DNA from: Candidatus Poseidoniaceae archaeon
GTDB taxonomy: Archaea > Thermoplasmatota > Poseidoniia > Poseidoniales > Poseidoniaceae
DNA length: 64,000 nucleotides
Direction: 5' to 3'
NCBI GenBank assembly: GCA_949373095.1
Contig: CASIBY010000018.1
Location: forward strand, 1-64,000
The translations under genes were made by a program, and so were the position numbers. Numbering within the stretch: position 1 is the first letter of the stretch; every line of letters starts with the position of its first letter. Positions 1 to 64,000 of this stretch are shown here, one piece after another. The notes beneath the pieces were generated by a model. The model did not search any database, had not been told where the DNA came from, and saw nothing but the letters and a program-made list of their open reading frames with translations.

Positions 1-408
1 GCCTTAACCATATCGCATTACATCGGGATGATGTTCCTTGGGGTGATGGCTGCGGCCATATTCCGTGTTGATCCAAGAAGCCTTCAATCGGAAAGCATTG
101 AGGGTGTTTTAGGTATAAAAACAGGCTTTTTCATGCAATTCGCCAATGGAAAGGAATGGGCTTTTATCATCATTATTATGAGTAGTTTCATTGAACCTTT
201 AGGAGGTGGGTTCATTGGAATCGGGACCATCATATCCATCACATTAGCCGTATGCCTTACAGCCATGATTGCATGGACAATTCTTGGATCCCGCCTGGAT
301 AATATTTTCTCACATGAAACAAAAGGCCCAATGGTTTTCAAAATCTGCGGAAGCCTGTTGTTCTTACTCTGGATTGCCCTGCTTGCACGCGGTCCTGTCC
401 TTGCTTGA
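1..408 (+). CDS. LysE/RhtB-type transporter, C-terminal part (5' end outside window)
   Basis: Frame is open from base 1 (ALTISHYIGMMF...). Hydrophobic multi-TM protein whose C-terminal pattern resembles the LysE family. Confidence 0.4.
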   Translation, partial: ALTISHYIGMMFLGVMAAAIFRVDPRSLQSESIEGVLGIKTGFFMQFANGKEWAFIIIIMSSFIEPLGGGFIGIGTIISITLAVCLTAMIAWTILGSRLDNIFSHETKGPMVFKICGSLLFLLWIALLARGPVLA

Positions 409-472
409 TAGTTCAAGACATGAGAGACTCAGTAGAAGAGTTGGCCAAAGCATTGCGGCAACCGCCACATTC

Positions 473-1905
473 TCACTTCTTGCCCTTATCCAATTGCCTT
501 GCTTGCTTTGCCCATTCGTCTCGCTTGACTCGGCCAGGGAAGAACTCGATGGCCTTGTTGACTTGAGTTTCAATCTCTGGGGTCATGTTTCCAACTTGTT
601 CAAAGGTGTAAATGCCGAGCGCATTCAATTTCTCTTCGATGAACGGACCAATCCCTTTGATCGTCTGCAGTGAATCCTTCTCTGAAGCACTTGCGACACC
701 GAGCGTTGCGAAATCAATCGATTCTGCCTTCTTAGAAATTCGTTCAAGGTCTTCGGCTTGCTTGAGTGCCTTCTCATCAAGTTTCACGTCCTCACCGAGC
801 AAAATCTTCGCCTGATTGACCCATTGGTCTCGCTTGACACGGCCAGGGAAGAATTCGATGGCTTCGTTGACGTCAGTTTCAAGTTTTGAGGTCATCTTAG
901 AGACTTGCAAGTAGGTGTAGATTCCGAGCGCATTGAGTTTCTCTTCAATGAATGGGCCGATGCCCTTCATGACCTGAAGGTCGTCTTTATCGCTTGCCTT
1001 GGCTGTTCCAAGAATCGCAAAGTCAATCGTTTCCGAGCGTTCTTGAACCCGCTTGAGTTCTTCCTTCTTCTTGACTTCCTTGCTCGCAGGCTTGGCTTCC
1101 TTCTTGGCAGCGGCAGCGGCCTTAGCAGCCTTCTCTTCAGCAGCCTTGGCTTCCTTAGCAGCCTTAGCGTCAGCATCCTTGGCTTCCTTAGCAGCCTTCT
1201 CGTCAGCAGCCTTGGCTTCCTTAGCAGCCTTCTCGTCAGCAGCCTTGGCTTCCTTAGCAGCCTTAGCGTCAGCATCCTTGGCCTTCTCTTCAGCAGCCTT
1301 GGCTCGCTCCTTAGCAGCCTTAGCGTCAGTCAGCCTTTGGCTTCCTTAGCAGCCTTCTCTTCAGCAGCCTTGGCTTCCTTAGCAGCCTTGCTTCAGCATC
1401 CTTGGCTTCTCTTAGCAGCTCTTCTTCCTTGAGCTTTCTTTGCAGCAGCAGCGTGCATCTTCAGCCTTCTTTAGTTCAGTCCTTAGCAGCCTTCTCTTCA
1501 GCCTTCTTAGCGTCGGTTTCTGCTTGAGCAGCAGCGGCAGCTGTCGGCAATGGCTTCTTCAGCCGCTTTTGCTTCTTGTTCAGCCTTGAGGCGCTCTTCT
1601 TCAGCCGCCTTGAGGGCTTCTTCATCGGCCTTGGCTTCTGCTTCAATCATTCCACGTGCTTGCTTGACCCATTCGTCTCGCTGAATTCGGCCCGGATAGT
1701 GTTCAATGGCTTCATTGACATCGTCCTCTGTAGCCTTGTTAAAGTTCGCCAATTGAGCGTAGGTAAAGATTCCAAGAGCGTTGAGTTTCTCTTCGCTGTA
1801 AGGACCTATACCCTTGATGGCCTGGAGGTCGTCTGCGTCTTTCTTCGTGGCCTTACCAATCACGCTCGAAATCAAAGGACTTCTTACGCTTCTTAATGCG
1901 GCTCA
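473..1905 (-). pseudogene. Protein with three helix-hairpin-helix modules and a K/A/E-rich 11-residue repeat region; frameshifted
   Basis: Three modules: AIKGIGPYSEEKLNALGIFTYAQL, MKGIGPFIEEKLNALGIYTYLQV and TIKGIGPFIEEKLNALGIYTFEQV, each followed by the pattern xPGRxxRDxWxxQA. The frame changes within the repeat at ~1330-1510 and near 1865-1880. Possible start MSRIKKRKK at ~1905. Confidence 0.6.
1140..1275 (-). repeat. 33-bp tandem repeat encoding (A/D)-AKAAKEAKAADEK-type 11-residue units
   Basis: Plus-strand units ttggcttccttagcagccttagcgtcagcatcc / ttggcttccttagcagccttctcgtcagcagcc, at least four consecutive 33-bp units, decaying toward 1420. Confidence 0.85.
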
Positions 1906-1919
1906 TGGTCTTCTTCTTC

Positions 1920-4900
1920 TCAGATTCTGCCTTTGATTTCATCCGCCTCTATCGTCACGTCCCAAAGGAAGTAAACGCTGGCCTTGCCGAGTTTGATACG
2001 TGCTTGGTATGTTCCCCCTTCATACGAAGGGAATTCTCGGTCATCAAACTTGAAGTTCAAAACAACTTCTCCGTCCTTGCCAACTGCAAGAACACGAGTT
2101 CCTTCCATACTGAAGGCGGATTCAAACATCTTGAATCGTCCATCGTTCTCTTCATCGTTGAAATCAACCATGTCGATCTTAATGTCGCCCATGTTAGTAA
2201 TCGTGATGCATTCAACACTGGATTCCACCGTTCCGGGTTGGAGTGGTCCAAGCGGTGCGAGGATGAACGGGTCGTCCTCTGTACCTGCCCCTGAAACAAA
2301 GTTTGGTTCAGAGGTAGTGTTTTCAGGCTCAGGGCCATCAGCAAGGAGCACAAGGAGTTGGTCTCTACCTAAGACAAGTGGAACCAGCAAAATGAGGAGG
2401 AGGAATAACAGACATGGGAAACACCACATCCAACTAAAGCCATCATCGTCCTTTTCGTTATTCTTAATGTCCAAACAAACTGTTACCCAGTCGTTTTCTC
2501 CCGAATCCGCATCCATCGGGTCTGAACCACATGTTGTTTCTTGGGAATCTGAAATTCCGTCGTTATCGTCGTCCAAATCTGCAGTTAGATTGCCAATGTA
2601 ACCGACAGGTAACTCGTCGGGTAAACTGTCGTTATCGGTGTCGTTGAACACGGTCATTGAGATGGCAAAGGATTGGTTGAAGTTGCTGTTGCTTGCCCAA
2701 ATGGTGAAGTTGAGTGTCTCGGTTCCATTCACTGGAGTTCCTCTGATGCTTCCGTCCAACATAGGCGTCACGAGCAGGGCTCCATCCGAAGGTCAGGCCT
2801 TCGGGGAGTTCGCCACTGATGCTCCACATGACGACATCACCTGTCGCCCGTTACATTGGGCAGGAACGGTTCCATCGTTTGATTGGCAAAGAGGTCAACA
2901 AATTGCGTAGGATAGTTCAATGTAAACGGCAAGTCAAGGTAATCGTCAAGCGCGTCGCACAAGCCATCTCCATCAGTATCCGCTGGCATGCTGGTATCCA
3001 ATATTGGATTTGAACCACAAAGGGTCTCGTTAACATCCGACCACGTATCGTCGTCATCGTCAAGGTCCTCAACAAGTGGAGGGACGCTGGTTGATGCTCC
3101 AAGCAAGCGGTCAGGCATGCCATCACCATCGGTGTCTTGGGCACCTGCTGCGTCAAGTGGGAAGGCGTCCGGTCCAGCGATACAGACGCCGTTGGCTGGC
3201 GCTTCAGGTCCGTCGCAAACGCCGTCGCCGTCAGTATCGGCATTGCCAGCCATCAGAGCCGAGCGGTTCGCCGAGTTCAGCGATGTTGGCTATGCCGTCA
3301 CCGTCCATGTCGGGGTCGAGAGCATCGCAGATACCGTCGCCGTCCAAATCGTTGGGCATGTCGGTTGCATCGGTTGAATTGGTTAAACAATCAATTTCTG
3401 TAATGTCAAGGAAGCCGTCGTTATCGTCGTCATCGTCAGCGATCAAGCCGCCCGGACCGTCAGGGTCCTCGTCGGGATAGGCATCGCCATCGGTGTTGAC
3501 TGGCAGGAGTGGGTCGAGCGGTGAAGAATCAGGCCCTGCAGTAGCACGAGCCGTCACCGGTGCCGTTGCCGTCACAGAACCCATCACCGTCGGTGTCAGG
3601 GTTGCGTGGGTCGGTACCAATGATGCTCTCGTTGGTGTCCGACATACCGTCGTTGTCGTCGTCTTCGTCCTCAATGAGGGTGTAAGGCTCAACGCCGGTG
3701 TCCGGATAGTCTTCAGGGAGTTGGTCGGGCATTCCGTCGCCGTCGTAGTCCTCCAAGACTTCGAGCCAGAAGGTGGCCTCAATCGAGAACGCGGGGTCGG
3801 TTGTGTTTGCCCAAATCGTGTAGGTCGTGTTGGTCCATTGATTCGGTCGGCGTACCACTGATGATGCCGGTTGCAGCATCAAAGATGAGCCCTTCAGGCA
3901 GGTCGGGGAAACTTCCCACGTATGCACCAGGTACTGCGTTTGGTGGGTTGATTGGTGTTGTCTCAGTGTTGTTGACAAGAACGGTTGGGCCGAGCGGGCC
4001 AGTTCCAACTGGGTTGGAATCCGGACCAGCCAAACAGACTGGTGGAACAGCGTTGGGTCCGTCGCAGATGCCGTCACCGTCGGTGTCAGGGTTCAAGGAA
4101 TCCGTACCCAGGTCGCCCGTACCGTTGTAGATTCCAGTTCCGGTTTCTGAAAGGTCAGAAGCACCGTCACCGTCGTCGTCCAAATCTTCCACCAGTTCGC
4201 CCTCACCCGGATAGTCGTCGGGCAGTTCGTTGGGCAAACCGTCACGGTCGGTGTCTTCCAAAATTTGCAAGTTGAAATCGAAGGTGATCGATGCAGTATC
4301 GGTGATGCCGTACATCGTGTAGGTGATGTTCCACGTCACTTCGGTCGGTGTACCGCTGATGATACCACTGACCGGGTCGATGTTCAATGCCATCAGGCAA
4401 GTCTGGAGAGATACTCCATGCTGCACCAGGCAGTTGATACGGAGGCACGAGGCTGCTGAACAAGTTGTGATTGTTCAAGCCGTAAACGACGCCTTCAGCA
4501 GCTTCGCCTAAGCGGTGTATCGTCAGGTCCAGCAACGCAGATGAGGTTGCCTTGAACGTCATAGACAGCGTTCGGTCCGTCGCAAATACCGTCGTTATCG
4601 GTGTCTGGGTCAAGCGGGTCGGTTCCCGTGTCAGTGCTGCTGTTGTAGATGCCCGTGTTGGTTTCATTGACGTCATCAAGACCGTCACCGTCATCGTCCA
4701 AGTCCTCAACCAAAGCAGGGTCGCTGTTTGAAGGAGGATTGAGCGTGTCTGGGTTGCCGTCACCGTCTGTATCGGTGTCGCCAGCGGGGTCAAGCGGGAA
4801 AGCGTCAGGGCCAGCAACGCAGTCCGGTGGCGAAGCCACTGGTCCGTCGCACATGCCGTCGCCGTCTGTGTCAGGGTTGAGTGGATTGGTACCAATCTCT

Positions 4901-7900
4901 GATTCATTGGTGTCGGAAAGTCCGTCGTTATCATCGTCAGTGTCTTCCACAAGGCCTGGTGCATCAGGGTTGGTTGGATCATAATCGCCGGGCAATTCGT
5001 TGGGCAATCCGTCGCCGTCGCTGTCTTCCAAGATTTCAATCGTGAAGTTCCACGACAGAGAATCACCGTTGGAGTTGTTCGACCACATGGTGTAGGTGGT
5101 GTTGGTGATGGTTTCGGTAGCTGTACCGGTGATTTCACCGGTTGCGGGGTCAAGAGACAGGGTTGCTGGCAAGTCTGGTGAAATCTCGTAGGTTCCACCG
5201 CTTACTGCCAAGTATGGAGCAAGCGTTGAGATGACGGTGTTGTTGACGGCAACCAAGGTTGGCGGGAAACTTTCACCGTTCGGATCGCTGTCTGGACCTG
5301 CAACACAGATTGGAGGTACTGCATTTGGGCCGTCGCAAATTCCATCACCGTCGGTGTCTGGATTCAATGGGTCAGTACCCGTATTCGTGGCGTCAATGTA
5401 GGTTCCAGTGTCAGTCTCGACAGAATCGGCAAGCCGTCAGCGTCGTCATCATCGTCAGCAACAAGACCTGGCGTTGGTTGGTCGGCTGCATTGTAATCGC
5501 TTGGCAGATCGTTTGGTAGTCCATCGCCGTCGTAATCTGCGAGACTCTGCAGGTTGAACGTGAAGGTCTCGGTAGCACTGCCGTTATGGGTTGCTGTTAC
5601 CGTAATGGTAGCATTCGCAAAGGTTCCGTTGACCGTTCCAGTAATTTCACCAGTTGAGGCATCAATCGTGAGGTTTCCTGGCAAGTTTGCCGAAGCCGTC
5701 CACGTAGTGGTACCGTTGTTGAACGGTGGATGGAAGCCAATGGCATCGATGGCTTGGTTCTCAACGACCGTGTGTGCATTGTCCGTATCGACACTGAAGT
5801 ACAACTGGTGCGTTGTTGAATAATTGCTCTGATTAGCATAAACTGTGTAGGTCTGATTGTTGGCATAAACCGAAGGTGTTCCACTGATGACGCCGTTCGA
5901 GATGCTCATTCCTGCAGGTAATGCAGGGTCGGTTTCCCATGAAACGGGTGGTGGGGTGTTGAGGATGATGTTGGCAGGGTCTAAAGCCCACAATTCCTTT
6001 CCAGATCCCACGTTAGGTTGGTTGGGTATGTCGGTGGCTCGGAAATAGAGGATATTGTCAACGGTTATGAGTTCACTAGGATCGCTACTACTTCCACTGC
6101 TGATCTCCTGGACCATCACCGTACCATTGGCTGTTCCATCGCTCTTGAACAATTCAGTACCTACTCCCGATCCGCCGTGGGCTGAGAAATAAACGGTGTT
6201 GCCAACGGCTGTGAGGTATTGGGGAGAACTGCTGTCACTTCCACTGCGGATGTCCTTGACCATCATTGTGCCGTTGGCTGTTCCATCGCTCTTCCACAAT
6301 TCCCATCCGTTGGTTCCGTCGTTGGCTCGGAAATAGAGGGTGTTGCCGACGGCTGTGAGGTAGGAATTAGAATCAATAAGGGGGAGAGATCCGCTGGAGC
6401 CGACCATCATTGTGCCATTGGCTGTTCCATCGCTCTTCCACAACATGTTGAGGAGGGTTCCGTCGGTGGCTTTGAAATAGAGGGTGTTGCCAATGGCTTT
6501 GAAATAGTTAGGATAACTGTTGCCACTTCCGCTGTTGATGTCCATCATCACCGTGCCTGAGGCTGTTCCATCGCTCTTCCACAATTCGGTTCCATTGGTT
6601 CCGTCGCTGGCTGCGAAATAGAGGGTGTTGCCAAAGGCTGTGAGATAACTGGGAGAACTGCTGCTACTTCCGCTGTTGATGTCCTTGATCATCACCGTGC
6701 CTGCGGCTGTTCCATCGCTCTTCCACAATTCGGTTCCGTTGGTTCCGTCGGTGGCTGAGAAATAGAGGGTGTTGCCAACGGCTGTGAGGTAGGAGGGAAC
6801 AATTTGAACACTTCCGCTGTTGATGTCCTTGACCATCACCGTGCCTGAGGCTGTTCCGTCGCTCTTCCACAATTCCCATCCGTTGGTTCCGTCGTTGGCT
6901 GCGAAATAGAGGGTGTTGCCAACGGCTGTGAGGTGGGTGGGATCACTGCTGCCACTTCCGCTGTTGATGTCCTTAACCATTACCGTGCCTGCGGCTGTTC
7001 CATCGCTCTTCCACAATTCGTATCCGTTGGTTCCATCGGTGGCTTCGAAATAAAGGGTGTTGCCAACAGCTGTGAGGTGGTTAGGCCAACCGCTGTCACT
7101 TCCGCTGTTGATATCCTTGACCAGCACCGTGCCTGAGGCAGTTCCATCGCTCTTCCACAATTCGTATCCGTTGGTTCCGTCTATGGCTCGGAAATAGAGA
7201 ATGTTGCCAACGGCTGTGAGGAAATAGGGACTACCTTCGGCAGCTCCGCTGTAGATGTCCTTGACCATCCAAGCAGTACCGTTGCCGTTGTACAGGGTTC
7301 CGTTACCCGCTTGTGAAGTGTAGTTGAGCGTGATCGGGCCCATAGCTTCACCAAGATTGAGATGCGCACCTTCCACCGTTGAGGTGATGGTTGCGAACGG
7401 TGAGGTGGAGAGCCATACGGTCGTCTGGAATGTTGTTGAATTGATGACCGCCGTAACCGTGTAGGTTGCATTGCTTGTCGTGACTGTTGGTGTACCGCTG
7501 ATGGTGCACGTGCTGCTGTCGATGTTCAAGCCGTTTGGTAGGCTTGGAGAAGCAACACAACTTGTTGCATTGGTGACGTTGGTCATGCCGCTGCCTGAGC
7601 CGCTGCCTGAGCCGCCGCTGCCTGAGCCGCTGCTCAGTGAGGTGATTTCACTTGGTTGAAGAGCCCACAGTTCGTAGCCGCTGCTTCCATCACTCGCATC
7701 GAAGTAGAGCGTATCACCGACGAAGTATCTCCATGTGTTGTCCGGGTTTACTGTTGCCAGTCCCGCTGTCGATATCAGCCACCTGCCAAGTTGAGGCGTT
7801 TGAGGTATCATGAGCCCACAGTTCCCAGCCGCTGCTTCCATCATCGCACTCGAAGTAGAGCGTATCACCGACGAGTATCTCCATGCCGTAATATCCGGGG

Positions 7901-10900
7901 TTACTGGTGCCAGATCCGCTGTAGATATCAGCCACCTGCCAAGTTGAGGCGTTTGAGGTATCATGTGCCCACAGTTCGTGGCCGCTGCTTCCATCATTCG
8001 CACTGAAGTAGAGCGTATCACCGACGAGTATCGCGTCCATGTAATGTCCGGGGTTACTGTGGCCACTTCCGCTGCGGATATCAGCCACCCGCCAAGTTGA
8101 GGCGTTTGAGGTATCATGAGCCCACAGTTCTGTGCCGCTGCTTCCATCATACGCACTGAAGTAGAGCGTATCACCGACGAGTATCTCCATACCTACTGCT
8201 CCGGGGTTACTGCTGCTAGATCCGCTCCAGATATCAGCCACCTGCCAAGTTGAGGCGTTTGAGGTATCATGAGCCCACAGTTCCCGGCCGCTGCTTCCAT
8301 CACTCGCATCGAAGTAGAGCGTATCACCGACGAGTAGTTCCATGTAAAGTCCGGGGTTACTGCTGCCAGTCCCGCTGCGGATCTCAGCCACCCGCCAAGT
8401 TGAGGCGTTTGAGGTATCATGAGCCCACAGTTCGTGGCCGCTGCTTCCATCACTCGCACTGAAGTAGAGCGTATCACCGACTAAGATCTCCATGTATTGT
8501 CCGGGGTTACTGCTGGCAGCCCCGCTGTTGATATCAGCCACCCGCCAAGTTGAAGCGTTTGAGGTATCATGAGCCCACAGTTCGTGGCTGCTGAAAAAAT
8601 CATACGCACTGAAGTAGAGCGTATCACCGACTAAGATCTCCATGTATTGTCCGGGGTTACTGCTGCCACTGCTGTGGATATCAGCCACCCGCCAAGTTGA
8701 GGCGTTTGAGGTATCATGAGCCCACAGTTCTGTGCCGCTGCTTCCAACAGTCGCATCGAAATAGAGCGTATCACCGACTAAGATCTCCATGTATTGTCCG
8801 GGGTTACTGTTGCCACTGCTGTGGATATCAGCCACCCGCCAAGTTGAGGCGTTTGAGGTATCATGAGCCCACAGTTCTGTGCCGCTGCTTGCATCATACG
8901 CATCGAAGTAGAGCGTATCACCGACTAAGATCTCCATGTGATATCCGGGGTTACTACTGGTACTACCGCTGAAGATGTTAGCCACCTGCCATGTTGTTCC
9001 GTTGCCGTTGGTTGTGGTGCCTGAGCCGCTGCCTGAGCCGCTGCCTGAGCCGCTCGCCGCACTGGCGTTGTATTGGAAGGTGATGTTGGTCATGGCCTCA
9101 TCGATGATGAGATCTGCACCTTCGACGCTTGATGTGAGTTGTTGGTATGCGCTTGAGAGCCAAATGGTGGTCTGGAAGGTCACGCTGTTGATGACCGCCG
9201 TAACCGTGTAGGTTGCATTGCTTGTCGTGACTGTTGGTGTACCGCTGATGGTGCACGTGCTGCTGTCGATGTTCAAGCCGTTTGGTAGGCTTGGAGAAGC
9301 AACACAACTTGTTGCATTGGTGAGATTGGTCATGCCGCCGCTTGAGCCGCCGCTGCCTGAGCCGCTGCTCAGTGAGGTGATTTCACCTGGTTGATGAGCC
9401 CACAGTTCCTTGTCGCCGCTTCTGTACTGCGCATCGAAGTAGAGCGTATCACCGACGAGTATCGACATGTATAGTCCGGGGTTACTGTTGTAAGTGCCAC
9501 TATAGATTTCAGCCACCTGCCAAGTTGAGGCGTTTGAGGTATCATGAGCCCACAGTTCCATGCCGCTGCTTCCATCAATCGCATCGAAGTAGAGCGTATC
9601 ACCGACGAGTATCAACATGAATTGTCCGGGGTTACTGTTGCCAGATCCGCTGTAGATATCAGCCACCCGCCAAGTTGAGGCGTTTGAGGTATCATGAGCC
9701 CACAGTTCGTAGCCGCTGCTTCCATCATCCGCACTGAAGTAGAGCGTATCACCGACTAAGGTCTCCATGTATTGTGTGGGGTTACTGTGGCCACTTCCGC
9801 TGCGGATATCAGCCACTCGCCAAGTTGAGGCGTTTGAGGTATCATGAGCCCACAGTTCGTGGCCGCTGCTTGCATCATACGCATCGAAGTAGAGCGTATC
9901 ACCGACCAATATCGCCATTCTATATCCGGGGTAACTGTCGCCAGATCCGCTGTCGATATCAGCCACCCGCCAAGTTGAGGCGTTTGAGGTATCATGAGCC
10001 CACAGTTCTTTGCCGCTGCTTCCATCATCCGCATCGAAGTAGAGCGTATCACCGACGAGTATCGACATGTGTTGTCCGGGGTAACTGCTGTCAGCACCGC
10101 TGCGGATATCAGCCACCTGCCATGTTGAGGAGTTTGAGGTATCATGAGCCCACAGTTCATAGCCGCTGCTTCCATCAGTCGCATCGAAGTAGAGCGTATC
10201 ACCGACGAGTATCGTCATGTGTTGTCCGGGGCTACTACCGGTACTCCCGCTAATATCAGCCACCCGCCAAGTTGAGGCGTTTGAGGTATCATGAGCCCAC
10301 AGTTCTGTGCCGCTGCTTACATCATACGCACTGAAGTAGAGCGTATCACCGACGAGTATCGACATGTCAGATCCGGGGACACTGGCCTCAACACCGCTGT
10401 TGATATCAGCCACCCGCCAAGTTGAGGCGTTTGAGGTGTCATGAGCCCACAGTTCTGTGCCCCTGCTTCCTTCATACGCACTGAAGTAGAGCGTATCACC
10501 GACGAGTATCGACATGTATTGTCCGGGCCAACTGGTGCCACCCCCGCTCTTGATATCAGCCACCTGCCAAGTTGAGGCGTTTGAGGTATCATGAGCCCAC
10601 AGTTCTGTGCCACTGCTTCCATCATTCGCACTGAAGTAGAGCGTATCACCGACGAGTATCTCCATGAATGATCCGGAGAGACTGCCGATAGATCCGCTGT
10701 TGATATCAGCCACCTGCCATGTTGTTCCGTTGCCGTTGGTTGTGGTGCCTGAGCCGCTGCCTGAGCCGCTACCAGAGCCGCTTGCTGCACTGGCGTTGTA
10801 TTGGAATGTGATGTTGGTCATGGCCTCATCGATGAAGAGATCTGCACCTTCGACGCTTGCGGTGAAGTTGCTTGCGCCCGAGCCTCCCGTTTCGAGAACG

Positions 10901-11037
10901 TCGGTGCTCTGGTCAAGTGTTTCTTCGTCGTTTTTCCATGCGTTCATGGATTCAAGATACCCCACTTGGGTCATCATCATCATCAAAAGCGAGAGGACGA
11001 CGGCTCGGTTGAAATTCGCATGGCGTGCACCGGACAT
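1920..11037 (-). CDS. Giant secreted/anchored surface protein: N-terminal signal-like segment, three blocks of ELWxxDGT/ELWAHDTSN repeats, He_PIG-like Ig domains, TSP3 calcium-binding repeats, C-terminal TM and cytoplasmic domain (frame interrupted about nine times)
   Basis: Contiguous same-strand ORFs 7714-11037, 5364-8174, 4495-5367, 4242-5198, 3779-4426, 3529-4077, 3231-3782, 2837-3253, 2632-2829 and 1920-2771. Domain sequence continues across each junction in a shifted frame. TSP3 motif DTDGDGxCDGP; TM WMWCFPCLLFLLLILLVPLVL. Confidence 0.7.
5980..7270 (-). repeat. Block of nine ~48-aa ELWKSDGTxxGTxxVKDI repeats
   Basis: Nine ELW/MLW/ELF-type unit ends, with LTAVGNTLYFxAxDGTNG spacing, counted in ORF 5364-8174. 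Confidence 0.85.
7441..7576 (-). repeat. 136-bp perfect direct repeat, copy A (He_PIG-like domain); copy B at 9188-9323
   Basis: Both copies read ttgatgaccgccgtaaccgtgtagg...gcaacacaacttgttgcattggtga, compared base by base. Confidence 0.9.
7640..8990 (-). repeat. Block of nine ~50-aa (~150 bp) ELWAHDTSNASTWxVADI repeats
   Basis: Eight gtatcatg(a/t)gcccacag sites plus a terminal ELWALQPSE unit. Confidence 0.85.
9188..9323 (-). repeat. 136-bp perfect direct repeat, copy B
   Basis: Identical to 7441-7576. Confidence 0.9.
9390..10710 (-). repeat. Block of nine ~50-aa (~150 bp) ELWAHDTSNASTWxVADI repeats
   Basis: Eight g(t)atcatgagcccacag sites plus a terminal KELWAHQPGE unit. Confidence 0.85.
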
Positions 11038-11102
11038 AGGTCTGCATCAGCATGCGCGTAAAATCCCCTTCACCGTTTATGATAGGTCTGTGGGCTCAAC
11101 AT

Positions 11103-11789
11103 TCATGGTTCGGTCGTAAATGCGTGGATAATAGTTGCCTCTGCGGATTGAAGATGTTCACTCACCGTGGCTTGCTTAATGTCAAGGGATTCAGCGATAT
11201 TACGCTGGGTACAACAGCGAGGGCGGTCATAGTAACCCATCTCAATCGCTCTTTCTAGAACCGTTCGTTGTCGCTCAGGAAGCAACTCAATGAACTCAGG
11301 ATTGTGCAAGGACTCAGCGCCCAGCTTCATCTTGAATCCTTCATTGAGGACATTTTTGAGGTCTGAATGTGCTTGACGAAGAGAGTCCCTCGTGCCTCTT
11401 AGGGTGAGTAACATTCCCTCTGGATGAACAAAGGTGGGCGAAACCCACCATACGTGTTCAAGGGCCGTGAATATACGTGTCAGAGTGCCCGTAGCCAAAA
11501 CTTCACAGAGAGCGGAACGTTCAGTCTGTTCCAAGATTTTGATGATTTTATACGCTTTTTGATCTTTTGAAAGTTTTGAAGGATTATCGTAATCAATTCG
11601 AATAAGGGCATGAAGCCCTTCTTTAGAGGAGCCCATTTTAGTGAGGAATTCCACTCTATGGAAATCTTGGGTTAGGGAGATCCCTGGCAGGTCCCTCCCC
11701 GAATCTATGGTGATGTCAACTTGCATATACCGCAAATCAACTGAGTTCATGCCTATCATGAACGGGACCCGATACATAAAATCACCCAT
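11103..11789 (-). CDS. Bacterio-opsin activator-type (HTH_10-like) transcriptional regulator
   Basis: C-terminal ELLPERQRTVLERAIEMGYYDRPRCCTQRNIAESLDIKQATVSEHLQSAEATII is the typical archaeal Bat/HTH_10 signature. Confidence 0.75.
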   Translation of the reverse strand: MGDFMYRVPFMIGMNSVDLRYMQVDITIDSGRDLPGISLTQDFHRVEFLTKMGSSKEGLHALIRIDYDNPSKLSKDQKAYKIIKILEQTERSALCEVLATGTLTRIFTALEHVWWVSPTFVHPEGMLLTLRGTRDSLRQAHSDLKNVLNEGFKMKLGAESLHNPEFIELLPERQRTVLERAIEMGYYDRPRCCTQRNIAESLDIKQATVSEHLQSAEATIIHAFTTEP

Positions 11790-11796
11790 TCAACTC

Positions 11797-13134
11797 TTAG
11801 TTGTCGCCAGCCTCAAACATGCTCAAAACCCGATTCAGTTCCCGTAATGATTCTTCAAGAGTGTTTCTTTCTACACGTTCCAATTCAGGGTCCTTGAGTT
11901 TCTCGGTAATCGCCTCAATTTCCCACTTAGCTTCTGCACGCTCACGCTCAAGGGCTTTGTCTTCCTTGATCATTTGCAGACGAGCACGGCGGACATTTGT
12001 CGCCTTGCGCTGCTTGTTGTAGGTTTCCTTGAATTCCGAAGTAATCTCGACTGCTGTTGGGAAAGGAATACCAATGCCTTCTCTTGCAAAGCTTTCTGCG
12101 ATATTCTTCAACAACCAATCCTTTGCTATGAATTCATCAGAATAGTCCTCTACCCAACCGTACAATCTGAACACCTTGGCGAAATCTCCAAGTTCATTGA
12201 GAAGAACTCTGGGTTCGGGAACTTCAATCACATACGGGCACGCTCGCATCAACTGAAGAACAGTGTACTTGACGTGAGAAATGTCTTCGTCGTATTCTAC
12301 CCCGATGTCCATAACCAGTGAAATCCGTCGTCCTTGTCCGTCGCCACCACCACGAGCGTGGTTAACGACCGTTGAATTAATGAGATTGTTGTTAGGAATG
12401 ACGACAAGATTTTCTTCGTTAGTGAGAACCTTAGTTGAAAGGATTCCCACGGAAACTACCGAGCCGATTTCTCCATCAACTTCAATTCGGTCCCCTACCT
12501 CAAAGGGTTGGTCCAAAGCAAGCATGAATGAATTGATGATGTTCCCAAGTGTCTGTTGCATCGCCAAACCAATGATGATAGAAAAGACTGCTAGAGATGC
12601 GAGGAGTCCAACCAACTCAAAGCCCAGTTCATCCATGGCTAGGTACAGTCCACCAAACCAAACTGCAGCCCTCACTAAGAAGACAACCAGCGAGTTGCTC
12701 CCTGATACGGTGACAGAAGAAGGATTGGAGAATTTGTCAAGCACGACTGGAATCATAATCTTCAGTGCGACACTCAACAACGAAGTCGACAAAATGATGT
12801 AAATTGCTTGAAATACGGGATCCAAGGCAATGTTCAATTCTTCTTCTTTCCCCATTACCCAAAGCATGGTAAGTTGTATGCCTGTAAACATGATGAAGGA
12901 ATAAAGCCGGTTGGTGACAGGCCGATACAACTGGTCATCCCAGTCGAATGAGGTCGCTTTGACAAAGTCAAGCACGACTTTCTTCATTAAAAAGCGAACA
13001 ACAGCTAACGATAGGAGTGTGAGGACAAGTCCAGTGGACCATTTCATCCAAGCATCCATGGCGTTAGCATCACTGATTATATCATCAAGCGTGGCCATGT
13101 CTGTCGCCCTGTGCAATGTGTCATGGACATTCAC
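11797..13134 (-). CDS. MscS-family mechanosensitive ion channel
   Basis: Multi-TM region, then AMQQTLGNIINSFMLALDQPFEVGDRIEVDGEIGSVVSVGILSTKVLTNEENLVVIPNNNLINSTVVNH (MscS core). Confidence 0.9.
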   Translation of the reverse strand: MNVHDTLHRATDMATLDDIISDANAMDAWMKWSTGLVLTLLSLAVVRFLMKKVVLDFVKATSFDWDDQLYRPVTNRLYSFIMFTGIQLTMLWVMGKEEELNIALDPVFQAIYIILSTSLLSVALKIMIPVVLDKFSNPSSVTVSGSNSLVVFLVRAAVWFGGLYLAMDELGFELVGLLASLAVFSIIIGLAMQQTLGNIINSFMLALDQPFEVGDRIEVDGEIGSVVSVGILSTKVLTNEENLVVIPNNNLINSTVVNHARGGGDGQGRRISLVMDIGVEYDEDISHVKYTVLQLMRACPYVIEVPEPRVLLNELGDFAKVFRLYGWVEDYSDEFIAKDWLLKNIAESFAREGIGIPFPTAVEITSEFKETYNKQRKATNVRRARLQMIKEDKALERERAEAKWEIEAITEKLKDPELERVERNTLEESLRELNRVLSMFEAGDN

Positions 13135-13191
13135 CCGTTCATAATAGGTTCGGAGGGCCGGTCACTCGTGCTTTGGTGGAAAAAGGGAGCT

Positions 13192-14805
13192 TTATTCTTC
13201 TTCCTTCGACAGTGTAGAATCTAAAACAATTGTCTGATTGGGTATCTCGCCCTCAATTGAGTAATTCAGTTGGGTAAGGTCAAGTATTCGTCTTACTTTT
13301 TTGGGAATTGGTGCCTTAGACTTCATTCCAAAAGGGGCTAGGAAGTGCGTCCATGTTTGGCCTGAGCGCTTTTGTTCGGCCGAAATAAGCCCCCAAAAAT
13401 CTCCAAAGTTAATCGGCGTTCCACGTTCATGTCTTTCAATTACCGTGGACTGCCAAGATTCCAAAAATTCTTCTGGAGAGGTTTGTGTGTAGAGTTGGTC
13501 CTCTGCGTCATCAGAACGTTTTGCCACCTCATATTTTGGGGAGGTCCCAGTGATGATTACCTTCTCAGAAAGATGTTCTTGGATGGCTTTTTTCATTCCC
13601 CTTGGAAGGCCAAAGAGTTTCAAAAAGTCGGTTGTTGTTCTTTCTGATATTCCTTGATCCTTCATGTATGCAACAATCTTCTTTCCAATTTCAGCAATTT
13701 GAGTTGGTTCAGTAGTGAGAAAGGAGAGAATGATTGTACGGAATTCCTCAATTGAGCGATAATTTGAATTATTGGCCTGAGTAGTTGACGAAATTGTTCG
13801 TGCAACTTCGTGCTTAGGTGAGGATCCAGAGATAATGACTTCTTCGGAAAGGTGAGTTTCAAGTGCTTTTTTCAAGCCTTTGGGTAAGCCGTATAGATTC
13901 AGGAAGTCTGTTGTTGTTGAATCTGACATTCCCTGAGTATTCATGTAATCCTTAACGTGGTCTCCAAGATGAGAGATAGTTATAGGAGATGTAGTTAGAA
14001 AAGAGAGAATCACAGAACGGAATTCTGTAATCGGACGTAGGGTTGATTTGGACTTCAAAACATTGTCACTTTGTTGAGTGGCAACAACCTCTCTGTCAAC
14101 CAGAGCTGTTTTTTGTTCGGTTTGGTTCTGAACGGGGGCGGGTTGAGCAGTCGCAATCGCTTTTACTTTCGGGGGCTCTTCATTGACGCCGTATCCAAAA
14201 AGACGGTCAAATACAGAGATGAATATTCCTTTTCTCTTCGTTTTTTGGAGAACTATCTGCTTTCTTTTCAACCGCTGACGAGTACCCTGTTTGTAATTTG
14301 GTGAATCTCCCTTTTTCCATGTTGAGAATCGGCCATATGCGTTGGTTAGGTCTGAGGATTGTAGCTGTCCTGAAAAGCGATACATGAGGAACTTCTGATG
14401 TACTGAGTTCACCTGATTTCCCGCTGAAAGTCCGTCGTCAATTGAGATTTCGGACCATAGCAAATATTCTTCCACCATCGGCCAGTTTTGAGGGAAGTTT
14501 TTGAAATAGGGAGGGTGCCCGAGTAGGGCCTGCATCACGAGGTTCCGAGCGTTATTACAAGCAAGACAAAACTGAATCCTGTTATGGTCGGTATTTTCCC
14601 CCCCAAGAGCTCTTGGGTGAATGTGCTCTGTATTGTGGTTTCCACCCTCAAAATAAATTCCGCAATGAGGGCATTGGGCTTGGTTTTTCAGCAATGTGAG
14701 TTCTCTGCCATCGTTGATAGAAGTACCGTTTTTTGCCCTTCCGGACGTGCTTAGAAATTGCCTTGCTGAAGACAATTGTTCCTTGTAACGCACATCCAAA
14801 TCCAC
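13192..14805 (-). CDS. HNH endonuclease domain protein with tandem C-terminal ~80-aa winged-helix/LOTUS-like repeats
   Basis: CPHCGIYFEGGNHNTEHIHPRALGGENTDHNRIQFCLACNNARN (HNH), plus two similar repeats EFR(S/T)(V/I)ILSFLTT...TTTDFL(N/K)L(Y/F)GLP(K/R)G(L/M)KKA. Confidence 0.75.
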   Translation of the reverse strand: MDLDVRYKEQLSSARQFLSTSGRAKNGTSINDGRELTLLKNQAQCPHCGIYFEGGNHNTEHIHPRALGGENTDHNRIQFCLACNNARNLVMQALLGHPPYFKNFPQNWPMVEEYLLWSEISIDDGLSAGNQVNSVHQKFLMYRFSGQLQSSDLTNAYGRFSTWKKGDSPNYKQGTRQRLKRKQIVLQKTKRKGIFISVFDRLFGYGVNEEPPKVKAIATAQPAPVQNQTEQKTALVDREVVATQQSDNVLKSKSTLRPITEFRSVILSFLTTSPITISHLGDHVKDYMNTQGMSDSTTTDFLNLYGLPKGLKKALETHLSEEVIISGSSPKHEVARTISSTTQANNSNYRSIEEFRTIILSFLTTEPTQIAEIGKKIVAYMKDQGISERTTTDFLKLFGLPRGMKKAIQEHLSEKVIITGTSPKYEVAKRSDDAEDQLYTQTSPEEFLESWQSTVIERHERGTPINFGDFWGLISAEQKRSGQTWTHFLAPFGMKSKAPIPKKVRRILDLTQLNYSIEGEIPNQTIVLDSTLSKEEE

Positions 14806-14876
14806 AGAACATCACCGTTGAGGGCCCGCTACCCTCGCGGGCAGTAATTGAACTCTGTGCCGCATGAGACTATTTA

Positions 14877-17800
14877 ATGAAAGGAAACATTGGAAAAACA
14901 TCACTTGAAAAGGTGAGGCCTCGGCTTTTGACCATGGAAGGACGCTACGACCGTATGGCAGCATGGTTGCTGCCTCGGCGAAAAAGCGTCCACGTCGCCA
15001 TATTTTTCCTTACGTTATTGATGATTCCTGGGGCCATGACGGCTCTTCAGCCCATCGACATGGAATCTTATGAAATGGAATCGCCAGAACTTACCGCTCA
15101 GACGGTGATTGATGAAGAATTCCCGAACTCTGAAATTATTCTTGGCTTCCTTGTTTCTGCTCGTGACCCGACTAATGTCCCTCCGATTGAGACATGGCAG
15201 CCTGTCCCAAGAATGGAAGATGGTGCTCCAGATTATGCTTCGCTTGTACCACCAACCGAAATGCTTGCTGCAGGAGAACCTTGGGGCGGTATTGATGCTC
15301 CGACGGGAGGCATTCTCAATTTGACGTTGCTTCGGGAAATTGATAACAAAGTTGACCTCGTTAACGAACACGCTCTGGCTCCGGCGCTCAAACCTCTTGT
15401 TAACGATGTAACCGGCCACCAAGCGCCAGGCGCAATCTCTCTTTCTGACCACTTTCGTGGGTTCATGAACGGGACCTCTATCCTCACACAACCCGGACTT
15501 ACCGCGCTGGGGGTTGTGACTGAACCGCCCGCAAATTGGACCGATTGTTTTCCACTTGACTGCCTTGAATTTGATGATGAAAACATCACACAGGCTCACA
15601 TTGATATGGCCGCACACCGAATGGCCGAGGCATCGGATAACAACTTCCTAAGGTGGCTCTCCCTTGACCGTGGGTTCAAAGCAGATTATACTGCATTTCA
15701 AGAAGGACCCATTTACGGTGTTTTGACCTCCGACGGCACATGGGAAAATGCACTTTGGGGCAAAGGCCGATGGACGGCTTCGTCTACGTGGTTGCTCGTG
15801 CAACTTGACCGAACCAAACTCGAAGCTATGGGCTGGGAAGTCGTTTGGAAAGAAGCCCACCAAGAGAAAGATATCCAATTCACAGAAGAAGGATTCCGCG
15901 TCGGAGGATACCGTCTTGACGATGGGCAACTCGTCCTTCACCCTCCCCAATACACCGAAGGCAAGTGTGCAGAAATGCAGGACGAAGGGGCTGGCTGCTC
16001 AACTGAATGGTCGTTCATGGACCTAGAAGGTCATCTTCGCAGCCACGACCATTCAACAATAACTCTTCTGGTCGGACAAGGCGTTAACGTAGAAGTGAAT
16101 CGGGAACTTCAGTCAAGTGCGGGCCTCATCGTACTCATGGGACTCGCTATCGTCGCCTTACTTTACGTGAGCCTACGCCGATGGTCTGATGTTGCTATCG
16201 TCATGTTCGCACTCGGTGCTGCGCTGCTTTGGATGCAAGGGCTTATCGGACATTTTGCAACCATGACCGGTTGGTTTGGTTTGAGTCTTATCGCACGGTC
16301 ACAATTCTCGAATTTGTTACCGATTCTAGTTTTGGCTTTGGGTATTGACGATGCCTTGCATGCCTTGCATCGCTACAAAGAGGAACGTGCATCAGGAAAA
16401 TCTTCAGAACAAGCCGGTAAAATCACACTTTCTAGAGTAGGCAGGGCAATTACCCTCACTTCCATCACAACAATGGCTGCCTTCGCAGCCAATCTCTTCA
16501 GCGACATCGCCGCTCTGCGTTCCTTTGGAATTGAAGCGGCATTGGGAATCTTTGCAGCCTTTTTGTTGACCGGAATGTGGTCACCACTCATCCGCGTTAG
16601 TGTAGACGACTGGTTGGCCAAGCGCGCCAAGAAGACCGAGGAAAAGGAAATCAAATCACTGGTAAATCCGGACTGGTTACGAAGCGTAACACACCGCTCT
16701 GGGCAACGAAAAACCGCACTTCTCATCACAGCAGTAGCACTATTACTCACCATCCCAGCCGCATATGGAATGGCCCAACTTGAAGGCGACTTCGCCGTTG
16801 AGGACTTCCTTGATGAACGGTCAGACTTTGCGATTGGAGTGGACCAAATTAGCAAGCGATTTGCTGATGAAGGTGAACCCGCAAACCTTCTCATCATGGG
16901 TGACGTTCTCGACCCAGATGTCTTTGCCGCCATTGACATATTCCGGCAAGATATGGATGCGCTACCTGATGGCGTCCCCAACAAGATCACTCGGCAACCC
17001 GATGGAACCATTGACATCCTTGCACTTGATGAAATGGTCTTTGCTGCTCAAGGCAGTTTGGTCTTAAACAGCACGCCCTTTGAAGCCGCAGGATGGGAAC
17101 TTGGTACCGAAGGACACGGTATGAATTGCTCACTTGCTGGCAACGGACCACTGGTGGATACAACCGATAGGGACTGCCTTGCTTTCTTCTATGGTTTCCT
17201 CTCCATTTACGGCGTCCCAGGTATCGGGCCCATCCCCGATATCCCTCCGAGTATCGTCCAACTTTACATCATGCCTGTAACCGAACTCAACACCAGTCAG
17301 CCATGGTTGGATATCAATGATGAACCGGCACGTTACGAAATGATGCAAATTCGATTCGGCATGACCTCTCCTGAAGACTTCCCTGGCATGAAAGGTGGAG
17401 TTGCTGAAGTTTGGAGAGACCTCGAGGTATTCACCAATCTTTCAAGCGGCACCTACGAAGAAGAGGGTGCAAGTGAAGATGACAAGCCGCTAACATGGGT
17501 CATGCTTACCGGCAGACCAATCACACGATTCACTGCTTCAACAGCCATGCAAGATGAAATGCAATCGTCCCTCGTTCTGGGTTCAGTTTTCGTCTTTGGT
17601 TGCCTTACCGTTGGATTCCGATCTCCGAAACAGGCAGCTGTGACCTTTGTTCCGATTCTCCTCGTCGTCGTTTGGCTGTACGGGCTCATGTACGTCGCGG
17701 GCTCATCACTCAACATCGTTACCGTGACGATTGCGACTATATCTCTCGGCGTGGGTATTGACTATTGTATTCACGTTACGGAACGCTATCGAGAAGGCAG

Positions 17801-18059
17801 AGAAAACGGAGAGTCGCACAACGATGCCCTCGCTGCTGTTGGCGGTGCTTGCGGTCTGGCTTTGCTCGGTTCAGCAAGCTCTGACATTGCCGGCTTTGCC
17901 GTCATCGCCCTCTCCCCTATGGGCTTGTTCAGCAATTTCGGAATTTTCTCTGCGGCGATGATTGCCCTTTCATTGCTCGCAAGCCTCATTCTCACGACCG
18001 CCGCCTTGGGACTTATTGCCCCATCTGAAGACAGATCAGAATCAGATGAAGAAGAGTAA
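14877..18059 (+). CDS. RND/MMPL superfamily exporter
   Basis: 1060 aa with two large extracytoplasmic loops and two TM clusters; motifs LPILVLALGIDDALHALHRYKEER and ISLGVGIDYCIHVTERYREG. Confidence 0.85.
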   Translation: MKGNIGKTSLEKVRPRLLTMEGRYDRMAAWLLPRRKSVHVAIFFLTLLMIPGAMTALQPIDMESYEMESPELTAQTVIDEEFPNSEIILGFLVSARDPTNVPPIETWQPVPRMEDGAPDYASLVPPTEMLAAGEPWGGIDAPTGGILNLTLLREIDNKVDLVNEHALAPALKPLVNDVTGHQAPGAISLSDHFRGFMNGTSILTQPGLTALGVVTEPPANWTDCFPLDCLEFDDENITQAHIDMAAHRMAEASDNNFLRWLSLDRGFKADYTAFQEGPIYGVLTSDGTWENALWGKGRWTASSTWLLVQLDRTKLEAMGWEVVWKEAHQEKDIQFTEEGFRVGGYRLDDGQLVLHPPQYTEGKCAEMQDEGAGCSTEWSFMDLEGHLRSHDHSTITLLVGQGVNVEVNRELQSSAGLIVLMGLAIVALLYVSLRRWSDVAIVMFALGAALLWMQGLIGHFATMTGWFGLSLIARSQFSNLLPILVLALGIDDALHALHRYKEERASGKSSEQAGKITLSRVGRAITLTSITTMAAFAANLFSDIAALRSFGIEAALGIFAAFLLTGMWSPLIRVSVDDWLAKRAKKTEEKEIKSLVNPDWLRSVTHRSGQRKTALLITAVALLLTIPAAYGMAQLEGDFAVEDFLDERSDFAIGVDQISKRFADEGEPANLLIMGDVLDPDVFAAIDIFRQDMDALPDGVPNKITRQPDGTIDILALDEMVFAAQGSLVLNSTPFEAAGWELGTEGHGMNCSLAGNGPLVDTTDRDCLAFFYGFLSIYGVPGIGPIPDIPPSIVQLYIMPVTELNTSQPWLDINDEPARYEMMQIRFGMTSPEDFPGMKGGVAEVWRDLEVFTNLSSGTYEEEGASEDDKPLTWVMLTGRPITRFTASTAMQDEMQSSLVLGSVFVFGCLTVGFRSPKQAAVTFVPILLVVVWLYGLMYVAGSSLNIVTVTIATISLGVGIDYCIHVTERYREGRENGESHNDALAAVGGACGLALLGSASSDIAGFAVIALSPMGLFSNFGIFSAAMIALSLLASLILTTAALGLIAPSEDRSESDEEE

Positions 18060-18130
18060 TTTTCATCGGTGCCTTCATGAAGGGTTGAGCCTGCCCACCA
18101 AATGCTGTCCTTGGGGTTGACCCCGGGAGA

Positions 18131-19894
18131 GTGGTGAGAATTATGACCGATAACGAAGGCACGCGCCCCGACGAGAATGACGAAGAAGATTGGATGAAAT
18201 ATGCCGATGCTGGATTCGGAGAAACCGATTACTCCCTTTGGGACGACGAAGACGCTGTTGCGCCTGTAGCAAGTGAGGAAAACTCCGACATGGGTGACCT
18301 TGCATTCGATGACCAACTTGACTCGCATATGGAGGAGATCCCACGCGCACCATCACCAGCAGGCCACAAGCACTTGGTACGCCTTGGAACATGTGATGCA
18401 TGTCTTGGCCGAGTGGGTGGAAAGAAGCGGTTTGGACAATCACTTGAAGAATCAGGGGGTGAAGTTCGTGTTTCTGTCCTTGAGCGTGACAGTCATCTTT
18501 CATCGGCTCGTGCAGATACACCTCTTTGTCCGTTTTGCGAAAATCTCTTTGAGGAAGTGGATTTGCTTGCCGATATCATTTACGATGCACTAAAGCCCTA
18601 TGAACTGAAACGATTGCAACTTGGTGCGCGTTTCCCTAAGGACCAAACCGAAGGTGAAGACGTAATGAGGAAGCAGTATGGTGCTGGAGGTTCAGACCCG
18701 CTCAAGAGTTCCCTAGTTGCGCAAATATCCCGACGCCTCAATGAACGTATTGGAGGCATTGAATTGGTAAACGATAAGCCTGATGTTTTGGCGCTTATCG
18801 ATGTCCTCACGCTTACGGTTGACCTGGACATTCGAGCAGTCTATGTCTACGGACGATACAAGAAGTTAGAGCGTGGTATTCCACAAACTCGCTGGCCGTG
18901 CCGTGCATGCAAGGGGCGAGGATGCAAACGCTGCGATGAAACAGGATTGCAATACAAACGAAGTGTTCAGGACCTCATTGGGAATCCTCTCTTAGAACTG
19001 TTTGAGGCCAACGAACATTCCTTCCACGGAATGGGCCGAGAAGACATTGACGTTCGTTGCATGGGGCGTGGGCGCCCCTTTGTCATTGAATTCAAGAATC
19101 CTCGGAAGCGCTCAGTTGACCCTGAACTAATGATGGACCGTATCAATAGTCTCGCAAATGGTTCGGTTGAAATCACCTCCATGCGTCCATCAACCCGTAG
19201 CGAAGTAGTTCGGATCAAGGACACTCCCGCCGAGAAATCCTATACCATCAGATTTCGCGTTGAACCCATGAATGAAGCCGAATATGAAGTACTAACTGCT
19301 CCGGTTGATTTGACCAAAGAAGACGTTCAAACACGAAGTACAAAGAAGCAACGACGCCAACGAAGAGGCGACCGAAACAGCGACCGAACAAAGCCTCTTG
19401 AAGCGGTTCTAGAAGTTCCAGCGGCCAGCCCTACCGAAGACGATTTGAAGACGATGAAGAAGGACGAACTGGTCGCTCTTGCCGTCAAACATGAACTCAA
19501 GAAAACCGGAACGAAAGCGGACCTCGTTGAACGGATTCTCGCTGCGCTTCCGCCGGCTCCGAAGACATTTGATTTGCCCGATGACGAAACCATCATTCAG
19601 GTGATAGAGAACTTGAACGGTGTCAAACTGGCTCAGAGAACGCCGGAGCGTGTGGCTCATCGGCGTGCTGATCTTATCCGGCGGCGTACGGTCTACGAAG
19701 CTCATCCACCATCTATTGAAATCGCTGAAGATGGCGTTCGTGAAGTGGAAGTCACCCTACGATGTGAATCGGGAACATACGTCAAAGAAACCGTGCACGG
19801 CGACAGTGGTCGGACTCAACCGTCCATCGCCTCTCTCATCAAAGCAAAGTGCAACGTCGTGTGGCTGGATGTGGGAGATATTCACGCAGACTGA
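18131..19894 (+). CDS. pus10: tRNA pseudouridine synthase Pus10 with embedded SAP domain
   Basis: CDACLGR...CPFC zinc motif; RPFVIEFKNPRKRS; QRTPERVAHRRADLIRRRTVYE; RCESGTYVKETVHGDSGRTQPSIASL. Translation likely starts at ATG 18131 or 18143. Confidence 0.9.
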   Translation: MVRIMTDNEGTRPDENDEEDWMKYADAGFGETDYSLWDDEDAVAPVASEENSDMGDLAFDDQLDSHMEEIPRAPSPAGHKHLVRLGTCDACLGRVGGKKRFGQSLEESGGEVRVSVLERDSHLSSARADTPLCPFCENLFEEVDLLADIIYDALKPYELKRLQLGARFPKDQTEGEDVMRKQYGAGGSDPLKSSLVAQISRRLNERIGGIELVNDKPDVLALIDVLTLTVDLDIRAVYVYGRYKKLERGIPQTRWPCRACKGRGCKRCDETGLQYKRSVQDLIGNPLLELFEANEHSFHGMGREDIDVRCMGRGRPFVIEFKNPRKRSVDPELMMDRINSLANGSVEITSMRPSTRSEVVRIKDTPAEKSYTIRFRVEPMNEAEYEVLTAPVDLTKEDVQTRSTKKQRRQRRGDRNSDRTKPLEAVLEVPAASPTEDDLKTMKKDELVALAVKHELKKTGTKADLVERILAALPPAPKTFDLPDDETIIQVIENLNGVKLAQRTPERVAHRRADLIRRRTVYEAHPPSIEIAEDGVREVEVTLRCESGTYVKETVHGDSGRTQPSIASLIKAKCNVVWLDVGDIHAD

Positions 19895-20012
19895 ACCAAA
19901 CCCCATTCATCGTGCAGAGATTTTTCGTCGCGGTGCTTATATGGGGATGGTCGGTCGGCAAAATGCTCCGAAGATGCGCTTATGCTGATTCGGACAAAAG
20001 GAGGCGACCAAT

Positions 20013-20303
20013 ATGAAGCGATCCAAGGGACAACGTGTAGGAACTCGAAGCATCTTGCGACGACGAAAGAACGAGCGAAGCCGCTTGAACATTCGCCGTG
20101 TCATGCATCAGTATGAAGAAGGCGACCGAGTTGCTATCGTTCTAGACGGTGGCCAACAAGGCGGTATGCCTCATCGCCGTTTCAACGGCCGAACTGGATT
20201 CATTGAAAAGCGCCAAGGCGTCGCTTGGATTGTTGCTGTTAAGGACGGTAACATGCAAAAGACGGTTATTGCCCGCGCAGAACACCTACGCCCACTCGAG
20301 TGA
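20013..20303 (+). CDS. rpl21e: 50S ribosomal protein L21e
   Basis: MKRSKGQRVGTRSILRRRKNERSRLNIRRVMHQYEEGDRVAI...RRFNGRTGFIEKRQGVAWIV. Confidence 0.95.
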   Translation: MKRSKGQRVGTRSILRRRKNERSRLNIRRVMHQYEEGDRVAIVLDGGQQGGMPHRRFNGRTGFIEKRQGVAWIVAVKDGNMQKTVIARAEHLRPLE

Positions 20304-20312
20304 GGGATTATC

Positions 20313-20678
20313 ATGCCAGAAGAAGATAAATTTCTCGATTTCGCAACCGTCCGTGACATGCTCTTGGACGCTCAAGGCCGCCGTGGACAACTAAGTTACG
20401 AGCAAAAAGCAGCGCTTCAACATGCTGAATGGGCTGCAAGTGACATTCGCAACGGTTACCGAACTGAACCTGCTATGTTTGAAGAACTGCGTTCAGCTCT
20501 TCTCGACGTTGAAACCCTTTCCAAGCACCCAAGTCTTGCTGCAAAGTTGGCTGAACTCATTCCACTTCACCCTGAAGATGTGCGAGCCGTTCTCGGTTCC
20601 AAGCGCATCGCCATTGATGACTCGGAAATCTCAGCGATCATTGATATTGTAAAGCAAGTCATTGGCTTTACCGAATGA
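20313..20678 (+). CDS. rpoF: RNA polymerase subunit F (Rpb4-like)
   Basis: Size, position between L21e and DUF655, and Rpb4 C-terminal pattern LIPLHPEDVRAVLGSKR. Confidence 0.85.
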   Translation: MPEEDKFLDFATVRDMLLDAQGRRGQLSYEQKAALQHAEWAASDIRNGYRTEPAMFEELRSALLDVETLSKHPSLAAKLAELIPLHPEDVRAVLGSKRIAIDDSEISAIIDIVKQVIGFTE

Positions 20679-20710
20679 AGTAAATCTTTCCACACAGTAG
20701 AGGCGATATC

Positions 20711-21541
20711 ATGACTGACCCTCGGCGAAAACGCCACATCAACGCACCTTCTGCTCCAAAGAAGAAGGAAGCAAGTCCAAACTCCTACAAGATGTCGCGC
20801 CCTGCTGAAGGACGCAAGGAAGTTCCGAAGCCAAAGCCTGAGCCAAGTCGGTCCGAAGGTCGCCAACAACAAGGAAACCGAAACGGTGGCCAGCGTAACG
20901 GACGAGAACAAGGCGGGCGCCAAGGTGGCGACCGTCGTGGTGGACGCAATCAACAAGGTGGACGCCCCCGTCCAGCAAAGCCAGAGCGCCCCAAGGCTCT
21001 TACCGGCGAAGACTGGGCTCGTGTTGTTGAACATGATACCAAAGAAGACGTCGTCACTGCAATGAGCGAAAAGACGCTCGGCTTCTGCCGACTCAAGGTT
21101 AAATCCCGAGGAGAACTCTTGATTCCCAGCCAGCGACTCTACATCGGCCTTGACAGTGCACAACGAAAGGAAGTCGTCAGTATTTTGGGAATGGCTCGCC
21201 GTGACCGAATGTCAAACATGGCCAAGATGGACATGCCTCTTGTCGTTCAGATGTTTGTTGAAGAGCATGCCCAATATTTCGTTGATGAGTTCTACAATAA
21301 AGCCGGCCCAATATCTCTCAAGGTTCACGGCTTTGAGTTGCTTCCTGATGTCGGCAAGAAAAAGGCTTCACAGATGGTTGAAGCTCGTAACGCAGTAGGT
21401 GTTTTTGCCTCTGTTGAAGAACTTAACACAGCCTGCAACATTGACGCTGCCGAACTCCTCGCTCGTCGATTTGTGTCAGAACTGGAAGACCCGGCAATGG
21501 CTCCCCGTCTTACGGAACTGCTCCTGCCGGTGGAAGTATGA
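20711..21541 (+). CDS. DUF655 family protein
   Basis: Conserved archaeal position upstream of ksgA; HHH-like HGFELLPDVGKKKASQMVEAR; basic RG/Q-rich N-terminus. Confidence 0.85.
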   Translation: MTDPRRKRHINAPSAPKKKEASPNSYKMSRPAEGRKEVPKPKPEPSRSEGRQQQGNRNGGQRNGREQGGRQGGDRRGGRNQQGGRPRPAKPERPKALTGEDWARVVEHDTKEDVVTAMSEKTLGFCRLKVKSRGELLIPSQRLYIGLDSAQRKEVVSILGMARRDRMSNMAKMDMPLVVQMFVEEHAQYFVDEFYNKAGPISLKVHGFELLPDVGKKKASQMVEARNAVGVFASVEELNTACNIDAAELLARRFVSELEDPAMAPRLTELLLPVEV

Positions 21542-22413
21542 GAGGCGCCCGTTGGCTGGTGGATTCGCTTCGTGGGAAGCAACCGTTCAACAAGGCCCTC
21601 GGTCAACATTTTCTCGTTCACGATGACGTTCTCGAACGTACCGTTGCGTGGAGTGAAGTCTCTAAAGACGACCATGTTTTAGAAATTGGACCTGGCCCTG
21701 GTGTTCTGACTGAAGTTCTGTTAGAGACTGGATGCAAGGTAACTGCCATCGAACTTGATAGTGGGGCTTGTGAACACGTTCGCTCGATATTCATACCCGA
21801 ACTTGCGAGTGGAGCATTGACACTCATTGAAGGAGATGCCTTGAAGGTCCGTTGGCCCAACGACATCACTCGAATCGTTGCAAATATCCCATATCAAATT
21901 TCATCACCCCTCATCGATGTATTTACGCGCCATCATCGCAATCCACACACACAACCGTTGGAATCTGTGGTCATGCTGGTTCAAGAGGAATTTGCAGAAC
22001 GCGTGGTAATGGAATACGAAAGCGATGTTGGTTCACTCGGAATGGTCGTCGCTTTGGATTTTGAACCCGAAATGGGTGAACGCGTTGGACCTCACGCTTT
22101 CTCGCCCATGCCAAAGGTTCATTCTCGTTTGTTACGATTGACGACTCACGATGAAGAATGGCCCTGTGACCGTAGGTTGCTCGTCATGATGATTCACGCA
22201 GCATTCTCCCAGCGAAGAAAGAAATTGAAAGGCACCCTTCGCGCCGTCCCAAAACGTATTTCCAGAATCCCAGGATGGCATGCCGGTCGCTGGAAGAGTG
22301 CGTATGCATCTCTCCAAGACGACCCGCGCCTTGACCAACGCCCCGAGACCTTTGATATTGAAGACTGGGCGGAGTTGGGGGCTGATTTTGAGTCCGGTGA
22401 CCAAGAGGAATGA
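21538..22413 (+). CDS. ksgA: 16S rRNA dimethyladenosine transferase KsgA/RsmA
   Basis: NKALGQHFLVHDDVLERTV; VLEIGPGPGVLTEVLLE; RIVANIPYQISSPLI. Overlaps the DUF655 stop by 4 bp (ATGA). Confidence 0.92.
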   Translation: MRGARWLVDSLRGKQPFNKALGQHFLVHDDVLERTVAWSEVSKDDHVLEIGPGPGVLTEVLLETGCKVTAIELDSGACEHVRSIFIPELASGALTLIEGDALKVRWPNDITRIVANIPYQISSPLIDVFTRHHRNPHTQPLESVVMLVQEEFAERVVMEYESDVGSLGMVVALDFEPEMGERVGPHAFSPMPKVHSRLLRLTTHDEEWPCDRRLLVMMIHAAFSQRRKKLKGTLRAVPKRISRIPGWHAGRWKSAYASLQDDPRLDQRPETFDIEDWAELGADFESGDQEE

Positions 22414-22502
22414 GACTTCAAAAGGGCTAGATTGAGTGAACACTTGCGGCAGAGGCTTTTCTTAGGAGTGTCTGCTCGCCTAGACTTGTCGGAGGGGATG
22501 TT

Positions 22503-23591
22503 ATGGCAAAGAAGGACACATACTTAGCGCTATTACGCAGAGGTATTGACGATACAACTGCAAACCAACTCGCTGATGCGGGATTGAAAATTGGCGATTT
22601 GAAAAAGATCGACAAAGACATGCTCGTAGAAAATTACGGACTCAAAATAGAGATTGCTCGTGGTGTTATTGACATCATTACGGCTGGCCCTCAATCTCAC
22701 GGAAAGGAACGTTTTCTTTCCAAGGTTCTCGCTCCTGAAAAGAAACAAGAATCACGTATTGAAGAAATCAAATTCAAGCGAAAGCAAAAGGACGTTCTCA
22801 CTGAACTTGCAGAACAAAAAGAGCGTCTGAAAATCGCAAAGGTTGAGGCGTTTCGTGCTCAGAAACTCATCATGAACCGACTTGGTAAAACCGTTGAACT
22901 CATTGTCAAATTGGAGAACAATCTCCATGATGAAGGCAAAGACGACCAGAAGGTCAAGATTCGCGACCAATTGGAAACCCGTGGACTTGAAGCCGCCCGT
23001 GACCACGAAATGCTAGAACTTGAGGGCACACCTCAAGACATCGTAGATTTCCGACGAAACCACGTTCCATCACTTATCTTCCACGCATGCCCAAAATGCG
23101 GTGATGAATTGGACCCACGACAAGCTCGTGACCCCGACCAGCCAGAATCTTGGGCGTTCATCTGCTGGGAATGTGAAACCAGTTTTACTCCACAACTCAC
23201 CCTCAATGTTGAAACAATTCTTGATGGTGAAAAGCGCATCAGTATCGACCCCGACAAGGCGCCTCGCAACCCCGTTCCACCCAAGCCAGCAAGCATGGAC
23301 TTCTCTACGGTTAACGATTTGATCCGTCGCGATTTGGAACAAACCGGAGCAACCGCCGACCAAATGACCCGAGCGGTCGAAGAAAGCGTCGTAGCTGGTG
23401 GACTCATGGACATCAACGACTGGATTGACCAAACCCTCGCTGCGAAGAACTACATTCAGGCTCAGGAAGACCGTGAGGACTTCATCCTACGTACGGGGGC
23501 CGGTGCTACCAAGTTCAACAAGTGGATGAAGAAGGCTGGATTGTTCTTCAACAAACAAACGGGTCGCTGGACTCGTGAAAAGGGACGATGA
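22503..23591 (+). CDS. Uncharacterised protein: N-terminal helix-hairpin-helix-like segment, coiled-coil middle, CPKCG...CWEC zinc ribbon
   Basis: Full-length ORF; GIDDTTANQLADAGLKIGDLKKIDKDML; FHACPKCGDELDPR...FICWECETSF. Confidence 0.6.
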   Translation: MAKKDTYLALLRRGIDDTTANQLADAGLKIGDLKKIDKDMLVENYGLKIEIARGVIDIITAGPQSHGKERFLSKVLAPEKKQESRIEEIKFKRKQKDVLTELAEQKERLKIAKVEAFRAQKLIMNRLGKTVELIVKLENNLHDEGKDDQKVKIRDQLETRGLEAARDHEMLELEGTPQDIVDFRRNHVPSLIFHACPKCGDELDPRQARDPDQPESWAFICWECETSFTPQLTLNVETILDGEKRISIDPDKAPRNPVPPKPASMDFSTVNDLIRRDLEQTGATADQMTRAVEESVVAGGLMDINDWIDQTLAAKNYIQAQEDREDFILRTGAGATKFNKWMKKAGLFFNKQTGRWTREKGR

Positions 23592-23600
23592 GGAATCTCC

Positions 23601-23951
23601 ATGTCCGCTGGCACCACAAGCCTTCAAATGGATGGTGATGAGGTAAAACTCACCCCGTCAACAACCCCTGTTATTCGCTTTCTAAAAGGAGCAGAATTGC
23701 TTGGTCAATGCCCGGTTAACCCGGGGGAAACCATCGTGGACCATGCCGAGGCATGTGGCATTTCACTACCCACTAACTGCACCTCTGGAACATGTGGAAC
23801 CTGTATGGTCAGTTTGATTCTTGGTGAGGTTCCACTGCCTGAAGTTCTACCACCTGGTCTTGATGACTTCCTGGTGAGTGAGGGTGCTCGCTTGGGCTGT
23901 ATTGGAAAGCCTCGTGGCGATGTTGACATCGATATTCGCCCACCCTTGTGA
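23601..23951 (+). CDS. [2Fe-2S] plant-type ferredoxin
   Basis: CGISLPTNCTSGTCGTCMVSL...LGCIGKP cysteine pattern. Confidence 0.9.
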   Translation: MSAGTTSLQMDGDEVKLTPSTTPVIRFLKGAELLGQCPVNPGETIVDHAEACGISLPTNCTSGTCGTCMVSLILGEVPLPEVLPPGLDDFLVSEGARLGCIGKPRGDVDIDIRPPL

Positions 23952-23960
23952 GGGAGCACC

Positions 23961-24152
23961 ATGATTGGGGAATGGGGATTGACCGATTGGGCAATCGTCA
24001 TTCTTGATGTGATTGCAATTGTAATCGTCATCTTGTTCCTAAGAAAGAAAATTCAGAGCAAATTGAAGGAAGTTGAATTGCGTCAAGACTTCCACCTTCA
24101 ACAGAAAAAGGCTGCTCGTTTAGACGAAAAATCAAACCCTCCACGCGACTGA
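23961..24152 (+). CDS. Small single-TM membrane protein
   Basis: 63 aa; TM DWAIVILDVIAIVIVILFL then a charged tail; tightly spaced downstream of the ferredoxin. Confidence 0.5.
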   Translation: MIGEWGLTDWAIVILDVIAIVIVILFLRKKIQSKLKEVELRQDFHLQQKKAARLDEKSNPPRD

Positions 24153-24185
24153 AACCATTAGGGGAGGGAAACGCGAGGCCTCCTC

Positions 24186-25184
24186 ATGGCCGAACTTCAT
24201 TTGTACACGACCAAGTCGGGCCAAATGGCTGCTGACTCCTTCACTCTTAACGGACTGCTGGAAAGCATTCAGGGCCAAGGAATAGTTTGGTTGGATATCA
24301 ACCAACCTGACGATGAAGTGAAGGAATTTTTATCGTCGGTCATGGAGTTTGATGAACTGGCTGTTGACGACGTTTTCGGACACGCTGATACCGCTTCCTT
24401 ACGATTTGAAGACCACCGATTTATCGTCGTTACCGCACGAGATGGAGACCATCGTTTGGATACAGCGCCTGTGGCTGTTTTCGTTAAAAACGACATACTG
24501 ATTACCGTACGTCACACTGAAATTCCTGCTTTAACGACCTTTGCGCGGCGGTTCTTAACCAGTGATGAAGAAGACCTTGCGCTTGGAATCGATTACATGC
24601 TCTATGAGTTGCTGGATGCTATCGCAGACGATTGGTCTCCAATTTTCAGTCAAATTTCAAGTGATTTGGACCATCTTGAATTTCGAGTTTTTGACCCGTC
24701 CCAACGCTATGATGACTTGCTAGAAGGCCTTCACGACCTGAAGCGAAAATTACGTGAGGCAAACAAATCGGTTGAATCCCTTCACGCCGTAACCATGCGT
24801 CTGCTCAAGCCTTCAGAACGTCTCATCAGCGAAGGTGTAGAACGCTACATCAACGATTTGCACCAGTTGAGCATCGCCTTCATCAAGCGAGTCAACAATT
24901 ACTCAAACGGGGCGACCTCCACCCGAGATACCTACCTGAGCAACATCAGCCTCCAACTTTCAGAATCAAATGCAAAACTCACTGAAGTCATGACAACCCT
25001 CACCATCATCGGTGCGATCATGCTCCCGCTCACATTAATCGCTGGGATTTTTGGAATGAATAACGATGACCTACCCATTGACCGAGTTGGTGGTTTTTGG
25101 GGAATTATGTTCATAATGGTCATGTTTGCAGTGATTATGTTGACCTATTTTTGGCGTCGTGGTTGGCTCAACAACATCCGTTGA
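24186..25184 (+). CDS. corA: CorA-like Mg2+/divalent cation transporter
   Basis: C-terminal two TMs with TLIAGIFGMNNDD (GMN motif). Confidence 0.92.
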   Translation: MAELHLYTTKSGQMAADSFTLNGLLESIQGQGIVWLDINQPDDEVKEFLSSVMEFDELAVDDVFGHADTASLRFEDHRFIVVTARDGDHRLDTAPVAVFVKNDILITVRHTEIPALTTFARRFLTSDEEDLALGIDYMLYELLDAIADDWSPIFSQISSDLDHLEFRVFDPSQRYDDLLEGLHDLKRKLREANKSVESLHAVTMRLLKPSERLISEGVERYINDLHQLSIAFIKRVNNYSNGATSTRDTYLSNISLQLSESNAKLTEVMTTLTIIGAIMLPLTLIAGIFGMNNDDLPIDRVGGFWGIMFIMVMFAVIMLTYFWRRGWLNNIR

Positions 25185-25238
25185 ACCTCGTTCTGCGTCA
25201 ACCGATGATTCAAGAACCCTTGACCGCAACATCCTGTT

Positions 25239-26501
25239 GTGTCATCAGGGCCGCATACCACAACCGGTCCGCTGCCAATTGGGCAATTTGTCAAACTGGT
25301 TCAGTCAACCGTTAAGCAAGACCCGCTATTCCAACACCAAGCTCTCCGAGGAGAGGTTTCTCAATGGAACGTTCACAACGGAAACATCTACTTCAAACTC
25401 CGTGATGATGATGGGCAATTGGACTGTGTCATTTGGCGAAATGCCAGACTTAGCGTTGACCCATCCATCAAAGAAGGAAGCGATGTAGTTGTCATTGGGG
25501 GTTTGGACCTTTGGCCCAAACGAGGCAATCTTCAGTTGGTTGTGCGTAAGATAGAACCCGTGCAAACCGTTGGTGCTCTTGAAGAAGCAAAGCGGGCTTT
25601 GATTGAGGCTCTCAAACAAGAAGGTGCGCTTGACCGCCCGCGTATGGCCCTTCCAGGCATGCCCAAACACGTTGCCATAGTTACAGGTGCTGGGTCTGCT
25701 GCTCTTTCTGACATGAAGCGATTAATTTCCAACCGTTGGCCAGGATTGAGAACAACGGTCATTGGCGTGTTGGTTCAAGGTGACCGAGCAGTGAATGAAC
25801 TCGTTCGTGGACTCGCAGTCACACGAGCCTTGAGCCGCGCTGATTTGGCGGAAAAACTTGCCCTCCCTCCCGTTGATGTGGTCATCATTGGCCGAGGTGG
25901 TGGCTCTGTTGAGGATTTATGGGCGTTCAATCTTGAACCGGTTGCCCGTGCAATTCTTGCCAGCCCTGTTCCAGTCATCTCCGCCGTCGGTCATGAGCAA
26001 GATGTCCTCGTTTCGGATTTGGTAGCCGATGCTCGCGCCTCAACGCCATCGAACGCGGTTGAAATCTTGGTGCCCGACCGCCATAGTGTAATGATGATGC
26101 TTGACGATGTTGACATGCGAATGGGAGATGCTGTGAAGCGAAGGTTCGGTGAACTACGGCAACGTTTGATACTGCTCACCACACAACTCAAACACGCCCC
26201 GGGAAAGGGTGTATTTCGTGCAAAGGAGCACCTTGCTACGCTTGCTAACCGAATGAACCGAAGCGCTGAACATTCAATTTCAATTCAACAACAACGTTTG
26301 GCTCGCCTCGAAGCGACCCTTATTGCATCGCATCCCCATCGTGTTTTGGAACGAGGATATACCATGGTTCAGAACGATGATGGTGATGTTCTCACAACCT
26401 TAGCGAGCCTTCAACAAGGGCAAACCGTCAACCTTCAGTTCGCCGACGGTCGTGCTGCAGCCGATATTCACACTATTGAACCCAAGGAGGAAGAAAAATG
26501 A
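25239..26501 (+). CDS. xseA: Exodeoxyribonuclease VII large subunit
   Basis: OB-fold N-terminus; VAIVTGAGSAALSDM; DVVIIGRGGGSVEDLWAFN; ISAVGHEQDVLVSDLVADARASTPSNA. Confidence 0.93.
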   Translation: MSSGPHTTTGPLPIGQFVKLVQSTVKQDPLFQHQALRGEVSQWNVHNGNIYFKLRDDDGQLDCVIWRNARLSVDPSIKEGSDVVVIGGLDLWPKRGNLQLVVRKIEPVQTVGALEEAKRALIEALKQEGALDRPRMALPGMPKHVAIVTGAGSAALSDMKRLISNRWPGLRTTVIGVLVQGDRAVNELVRGLAVTRALSRADLAEKLALPPVDVVIIGRGGGSVEDLWAFNLEPVARAILASPVPVISAVGHEQDVLVSDLVADARASTPSNAVEILVPDRHSVMMMLDDVDMRMGDAVKRRFGELRQRLILLTTQLKHAPGKGVFRAKEHLATLANRMNRSAEHSISIQQQRLARLEATLIASHPHRVLERGYTMVQNDDGDVLTTLASLQQGQTVNLQFADGRAAADIHTIEPKEEEK

Positions 26502-26719
26502 CCGATGAAAAAATAACCTACGATGAAGCAGTACAACGCCTAGAATCCATAGTTGCTCAACTTGAGCGTGGTGGAAAGAACCTTGATGAAACACTCGCCA
26601 TGTTTGAGGAAGGGACCGAACTCTTACGCCAATGCCAGACCGAACTCTCTGAAGCAGAAGGGCGATTAGCAGAACTGAGACTGGATGAAGCAGAAAACTT
26701 GGTTGCCGAAGATGCGTGA
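26498..26719 (+). CDS. xseB: Exodeoxyribonuclease VII small subunit
   Basis: ITYDEAVQRLESIVAQLERGGKNLDETLAMFEEGTELLRQC; ATGA overlap with xseA. Confidence 0.93.
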   Translation: MTDEKITYDEAVQRLESIVAQLERGGKNLDETLAMFEEGTELLRQCQTELSEAEGRLAELRLDEAENLVAEDA

Positions 26720-26728
26720 GGAATTCTT

Positions 26729-27028
26729 GTGGCTGGACGAAAACATGCTGCACTTCAACGACGGGTAGCCCGCGTTCTGTCAACATGGAAGGACCCGCAC
26801 AACGACCGACCTTATCCAGAACTTGACATCATTCAAAACATCACCATTGCAGAAGACGGTGAAATCAATCTCACCATCAAACCCGCACGGCCTCACTGCC
26901 CTTGCTGCCTGCTTGACCTTGATGCTCTTCGCAAGCGACTTTGTGATGTCAAGGGCGTCAGTTTTGTCCATGCTGAAGTTGTTGGAGTCCCCGGTGCACC
27001 GCGGTGGACACGTAGCATCAATCGCTGA
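26729..27028 (+). CDS. Small CPCC-motif protein, possibly MIP18/DUF59-like
   Basis: PARPHCPCCLLDLDALRKRLCDVKGVSFVHAEVVG; family call tentative. Confidence 0.4.
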   Translation: MAGRKHAALQRRVARVLSTWKDPHNDRPYPELDIIQNITIAEDGEINLTIKPARPHCPCCLLDLDALRKRLCDVKGVSFVHAEVVGVPGAPRWTRSINR

Positions 27029-27878
27029 TGGCGGCTCGTTGGTGGACCTTTCTGAGGGCCAAGAACGCAGGAACGGACCATCCCAACACAGAGCCAAACC
27101 AAGCGACCAGTGTTCCTAAAACCACTCCATATGCAGGCAGTGACCACATGGCGAGATTCGCATAAATAGCAACACTGACACCACCCAACATCATCGGTCC
27201 GGCAGCACCCTGCGGAACAGTTGGCCCTTGTGCAATCCATAAGGCGACCATACTGGTGAGGAAAATGGCAGGGAAAACACTGGCTAAACCAGCCAGCAAG
27301 GGGAAGCCCAAACCAGCCAGCCAAACCGCGATGCCAATGGCGACAGCCGCCATCGTACCTCGAGAGACCAGCACCGTTTTGGAAACTGCTTCGCTTCCCT
27401 TGGGTGTTGGCTGAGGTCGCCTGTTGAAGGCTGCGGCGATGATCACCAAAAGGATCAGTCCGACTGCAGCAAATTCCTGTTCCGAAAGGAGCATGCCGAC
27501 GACCGTGTTTTGGAGGATAAACCACACGCCTATGCCCATAACACACCAAAAGGCAAGGGCGCATATGGTGGTCAAAAGAAGCGGATGGGAGGCGTTAGAA
27601 AACCAACGTGGGAGCACCAGCCACGCCCCCAAAAACAGCGCGTTGAGCAACATTCCAAGAGGCACCACCATCATGCTACTGACGATTTCGTCTTCGCCAC
27701 CGGCGAGGTACATCCCAATACCTGCAGGAACAATGGTAGAAGGAGCCGTGCCGAGGAAACCGCCAACAAGGCCGCCCCATTTCTCAATAGCAACGGTGAC
27801 CGCTGTTGCAACCAGGCCGGCCAGTAGTGCCGAAAGAAGAATGGAAGATGCAAGCATTAAATCAACCCTCATTCTCAA
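27018..27878 (-). CDS. Multi-pass integral membrane protein
   Basis: 286 aa with about eight hydrophobic segments; no family recognised. Confidence 0.6.
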   Translation of the reverse strand: MRMRVDLMLASSILLSALLAGLVATAVTVAIEKWGGLVGGFLGTAPSTIVPAGIGMYLAGGEDEIVSSMMVVPLGMLLNALFLGAWLVLPRWFSNASHPLLLTTICALAFWCVMGIGVWFILQNTVVGMLLSEQEFAAVGLILLVIIAAAFNRRPQPTPKGSEAVSKTVLVSRGTMAAVAIGIAVWLAGLGFPLLAGLASVFPAIFLTSMVALWIAQGPTVPQGAAGPMMLGGVSVAIYANLAMWSLPAYGVVLGTLVAWFGSVLGWSVPAFLALRKVHQRAAISD

Positions 27879-28197
27879 TGCACGTCATCAATCGTTCAAC
27901 TGTGCCACCTGGCCATTGGTCAACCGGTGTACCGTACTGGAACAGTACGTTGAATGGAATGAATGAGATGTGTTCGGTCCACTGGTGATCCCTACAAAAT
28001 TGCTGCCCGACCTTTGAATCAAGGTCCAAATGAACAACGTTGAGGAGCGCTTCGATTTTGGATTCCGGAACCCACTGTGTCAACACCTCCCTCCATGCTT
28101 TGCAGTCGTCGCAAGAATCGCGACCAATCACGACCAAGAGAAGGGGTTGAGCCGCCAAATCGCTGTAACCGGCTTCTGTAAGGTCATTTTGTTCCAT
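27862..28197 (-). CDS. Thioredoxin-like protein (CDDC motif)
   Basis: LLLVVIGRDSCDDCKAWREVL...FIPFNVLFQYGTPVDQWPGG. Confidence 0.6.
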   Translation of the reverse strand: MEQNDLTEAGYSDLAAQPLLLVVIGRDSCDDCKAWREVLTQWVPESKIEALLNVVHLDLDSKVGQQFCRDHQWTEHISFIPFNVLFQYGTPVDQWPGGTVERLMTCIENEG

Positions 28198-28227
28198 GAG
28201 ACCACCCGTTTGGCACCCTTACAAGAA

Positions 28228-29070
28228 TCAAGCGAAGGGGTCGATATGGACAATGTCTTGAAGGTCAATCACTTTCGCATCTCGTTCTTGTGCCTGCGAG
28301 GCTGCACGTGTGAGCATGGAGCGCATCCAACCCAGTGACATCATGCCGCGCATTTTGTTGATTGATTCGATGAAATGAACTGGATTACTGCCGAGTTGTG
28401 CATGCTTTCGGATGTCTGCTTCCAATTCTTCAAGTACCATGGTGTAGGTGTCAAGAAGTTCTTCAAGAGCATCTTTTGTCACGGTCATTTTCGCAATACT
28501 GCGGGCCATTGAAAGAAGAGATGATGCTGTGACAATGCCTCCACTTTGACTAGCGACAAAATCCATGGTTGCAGTTTCTTCTTCTTCCTCAAGCGTACTT
28601 TCTGAATCCTCGTCATCAAGACCAAGTCCTGCTACAGCTTTCTCAAGGTGGCGAGGTTTTATGGTGGCAACTCTGTCTTTTGATGCTGCATCTTCTGCAT
28701 GACGCAAGAGTTTGGAGAGATGGCTCTCAACGTGTTCAATTCCAGCCTGAACAGCCGCCGAGCCGACGGAATCAATGTTGTTAATTCGGTCGATCATCAA
28801 CTCTCGTGTTCGGTTGTAATTCAAGCGACTACGTTGTGGGTCGTCAAGCGTTTTTCGCTCAGAGTCTTGGTTCAGTGTCTCCTCTTCCATTTGAGGAACA
28901 ACTCGGTCCAATTCTTCACAAAGAAGTTCAACAAGACGCTGTTTAACCGCTCCTGAAAGTCGCATCTCGGTGTAATGTGAAGCGACTGCAGCGATGTGAC
29001 TCGGCGAATACGGCTTGGCTACCATGTACCCACTGGGACTCCAGCGAACCTTGAATGATGTGGTCGTCAA
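28228..29070 (-). CDS. Uncharacterised protein with histone-fold-like segments
   Basis: SVGSAAVQAGIEHVESHLSKLLRHAEDAASKDRVATIKPRHLEKAV and ARSIAKMTVTKDALEELLDTYTMVLEELEADIRKHAQ...KVIDLQDIVHI resemble histone-fold alpha1-alpha2-alpha3 patterns. Confidence 0.5.
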   Translation of the reverse strand: MTTTSFKVRWSPSGYMVAKPYSPSHIAAVASHYTEMRLSGAVKQRLVELLCEELDRVVPQMEEETLNQDSERKTLDDPQRSRLNYNRTRELMIDRINNIDSVGSAAVQAGIEHVESHLSKLLRHAEDAASKDRVATIKPRHLEKAVAGLGLDDEDSESTLEEEEETATMDFVASQSGGIVTASSLLSMARSIAKMTVTKDALEELLDTYTMVLEELEADIRKHAQLGSNPVHFIESINKMRGMMSLGWMRSMLTRAASQAQERDAKVIDLQDIVHIDPFA

Positions 29071-29077
29071 GGATGGC

Positions 29078-29341
29078 TCATTCTGTCAAGCCATCGTCTC
29101 GTCCCATCACTTGGCTGAATTCCCATGCGTGAAGGCACTCATGGCCTCCAAGAAACCCACCTGCTTCTCGGGAGGGGCCAATGAATTCTGCTGTACACAT
29201 CTGGCAAAATACATTGACAATGAGTTCGTTGAAATAGGTCCCGTTGGGAGTTGATCGCTTGACGATTCGTTTACCTACGTCTTCGTGCGTCCAACCTTCT
29301 GTTTTCTCACATACGTCATTCTCTGTTTGTTCTTGCGTCAT
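29078..29341 (-). CDS. Small Cys/His-containing protein of unknown function
   Basis: MTQEQTENDV... start at 29341; FCQMCTAEFIG...GGHECLHAWEF. Confidence 0.45.
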   Translation of the reverse strand: MTQEQTENDVCEKTEGWTHEDVGKRIVKRSTPNGTYFNELIVNVFCQMCTAEFIGPSREAGGFLGGHECLHAWEFSQVMGRDDGLTE

Positions 29342-29343
29342 TC

Positions 29344-30645
29344 TTACCACTCCATCAACCAAGGCAGGCCTCCGCCTGCTGTAATTGGGCACATGCCTTC
29401 TTCGTCACGCACCCAAGTATCTTCTGAACCAACACTTCCTTCGGCGTAGACAACTTTTGGCTCAATCGCCATCGTCCCGCCAACAGGCAACGGGCGGTCA
29501 AACCCTGCTGCAACAACAGGTGATTCGTCCAATTGCAGTCCAATTGAATGTCCAAGGAATCGGCTTTGGTCTGGAGATGTGCCCATCAAATGGTCACTAT
29601 AACCGAGTTCAACGGCTAAGGCAAATCCTTCTTCCCAAGCGTCACTACAGGGGCGGCCTTGGTCGAGAACATCAACGACGGTTTCTTTCACTGAGACCAT
29701 GTCTTCCAAACGTTGATTCCATTCTGGTGAAAGTGAACCTGCAACAAAGATTCGGGTCGCATCAACCATGTATCCACGATGTGCGTGAACGAGGTCCACC
29801 AAAACCGGCTCGTTGAGTTTCACCTTGGTGAATCCTGAACCCATACCGGAAAGTGGATGAGCACCAGTTCCCCCAATTGCAGAATCAAAGAATGACGGAA
29901 TGCCGCCAGCGCGCCCTGCAACGATTACGCCTCGGTCACATTGAAGCGGATAGCGCCGCATCTGAACGTTACCTCCGAAGCCTTCGCTACGACTGACTGC
30001 TTCGGCTGCAGCCACCATATCGAGTTCAGTCATTCCTTCGCCTCCAACGGCGTGGACCGCCTCAAACATGCGGAATTGAACTGCGGCTGCCGTTTCCATT
30101 TGTTCTAATTCCCAAGCGGACTTAACTTCACGCTGGGCGTGAACGATTGAGGTGATATCTGGGGCATCGCCAAGTGATGAAAGGGCGCTAGCAAACCGTG
30201 CTGTGAATGTACCTGGAGCTTCTCCGAATTGGAGGCCAGGGGCGTTGGTAACACCTCGCTCTCGGAGGGTTTCTGCAAGTGATGAAAGGCGTGGGAATGC
30301 AATAACTTCGTGCGGGGTATTGTCTCCACCTGCTTCGAACTCAGCTCGCTTAAATGAGCGACGGACGAAACTCACTGGACCGTTTCCACCAGCTTCCACA
30401 CTCCCGCCAGAGCCGGCTGCAGGGATGAAGAAAGAACCGTCCTGCCGACCACCTGAATAGTAATACAAATCCACAGGATGTTGGATAAGGGCTCCAGCAA
30501 TTCCTGCCTCTCGCAGCAGGTTGGCAAGTCCAGTTTGTCGGTGTGCGAGTTCGGAAACAGGAACACGCCAATCTTCCCCCTCGGGCCCAACCAAATCATC
30601 GGTTGTCCAAGTCGTCATAGTCCAATGTGGACGGCGACCGTTCAA
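29344..30645 (-). CDS. M24 family metallopeptidase (Xaa-Pro dipeptidase-like)
   Basis: DLYYYSGGRQDGSFF; VLVDLVHAHRGYMVDATRIFVAG; FLGHSIGLQLDESPVVA; GGTMAIEPKVV (creatinase/prolidase fold). Confidence 0.85.
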   Translation of the reverse strand: MNGRRPHWTMTTWTTDDLVGPEGEDWRVPVSELAHRQTGLANLLREAGIAGALIQHPVDLYYYSGGRQDGSFFIPAAGSGGSVEAGGNGPVSFVRRSFKRAEFEAGGDNTPHEVIAFPRLSSLAETLRERGVTNAPGLQFGEAPGTFTARFASALSSLGDAPDITSIVHAQREVKSAWELEQMETAAAVQFRMFEAVHAVGGEGMTELDMVAAAEAVSRSEGFGGNVQMRRYPLQCDRGVIVAGRAGGIPSFFDSAIGGTGAHPLSGMGSGFTKVKLNEPVLVDLVHAHRGYMVDATRIFVAGSLSPEWNQRLEDMVSVKETVVDVLDQGRPCSDAWEEGFALAVELGYSDHLMGTSPDQSRFLGHSIGLQLDESPVVAAGFDRPLPVGGTMAIEPKVVYAEGSVGSEDTWVRDEEGMCPITAGGGLPWLMEW

Positions 30646-30726
30646 AACCCAATCGGAAATAAACAGTATGCCTAGGTGGTAAAGTTGAAAAAATATAAAC
30701 CACTAGAAACCCATTATGACGAATGA

Positions 30727-31461
30727 ATGGTTCAAGCCACTTATCGTTGGGGATTCATTTTCGTGTTCGCACTTACCACGGTCATTCATTCAAGTTCAAA
30801 CCAATCAGGAAATGATGGAGAAGGGGGTTTTGAAGAGGTATCTCGGGGTGAAAGCGGTCAGTTTGAAACGGGCGACCCACCACGGCAATGGATACACGTC
30901 TTCTTTGACAATATTCAACCAAACTGCACTTATGGTGATAAAATCGAATTTGAGTTCGTGAATTCCAGCGGCGTAAGCATGGTCCCTGAGGATTGGGTTT
31001 GTAAGGACTCAAAAGAAAATTTGTTGATGACCATTACACTCAATAGAACTCAGGAAACCTTCGACTATACCTCAAATCACGAAATGAGAATTTACACCGC
31101 TGACATTTCGGTACTACAAGTCCACCAAGCGTGGGATAGCAGTTCATTCAATGGAGGACTTGGTTGTTATGGGATGTGTTGTGGATTGCTATTCCTTCTC
31201 TATGGAAGCGTAAAAGGTTTCAACGAAATGAGACAACCTGCAGTAACCACAACCAACTCTACGTTCTCAGATAGAGAAAGTTCCAAGAGAAGCAGAAAGG
31301 CCAAATCAAATTTCTACATGCCAGTCCCGCCACCTAAAGCGATCAAAGAAACGCTCGGTGATGAAGGAGCAACAACAATTGAAACCCCTGTGCTTGAGTC
31401 CATCCCTGAGCCGGAACAATCATCAATCCCTTGGGAAAATATTGAGGACATCAATGAGTGA
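30727..31461 (+). CDS. Membrane protein with signal-like N-terminus and one internal TM
   Basis: 244 aa; [20 protein letters not shown]; basic juxtamembrane region. Overlaps the convergent methyltransferase by ~11 bp. Confidence 0.5.
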
Positions 31462-32407
31462 TTTCGTCCAATACAAACGCTTCGATTCCTGCGAGACGTT
31501 TCTCTGCAGTTGAACAGTATTCTTCCGAAAGGTCAACGCCGATATATCGCCGGCCGTGCTGTTTTGCTGCAACGCATGTTGAGCCCGAACCATTGAAAGG
31601 ATCAAGAACAACATCTCCGACAAAACTGTACATCTCAATACAACGCTTTGGTAATTCTACGGGGAATGGAGCAGGATGATTGACCCGTGATGCCCGTTCG
31701 GTCGCAAACGACCAAATGGATTTCGTATGTTTGATGAAATCATCACGAGGAACGGTGTCAATGCGCCCGTCTGCTCGTTCAGTCTTTGTCCGGGGAAGTT
31801 TGTAATTTCCTTTGGAAAAAACAAGAAGATATTCGTGAACATCCCGAAGGCAGGGGTTTGAGGCGGATTGGAACGAGCCCCAAGCACACGATGACCCAGC
31901 ACTTGCGGATTTATCCCAAATGATTTCACCTCGCATCAAAAATCCAATTTCATGCATCATGATGTTGATGTGTGATGAAAGAGGAATGTATGGTTTGCGA
32001 CCCAAATTAGCGACATTGATGACCATTCTCCCACCTGGCGTTAACACACGGTAACATTCTGCAAAAACATCGTGCAGAAGACCGAGGTATTCCTGTAGTG
32101 AAAGGTTCTCATCATACTCTTTCGATGCATTGTAAGGCGGCGACGTAACGACCAAATGAACACAATTATTGGGAAGAGGGAGTTTTCTTGAATCGCCACA
32201 AATCAGAGAATCAAGATGTTCCTCGGGACATATCTGTGCATCTCCAACCTCCCTCGAAGCGACCAATCCTTCGTTTAGTCGGCTGTTGTAATACAACGAG
32301 GCATCGTGGCCTTCACGCTTTGAAACCCCGAAGGACGAAGTTGCAGTACCAGCACGACGACGAGCACCGTCTAATGACGATGTATCTTCGGCTGGTTTTT
32401 CGGCCAT
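31451..32407 (-). CDS. DNA methyltransferase, N4/N6 type, beta-class motif order
   Basis: [16 protein letters not shown] (motif IV) precedes [30 protein letters not shown] (motif I). Confidence 0.88.
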
Positions 32408-32561
32408 ACCGTGCAGTGTGATTGGTGGCTATATCACCTTTCGCGCCATTGAGTGGTTTGTGACGCGCGTCTTGAGACCTTCAGGATAGTACCGTCGGAC
32501 AAAATTCCTTTCCATAATTCGTTTCCGTTTTGTTTAAATCCAGAGCCCTCGTGTGAGGAGC

Positions 32562-32915
32562 ATGTCAATTATTGAAGCATATAACGAAGCCTGGGATAAT
32601 GGGGATGCAGAAGCACTTGCAAAAGTAATCCACGACGATTGTGTATTCAACCCGCATGTTGGAGGCTTTACCATGAGTAAATCTGAAATTTTGGGCTTTG
32701 TATCAGGCAACAACACGCCAAACTCAGAACACAACCGTATCCTCTTTGAAAATGCTGAAGTCGGGGTTGCTCATTCTATCGTTCACTTTGCTAATGACTC
32801 CGACTCCGAAGCGGTCTTGTCCTTCATGCGTTTCAAAGACGGTCAAATCATCTCCATGGAAACCGGAGCTACACCCATTTCTGAAGATTACAAACTCATC
32901 GGCACAAACGAGTGA
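32562..32915 (+). CDS. SnoaL/NTF2-like protein
   Basis: MSIIEAYNEAWDNGDAEALAKVIHDDCVFNPH; start at 32562 likelier than 32553. Confidence 0.65.
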   Translation: MSIIEAYNEAWDNGDAEALAKVIHDDCVFNPHVGGFTMSKSEILGFVSGNNTPNSEHNRILFENAEVGVAHSIVHFANDSDSEAVLSFMRFKDGQIISMETGATPISEDYKLIGTNE

Positions 32916-33054
32916 TTCGTCGTTAACTCGTCATTAGGTTGTCACGACCACCTGCAATCTTGTCTCCTCGCGTATGAATCATTTACTGCCGAAGTGACCC
33001 TACTGTTTGGAAAGGCAGCGTCAAGGTTTTTACCACGATTCAAAAGCGGATTTT

Positions 33055-34041
33055 ATGAACGGCAGTGAAAAGGGGCTTCAAGCACTCAGCCTCATCGCCA
33101 TTATCATACTCTCTATTGTGACAATTGACCTTCTCAGCGAGCCCGAGCAAGACCCTGAGGTTGTCTATGTTGTCATCGATAACCGGATCACGATTGATGA
33201 AAATTTCACCACTGAAGAACTTGATCGAAGTGAGGTCGCTAGGGTCGCCACATTCAACATCAAGGTTTTCGGCGACACAAAAATGAGCAACGCTACGGTG
33301 GTTGCAGAATTGGTAGAACTCTTTCAGGACTACGACATGGTAGCAGTTCAGGAAATCAAAGACATTGATGAGGAAGTTCCGTATTTATTCCTCAATGAAT
33401 TGAACGGTATTGCAGGCCAAGAAAATCTAACCAATCAATCAGTTGAATGGGACATGGTGCTTTCACAGCGTAGCGGCATGCAGGAAGATGACAAGAATTC
33501 TCAGGAACAATACGCGTTCTATTACAAGCCTACGGTATTTACGTCCATAGACAACGGTTCCTTGTACGATGACAGCACCAACGATTCTTTCCAAAGAGAA
33601 CCGTTCCTTGCGACCTTCATGCTTTTGGACACCAATGGAGAAGAAACAGGTACAGACATTGTCTTTGTCAATATTCATACCAAACCAACACTCGCAGTTG
33701 AGGAAATGAGCGCCCTTGGTGACGTGCTTTCATGGGCGCAGACCAACTATTCTGAAGACGATGACTACGTCATTCTTGGAGATTTTAACGGAGATTGCTC
33801 CTATGCGTCTTACAACGAATTGGTGGACCTTTCCATCTCATCGGAGAATTACACATGGTTGATTCCAGATGATGCGGATACCACAGTGGGCAATTCCCGT
33901 TGTGCCTATGACCGAATCGTCACCACTAGTCAATTGGATGGGCGTTTGACTGGTCAGTGGGGCATTGATGAAACCGTGAGCAGTGGAGCTGTATCTGACC
34001 ACAAACCAGTTTGGTTTGACATTAAGCGAATCGATTCCTAA
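33055..34041 (+). CDS. Endonuclease/exonuclease/phosphatase (DNase I-like) family protein with N-terminal signal anchor
   Basis: RVATFNIKVFGD; MVAVQEIKD; VNIHTKP; DYVILGDFNGDCSYAS; SDHKPVWFDI. Confidence 0.88.
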   Translation: MNGSEKGLQALSLIAIIILSIVTIDLLSEPEQDPEVVYVVIDNRITIDENFTTEELDRSEVARVATFNIKVFGDTKMSNATVVAELVELFQDYDMVAVQEIKDIDEEVPYLFLNELNGIAGQENLTNQSVEWDMVLSQRSGMQEDDKNSQEQYAFYYKPTVFTSIDNGSLYDDSTNDSFQREPFLATFMLLDTNGEETGTDIVFVNIHTKPTLAVEEMSALGDVLSWAQTNYSEDDDYVILGDFNGDCSYASYNELVDLSISSENYTWLIPDDADTTVGNSRCAYDRIVTTSQLDGRLTGQWGIDETVSSGAVSDHKPVWFDIKRIDS

Positions 34042-34060
34042 GATTGAGGAATATCTTTCC

Positions 34061-34450
34061 TCAATAGACGAGTTGGACATCTGCTGCAGTAGCCAGAGCG
34101 ATAACGCCAGGTGGGCCACTCCATTCGATTCGGTCGTCGGAGACGAACAAAGCACCGTCTCCTTCACTATGACCAAGAACAGCCTTTACAGAAGCAAAGG
34201 AACAGTAAAGGGTTGCTCCTGAACAAATGGCTTCCATGAAGTTCGTAACCATAGGAACGTCTGCTCCCATTTCCGCATTGAGTTCTTCAATGTAAGCGGG
34301 GTCAAGAAGTCGGGTACCTGCAGCAGCAAAGAACACGCTTACTTGATGGCCATCTTGGATGGCTTGTGCAGCACATGCAAGCCCCACGATGGATTTTATC
34401 ATGTCGTTTTTGGGCTCGGATACAAAGTTTACAAACACTTTCTTGCTCAT
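34061..34450 (-). CDS. DsrE-family protein
   Basis: MSKKVFVNFVSEPKNDMIKSIVGLACAAQAIQDGHQVSVFFAAAGTRLLD; internal start at 34450 preferred. Confidence 0.65.
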   Translation of the reverse strand: MSKKVFVNFVSEPKNDMIKSIVGLACAAQAIQDGHQVSVFFAAAGTRLLDPAYIEELNAEMGADVPMVTNFMEAICSGATLYCSFASVKAVLGHSEGDGALFVSDDRIEWSGPPGVIALATAADVQLVY

Positions 34451-34530
34451 GGTGTTGTCAGCAAGATGCGGAATATCAATGTATCCAATTCCGAATATGA
34501 TGGGTGCATTACCCTCAACGGGTTCAATGC

Positions 34531-37500
34531 TCAACCGTAGAGTTTCCATTCGGTTCCGGTCCACCAGTAGGTGTTTCCGTCATCCATGGATCTCCAAGTA
34601 TATCCGCCTTCATCGGTCCATTGTCGTACCACTGTAGGTTCAGCCACGACGGGTTGTGCCGCCACTGGATGTGGGATGACTTCGACCGTCTGAATCGGTT
34701 GAACCGATTGTACAGGCTGAGCCACGTAGGCTTGGGTCGCAACTTGCTGGGCAGGTTGGGCTTGTTGGGCATACTGAGCACTGTAATCAACGGTTGCAGC
34801 CGGCTGCTGAACCTGTTGGGTGGCGTAGGATGTGGCTGCGATAGGTTGGGAATTGTTGATGATACCAAGTTCGGAGAGGTCCTTTTGCGTCTCTTCGTCT
34901 GAGCCACGAGACCTCAAGAAGAGAACTGCTCCAAGTGCGCCAACGAGGCCGACAGCGATAAGCGAGATAATGGTAGTCAAACTGCTGTCATCGTCTTCTG
35001 AAGCAACGGTGTCACCAGAGGTATCTTCCACAACATCTTCGGGGGGCATGAGAACAGCGTCAATCACATGGATGATTCCGTTTGAGGTCATCACATCAGC
35101 AAGAGTGATGTTAGCACCGTTGATTCCTGTCGTTAGCGAAAGAGTCGTATTGTCTCCGTTCACCATTTGCAGCATCATGCCTTCAGTAATGTTCGATGCT
35201 TGAACCGAGCCTGCATGGACGTGATAGAGGAGGATGTCAGTGAGAGCTGCTTTCCCTTCAGGAGTGTCAAGTGTGGTGAGGTCAATGCCTGCATCTGCAA
35301 AGGCTTGGTCAGTTGGCGCAAAGAGCGTAAACGGTCCGTCACCTTGGAGGGTTTCAAGCAACTCTGCTTGAATGACTGCTGCGACCAGAGAGTTGTGGAT
35401 ACCTGTGCACTGTGCAGTTCGTGGTAGGTCGTTTGGTGTGTCTGATGGAGACAACACCTTGTCGATAACATGGATGACTCCGTTGCTTGTGTTCACGTCT
35501 GCAAGCGTTACGTTTGCTCCGTTCACCATAACACCAGTTCCTACGGTGAAGGCAAGAGGTTGTCCGTTGACAGCGTTGGCCGTCATGCATTCAGTGACTG
35601 CCGAAGCAGGAACTGCACTGGGAACGACGTGGTAAAGCAGGATATTCGCAAGAGCTGTCTTGCCTTCAGGAGTATCAAGCGATGCGAGGTCAATACCTGC
35701 ATCAGCAAAGGCTTGGTCGGTTGGCGCAAAGAGCGTGAACGGTCCGTCACCCTGAAGTGTCTCAAGCAACTCTGCTTGGATGACTGCGGCCACGAGAGAG
35801 TTGTGGATACCTGTGCACTGTGCGGTACGTGGTAGGTCGTTTGGCGTGGAAGTTGGCGTGAGAACCTTGTCGATAACATGGATAATTCCGTTGCTTGTGT
35901 TCACGTCTGCAAGCGTTACGTTTGCACCGTTCACCATAACGCCTGTTCCTACTGTGAAGGCGAGAGGTTGTCCGTTGACAGCGTTGGCCGTCATGCACTC
36001 AGTGACTGCCGAAGCAGGAACTGCGCTGGGGACGACGTGGTAAAGCAGGATGTCAGTAAGGGCTGTCTTTCCTTCAGGAGTATCAAGCGATGCGAGGTCA
36101 ATGCCTGCATCTGCAAATGCTTGGTCGGTCGGTGCAAAGAGCGTAAACGGTCCGTCGCCCTGGAGTGTTCCAAGCAACTCTGCTTGGATGACTGCAGCCA
36201 CGAGAGAGTTGTGGATACCTGTGCATTGTGCAGTACGTGGAATATCGTTTGGTGTTGATGTTGGCGTGAGAACCTTGTCGATGACGTGGATCACTCCGTT
36301 ACTTGTAGCAACGTCAGCCGTGACGACGGTCGCTCCGTTAACCATGACGCTGTCGCCGACGGTAAAGGAAAGTGGGTTTCCGTTAACGGTCGGAGCGGAC
36401 ATACAGTCAGTGACGTTTGCTGCAGGGACTTCTCCACTCAGCACGTGGTAAAGGAGAATATCCGAGAGGACTGCTTTTCCTTCCTCTGTATCAAGGTCAG
36501 CAAGGACGATACCTGCGTCAATGAAGGCTTGATCTGTTGGGGCAAAGACCGTGAACGGTCCATCGCTTTGGAGGGTAGGCAGAAGGCCAGCTTGGATGAC
36601 GCTCGCAACAAGCGAGTCGTGAATGCCTGTGCATTGTGCAGTGCGGGGGATATCTCGTGGAGTCTCGGTTGGAGACAGAACTTTGTCGATGACGTGAATC
36701 ACGCCGTTACTGGTGTTGACATCTGCAAGGGTGACGGTAGCGTCGTTCACCATGACGCTATCCCCGACGGTGAAGGAAATCGGGTTACCATTGACCGTTG
36801 GAGCCGAGAGACACTCTGTTACAGCAGAGGAGGGGACTTCTCCAGAGACGACGTGGTAGAGCAGGATGTTCGCAAGGGCTGTCTTTCCTTCAGGTGTATC
36901 AAGCGATGCAAGGTCAATGCCTGCATCAGCAAATGCTTGGTCTGTTGGCGCAAAGAGGGTAAACGGACCTGTTCCTTGGAGCGTTTCAAGCAAATCTGCC
37001 TGAACGACTGCTGCAACCAAGGAATCATGGATTCCAGTGCATTGAGCGGTTCGGGCGATGTCATTAGGAGCGTCAGACGGCGTGAGGACCTTGTCGATGA
37101 CATGGATGACGCCGTTGCTGGTGTTCACGTCGGCAAGCGTTACATTTGCTCCGTTAACCATGACTCCCCCGTTGACTGTGAACGACAGAGGTTGGCCATT
37201 CACAGCGGTTGCTGACATGCACTCTGTCACTGCTGAGGACGGAACTTCTCCAGAGACGACGTGGTAGAGAAGAATATCGGACAACGCAGCTTTTCCAGCA
37301 GGTGTGTCAAGAGATGCGAGGTCGATACCAGCGTCAGCGAAGGCTTGGTCTGTTGGAGCAAACACGGTGAATGGTCCTGGTCCTTGGAGCGTTTCAAGCA
37401 GTTCTGCCTGAATCACACCAGCAACGAGCGAGTCGTGAATACCGGTGCACTGCGCTGTACGGGGGATATTGTTTGGAGTATCGGAAGGTGTGAGAACCTT

Positions 37501-38364
37501 ATCGATGACGTGAATCAAACCGTTGCTTGTCACGACGTCGGTCATGGTCACATTGGCGTCGTTAACCATCACTCCGTTTCCAACGGTGAAGGAAAGCGGT
37601 TGGCCGTTTGCTGCGTCAGCAGACATGCAATCCGTGACTGCAGATGCTGGAACTTGAGAGGGCACAACGTGATAGAGAAGGATGTCGGAGAGGGTTTCCT
37701 TTCCAGTTGGGTTGTCCAGCAAAGCCAGATCTATGCCTGCATCAGCAAAGGCCTGGTCCGTTGGCGCGAACAATGTGAAGGGCCCGGTTCCTTGAAGGGT
37801 TGCCAGCAGGTCAGCCTGGATGACTGCTGCAACGAGCGAATCGTGAATACCTGTTGTTTGGGCAGTTGCTGGAATGTCAACTGGTGGGATGAGCACGGTG
37901 TCGATGATGTGAATGACACCGTTAGAGGCCTGAACGTCTGGGGTTTCCACAGTTGCAGTACCGACGGTGACGGTAGTTGCACTGACGCCGAACTTGACGT
38001 TGTCTCCGTTCACCATTGGGATGAGCATGCCGTCTGTCAAATCGCTGGAATTAACAGTGCCCGAGTAGACGTGGTGAAGAAGAATGTCGGAGAGGGTTGC
38101 GTTTTCTTCTGGCGTGTCAAAGTCGGCCAGGTCAATGCCTGCATCTGCGAAGGCTTGGTCGGTTGGGGCGAAGACAGTGAATGGCCCTGTCCCTTGTAGC
38201 GTAGCCACCAAACCAGCATGGGTCAGAGCCGCAACAAGAGAATCATGAACGCCGGTTGCTGCCGCATTTGCCGGAATATCTTGCGACGAATCTGCACTAA
38301 CGTTCAATGGTAGGCTAGAAGCAACCAACAGTGTGAGCATCATGTAAACGGCAATTTTCTTCAT
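34531..38364 (-). CDS. Surface protein with eight fasciclin (FAS1) domains, C-terminal TM and cytoplasmic Q/A/P-rich tail with WW-like end
   Basis: Signal peptide; eight TGxH(D/N)SLVA...GPFT(V/L)FAPTDQAF...SNGxIHxID units; TM TIISLIAVGLVGALGAVLFL; end WTDEGGYTWRSMDDGNTYWWTGTEWKLYG. Confidence 0.93.
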   Translation of the reverse strand: MKKIAVYMMLTLLVASSLPLNVSADSSQDIPANAAATGVHDSLVAALTHAGLVATLQGTGPFTVFAPTDQAFADAGIDLADFDTPEENATLSDILLHHVYSGTVNSSDLTDGMLIPMVNGDNVKFGVSATTVTVGTATVETPDVQASNGVIHIIDTVLIPPVDIPATAQTTGIHDSLVAAVIQADLLATLQGTGPFTLFAPTDQAFADAGIDLALLDNPTGKETLSDILLYHVVPSQVPASAVTDCMSADAANGQPLSFTVGNGVMVNDANVTMTDVVTSNGLIHVIDKVLTPSDTPNNIPRTAQCTGIHDSLVAGVIQAELLETLQGPGPFTVFAPTDQAFADAGIDLASLDTPAGKAALSDILLYHVVSGEVPSSAVTECMSATAVNGQPLSFTVNGGVMVNGANVTLADVNTSNGVIHVIDKVLTPSDAPNDIARTAQCTGIHDSLVAAVVQADLLETLQGTGPFTLFAPTDQAFADAGIDLASLDTPEGKTALANILLYHVVSGEVPSSAVTECLSAPTVNGNPISFTVGDSVMVNDATVTLADVNTSNGVIHVIDKVLSPTETPRDIPRTAQCTGIHDSLVASVIQAGLLPTLQSDGPFTVFAPTDQAFIDAGIVLADLDTEEGKAVLSDILLYHVLSGEVPAANVTDCMSAPTVNGNPLSFTVGDSVMVNGATVVTADVATSNGVIHVIDKVLTPTSTPNDIPRTAQCTGIHNSLVAAVIQAELLGTLQGDGPFTLFAPTDQAFADAGIDLASLDTPEGKTALTDILLYHVVPSAVPASAVTECMTANAVNGQPLAFTVGTGVMVNGANVTLADVNTSNGIIHVIDKVLTPTSTPNDLPRTAQCTGIHNSLVAAVIQAELLETLQGDGPFTLFAPTDQAFADAGIDLASLDTPEGKTALANILLYHVVPSAVPASAVTECMTANAVNGQPLAFTVGTGVMVNGANVTLADVNTSNGVIHVIDKVLSPSDTPNDLPRTAQCTGIHNSLVAAVIQAELLETLQGDGPFTLFAPTDQAFADAGIDLTTLDTPEGKAALTDILLYHVHAGSVQASNITEGMMLQMVNGDNTTLSLTTGINGANITLADVMTSNGIIHVIDAVLMPPEDVVEDTSGDTVASEDDDSSLTTIISLIAVGLVGALGAVLFLRSRGSDEETQKDLSELGIINNSQPIAATSYATQQVQQPAATVDYSAQYAQQAQPAQQVATQAYVAQPVQSVQPIQTVEVIPHPVAAQPVVAEPTVVRQWTDEGGYTWRSMDDGNTYWWTGTEWKLYG
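35175..36290 (-). repeat. 408-bp tandem repeats (136-aa FAS1 units), highly similar copies
   Basis: Shadow ORFs recur at exactly 408-bp offsets (35372/35780, 35354/35762, 35175/35583). Confidence 0.85.
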
Positions 38365-38760
38365 AGACTATCATCTAAGATTTGAATATATAATGGGCTG
38401 TTTTTTCCGAGGAAACTTACAATTGCTATTTCAACCAAGAGCGTTTTCGGGAAAAAAGCCCACTGCGAGACAGTTATACTGTTAAAAAGACAGCCATTTT
38501 GTTATCTCTCGGCCAAAATGAACGCAACATTAACAGAGCAATTGGAGGCTGTAGAGTTGAAGTTACCAAAATAGACAATAAATTTGACCAGATGAATGAG
38601 CAAAAGAAAAAACGGGAATGTTTGAGATTACTATGTTAATGAACAACGAATACAAACACAGAGTTGCAACCTTGTCTCCGGTTCTCATGGGCTGAGAGTT
38701 AGGGATACTGTACACAGGAATGATATACTGAGAAGAGGACATTGGATACAGGTGTGAATT

Positions 38761-39093
38761 ATGGAACAAGAATGCGACCCTGTCTTTGCCCGTGTTGACA
38801 AGTTACTGGCTCTGCTGAACAAATCAAAATCTCTTCACATTCTCCTTATCCTCAGTCTGAAAAATCGTCCGCTGAGATTTTCTGAAATTAAGAACCAAGT
38901 GAGTTCGTCTTCAACTACGGTTACACGCCGGCTAACAGAACTTGAATCAAATGGTTTAGTACAACGGAAAGCCATTCCCACGATGCCTCAAACGGTTACA
39001 TACAACCTCACTGAAGACGCTGAATTACTCGCCCCGTCGATTCAATCCATGTACGATTGGATCGTTGAACGCGACATGAACTTCGTAATCTAA
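38761..39093 (+). CDS. HxlR-like winged-helix transcriptional regulator
   Basis: LLNKSKSLHILLILSLKNRPLRFSEIKNQVSSSSTTVTRRLTELESNGLVQRK. Confidence 0.75.
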   Translation: MEQECDPVFARVDKLLALLNKSKSLHILLILSLKNRPLRFSEIKNQVSSSSTTVTRRLTELESNGLVQRKAIPTMPQTVTYNLTEDAELLAPSIQSMYDWIVERDMNFVI

Positions 39094-39290
39094 GCGCTCA
39101 ACGAACTTGAAAATCGATGCAATTGAGGATAGAGCATATACAAAAATGGATGAAATCATTTTCTCTAAGAGAAATTGAGTTCGTGGGTACGCATGAATAT
39201 GGCCCACGTAAAGCCGCTATGAACACCAATTTTGAACACATGGGTGTTATGGAGCAACCCTAGTAGATTACGCTCGTCTAGAGCATAGAT

Positions 39291-40484
39291 TTACTGTTTC
39301 GTAATTTCATCATGTAATGTTGAAACAGTCTGTGCGGTCTCAACTATTTTTTGGTCTCTGAAATTTTGTATCTGTTTGTCTGCTTTTTCTTGAATTTTAG
39401 CCTTTCTTTCACTCAATCTTTTCAGAATAAATCCGATAATTCCGAGGGCACCACCAATGATACCGACTACAGCAGAGTAATATTGTAAATTTGAAAACGA
39501 ATCTTCCTCAGAATCGGTTTGGAGGTTGATTGAACAACCATCAAGATCAACAGATGCATTAGTCTCAGTGTTTGAGCATTGGTCTTTGGAGTCGAGCACG
39601 CCATCGCCATCAGAATCCAAAGTTTCATCCAATGAACAACCATCTGACCCTACGTTTGTTGTCGGGCTGTCTGGACAATTGTCCGGATTTAGTCCAGAAC
39701 GGTTGTCTCCATAACCATCTCCATCACGGTCTGACCATTGCGTTGAATCATTAGGAAAAACGTCGGTTTCATCGCCATATCCGTCTCCATCGCTATCCTT
39801 TGTTTCACTTGCGTCATTGGGAAAATCATCAGAGTTGTCGCCTATTCCATCACCATCAGAATCAGACCATTCTGTTTCGTCATTTGGGAATTCATCGGAT
39901 TCATCATCATATCCATCCCCATCTGAATCCGTAGGCTCAGTAGTTGGAGAAATGACTTTCCATGTTGAATTCACATCTCTATTCTGTCTCGAATCATCTC
40001 CATATCCAGATAATTCAACTTCACTCTCTGTATTTGTCAACCAACCGAAGAAGAATTCTCCTTTCCACTTTCCTGGATCATTCTGCATGTCGCACTCGTC
40101 ATCGTTAGCAATATCGTTGTCTCTGCATTCAATAAGGAACCGGATGTTAGACGAATCATCTGGTATGTTTATTGTCAAATTCCACGCATTACTGAGCTCG
40201 AAAACATCCTCCCATTGAGGGCTATCATAACAATCAACCAATTCATCATCTGCGTATACACAGACTTCAAAATAAGGGTCTGGAGCACCATCACCTGAAT
40301 CCCATTCTCCACTTAAATTTCCATCCCAACTGACCAATGACAGAATAATATGCGCATCCTCTTCATCTCTGTGATCAGTTTCATCAGGATAACCATCGCC
40401 ATCTGTATCTTCAGCTGAAACGGTATGAGGTATCAACAGTATTGAAAACAGAATTGCAACTAAAATTTTAGTTCTCATAAACAC
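39291..40484 (-). CDS. TSP type-3 repeat surface protein with C-terminal TM
   Basis: Signal peptide; repeated DSDGDGYGDETDxFPND; TM YYSAVVGIIGGALGIIGFIL. Confidence 0.85.
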   Translation of the reverse strand: MFMRTKILVAILFSILLIPHTVSAEDTDGDGYPDETDHRDEEDAHIILSLVSWDGNLSGEWDSGDGAPDPYFEVCVYADDELVDCYDSPQWEDVFELSNAWNLTINIPDDSSNIRFLIECRDNDIANDDECDMQNDPGKWKGEFFFGWLTNTESEVELSGYGDDSRQNRDVNSTWKVISPTTEPTDSDGDGYDDESDEFPNDETEWSDSDGDGIGDNSDDFPNDASETKDSDGDGYGDETDVFPNDSTQWSDRDGDGYGDNRSGLNPDNCPDSPTTNVGSDGCSLDETLDSDGDGVLDSKDQCSNTETNASVDLDGCSINLQTDSEEDSFSNLQYYSAVVGIIGGALGIIGFILKRLSERKAKIQEKADKQIQNFRDQKIVETAQTVSTLHDEITKQ

Positions 40485-40550
40485 TTCCAGTGTTCTGAAT
40501 TTTAAAAACTAATACGCTGCATGAATCAATACTTTTCATATAAACACATC

Positions 40551-40616
40551 GGGAGCCCTTGTGTATGTATGCGTATTGAAGGGTACCGACGTGTACGCAT
40601 ACATACACATGGGTCC
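40551..40616. promoter_or_regulatory. Inverted repeat in a divergent intergenic region (16-bp perfect arms 40560-40575 and 40594-40609)
   Basis: tgtgtatgtatgcgta - 18 nt - tacgcatacatacaca; both arms are strictly alternating purine/pyrimidine. Confidence 0.8.
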
Positions 40617-40671
40617 CCTTTGAAATAGAAAATGACTCAACCCTTATTTCATAGCAGTTAGTAGTGATGCT

Positions 40672-40938
40672 ATGGTCGAAATTCAATGCCCTCATTGTGA
40701 TGAAGACATTGAATTAGAGGATGACGTTTTTGGATTATTTGATTGCCCACATTGTGATGAGGAATTCATCTGGGAAGATGATGAAGATGTTTCCAACGAG
40801 CACACAACCAATCCTTCGGTGATTAGCGGGGTAAAAATTGGAATCGGAATCGTCGGTATTGTCCTACTCTTATCGATGATATTCTTTGTCTGGTTTCTGC
40901 TTTATATTCGCGCATCGCTTGACGGAGGGTTTGGTTGA
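40672..40938 (+). CDS. Small protein with duplicated CPHCDE zinc-ribbon motif and one TM
   Basis: QCPHCDEDIELEDDVFGLFDCPHCDEEFIWEDDE; TM IGIGIVGIVLLLSMIFFVWFLLYI. Confidence 0.65.
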   Translation: MVEIQCPHCDEDIELEDDVFGLFDCPHCDEEFIWEDDEDVSNEHTTNPSVISGVKIGIGIVGIVLLLSMIFFVWFLLYIRASLDGGFG

Positions 40939-41265
40939 AATGAAGAGTGCGTGGTTGAAACAAGTTTGAGAATCGAATATAGATAATTTGCAAGGGTCTA
41001 TTCGAATACCCATTGAAACAGATATTGAATTTCAAAGGACTCGCAGTGGGTCGGTGCTAACGCTAGGGACGAATAGGACGAGTTTTTTTTCTCGGTTGCC
41101 ATTGCGATCGCCTTGATGGTGCCGAGTCTCCCTATTATGGAAGTATTACACCCTAAATTAATCTCATTCATTTCATGACCATGAGGGTGTGTCTAAAATT
41201 TTTGAGTTGGTACAACCATTGAATCTATCAACCAGTAAATCAGCCGGAAGATACAGGGTGATTGC

Positions 41266-41826
41266 ATGGCCGGTCAAACCAATGAGCCTTTACTGCTGCT
41301 CATTGACCTGCAAAAAGGGTTTGACCACCCAAAGTGGGGCGAACGAAACAATCCTGAGTTCGTCAACAATGCGAAAAAAATCATCAGCCATTGGCGAGAA
41401 AAGAACCTCCCCCTTGTTCATGTACGGCACGCTTCAACCGAACCAGGAAGCCCGCTTGCTCCTCATGAGGCAGGGCATGAGTTCTATGAATGGGCGATAC
41501 CATTGGATGATGAAACCGAAGTGGTCAAACAGGTCAATAGTTGCTTTATCGGAACAGGCCTTGAGGCTCTTCTCAAGAGCCGAGGAGTTGAGCAGTTGGT
41601 TGTTCTCGGACTGACAACGAACCATTGTGTCTCTACGACCGTTCGTATGGCTGGAAACTATGGGTTTGACGTGAAGTTGGTCGGTGATGCATGCGCAACC
41701 TTCCACCGAACATCCGCATCTGGAGTACACTATTCAGCCGACATCATTCATGAAACTGCACTCGCTAGCCTTCACGGCGAATTCTGCACCGTAACGGACA
41801 CAAATTCCATTATCAATGCTCAGTAA
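41266..41826 (+). CDS. Isochorismatase-family hydrolase
   Basis: LLLIDLQKGFDHPKWG; LVHVRHAS; VVLGLTTNHCVSTTVRMAGNYGFDVKLVGDACATF. Confidence 0.88.
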   Translation: MAGQTNEPLLLLIDLQKGFDHPKWGERNNPEFVNNAKKIISHWREKNLPLVHVRHASTEPGSPLAPHEAGHEFYEWAIPLDDETEVVKQVNSCFIGTGLEALLKSRGVEQLVVLGLTTNHCVSTTVRMAGNYGFDVKLVGDACATFHRTSASGVHYSADIIHETALASLHGEFCTVTDTNSIINAQ

Positions 41827-41879
41827 GGCGTTTTGATACGTTGGTTGGCCGTAATTGCGGCCCTGATTCAACGGGAGGG

Positions 41880-43172
41880 ATGAAAAGCCGGTGGGCCATG
41901 GGAAGGTCAATGGCCAATGTCCTCACTTTGGACGATGTCAACGTAGACGGCAAGACCGTTTTGTTGCGAGTCGACATCAACAGCCCGCTTGATCCTGCGA
42001 CCAAGTCCTTTCTTGATGATACCCGAATTAAGGCCATTTTGCCAACCATTCAGCGATTGGTAAAGGCGAAAGTCATTATCCTCGCCCACCAATCCCGTCC
42101 GGGAAAAAATGACTTTACCAGTACACTGGGCCACGCTCGCGAGTTGGGTCGATTGCTTGGACGTCCAGTCAAATGGATTAATGAGATTCACGGCGACAAA
42201 GCCATGGCAGCAATTGAGTCAATGGAAAACGGACAACTCTTGATGCTCAATAACGTCCGAATGGATGAAGAAGAACAATCCGTGAAGAATGACCCCGTCG
42301 CATCTGCTGAAACTCAACTGGTGCAAAAATTAGCTAGCGTTGCTGACCTTTATGTGAACGACGCTTTCGCTTGTGCGCATCGCTCAACTCCGTCAATCGT
42401 TGGATTTTCAACCCTCATCCCTTGCGTTGCTGGGGAGTTGATGGCCGACGAGATCAAGAAGTTGGATATGGCCCTAGAAACACCTGTGCGACCTTGTTTA
42501 GCAGTCCTCGGAGGCGTCAAAGTTGACGATTCCATTCAGGTGGCCGATAACATGTTGCGGGGTGGAATTGCAGACGAATTATGGCCAACTGGTGGTGTTG
42601 CGAACTTATTACTTGACTTGGCTGGAATTGACATCGGAGAAATCAATCGGGATTTTCTCAAGAATGAACTGGGTGACACTTGGAAAACGACAGTCGCCAA
42701 AGCACGAACACTCATGGATGACTACGGGCCAAAAATTCACCTGCCTGTGGATGTGGCTGCGAACATTGAAGGAAACCGAGTAGACCTGAAGGTGAAAGAC
42801 CTCCCCATTGAAGCACCGCTCTTCGACCTTGGAATTGAATCAATTCTCTACCTTTCTGCTGCTATTAAGCGAGCAGGAACCATCGTACTTAACGGCCCTG
42901 CTGGAGTGTTTGAAATCACTGACTTTGCATTCGGAACAGTGGAGATGCTGAACGCTTGCGCTGAATCCACCGGATATGCTGTCATGGGCGGTGGCCACAC
43001 AGCGACCTTAGTTGCAAAGCGTGGTATCGCTCATAAAATGGGACACGTATCCACCGGAGGAGGGGCATGTTTGGATTATATCGCAGGCCGACCGCTTCCT
43101 GGAGTTGTGAGCTTGGAAAAGAGCGCTCTTGCCTTCTCCATGGACGTTACGACCACCGTTGATTCGGTGTGA
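41880..43172 (+). CDS. pgk: Phosphoglycerate kinase
   Basis: KTVLLRVDINSPLDP; ILAHQSRPG; LAVLGGVKVDDSIQV; GTIVLNGPAGVFE; GGGHTATL. Start could be 41841, 41880 or 41910. Confidence 0.93.
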   Translation: MKSRWAMGRSMANVLTLDDVNVDGKTVLLRVDINSPLDPATKSFLDDTRIKAILPTIQRLVKAKVIILAHQSRPGKNDFTSTLGHARELGRLLGRPVKWINEIHGDKAMAAIESMENGQLLMLNNVRMDEEEQSVKNDPVASAETQLVQKLASVADLYVNDAFACAHRSTPSIVGFSTLIPCVAGELMADEIKKLDMALETPVRPCLAVLGGVKVDDSIQVADNMLRGGIADELWPTGGVANLLLDLAGIDIGEINRDFLKNELGDTWKTTVAKARTLMDDYGPKIHLPVDVAANIEGNRVDLKVKDLPIEAPLFDLGIESILYLSAAIKRAGTIVLNGPAGVFEITDFAFGTVEMLNACAESTGYAVMGGGHTATLVAKRGIAHKMGHVSTGGGACLDYIAGRPLPGVVSLEKSALAFSMDVTTTVDSV

Positions 43173-43175
43173 GGA

Positions 43176-43247
43176 GCCACTGGGGAGATTCGAACTCCCG
43201 ACCTTCTGATTACGAATCAGATGCTCTACCAGCTAAGCCACAGTGGC
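43176..43247 (-). tRNA. tRNA-Thr (anticodon CGT)
   Basis: Minus strand GCCACTG...TCTGATTCGTAATCAGA...GGGAGTTCGAATCTCCC-CAGTGGC; cloverleaf stems checked by eye. Confidence 0.92.
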
Positions 43248-43331
43248 GGCGTTTTCACGGCTGACCCAATCCAACATAAGGGGCTCGGTAAGAACACTAG
43301 CGTTCTTGAAGCATGACTCCGAGGAGAGGGC

Positions 43332-44592
43332 ATGACCGATGCTTCCACCGTACGATACCGCAACACGGTATTGTACGACCATGGTGGAAAAAAAGTCACA
43401 GGCGATGTCTTACTTCATCAGGACGGTTCGTGGGCATTTTCCAACGGAGACGAGGATGTTGCGGATGATATTGATGGCTCACAACGCTTGATTACCCGCA
43501 GTTTCCAAAATTGGCATACACATCTTGCCATGCAACTTAATGCTAGGGATTTCAGTGACGGCTACCCCCTTCACCGGTGGCTCAATGAAGCCATTTTCCC
43601 TACCGAGGCGCGCATAACTCCGGATTATGTTCGGATGGGGTCGCGCTGTGCTGCTGCTGAGATGATCCGAACTGGAAGCACCTTTGCTGCAGACATGTAC
43701 TTCTATCCTTCAGTAACAGGGGACGTCCTTACCGATGCCGGGATTCGTGGACTCATTGGTGGGCCTGTCAGCGATGCTGCCTTACCAAGTCACGACGATG
43801 CGGCCTCGGCACTCAGTGAGTTGGACGGCCTCCTTGCCACCAACAACGAGGAGCGATTTGGTCCAGTATGCCATCGCAACACATTCAGTGTATTTGTGCA
43901 GCGAGGATACCTTGCAGCGCGCCTCCGAATTGGCAGAAAAGCGAGCATCCCGACTTCACATCCATGTAAGCGAAACGCGAAAGGAAATTGCCGACTGTCA
44001 TGAAAAAACAGGTATGTACCCCATAGAGTATCTTGACAGCATTGACTTCTTCCAACCTGGAACCATTTGTGCTCACGCATCTTGGGTTAAGAAAAACGAG
44101 ATTCGTTTGCTTAAACGACACAACGCTACTGCTGTGCATTGCCCCTCTTCTAACATGAAACTGGCGTGTGGAGGCACCCTTTCTCTCCCTGCATACGTTG
44201 AGGCTGGCGTTGACGTCCGACTCGGAACTGATGGAGCCGCATCATCAGGAAACGGCCTCAACATGCAAGGTGAAGCCCGACTTGCATCTCTTGTTCAGCG
44301 CCATGACCACTGGGATGCGACTATCCTCCCAGCCGTTGACGCCATGGACTTGGCCACTAAAGGCAGTAAGGACTGGGCTGTTTGGGACCTAAATGATGTC
44401 AGAATGCGTCCGAGAGGACGGTCTGATAATCGTCACTTGGCCAACCTCATCTTCAACGGAGCAGAATGTCTTGACCTCTGGGTTAACGGAAAGGCAGTAC
44501 GAAAGGATGGGACAACCCTCACGCTTGACGAAATGGCGATTTTGGATGAAATCGACGGTGCAGTAGAAACCTACTACGAAGGCGTAGAATAA
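43332..44592 (+). CDS. Amidohydrolase (ATZ/TRZ/SsnA-type deaminase-like), with one internal frameshift near 43860
   Basis: SFQNWHTHLAMQL; LHIHVSETRKEI; CAHASWVKKNEI; AVHCPSSNMKLACG; LGTDGAASSG; LANLIFNG. ORFs 43332-44003 and 43735-44592 join across the shift. Confidence 0.75.
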
Positions 44593-45126
44593 TCACTTCA
44601 TTCGGGAATAGGCAAAGCCTGCAATTCCCAGAAGGAAGAAGAGGAAGTAGAGCCCGAACGAGGCGTGAAGGTGTACTTCGTAATCGAGTACAACCTCTGA
44701 ACTTGAAAATGACGGTGCCCCTGGGAGAGTACCTAATCCCGCATAATAAATTCCTGGTGCAACGGTCCATTCCAATCCTTCATCACCGTTAGTACTTCCA
44801 GCAATAACATCGGCATCGTTTGCAGTGCAACTACTCCCTGTCTCAAATCCACCGAGAGCTCCTGAAGATTCACAACTCGACTTTTCATCTTCATCAACGA
44901 TGACGACATAAATATCCTCTCGGTCCCAGTTGAGAGTTAAATCAGCGGTGACAATGGCTCCCAACGAATGTTCGGGAAGCGCTTCGTTCGAAAAAACAGT
45001 TTTTCCACCAGTCGTCACCACTTCGATACTCGTTGTTCCATCAACGGTAAAACCTGCAGTCCCAGCAAGAACAAGGAGCAACGCCGCCCCCATCATTGAG
45101 TACCCTATTCGTTCTTGGCGTTCCAT
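44593..45126 (-). CDS. Membrane protein with two terminal TM segments and an extracytoplasmic beta-rich domain
   Basis: N-terminal MMGAALLLVLAGTAGF and C-terminal FGLYFLFFLLGIAGFAYS hydrophobic segments. Confidence 0.5.
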   Translation of the reverse strand: MERQERIGYSMMGAALLLVLAGTAGFTVDGTTSIEVVTTGGKTVFSNEALPEHSLGAIVTADLTLNWDREDIYVVIVDEDEKSSCESSGALGGFETGSSCTANDADVIAGSTNGDEGLEWTVAPGIYYAGLGTLPGAPSFSSSEVVLDYEVHLHASFGLYFLFFLLGIAGFAYSRMK

Positions 45127-45138
45127 AGACTCACCTCA

Positions 45139-46317
45139 TCATGCAAAGAAGAAGGCCATGCCAAGTATGGCAAAGCAAGCCAAGGACATGACGCCTTCCA
45201 GCCAGTTGGTCTTTCCGTCAGCAAGAATAGAGATTGTAATGAGGACTGAGCCAAAAGCAGCTACTGTTTCCAGCAGCCCAAATTCAAGGGGAAGCGGCAC
45301 ACCAAGAACCCAGCCCCACAGAACCATAACCGGTGCGACGAAGAGGGCAATCTGAACACTGCTTCCAATAGCGATAGCGATGGAGAGGTCCATCTTGTCC
45401 TTACCAGCAACTATGACTGCCGTGAAATGCTCTGCTGCGTTGCCGAAGAACGGCACCAAGATGACGCCAATGAAGAGTTCGGGCAGGTGCCATTTCTCAA
45501 CCGTGGTTTCCAGACTGTGAACCAAAATATGGGCCATCCATCCAACGAGAATAGTGGCGAGAATAAGAAGGACCCAAGCATCTTTGATACTCATTTCTGG
45601 TTCCTCATGTCCACCATGGCCCCCTGATGAGAATTCGTTGACGTGAGTTTTGAGTTGGAACAGCAACGAGCAACCGTAGATGAATAGCAACACCAAAGCT
45701 GTGGCGTACGAGAGTTTCATGACGGCGTCCGATGTACCTCCATTGTAGTGGAAGGCGCTTGGGACAATGAGGGCAACAACCGCTAGAACCAGCAGTGCAC
45801 CGTTCATTTGCCCGCTTTGATTTGAGAACGTTTGCTCGCTATGCTTGAGACCACCGTACAACATGGCCAAACCTAACACAAGCAAGAGGTTGCCCAAAAT
45901 TGATCCGATAAGTGATGCTTGCGTCACGGTAACCATGGTATCAACAACGTCTGGATTTTGAGATGCTGCATAGAGGGCCATGCCTGCGATGATCATCTCA
46001 ACAGCATTGCCAAACGTCGCATTCAGTAAACCTCCTACTGCCTCTCCTGTTCGGAGAGCAATTTCTTCGGTAGCCTTGCCCATCAAGAACGCAAGTGGGG
46101 CAATCGCAATCATTGAGAAAACAAACGCCATCTGAAGTGAATGCTGGAAATTGAAATACAACGTGATGGGGAGCGCTAATAGCAGCCAGTTCATTTTGTT
46201 GTTCTTCGGATTGAAGATATCAACAAGACGCTTGAACTGTGCTTCAGCAGCATCAGCAAGTTCCTCAACTGTTTCCTTTCCGGCTTCAATAGTTATTGAT
46301 GGTGGGGCTTCGGACAT
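45139..46317 (-). CDS. Ca2+/H+ (cation/proton) antiporter, CaCA family
   Basis: GGLLNATFGNAVEMIIAGMAL and FFGNAAEHFTAVIVAGKDKMDLSIAIAIGSSVQIALFVAP duplicated GNxxE repeats. Confidence 0.93.
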   Translation of the reverse strand: MSEAPPSITIEAGKETVEELADAAEAQFKRLVDIFNPKNNKMNWLLLALPITLYFNFQHSLQMAFVFSMIAIAPLAFLMGKATEEIALRTGEAVGGLLNATFGNAVEMIIAGMALYAASQNPDVVDTMVTVTQASLIGSILGNLLLVLGLAMLYGGLKHSEQTFSNQSGQMNGALLVLAVVALIVPSAFHYNGGTSDAVMKLSYATALVLLFIYGCSLLFQLKTHVNEFSSGGHGGHEEPEMSIKDAWVLLILATILVGWMAHILVHSLETTVEKWHLPELFIGVILVPFFGNAAEHFTAVIVAGKDKMDLSIAIAIGSSVQIALFVAPVMVLWGWVLGVPLPLEFGLLETVAAFGSVLITISILADGKTNWLEGVMSLACFAILGMAFFFA

Positions 46318-46355
46318 GGGGCTTCCTCGATTTGAAACGGTGGCAGACGTTCTGC

Positions 46356-49300
46356 TCAGTCATCAGACTTCTTAACGGCACGACGCCTAACTGGAGCCTT
46401 TCGTGGAGCAGCACGACGACCAACTGGGCGACGGGCTGCCTTCTTCTTGGGCCTCTCGTCATCCTCGTCATCGTCATCGTCATCGTCATCATCGTCGTCT
46501 TCCTCATCGTCGTCGTCATCATCATCCTCTGGTTCAGGCTTCTTCTTGCGACGGCGTTCTTTGCGTTGAACGATATTGATTGCGAACGGGTCATCTTCCT
46601 CTACCTTTTCCTCAACCTGCTTTGCTTCATCTTCCTGTGCAGGTTCTTCTTTTTCTTTGGTATCGGTTACCGAGTCCATGTCTAGGTCTTGGGACGTTCC
46701 GATAAACTCAGACATCCAATCATCGTCTTCTTCTTCGTCTCCAGACTTCTTCTTCTTGGGGCCAGCCATGCTGGTGCGAATTACAAGCAACGAAAGGAAA
46801 ATCGCCAGGATGTTGATGACAGCGATGATCCATACCACGACATAAGGTGGGTCGGTGAACGAAGGCTTGATGACTTCAGGCTCAGGCTCAGCTTGGAGCG
46901 CTTCTTCATGAGCACAGAAGGTGGTTCCATCCAAACGGTTCCGACAGAAATCCACGGTGAACTTCACTTGCTCTTGGAGGTCGTTTCCGGCACCATCGGT
47001 TGCACGAATGTACAATGCGTGATAGCCTGGCTCAAAATTGCCCGTGTTGACTTCCATGTCGGCAGTAAGGGAACTGTTGTCTCCGTTAATGTCGGTAACT
47101 CCAGTCAGGTCAGCCCACGGAGTCGATACTGCAGAGCCCGTGACTCCACCAAAGTGGTAAGTGAAGCGGTATTGGAACGAAGTCACAACGACGTCGTCGT
47201 CAACTCCAGCGAGAACATTGATTCGGTTTCCGTAAAGGTACTTTGAGCCGTCATCGCCAGATGATGGTGCAAAGATGGTGATCTTAGGAATTTGCGCATC
47301 GATTGAGAGGTGGTCCCAAAACTGATTGACTTCGTTTTCGGATTCATCCTTCATGGTGACTTCAATGACCATAGCTCCGGCATCAGTATTGGAGAGGACT
47401 GAGAATTCAAAGGAATACAACGGTCCTAAATTGTCGTTATTTGCGTTGTTGTTGAGTTCAGTGAGCGGTTCTTCAAAGTCTGTAAGTTGTGCTCCTGCAA
47501 CAGTTGTGATGTTGATGGTTGGGGTCGTGCTCAAGTCTTCATTGACTTGAATTCGCATTGAGTATTGTCCTGCGACCAAAGTAGTACTTTCGTATGGAAT
47601 TCCATCACTGTCAAAAATACTGATTGTGGAATTAGGAAGAAGCGTATCTTCTGAAACCTTGAAGGCGTTTGCACCAAATCCAGCGTAGATTTCGCTGTTG
47701 AAGTTACCCCACTCATCTGTGATGGTAATCGCATACCAGACATCTCGGTCAACGTTGCTTGGAATCAGGAACTGTCGAACCAAGGTTTCGCTGGTGAAGT
47801 CGTTGGTTTCAATGTCGTCAAGGACAATCTCCCATCCATCGCCTTGAATATTGGAAATATCATTTTCATCGACTCCAAATGGTTCGCCGTAGTGTCTCCA
47901 GATAGCATAGGATTCATTCATTTCATCCTCGTTAAACCATTCTAAACTGACCAGATTGTCTGCTCCAATAGTGTAGGCTTGCTTGATTCTAGGGGGGTTT
48001 GGAGCACGTGTGTCTTCAAACAACACTTGAGCATAATTTTGAACCAGTTGGGTGTAATGATAGGTTCCGTTCACGTTGCCATAGAGTGCTTCAGAGGTGA
48101 CGAAGTAGAATTGGTTGGTTCGGAGTTCGTCATCAGGAATCTCAACATCAAACGAGCCAACTCCGTCAGATACAGTACCGAGCCATTGCAAGGATTGATT
48201 CTCAACAAACTGGGAGCCTGACACACGGTAAGTGCCGTGCCAGATATGGTAAATTTCACCTTCAACGCCCATTTGGTCGTTCCATGTCACACGCGTTGTT
48301 CGGTCGCCGAGGAACTCAGCGTTAACATTAGTTGGTTCTGCAACCCAGTTGTAAAATGCATTCTCTTCAATGGAGCCCGTACAAGAACTTCCGTCAGTAG
48401 CAGTGTTGATGACACCGTTTTCATCCACCGTTACAACACAATAGTAAGAATATCCTAGGAAGCCTTGAGGTACTGGAATCTGATAGGATCCGATACCTTC
48501 GAGGATGTCCTTAACGATCAGTTCGACATCGTTTCGTAGAATGGTGGAGAACGGTTGGTCTGAACGATAAACGCGATATGTTTCGCCTTCTTCAGCCGGA
48601 GAATCTCCCCACGAAATGTTGGTGTAGCCTGAACCGGTGAGCGGATCTGCTTCAAACTCCGCGGTGAAAAGTGTGGGTTGTGCTGGTGGAAGATTGTCTT
48701 CAACGATCGGTTCACTCATGGTATTTTGAGCAAGGAAACGAACGTCTTCATAATTCACACCGGGTTGTGAATAATTGGGTAGAAGGTAGGTAATCGAGTA
48801 GTAACTAGAGCGCTGAGTCTCTGCGGGTACATCAACCACATACGAGGTAACCGAAGCATCCAATTCTGCAATCGGTGTTTCGGATGTCAAGAGAGAAGGC
48901 CCAAGCAAACGGGTCATCTGGTAGTCGGTTTGCCAAATTCGGATGGTAAGTGCATCAGGGCCAGTTTCCGGAAGCGTTTGAGAGAAGGTGTTGTAATTCA
49001 CCCAATTGATGGTCGTTTGACTGCTTGAGGCATCAAAGTCCACTGCTAGAATATACGGCGTGTAAACTGCAGTTGTTGTTTCAGTAACCGGGAATTCTAT
49101 GTGGGCACCGTCGATGATGAATTCTCCTGCTTCAGTTCCGTTGGAGAGAGTGGTTGTAATGGCGTAAAAGAACGTCCCATTGGTGCCTGGTGGGACCAAA
49201 TAGGCTACGGAGTGGCCTGCATGCGACGATGCTCGGCAGTTGAAGGGGTTTTGAGACGCATCGCCAACATCGCAAACTGGAACGGTTGCGAAGGGAGTAA

Positions 49301-49589
49301 GTGTCCCTACATTCATAGCATCAATGCCCGATGTATGTCGGTAAAGATTGTACGTTGCGCTAAACATAGAATTGAGCTCTGTACCACTCGAATCAATGTT
49401 CTGCCATGTCACCACAGTAGTTTCCGTGGTAGAATCAAAGGTAGCCTGAATTCCTTGAGCTTGCAAGTTGTTAGGATCGCCCATGTCCACGGCTTGTACG
49501 TGGGACAAAGGCAAGGTTGCAAGCAACATGCACAATGTCAGAAAAAAGGCGCGTTGAATGCCGTTTCGTTCAGTCGTAGGACTACCCAT
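46356..49589 (-). CDS. Large FN3-like surface protein with C-terminal TM, poly-Asp/Glu stretch and Lys/Arg-rich terminus
   Basis: Signal peptide; repeated (V/I)xWxDxxGxExYxIWxxxY modules; TM YVVVWIIAVINILAIFLSLLVI; tail PEPEDDDDDDDEEDDDDDDDDDDDEDDERPKKKAARRPVGRRAAPRKAPVRRRAVKKSDD. Confidence 0.85.
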   Translation of the reverse strand: MGSPTTERNGIQRAFFLTLCMLLATLPLSHVQAVDMGDPNNLQAQGIQATFDSTTETTVVTWQNIDSSGTELNSMFSATYNLYRHTSGIDAMNVGTLTPFATVPVCDVGDASQNPFNCRASSHAGHSVAYLVPPGTNGTFFYAITTTLSNGTEAGEFIIDGAHIEFPVTETTTAVYTPYILAVDFDASSSQTTINWVNYNTFSQTLPETGPDALTIRIWQTDYQMTRLLGPSLLTSETPIAELDASVTSYVVDVPAETQRSSYYSITYLLPNYSQPGVNYEDVRFLAQNTMSEPIVEDNLPPAQPTLFTAEFEADPLTGSGYTNISWGDSPAEEGETYRVYRSDQPFSTILRNDVELIVKDILEGIGSYQIPVPQGFLGYSYYCVVTVDENGVINTATDGSSCTGSIEENAFYNWVAEPTNVNAEFLGDRTTRVTWNDQMGVEGEIYHIWHGTYRVSGSQFVENQSLQWLGTVSDGVGSFDVEIPDDELRTNQFYFVTSEALYGNVNGTYHYTQLVQNYAQVLFEDTRAPNPPRIKQAYTIGADNLVSLEWFNEDEMNESYAIWRHYGEPFGVDENDISNIQGDGWEIVLDDIETNDFTSETLVRQFLIPSNVDRDVWYAITITDEWGNFNSEIYAGFGANAFKVSEDTLLPNSTISIFDSDGIPYESTTLVAGQYSMRIQVNEDLSTTPTINITTVAGAQLTDFEEPLTELNNNANNDNLGPLYSFEFSVLSNTDAGAMVIEVTMKDESENEVNQFWDHLSIDAQIPKITIFAPSSGDDGSKYLYGNRINVLAGVDDDVVVTSFQYRFTYHFGGVTGSAVSTPWADLTGVTDINGDNSSLTADMEVNTGNFEPGYHALYIRATDGAGNDLQEQVKFTVDFCRNRLDGTTFCAHEEALQAEPEPEVIKPSFTDPPYVVVWIIAVINILAIFLSLLVIRTSMAGPKKKKSGDEEEDDDWMSEFIGTSQDLDMDSVTDTKEKEEPAQEDEAKQVEEKVEEDDPFAINIVQRKERRRKKKPEPEDDDDDDDEEDDDDDDDDDDDEDDERPKKKAARRPVGRRAAPRKAPVRRRAVKKSDD
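46457..46529 (-). repeat. Trinucleotide-type low-complexity tract (GAY/GAR) encoding poly-Asp/Glu
   Basis: tcgtcatcgtcatcgtcatcgtcatcatcgtcgtcttcc... on the plus strand. Confidence 0.9.
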
Positions 49590-49685
49590 CAGTATCTATG
49601 TAGCATTCGTCCGTTATGACTATGTCGCTTCTTAGACGTAAAAAACGCCCAACAACGAGGCGCTTGGCTCTTTCCGGTTTTCGTA

Positions 49686-50393
49686 TTATTCATCCTGCTT
49701 TTTTGCGTTAGGTTGTGGAAGTGGGTCGGCCTTATCGATAGCCTGAATATCGCCTTGGGCTTGCTTAAAGCGAACCAAGAACGTCCAGATTCCTCCCAAA
49801 GCAGAAATGAATACAACAATACTGAGCGGGTTGACATTGATGTGGTCAAAGGGGCTAGGATAAACGGCAGATGTTGAAAGACCCATAAGGAGCATGACGC
49901 CCATAACAATCAACGAAAGAAGCGTAAGTACCGTTCGGTCTGCACGAGAAAATCCACGATAATTACGCGTTCCTGCTACTGCTTGAGCTTGTGTCCCCAT
50001 GTACGAACCCAGCAGGGTAAGCAAGGCAGCAGCAAAACCGAGAGCAAGGTCATTCACGAAAATTGAGGCGCTCAGACACACCACCCATGTTGAATCCAAA
50101 ATACGGTCAATGGTGTGGTCAAGATAGTCGCCCCAACGGGTAACCTCACCTTTAGCACGGGCCAGCGAGCCGTCCAATCCATCAAAAATCATGGCCAGAG
50201 CGATCATCAAGGCCGCACCAAGCATCCACCAACCACCACTTGCTTCGTTCGGAGCATACATGGCGAGAAGCCCCCCTGCGACACCGAATGGAAGAGCGAT
50301 CCAGGTGACGGTAATGGGAGAAACATTTGATGCAATTCTTATCATCGGTCCAAGAGCGGTTTCCCAACGACGGCGTAATTTCTCAAGGGCCAT
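49686..50393 (-). CDS. CDP-alcohol phosphatidyltransferase family protein
   Basis: FDGLDGSLARAKGEVTRWGDYLDHTIDRILD (DGxxARxxxxxxxGxxxDxxxD motif). Confidence 0.92.
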   Translation of the reverse strand: MALEKLRRRWETALGPMIRIASNVSPITVTWIALPFGVAGGLLAMYAPNEASGGWWMLGAALMIALAMIFDGLDGSLARAKGEVTRWGDYLDHTIDRILDSTWVVCLSASIFVNDLALGFAAALLTLLGSYMGTQAQAVAGTRNYRGFSRADRTVLTLLSLIVMGVMLLMGLSTSAVYPSPFDHINVNPLSIVVFISALGGIWTFLVRFKQAQGDIQAIDKADPLPQPNAKKQDE

Positions 50394-50454
50394 GTTCGTT
50401 CCACCCCCGTGGGCCTGTTATGGTTTGTGGAGTTAACAGCGAGGTAAAGCCGCA

Positions 50455-50994
50455 TTATGAGAGCCAATCAATGGACTCACGTACTGCTTCTTCCAACGGG
50501 GCGCTCTTGCAACCAGCATCCAGCCAAGCCTTGACAATGGCTGCTACATCTTCGGCCGACTGAGAGGTCGTGTCCACCTCAAGAATAGGCGTTTCAACCT
50601 CGAATTCCACCAATTCGGACCAGTGCCCAGACGTCATTTCCCATTCAACATTTGATCGGATTTTACCCTCATCATAACCCCGCTCTGTGAGACGTTGTTG
50701 GAGGGTTGAGGGGGCGCAGCGGAGAAGAACAATACCATCAACATCCATCAGATGAGAGAGATGGCCGTCAATAGCCGTGGCCTCATCTCCGTTGAATTCC
50801 CAAGCATCGGTTAACGCATGAATATCAATGGGCGAAGCGCCATCGTCGGGGTCTTCAACCCCAAGACAATCAAGTGACTCCGCAAGGTCTCGAAGACTCA
50901 GAACGGTAAATCCTGAGCGAACTAGGACGGCACAGAGGTCAGTCTTGCCGACGCCAGGGGTGCCTGAAACAGCAATAGCACGTATTTCGCTCAT
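50455..50994 (-). CDS. Fap7/AK6-type adenylate kinase-like NTPase
   Basis: MSEIRAIAVSGTPGVGKTDLCAVLVRSGF (P-loop); VLLRCAPSTLQQRLTERGYDEGKIRSNVEWEM. Confidence 0.82.
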   Translation of the reverse strand: MSEIRAIAVSGTPGVGKTDLCAVLVRSGFTVLSLRDLAESLDCLGVEDPDDGASPIDIHALTDAWEFNGDEATAIDGHLSHLMDVDGIVLLRCAPSTLQQRLTERGYDEGKIRSNVEWEMTSGHWSELVEFEVETPILEVDTTSQSAEDVAAIVKAWLDAGCKSAPLEEAVRESIDWLS

Positions 50995-51086
50995 GGTCGT
51001 GGCTCCTGCTTCATGTATGTAAAATGAGGAGCGGCCCATTGGATGAAAGGCATCATAGGAGAGGACCGCCAGGGTTGGGTGTTGCT

Positions 51087-51836
51087 ATGTTTGGTATGCA
51101 AGACCCCTCGCAAACGCTCCTCCAAATAGAGCGTTACATGCAAGGGGGGCGGTTGGAACTCTCAGAGGTGATGGCGACACAGTTTTGCGACATGATGTTG
51201 GCTAACAAGAAGCGAGACGCGCAACAACAAATATTCCTCCTCAAAGGACTACGATTGATGTGCGACGTATACATGCTCCGAGATAAGGCCGCACAAAGTA
51301 TGACGGCGATAAAGAGGATGCATCGTGAACGAAAGAGGTTGGTAAAAATTCTAGAGAAGAACGCCCCTGCAATGCTTGCATCAATGCAACCTGAACACGA
51401 AGACCATCTACGAGCGGGGCGTCTTTATGCATTGGCGGGGAAGGTTGGGGCTGCCAAAAAATCATTTGCAAAATGCCAAGCCTTGGCACCAGGCCATTTG
51501 GCTGCTGCCATTGCAGCTGTTCACCTGCTCCCCAACAAGAAACACATCGACCGTCTTCTGGCCTCAGTGGATTCGGCTGGTGCAGTAATTCTTTCCGGTG
51601 GAATATTTCAACTCAGCCCTGAAGATACTCCTTCGGCAAACTTAGACGACGTCATCAATGCACTTACAATGGGTGGACAACAACTGCCATCACATGGACA
51701 ACAGTGCAATGCGAACATCCAGAATTTGACAGACCAACGCACGGCGATAACGAAGGGCGAACAGGCAGCGAACGAACGCCTCCAATCTGCTCTCGACAAT
51801 CTCAAACCTAAGCACGACTATTATCAGTATGGGTGA
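51087..51836 (+). CDS. Uncharacterised alpha-helical (TPR-like) protein
   Basis: MFGMQDPSQTLLQIERYMQGG...; HLRAGRLYALAGKVGAAKKSFAKCQALAPGHLAAAI is TPR-like. Confidence 0.5.
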   Translation: MFGMQDPSQTLLQIERYMQGGRLELSEVMATQFCDMMLANKKRDAQQQIFLLKGLRLMCDVYMLRDKAAQSMTAIKRMHRERKRLVKILEKNAPAMLASMQPEHEDHLRAGRLYALAGKVGAAKKSFAKCQALAPGHLAAAIAAVHLLPNKKHIDRLLASVDSAGAVILSGGIFQLSPEDTPSANLDDVINALTMGGQQLPSHGQQCNANIQNLTDQRTAITKGEQAANERLQSALDNLKPKHDYYQYG

Positions 51837-51839
51837 TGG

Positions 51840-51914
51840 TAGCGAGGGATGGATTTGAACCATCGATCTCCGGGTTATGAGCCCGACGGGATATCCAGAC
51901 TACCCCACCTCGCT
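51840..51914 (-). tRNA. tRNA-Met (CAT), initiator-type
   Basis: Minus strand AGCGAGGTGGGGTAGTCTGGATATCCCGTCGGGCTCATAACCCGGAGATCGATGGTTCAAATCCATCCCTCGCTA; three G:C pairs flank the anticodon loop, as in archaeal initiators. Confidence 0.93.
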
Positions 51915-51993
51915 AACCATTGCGCCACAGTTCACTGTTTTGAAACCACCGATATCCAAAACTGGTGGAAAGTGTTCATTTTCCATTGATTTG

Positions 51994-52842
51994 ATGAACG
52001 AGAAACGTTTACCCTCATCCATGCGCAGGCACCTTCATCCACCATGGTTGATACTTCTGCTGCTGGTTTCATGCGGTCTCTCTGGATGCCTTGGCGACAG
52101 TGAAGAGGCAGGACCTAAAAATCCAATTTCGATGGAAGTGTACTACGATGCAACTTCCGGAACAATAGAGGAAGTCATTCAGAATGGAGCGGTATTATCC
52201 CAAAGCGGAGTGGAACTTAGTTTTGACTTCGCACGGGTGACATCAAAGGCAGGGAATATGAACTCCTTCAGTTATGATCCAGGGGACGATGATGACGGCT
52301 CAAATACCGTTCTGGTTGATGCTAACGACCAGGCTGAAATCTCGTACACGTACCAAACACATGGATTGTTTACTGCAATCCTAACGGCAACTGATGAAAG
52401 CGATAACATTGCGACACTAACATTAGAAATCCGAATAGATAAACAAATTCAATGGACCCAGACAAATACAGACAGTCCAAATCCCATGCTCATTCCAACG
52501 ACTCCAGATTGCGAATGCCCGATGCCGGAAAAGATTGACATCGATTCAACCATTACCAACCGGGATTCGTTTCCACCTGGCGCTGGGGCCACCATTACGG
52601 TTACATGGCATCTCAACGATCCCGAAGGAGAAGAAAAAGCGTTCCATACCGAGCAGATCGGAGACGGTCAAGATGCATCGTGGACCCACGCACAGTACAA
52701 TTTGGAAGGCGGCGATTGGAATCTTGAAGTGACAATGGATACAGGGAATGAAAACATAGACATCGCCCACACTGTAATCGTACTGTATGAGCCTCTGGAA
52801 TCGGACCCCCGTCCGTTCACCTCAGATGCTCCTGAGAACTGA
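51994..52842 (+). CDS. Lipoprotein with PKD-like domain
   Basis: Lipobox LLLLVSCGLSGC; VDANDQAEISYTYQTHGLFTAILTATDESDNIATLTLEI (PKD-like). Confidence 0.7.
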   Translation: MNEKRLPSSMRRHLHPPWLILLLLVSCGLSGCLGDSEEAGPKNPISMEVYYDATSGTIEEVIQNGAVLSQSGVELSFDFARVTSKAGNMNSFSYDPGDDDDGSNTVLVDANDQAEISYTYQTHGLFTAILTATDESDNIATLTLEIRIDKQIQWTQTNTDSPNPMLIPTTPDCECPMPEKIDIDSTITNRDSFPPGAGATITVTWHLNDPEGEEKAFHTEQIGDGQDASWTHAQYNLEGGDWNLEVTMDTGNENIDIAHTVIVLYEPLESDPRPFTSDAPEN

Positions 52843-53010
52843 TATTGTTTACTTTCACACAAACGAAATCAAAACTAAAAGTGAAAAGAAAGGCCCACTA
52901 AACGGCATTACATCAACCGATGGGGCGTTAATCTATCCGTTCGTTTTCCGCGCCGTCCATCGTTGCTTCATATACGGAAGGGTGGTCCAATCACATGGAA
53001 GTGAGCAGAA

Positions 53011-54045
53011 ATGGCATCAAAAGGTAAGAAAAAAGTCAGCATTGAAGTTGAAAAGAATGAAAGTCCTAAGGCTGTAGAGGAAGAAGTAATGCCGGAAGAG
53101 GAAGAGGAGAAAGTCACCATCGAGGATTTGCCCGGTGTCGGACCTGCTACAGCGGAAAAGCTCCGTGAAGCCGGATTTGAAGAGCTACTTGCGCTAGCAG
53201 TTATGTCTCCTGCAGACCTTGCGGAAGAAGCTGAACTTGGCGAGGCGGTTGCTAGTAAAATTATTGCAGCAGCAAAGAAAATGGCCAATATTGGGGGATT
53301 CGTATCGGGTGACGCACTCTTAGAGCGACGCCGTGAGGTGCAGAAACTCTCCTCTAAGGTTCAGTCCATTGACGATTTGCTCGGTGGCGGGTTTGAGACC
53401 CAGGCCCTCATAGAAGTATACGGTGAATTCGGCAGTGGAAAAACCCAGATTGGCCACCAACTCGCAGTTAACTGTACGATGACGCTTGAACAAGGTGGAT
53501 TGGACGGAGACGTGTTTTACATTGACACAGAAGATACCTTCCGCCCTGAGCGCATTACGCAAATGGCACGCGGGCACGGAGTTGACCCGGAATACGTGTT
53601 GTCAAGAATCCACGTCGCACGCGCCTACAATTCCGCTCATCAAATGCTTCTCGCAGATGAGATCAAGCGTATGAGTAAGGGCCTCAACGTGAAGATGATC
53701 ATTGTTGATTCGTTGACCAGCCACTTCCGTGCTGAATTTATCGGTCGAGGAATGCTTGCTCGCCGCCAGCAGAAACTCAACAGCCATCTGAAGGACTTGA
53801 AGCAGCTCGCTGACATCAACAACGCAATGGTTCTCGTGACCAATCAGGTCCACTCTAAACCAGATGCAATGTGGGGAGACCCTACCAAGCCCATTGGAGG
53901 TCACATTCTTGCTCACGCAAGCACCTTCCGTCTTTACCTACGTAAGGCAAAGGGTGGTCGTCGTATTGCGCGATTGGTCGATTCTCCAAACCTTCCTGAT
54001 GGCGAATGTGTCTATCAGGTCACTGAAGAAGGCCTACGTGACTGA
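53011..54045 (+). CDS. radA: DNA repair/recombination protein RadA
   Basis: [71 protein letters not shown]. Confidence 0.96.
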
Positions 54046-54132
54046 CGGTGAAATCCAAAAGGCTGTCAAACAGCATTGGAAACCCCGCTCAAGGGCGGCA
54101 CATTCAAGTTCTCTTCAACAGGAATCAGCCTT

Positions 54133-55260
54133 ATGCGCCATTTGATTGAACGTGTGCTCGAATTGTCAGAAGACGAACAACGAGTGGTGACTCACGAGCA
54201 AGTTCCTGACCAAGGGTCCGAAGAAGAACTGCGTGCTCTGCTTGAATCTCTTCAACCCCGGATACGTGTCTATGGGGCTGGTGGGGCTGGATGCAACGCC
54301 ATCAATCGTCTCTTTGAGGAAGGTTTGTTTGAATCATCATATGTGACCGGTTACGCCATCAATACCGATGCACAAGCACTGTTGCAATCGCCTCTCCAAG
54401 AAAAGGTCCTCATTGGAAGAACTGCACGCGGTCGTGGCGCAGGTGGCGACCCCACCAAAGGAGAAGCTGCAGCGCTGGAATCAGAAATGGTGCTGCGAAG
54501 AATCACCAACGACACTCAACTCGCCATCATTACCGCTGGAATGGGTGGAGGTTCAGGAACTGGTGCTGCCGGTCATATCGCACGCCTTGCTAAAGCTCAA
54601 GGTGCCATGACGATTGCAGTGGTTACCTATCCGTTCAAGTCGGAAGGCTCTCTTCGAAAGCAAAACGCAGAGTGGGGACTTGAGCGACTTAGGGAACACT
54701 GTGACACTATTCTCGTCATCCCTAACGAACGTTTGTTGGAAATTGAAGGCGTCAAAGACCTACCCATCGCAAGCGCATTCCGTGTCGGAGATGAATTGCT
54801 GGTCCGGTCAATTACCGGCGTGACGGAGTTGTTGACAACCGATGGAATGGTTAATCTGGATTTCGAGGACCTCAAGGCCGTTATCAATTCTGGCGGAGGT
54901 GTCGCAATGATCGGGCTAGGCGCAGCCAAGGGACCTGGGCGTGCAGAAGCAGCCACAATGGAGGCTCTGCATTCACCCTTGCTTGAACTTGACATGAGCG
55001 ATGCTCGTGGCGCACTCATCAACGTGGTGGGTGGTTCTAACCTAACGCTCGGAGAAGCCGAGCGATGTGCTCAATTGATCCAAGAACAAATCTCACCCAA
55101 CGCCAAAATCATCTGGGGAGCAGCGGTCGACGAATCGTTGACGGATGAAATCAGAGTCATGCTCGTGCTAACTGGCGTAAAGAGTGACCAAATTCACGGT
55201 GCTACGGAAAACCGGCAATTGAGGGCACTGCGGAACCGACAGATTGAGTTTGTCAATTGA
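54133..55260 (+). CDS. ftsZ: Cell division protein FtsZ
   Basis: GAGGAGCNAINRL; NTDAQAL; AGMGGGSGTGAA; FDLKAVINSGG-type region (LDFEDLKAVINSGGGVAMIG). Confidence 0.95.
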   Translation: MRHLIERVLELSEDEQRVVTHEQVPDQGSEEELRALLESLQPRIRVYGAGGAGCNAINRLFEEGLFESSYVTGYAINTDAQALLQSPLQEKVLIGRTARGRGAGGDPTKGEAAALESEMVLRRITNDTQLAIITAGMGGGSGTGAAGHIARLAKAQGAMTIAVVTYPFKSEGSLRKQNAEWGLERLREHCDTILVIPNERLLEIEGVKDLPIASAFRVGDELLVRSITGVTELLTTDGMVNLDFEDLKAVINSGGGVAMIGLGAAKGPGRAEAATMEALHSPLLELDMSDARGALINVVGGSNLTLGEAERCAQLIQEQISPNAKIIWGAAVDESLTDEIRVMLVLTGVKSDQIHGATENRQLRALRNRQIEFVN

Positions 55261-55881
55261 TCACGAACGGCCTGCGGACCAAAGCATTCCAACGAGGGCA
55301 CAAAGCCCGATAGCCAACAGCAGTTTGTCGTACATACCCAATCCATCAATGGATGAAGATTTGTCAAGGTCGCCTTGGTACTCAACTCCAGGCAGGACAA
55401 CTGAATATTCGTTCCAGCCGTCACCTGTTTGTCCATCGTTTCCGTTCACTGCGTTTCCATAAACCAAAAACTCACTCCTACTCATGTTGTCATCCGGAGA
55501 AGTCCATGTGAAATTCCACGCCCGTTGATAAGTTCCGTTTTCTGTGTGAGTCCATCCGTTGTCGAGGAACTGGGCCTCGCTTTCGTTGAACGTCATCGAC
55601 CCGTTGGACACCGTGATTCTGAAAGCCGCCTTGCGACTGCTCCTCGATCGACTGCAACGGGGCTGCTGAGGAGAAGTTGAACGTCGTAGGTCATGTTCGC
55701 TCCGTACTCCGTTGGGAGCCCAACCAAACTGACAGTCGGTGGAATCCGCCCGGGAATGACACAGGCATCCCTTCATTGCCTCCCACCACCAACCCCACTT
55801 GGTACGCTGCTTACCGATGGGAGCATGAGGAGGATCGCTCAACATCGCGAACAGCCCCATGCTGCGTATGATGTCACCCAT
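55261..55881 (-). pseudogene. Choice-of-anchor V/reeler-like membrane protein, at least two frameshifts
   Basis: ...MKGCLCHS, then in another frame PGRIPPTVSLVGLPTEYGANMTYDVQLLLSS, then RAAFRITVSNGSMTFNESEAQFLDNGWTHTENGTYQRAWNFTWTSPD...; C-terminal TM. Confidence 0.5.
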
Positions 55882-56010
55882 GATTTTCCCTGGTCGCCGT
55901 TCTCCTTGATGCTTTCCACCGGATTATCTCGACGGTGTTCCCCAATCGATGATGCATGAGCGTTCGTGGAAAACCATGTTTTAACTATGATGAGAACGGG
56001 ATGAGATAAT

Positions 56011-56565
56011 ATGTTTGATGAAGAACCGATGATTGTCTCTGATAATAATGAAGAAGAACTTGACATTTACGCAGCCCTTGGGTTGAACACTCCCCTTGAA
56101 CCGACTGTGCCCACCAACACCGCTCAATCCGGTTTCAAAGTTGACCCTTCAGATCCACTCGCAGCCTTCATGGACGATGACGACGATGACGGTGCCGAAG
56201 AGCCCCTCATGTTTGGACAAACCAGCCCCGCAACCGTACCCAGTTGAAGAACTGCTCGCCGTTCTCGTGAAAGGACACCCTCGACGACGGCGTCCATCCA
56301 GCAAACCCTCCCCTCCGATTCAATCCGCGTAGACCTCGATTCAACGCTCGTGCAAAAAGGACCGAGACGCCTACCACCTGTCCCTCATCATCGACATGGG
56401 AGGAGAACAAATCAAGCCCTTTGCAACCGTCCGAGCATCAGGAGATACTTGGGCACCAATGCAACCTCCTAAGGGTCTGCATCAAGGCTGGATCCCGCTT
56501 TACCATTCCCTTGCTAAAGCGCTTACCAATGCCCTCATGCAACAAGGTCGCCCTTCAAGCCTCTG
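56011..56565 (+). pseudogene. Small acidic protein, frame disrupted downstream of ~56230
   Basis: MFDEEPMIVSDNNEEELDIYAALGLNTPLEPTVPTNTAQ...FMDDDDDDGAEEPL. The coding-like 3' part ([49 protein letters not shown]) is in another frame. Confidence 0.4.
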
Positions 56566-57007
56566 AGAGAGGATGAAGGACTGAACTGTGCGTAATGGTG
56601 ATGTTCTCGTTGAACATATGAGAAACACTGCAGTACTTGTCATGGCTCATCTTGACAATTCTCTCAACAAGTTTGAGGGGGACATCACCACGAACATGGT
56701 ATTCCAAATGGACCGCTGTAAAGACACGGGGGGTCGTAGTCGCACGCTCTGCGCTCAATTCTACCCAAACCTTGTCAAAGACTCGCTCTTTGAGTCCAAG
56801 GACAACATCAGCCATTGAACAGATACCAATCATTTGCAATGTTACCTGCATTGGTGTTGGCCCATCGTCCCAGTCAAAATCCAAGCGGTCTCCAGAATCA
56901 TTTACGCCAAATGCCTTTGACCCACTCACCCATTCTACCCGTCCGTGCATGCAAATCCTACGGGCGGTTGATTCTTGAAGGAGATGCATGTCGCTTCTGC
57001 TGAGAGA
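56555..57007 (-). CDS. OsmC-family protein
   Basis: [68 protein letters not shown]. Confidence 0.75.
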
Positions 57008-57008
57008 C

Positions 57009-58235
57009 ATGTCAGGAACACCAGTAACCATGGAAAGCGGTCAACTTCACGTACCGAACGACCCTGTGATTCATTACATCGAGGGTGATGGAATTGGTGT
57101 TGACATAACACCTGTCATGATGGGTGTTGTAGATGCTGCCGTAAACAAAGCATACAATGGCGAAAAGGCAATTGTTTGGAAGGAAGTTCTTGCAGGTGAA
57201 AAGGCGTTCAATGCTACCGGAGAATGGCTTCCACAAGCAACTCTAGACGCTATGCGAACCGGATTGGTTTCCATCAAAGGGCCGCTCACCACGCCTGTCG
57301 GCGGTGGTATTCGCTCACTCAATGTCGCTCTGCGACAGAAACTCGACCTCTATGCATGCGTTCGCCCTGTTCGTTGGTACGACGGAACACCTTCACCAGT
57401 GAAAGCCCCCGGCGATGTTGACATGATCATCTTCAGAGAAAACAGCGAAGACGTTTATGCCGGAATTGAATGGGAAGCTGGTAGTGATGATGTCAAGCGC
57501 GTCATTGAATTTTTGCAGAACGAAATGGGAGTGGACAAGATCCGCTTCCCTAATACGTCTGGAATCGGCATCAAACCGGTGTCTCAAGAAGGAACTGCTC
57601 GTATTGTTCGTGCGGCAATGAAGTACGCTATCGAGAACGACAAGCCAAGCGTGACTTTGGTCCACAAAGGGAACATCATGAAGTTCACCGAAGGCGGATT
57701 CCGTGATTGGGGATACGCTTTGGCCAAGGAAGAATTTGGGGCTACAGAACTTGATGGAGGCCCTTGGTGCACCCTCAAGAATCCAATAACTGGTAACACT
57801 ATTCTCATCAAAGACGTCATCGCTGATGCTATGCTCCAGCAAATCATCACCCGCCCTGCAGAATATAGTGTCCTTACCACCATGAATCTCAATGGCGATT
57901 ATATCTCGGATGCACTCGCTGCTCAAGTTGGTGGCATCGGTATCGCACCAGGTGCAAACATCAACTACGACTCTGGAATATCTATCTTCGAAGCCACTCA
58001 CGGAACTGCGCCAAAGTATGCGGGCCAGAACAAGGTGAACCCCGGTTCGTTGATTCTCTCAGCCGAGATGATGCTCCGTCACATGGGATGGAAAGATGCT
58101 GCTGACCTCATCGTCAAAGGAATGGAAGGAGCTATCTCCAACAAGACCGTGACTTACGATTTCGAGCGTTTGATGGATGATGCAACTCTGCTTTCATGCA
58201 GTGCCTTCGGTGAAGCGATGATCACCCATATGTGA
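57009..58235 (+). CDS. icd: Isocitrate dehydrogenase (NADP-type)
   Basis: [104 protein letters not shown]. Confidence 0.95.
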
Positions 58236-58351
58236 AGTCAATTAACTCATACAGCCCTATTACTGGGTACCCTCTGCGTTCGCAAGGGGGCTGCAATCTC
58301 TTGGAAAGGCACACTCGCTTTGAAGCGGTTGAATCAAGGTGAAAGATAACT

Positions 58352-61300
58352 TCACTTTATGGTGAGCTTCAGCCATGGCTTCAGTGTACGATGATTCTTA
58401 GCAACGCTGAATCCAAACTTCTCTTCAATGGCACGGTCAAGGAGCGTAAAGTCTCCATCCATTGTCGCAACCAACACAGCACCGATCTCTGGAAGAGGTT
58501 GGCTAGCAAGATGTGTTGCTAACCGGTAGATGTCTAAGTCGGTTGCTTCAGGGTAAATGTGCCGGTTGTCCATTGTGGTCCTGTACGTTGGACCGCGTGC
58601 TTGCTTCAATTCAGTAAGGTCAGCAAAGACATCGTCGTGCTTGAGGAGGAATTCGGTTAGTTCTTCAGATTCTGCTGGTAACTCTTCAAGCATTTCGGAA
58701 GTTGGCGTCCAGGTATTGAACTCTCCAAGAATCTCGTCAACGAGCTTGAGAAGTACCGACTCGCTGAGAGCGTTCTCAAGTTTTTCTGAAGCGATCATAG
58801 CGCTCCTAAATCGGTAACTGATTCGGTTGTCCTTAGCGAACTGTTTCAATTCACCGCGAACATCCTCAGGAATCATGAGGTGAAGTTGTTTTGCATTTGC
58901 ATGATGGCGCAGAACATCGTGGAAGCGGTTACTTCCAATTGTATTGAGATTTGCTCCAAAGACCAACTCCATGTGTTCATACACCTTTTCTACCAGCGCA
59001 TCAACAAGAATGTTAGTATCAATAATCACGAGTGGAGCCAATTTCAAATTGTGTAAAAAGCGACGCTTTGAGGTTGGGATACTTTCCTTGTACTGGGAAA
59101 ACAGAGTTTGCTCAACACCAGCCAAACGCTTGCGGTCGGTGATGGTGAATTTCGTAGAGTTCTGAGCTCTTTCAAGGTACATTAATCCCTCAAATGCTCC
59201 GTCTTCAGCAGCAGATTTTGCGATATCGTACACCTCTGTCATCGAGGGGGAACTTGTCATCATTGCTTGACGGAATTGTTGCTCGGATTGGTTGCGTGAG
59301 CGGCGATTATCCTTGCTGATGCGAGTAGAGGCTGCAGTAACACGACCTAGGAACGGGTCCGGTGGGAGGACGTGGGCTTTCTCATAGGGGTAATTTCGCA
59401 AAAGGTCCAGTTCTTCTTCAAGATAAATGGTTCGCGATTTCTGAATGATGTTACCTTCAACATCTTCCTCTTCGTAGGGTTGCTTGCGCTGAACAAAGCG
59501 ACGGATCAAACGAGTTGCCCCATCGGTATCGGTAAGCGCAGTATGGCAGACATTGAGATAGAGTTTGAATCGCTCTGTTATGGCTGCTTTTAGCGCTGGA
59601 ACCTTGTTGAGCAGACTGATGGCCTCATCCCATTGTTTGGCGTGAGCATAGTGAATCAGTGATTTTCTGTAAAGGGTAATTGGAAGAGCAAGAATCGAAT
59701 CATCGTCTTCGCCGTTTGTTTCGCCGTCTGTCCCTTTGCTCGCAAGACCTGTGAACAACTCAGCCGCCCTGGAGTACTCCCGAGCGGAATTTAATTCATC
59801 ACCAGTTGATGCAAAGAGTGCTGCGCGAGCAAGAGGAGCCCAGGGTGAGCGTGGGTTTGCTTGTTGATACCAATCCACAAATTGTGGAAGGCCGAGGTCA
59901 TGGTCCAAAGCGAGATAAGAGAACGAGGGTATCAGGCGTACTGGAAGAGTTTCTTCAGTGATCAAAGCGTCAACTGCTGCAGCGTCATCGGGCCGTGCAA
60001 GGCCGATATGATAGGTTTGCAAGAAACCGTTCATTGACAAAGTCAACAGAATGACTTCAAAGAGACGGTGTTCAATATGTGAAAGTTCCAATTCGTCAAG
60101 ACTACTACGCATCTTGTTGATGTTGGTAAGGCTTACAACACCACCACTGCCGTTCTGGGAAAGGGCTGCTTTGATAGGAGAATAGGCTTTGAGAGCTGTT
60201 TTGTTGAGGACTTCAACGACTTCAGGAGTTTCTTTGTAGATTCCTTCAAGCAACAAAAGAAGATGCTCGGCAACTGGACTGAAAACTTGCGGCACTTCTG
60301 CGCCATGAATGGCTTGTAGGGCTTGTTGTCGGCATTGCTTGAGTTTCTCCCCCATGGTAATGGATTGGTGAGCAGTCGTCACATGAGATACAAACAGTGC
60401 TTCATACGGATGAGTTAGAGGAAGCATCTCGTCTTGAGAGAAGACTTTGCAGAGACGTTCGAGGTCCAGCGCGCCCATCAACAATTCAATGATGGGTGAT
60501 TTAGCTTCCTCCCAAGAGGCACCTTGTTGGTCACAGAGACGCTGAGCTACAGCCGTTCTGACATGGCTGGAAAGACCTTCATACATGACCATCGTATACC
60601 AAGAACCATCGTCCAAATCATCAACATGACTCATCAACCAAGCTTCTGCATCTTGGCTTTTGAGAGAAACGATTAGCGGAAGGAGTTCTGAAACATCCGA
60701 TGATGCATCAAGACTGAGCCCTTTCAGAACCTCAATTGCCTTCTTGTCCTTCTTTTCATTATGGAGGGCCTTCAGTTGCCACCATGTCAATCGGTCAACT
60801 GAATCTGTAATGTCTGCTTCACTCAATAGGACCAAACCTTCAGACAGTTGCTTGGAATTAAGTTTCTCTGCTGAAGCAGGGGCTTGTGACCAAGCCAAGC
60901 GGCGGCGAGCGAGTGTCAAAGCGTCATCGGCAGTGAGGGCAAGGATGGCCTCCCAATCCGAGACCTTCCCGTTACGTAGCATCTCTAGGTCTTGAAGCGC
61001 CTCAGTGAGGTCTTTATTCGCAGTGGTACATTCTTTGAGAGTTGCTTTACCCAGCGCTGTTCCCGAATGAATAGAAAGATGAAGGCTGACAAAAGCCAAG
61101 CTTCCTTTGAGAGCCATGAGGTGCGCATCAGGTTGAATCGAACGCCCTCCTGAAAGTTGATTGATTACTTTTTGCAAAGCAACCTTGGTTTCAGCATCAT
61201 CTGCTGCTTTAATCGCTAATTGAAGAACCGCGGTAAGAGATTCTGAATCCGAGGGGTCGATCCGAAACACTTCAGAATCGATGGATTTCTTGGCTGATTT

Positions 61301-61798
61301 CTTGGCAGCCTTGCCCTTGGGGAAAGCCAAGAATTGAGCGAGAAGCGTTGTTTTCTCAGCAATGGTGTACCAGACTGGATGAACGCCCTTGGTCATACAA
61401 ACTTCTCGTAACTTAGTTTCTTCACTGTCCCAAGCCTCGTCCCAAGAGTCAGCGTCCAGTTGCTTGTGGATGAGAAGTGCAGCAAGTTGAAATGCCGGTG
61501 AATAGGGTTGGTCGGTGATGATTTCAGCGGGCTTTGGAAGCCAGTCCATGTGAGATGAGCCGCTACTTCGACCGCTACGTCGCATGCGTCCACGTTGCCT
61601 AGGCACGGAAGGGCGGCGAGAAGGTGAAGCGTCATCGTCATCTTCTGCGGCAGGGGGTTCAGCTTCATGGGCGGCGAACACGAGAATGGAACGAAGAGGT
61701 TTGTCAAGCATTTGCCAGGCCGCTTCTTTGTTCATTGTGGCGACTTTGACGTTGTTTGACATCGGTTTGGAAAATGCCGCTTTGAGGCAGGTTTCCAT
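58352..61798 (-). CDS. Very large helical-repeat protein with C-terminal PIN-like nuclease domain
   Basis: C-terminal LAPLVIIDTNILVDALVEKVYEH...IPEDVRGELKQFAKD...ATDLDIYRLATHLA...VLVATMDGDFTLLDRAIEEKFG; long alpha-helical N-terminal region. Start chosen at METCLK (61798); 61762 also possible. Confidence 0.8.
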   Translation of the reverse strand: METCLKAAFSKPMSNNVKVATMNKEAAWQMLDKPLRSILVFAAHEAEPPAAEDDDDASPSRRPSVPRQRGRMRRSGRSSGSSHMDWLPKPAEIITDQPYSPAFQLAALLIHKQLDADSWDEAWDSEETKLREVCMTKGVHPVWYTIAEKTTLLAQFLAFPKGKAAKKSAKKSIDSEVFRIDPSDSESLTAVLQLAIKAADDAETKVALQKVINQLSGGRSIQPDAHLMALKGSLAFVSLHLSIHSGTALGKATLKECTTANKDLTEALQDLEMLRNGKVSDWEAILALTADDALTLARRRLAWSQAPASAEKLNSKQLSEGLVLLSEADITDSVDRLTWWQLKALHNEKKDKKAIEVLKGLSLDASSDVSELLPLIVSLKSQDAEAWLMSHVDDLDDGSWYTMVMYEGLSSHVRTAVAQRLCDQQGASWEEAKSPIIELLMGALDLERLCKVFSQDEMLPLTHPYEALFVSHVTTAHQSITMGEKLKQCRQQALQAIHGAEVPQVFSPVAEHLLLLLEGIYKETPEVVEVLNKTALKAYSPIKAALSQNGSGGVVSLTNINKMRSSLDELELSHIEHRLFEVILLTLSMNGFLQTYHIGLARPDDAAAVDALITEETLPVRLIPSFSYLALDHDLGLPQFVDWYQQANPRSPWAPLARAALFASTGDELNSAREYSRAAELFTGLASKGTDGETNGEDDDSILALPITLYRKSLIHYAHAKQWDEAISLLNKVPALKAAITERFKLYLNVCHTALTDTDGATRLIRRFVQRKQPYEEEDVEGNIIQKSRTIYLEEELDLLRNYPYEKAHVLPPDPFLGRVTAASTRISKDNRRSRNQSEQQFRQAMMTSSPSMTEVYDIAKSAAEDGAFEGLMYLERAQNSTKFTITDRKRLAGVEQTLFSQYKESIPTSKRRFLHNLKLAPLVIIDTNILVDALVEKVYEHMELVFGANLNTIGSNRFHDVLRHHANAKQLHLMIPEDVRGELKQFAKDNRISYRFRSAMIASEKLENALSESVLLKLVDEILGEFNTWTPTSEMLEELPAESEELTEFLLKHDDVFADLTELKQARGPTYRTTMDNRHIYPEATDLDIYRLATHLASQPLPEIGAVLVATMDGDFTLLDRAIEEKFGFSVAKNHRTLKPWLKLTIK

Positions 61799-61908
61799 AT
61801 ACGATTCCTCCAACAGCGAGCCCCCTAGGGTTTGGGGCCTATACGCGCCGCTTTGAATGCACCGATGCTGATGTTTGGGCTTCAAGCCTAGAAGGAACAC
61901 ATAGTTCA

Positions 61909-62421
61909 ATGAACAAAAGCCTCTACGGAGTTGTGAGGAGCATCATGGAACTTGTACCAATGATTGCACTTTTACTCCACCCATTGCTTGCCAGTGGCTT
62001 GGTCGTGTGGATCTGGTGGCAGTATTCTTGGCGCAAGAAATCATACGAATTGAAAGGTGAATCAAGGGCGCAATATCTTGAACGTCACGAACGCAATGGT
62101 GAACGGCTGCTATGGGCCACAGGCTTTGTTATTCTCGTTGCGTTCACAGGAAGAGCAGTGAGCGGCTGGTATTCAAATGGGGATTTCACATCCAATCTAC
62201 TTCCTCAAAGTCTTCATGGCTTTATGGGACCAGTGGGCTTTGTTCTCATGGTCCTTTTAACGCGAATGGGAAGGGAGGCTCGAGACAAGCGAAAGGCTGG
62301 TGAATCATTCGCAACAGCCAAACTCAAGCACGGACGTGCAGCAGACATCATCATCTATCTTGTTTTCATTCACGCTTTCTTAGGATTCATCTACACCTTT
62401 GATGTGCTATCAGGTGTGTAA
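61909..62421 (+). CDS. DUF4079-like multi-TM membrane protein
   Basis: Four hydrophobic segments with conserved-looking His (LLHPLL, SLHGFMGPVGF, VFIHAFLGFIY). Confidence 0.5.
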   Translation: MNKSLYGVVRSIMELVPMIALLLHPLLASGLVVWIWWQYSWRKKSYELKGESRAQYLERHERNGERLLWATGFVILVAFTGRAVSGWYSNGDFTSNLLPQSLHGFMGPVGFVLMVLLTRMGREARDKRKAGESFATAKLKHGRAADIIIYLVFIHAFLGFIYTFDVLSGV

Positions 62422-62464
62422 CCCCAAAACGCCGATTCATATACACCTTGTTTTTCGCCGAGAC

Positions 62465-64000
62465 ATGGAAGGCGCAACCGACCCCAAAATGCTGGAAGAC
62501 CGGCTATTTTACAAAATGGGATTGCTTATCCACGACCGAAGAAAGTTCATGATGGCTTTCGGCCTTGCCTCGTGTATTTTGATGGGCAGCCTCATCACAA
62601 TCGGAGCGGATTGGGCTGAAGGATTTGGAGAAGATGATGTTGAATCCATCAATGCCGGAAGACTCATTTCAGAACGCTTTGCTGCAGATGAGGATGATGG
62701 TGGCCCATCCTTCCGATACGTTGTTTTTCACCCTACTCTCAATGACACTTCTTCGGAGTGGCAAGATGCAGTCAGGGAAGCGCTCTCTACGTTTGAGAAC
62801 CACCCTGAAGCGACGATTGAATATTCTTGGGACGAGGATGGTGTTGACCGTGATGACGTCATTGCACAGGACGAAGATGGACAATATGCCATCAATAAAG
62901 TGACCTTTAGCACGGACCGGAAGGAAGCAAAGCTTTTGGTCACCGAGTTGCATGATTCCATTGATTTGGACAGCGATTTCGACGGATGGATGACCGATGG
63001 TATCTTTGTGGAGTGGACCTTTGATGACCGAATCAAAAAGGACCTCATCAAAGCAGAAGTTGTTGCCGGACCCCTTACGCTCCTTATCCTAGGGTTGATC
63101 TTCGGTTCAGTCATTGCCGCCCTCTTGCCGATGGGAGTCGGTGGAGGCACATTGGTGGCTGCAGTTGGAATGACGATTTGGTTGTCCAATGTGACGGACG
63201 TGACCGTTTATGCAACCAACATTGTCTCCCTTATCGGCATCGGTGTATCCATTGATTATTCATTATTCTTAGTGAACCGTTTTCGGGAAGAATTGGACCG
63301 TGGCCACGATGTTCGAACGGCGACTGCTATGAGTTGTGCTACTGCTGGAAAAGCAGTGTTCTATTCTGGTATAACCGTCGCAATCGGACTTATGGGGATG
63401 TTGTTTTTCACCAACACTTCGCTGCCATCACTGGGAATCGGTGGAACCATTGCAGTCACCATTGCCATGATTTACTCAACCATCGTACTGCCAGCAGTTA
63501 TGGCTGCTCTTGGACCACGAATTAACAACTTCAAAATCCCCTATGCAATTGACATGCGAGCAAAGGACGATGGGATTTGGGCAAAGATCGCTAAGAAGGT
63601 CATGGACCGACCTTGGGCCGTCCTCATTCCCACCTTGATCTTGCTTATTGGTGCAGGACTTCCCTTTGCTTACGCTGAATTTTCACTGTCCTCTTGGAAG
63701 GCCCTACCGCCCGATGATGAATCCCGCCAGGGCATGGAACTGATTGACGAATTGTGGCCAGACCAAGCCGCAAATTCCATCTTCATCGTCATCGAAACCG
63801 ATGGCGCAGACCCCCTTTCCGAGGTTAATCTGAGGGCTCAACACGCTTACGTTTTGGAACTACTCAACGATTCAAGAGTCTCTGGAGGAATTGGCGTTTC
63901 ACTGCCCGCTCCTGGAATGACTGCTGATGAGGTGGTCCAATTTTGGGCCACACCTGATGAGATGATGCCTGTAGAGCAGCAAGCCATTCGCGATAGCCTC
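62465..64000 (+). CDS. RND/MMPL superfamily exporter, N-terminal part (runs off window end)
   Basis: Translated by hand from ATG 62465: MEGATDPKMLEDRLFYKMGLLIHDRRKFMMAFGL...SLIGIGVSIDYSLFLVNRFREELDRG.... Not in the ORF track, apparently because there is no stop before 64000. Confidence 0.85.
   Translation, partial: MEGATDPKMLEDRLFYKMGLLIHDRRKFMMAFGLASCILMGSLITIGADWAEGFGEDDVESINAGRLISERFAADEDDGGPSFRYVVFHPTLNDTSSEWQDAVREALSTFENHPEATIEYSWDEDGVDRDDVIAQDEDGQYAINKVTFSTDRKEAKLLVTELHDSIDLDSDFDGWMTDGIFVEWTFDDRIKKDLIKAEVVAGPLTLLILGLIFGSVIAALLPMGVGGGTLVAAVGMTIWLSNVTDVTVYATNIVSLIGIGVSIDYSLFLVNRFREELDRGHDVRTATAMSCATAGKAVFYSGITVAIGLMGMLFFTNTSLPSLGIGGTIAVTIAMIYSTIVLPAVMAALGPRINNFKIPYAIDMRAKDDGIWAKIAKKVMDRPWAVLIPTLILLIGAGLPFAYAEFSLSSWKALPPDDESRQGMELIDELWPDQAANSIFIVIETDGADPLSEVNLRAQHAYVLELLNDSRVSGGIGVSLPAPGMTADEVVQFWATPDEMMPVEQQAIRDSL

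What the first reader, a model, noticed from the sequence alone, without database searches (positions are those of the whole stretch)
34531..38364. Staggered cysteines suggest disulfide staples between neighbouring fasciclin domains
Of eight FAS1 domains, domain 1 has no Cys. Domain 2 has only the C-side Cys (VTDCMSA). Domains 3-7 have both N-side (RTAQCTGIH) and C-side (VT(E/D)C(M/L)) Cys. Domain 8 has only the N-side Cys. C-side Cys therefore occur in domains 2-7 and N-side Cys in 3-8: six and six, offset by one domain. That is the pattern expected if domain n is linked to n+1, and it is not expected for intra-domain disulfides. It would make a rigid covalently stapled rod.
Basis: partly seen in the sequence, partly recalled or inferred. 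Interest (0 to 1): 0.6.

Follow-up and report, generated by a model that had tools for sequence, protein, structure and literature searches.

The report
Archaeal surface stalk with serial disulfides
A surface protein of an ocean archaeon is built from eight similar blocks, and its cysteines sit so that each block can be tied by a disulfide to the next one rather than to itself; the rule held at every junction examined in its relatives, although no bond has been measured.

Summary
The 1277-aa ORF (34531-38364, minus) has a signal peptide, eight FAS1 domains, one membrane helix and a cytoplasmic tail. It has exactly 12 Cys: C-side in domains 2-7, N-side in 3-8. Each C-side Cys lies exactly 60 residues before the N-side Cys of the next domain. 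The genome is a Ca. Poseidoniaceae (Marine Group II) MAG.

The n-to-n+1 pairing is strongly supported by relatives. In 324 FAS1-FAS1 junctions, 209 have both Cys of the pair, 115 have neither and none has one. Arrays of 5-9 domains obey the rule. Some relatives lose the pair together at an internal junction. In L150 no domain holds both cysteines, so same-domain pairing is impossible there. Stapled junctions also have a linker three residues longer than unstapled ones in the same proteins. Other cysteines are almost absent. Every sampled Poseidoniaceae genome encodes VKOR.

Not shown: SG-SG distances (no coordinates available), the bonds themselves, and rigidity. A three-domain model is confident (pTM 0.81); the eight-domain model is not (pTM 0.32). 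Human TGFBIp already has one FAS1-FAS1 disulfide, at other positions. The novelty is serial stapling: a new variant of a known kind.

The parts
34531..38364 (-). FAS1-repeat surface protein gene, 1277 aa
   Evidence: ORF; Pfam Fasciclin x8; orthologues with the same architecture
38290..38364 (-). predicted signal peptide (residues 1-25, MKKIAVYMMLTLLVASSLPLNVSAD)
   Evidence: read from the sequence (charged start, hydrophobic core); no signal-peptide program available
37882..38283 (-). FAS1 domain 1, no Cys; candidate unstapled head
37474..37881 (-). FAS1 domain 2, C-side Cys only (C246)
37066..37473 (-). FAS1 domain 3, both Cys
36658..37065 (-). FAS1 domain 4, both Cys
   Evidence: model of domains 4-6
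36250..36657 (-). FAS1 domain 5, both Cys
   Evidence: model
35842..36249 (-). FAS1 domain 6, both Cys
   Evidence: model
35434..35841 (-). FAS1 domain 7, both Cys
35026..35433 (-). FAS1 domain 8, N-side Cys only (C986)
37447..37629 (-). staple 1: C246 (domain 2) to C306 (domain 3)
   Evidence: rule
37039..37221 (-). staple 2: C382 (domain 3) to C442 (domain 4)
   Evidence: rule
36631..36813 (-). staple 3: C518 (domain 4) to C578 (domain 5)
   Evidence: rule
36223..36405 (-). staple 4: C654 (domain 5) to C714 (domain 6)
   Evidence: rule
35815..35997 (-). staple 5: C790 (domain 6) to C850 (domain 7)
   Evidence: rule
35407..35589 (-). staple 6: C926 (domain 7) to C986 (domain 8)
   Evidence: rule
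34915..34980 (-). predicted transmembrane helix (residues 1129-1150)
   Evidence: hydrophobic run followed by RSR, read from the sequence; same layout in orthologues
34534..34914 (-). predicted cytoplasmic Gln/Ala/Pro-rich tail ending in a conserved Trp-rich motif (34534-34620)

Best explanation
This is a type-I membrane surface protein of a Poseidoniales archaeon whose ectodomain is a row of eight FAS1 domains. At six of the seven junctions, a Cys in the loop just before a beta strand of domain n (domain position 85) forms a disulfide with a Cys at the end of the first helix of domain n+1 (domain position 9). Each bond closes a loop that holds the last part of domain n and the linker. Domains 2-8 thereby become one covalently tied stalk, and domain 1 stays free as a head on a shorter linker. 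SHOWN: the cysteines, their spacing, the all-or-none rule at junctions, the co-varying linker length and junction residues, and the near absence of other cysteines. INFERRED: that the bonds form, with VKOR and a thioredoxin-like partner as the likely makers; that they restrict bending; that a cut or pull at a linker is bypassed by the disulfide; and that the stalk projects a head for adhesion.
For: Observation: 12 Cys, six pairs, all 60 residues apart. Rule: 209 both, 115 neither, 0 discordant junctions; 23 of 23 complete arrays of 5-9 domains have equal N-side and C-side counts. Internal paired loss: L069, L035 and L075 lose C3/N4 together; L150 lacks two adjacent pairs and keeps two. A tree of the unaffected region separates L150 from L069/L035, so probably two or more events. 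Same-domain pairing would leave 93 of 304 domains of the family with one unpaired Cys. Junction type is coherent: linker 7 residues in 187 of 189 stapled and 4 in 34 of 39 unstapled junctions (re-measured); Arg at position 5 of the next domain in 97% of stapled and 0% of unstapled junctions; Asn108 in 100% and 16%. Cys otherwise nearly excluded: in 41,922 aa of family ectodomain only three ORFs have any Cys off these two columns, one of them an insert with 8 Cys; 7 Cys in 25,527 aa of paralogue FAS1 domains. Oxidation machinery: VKOR in the own genome beside a CGFC-bearing thioredoxin-like ORF; VKOR in 39 of 39 sampled Poseidoniaceae genomes. Model of domains 4-6: pLDDT 92.7, pTM 0.81.
Against: No SG-SG distance was measured; the predictor gives no coordinates. 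The eight-domain model is unreliable (pTM 0.32, pLDDT 71.7), so rigidity and rod shape are not supported at full length. The paired Cys codons are only 180 bp apart and arrays evolve by unit duplication (L150 d3 and d4 nearly identical), so part of the co-occurrence could be block inheritance. A DsbA-like partner (PF13462) was not found in this 82% complete MAG, and the thioredoxin-like neighbour is below Pfam's cut-off. VKOR also occurs in 28 of 40 sampled genomes of the sister family, where no stapled junction was found, so it is permissive and not specific.
Confidence: 0.84

Rival explanations
1. Intra-domain disulfides: in domains 3-7 the N-side and C-side Cys of the same domain pair, and the lone Cys of domains 2 and 8 are free or pair with each other or with a partner.
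For: Five of eight domains here contain both Cys, and 170 domains in the family do. Intra-domain distance was not measured.
Against: 93 of 304 family domains have just one of the two. L150 has four ectodomain Cys in four different domains, and the L035 fragment three in three, so no same-domain pair is possible there. Unpaired Cys would sit at exactly complementary places in 23 of 23 complete arrays.
Confidence: 0.05
2. Block inheritance: the C-terminal half of one domain plus the start of the next is duplicated as a unit, so the two Cys travel together without being bonded; the thiols are kept for another reason (metal, surface chemistry) or by recent copying.
For: The two codons lie 180 bp apart and arrays grow by duplication (L150 d3/d4). 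Other junction residues and linker length travel with them.
Against: It does not explain why neither Cys is ever lost alone among 209 stapled junctions whose median pairwise identity is 77%, nor why Cys is almost absent elsewhere in the ectodomain. A metal site made of two Cys alone would be unusual (general knowledge).
Confidence: 0.06
3. Intermolecular disulfides: C85 of domain n bonds to C9 of domain n+1 of a neighbouring molecule, so that parallel proteins form a cross-linked sheet or bundle.
For: It would also produce the n/n+1 rule. Confidence in the domain arrangement of the long array is low.
Against: Constant 60-residue spacing and a fixed linker length at stapled junctions are most simply explained by closure within one chain. 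Bonding in exact register at six places needs ordered packing for which nothing here is evidence.
Confidence: 0.05
4. Variant of the main reading, not exclusive with it: staples exist but serve protection more than stiffness. Each bond bridges the linker, so a proteolytic cut there does not sever the chain, and domains keep some hinge motion.
For: The bond closes a loop around the linker; the longer linker at stapled junctions would allow motion; the eight-domain model does not settle on one arrangement.
Against: The three-domain model has pTM 0.81, which favours a defined arrangement.
Confidence: 0.3

Closest known systems
Human TGFBIp (BIGH3) and periostin, four-FAS1 matricellular proteins
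   Same: Tandem FAS1 domains, the best sequence and fold matches in the PDB. TGFBIp has a disulfide between FAS1-1 and FAS1-2 (PMC8220419), so a bond between neighbouring FAS1 domains has precedent.
   Different: One FAS1-FAS1 bond and not a series. The bonded positions are C214 and C317 (own knowledge); in the alignment they fall at about domain positions 108 and 78, not 85 and 9. The three-domain model does not superpose on these structures as a whole (query TM 0.33-0.43, rmsd about 15-20 A). No CROPT domain here.
Cys-free FAS1-repeat paralogues in the same archaea (for example G000 C3, 717 aa; L040; L086-L125)
   Same: Same family, up to five FAS1 domains; one is in the same genome.
   Different: No Cys at either position in any of 180 domains; fewer domains.
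Periscope proteins (SasG, Rib, Sgo_0707 type; PMC8201768)
   Same: Cell-surface arrays of similar folded domains whose number varies (5-9 here between species), proposed to project a distal head.
   Different: Bacterial and wall-anchored; repeat number varies between strains, which was not tested here. No inter-domain disulfides are mentioned in the parts read.
Drosophila fasciclin I domain pair (1O70) and fission yeast Fsc1 (9NU9)
   Same: FAS1 tandems of cell-surface proteins, matched by fold.
   Different: Low whole-array TM (0.33-0.38); whether they have a counterpart of this Cys pair was not examined.

Membership tests
FAS1 (fasciclin) domain proteins | Pfam Fasciclin match over the curated cut-off | tested here: met
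   PF02469, 8 stretches, 760 bits against 22
FAS1 (fasciclin) domain proteins | FAS1 fold | tested here: met
   Model against TGFBIp FAS1-4: target TM 0.85-0.86, rmsd 2.0-2.3 A
TGFBIp/periostin family | four FAS1 domains | tested here: not met
   Eight domains
TGFBIp/periostin family | N-terminal Cys-rich CROPT/EMI domain | tested here: not met
   No such Pfam match; no Cys before residue 246
TGFBIp/periostin family | FAS1-FAS1 disulfide at the same positions | tested here: not met
   The human Cys align near domain positions 108 and 78; here they are 85 and 9 (alignment; human residue numbers from own knowledge)
TGFBIp/periostin family | same relative placement of neighbouring domains | tested here: inconclusive
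   Three-domain model does not superpose as a whole (query TM 0.33-0.43), but this rests on a model
Periscope proteins | highly similar tandem folded domains | tested here: met
   Repeats at 408-base spacing, 68-92% identical to the reference copies
Periscope proteins | repeat number varies between close relatives | tested here: inconclusive
   5-9 domains between species, but mostly from MAGs in which repeats may collapse
Periscope proteins | stiff rod that projects a distal binding domain | not testable with these tools
   Eight-domain model unreliable; no binding assay
Serial interdomain-disulfide stalk (proposed here) | Cys pair present or absent together at each junction | tested here: met
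   324 junctions, 0 discordant
Serial interdomain-disulfide stalk (proposed here) | SG-SG bonding geometry | not testable with these tools
   The predictor returns no coordinates

The most novel reading that the evidence does not exclude
A clade-specific archaeal surface stalk in which every FAS1 domain from the second onward is covalently joined to its neighbour by a disulfide that bypasses the linker. This makes a chain that stays continuous if linkers are cut and carries force through only about 76 of the 136 residues of each middle domain. A loose, Cys-free first domain serves as the head, and array length varies between species.
Probability: 0.45. Interest if true: 0.65.

Novelty: new variant of a known kind. 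Interest (0 to 1): 0.5.

Why it matters
FAS1 arrays are widespread adhesion proteins, and only isolated bonds between FAS1 domains are known to me (TGFBIp). A serial, all-or-none stapling code would be a simple way for an uncultured marine archaeon to build a long stalk without isopeptide or ester bonds, and it gives a clear bench test. The rule can also be read from sequence alone, so stapled and unstapled junctions could be predicted in any FAS1 array. No paper found by the searches reports FAS1 proteins in Poseidoniales.

Tried and rejected
Same-domain pairing was tested by counting and rejected for at least L150 and L035. A cap-domain explanation (first, second and last domains simply differ) was considered and rejected because the same paired loss occurs inside arrays. 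TGFBIp-type equivalence was tested by alignment and fold and rejected. The full-ectodomain model was a poor use of the second job: shallow repeat alignment, pTM 0.32, and I cut the last 28 residues of domain 8 (the query ended at residue 1085; the domain ends at about 1113). Coordinates were looked for and are not available. A first search used wrong-frame coordinates. A DsbA-like Thioredoxin_4 protein was not found. Literature searches for Poseidoniales or Marine Group II with fasciclin found nothing; searches for serial interdomain disulfides found only loosely related papers. The first tree put L150 beside L069 with weak support (0.37), probably because it included the altered junction; the tree without it separates them. 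Conserved synteny was sought and found only in three loci of very close relatives. Distant two-domain FAS1 proteins of other families (L221, L222) carry a position-85 Cys in the last domain with no partner; they are outside the orthologous family and say nothing for or against the junction rule.

Full report
WHAT IS THERE. The ORF at 34531-38364 on the minus strand codes for 1277 aa. Pfam finds eight Fasciclin (FAS1) domains and nucleotide repeats run at 408-base spacing. Read directly from the sequence, it has a signal peptide (residues 1-25), eight domains from residue 28 to about 1113, a hydrophobic helix at 1129-1150 and a Gln/Ala/Pro-rich tail ending in a conserved Trp-rich motif. The window lies in a 1.87-Mb, 82% complete genome whose closest relatives are MAGs of Ca. 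Poseidoniaceae, Marine Group II archaea.

THE OBSERVATION. The whole protein has exactly 12 Cys. Domain 1 has none, domain 2 has only the C-side Cys, domains 3-7 have both and domain 8 has only the N-side Cys. Each C-side Cys is exactly 60 residues before the N-side Cys of the next domain. In one protein an exact one-domain offset of six and six has a 1 in 28 chance, so relatives were needed.

THE RULE IN RELATIVES. FAS1 arrays were taken from the order and beyond, cut into domains and scored at domain positions 9 and 85. After removal of duplicates, 324 junctions between neighbouring domains could be scored. 209 have Cys at 85 of domain n and at 9 of domain n+1, 115 have neither, and none has only one. 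In the Cys-bearing set, the same two positions within one domain disagree in 93 of 304 cases. All 23 complete arrays, with 5 to 9 domains, have equal numbers of N-side and C-side Cys. These sequences are related, so the counts are not independent trials.

THE INFORMATIVE EXCEPTIONS. L069, L035 and L075 lack the Cys at the domain 3/4 junction on both sides. L150 has six domains and only four ectodomain Cys, at residues 268, 328, 670 and 730 of the open frame: two pairs, each 60 apart, in four different domains. Same-domain bonds are impossible there. A tree built from the region not touched by the change places L150 (with L014, support 0.87) apart from L069/L035 (with L018, L053 and L065, support 0.92), so probably two or more separate changes; a tree that included the altered junction was less clear.

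JUNCTION TYPES. Stapled junctions have a linker of 7 residues in 187 of 189 parsed cases; unstapled junctions of the same proteins have 4 in 34 of 39 (a second measure gives 21 against 18 residues). Stapled junctions also share Arg at position 5 of the next domain (97% against 0%) and Asn at 108 (100% against 16%). So the Cys pair belongs to a distinct interface. Cys-free paralogues often have 7-residue linkers too, so length alone does not define it. Stapled junctions differ by 23% from each other at the median, yet neither Cys is lost alone. Only three family ORFs have a Cys in the array off these two columns.

STRUCTURE. A model of domains 4-6 with 66 aligned triples has pLDDT 92.7 and pTM 0.81. 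It puts the N-side Cys at the end of the first helix and the C-side Cys in the loop just before a strand. Single domains match TGFBIp FAS1-4 (target TM 0.86), but the triple does not superpose on periostin or TGFBIp as a whole (query TM 0.33-0.43, rmsd about 15-20 A). The full ectodomain model is unreliable (pTM 0.32), partly through a shallow repeat alignment and a truncated last domain.

CAN BONDS FORM? The own genome has a VKOR with a CxxC motif, next to a thioredoxin-like ORF with CGFC (weak Pfam support). VKOR is in 39 of 39 sampled Poseidoniaceae genomes and 28 of 40 of the sister family. A DsbA-like Thioredoxin_4 protein was not found.

HOW IT MOST LIKELY WORKS. Inference: the disulfides form after export and tie domains 2-8 into one chain that bends little and survives linker cuts. 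Domain 1, on a shorter unstapled linker, is a head. The function is probably adhesion or contact, by analogy with other FAS1 proteins (PMC6032426) and with the importance of adhesion proposed for these archaea (PMC6461757).

COMPARISON. The domain family is known. A FAS1-FAS1 disulfide is known in TGFBIp (PMC8220419), at other positions. Variable-length stalks are known as Periscope proteins (PMC8201768). New here, as far as these searches reach, is a serial all-or-none staple across an archaeal FAS1 array. Most sequences are from MAGs, so domain counts in single genomes may be wrong, though the junction rule does not depend on counts.

Noticed in passing
L021 (same contig as L058 and L194), ORF residues about 130-260: This 8-domain relative carries an insert with eight extra Cys in regular spacing next to domain 1, a possible separate Cys-rich module.
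   Followed up: partly
38761-39093 (+): A 110-aa ORF that looks like an HxlR-type regulator (by eye) lies divergently upstream of the FAS1 gene; a 71%-identical copy is upstream of the gene in L062, with shorter matches in L056 and L080.
   Followed up: partly
34534-34620 (-): The predicted cytoplasmic tail ends in a conserved W-rich motif (WTD..G.TWR..DDG..YWW.G.EW) in the orthologues viewed; no Pfam match.
   Followed up: no
34531-38364 (-), inside the repeats: N-x-S/T sequons recur at the same place of many domains (ANVT, NTSNG), so the stalk may be glycosylated.
   Followed up: no
5364-11037 (-): Two large overlapping ORFs with many copies of an 'ELWAHDTSNASTWRVADI..LVGDTLYF' type repeat, a candidate giant surface protein, possibly one gene split by a frameshift.
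   Followed up: no
39291-40484 (-): Exported protein with thrombospondin type 3-like DSDGDGYGD repeats and a C-terminal membrane helix, upstream of the FAS1 gene (no Pfam hit).
   Followed up: no
L221, L222 (another family of the phylum): Two-domain FAS1 proteins with a Cys at position 85 of the last domain and no N-side partner; six Cys in all, bonding unknown.
   Followed up: no
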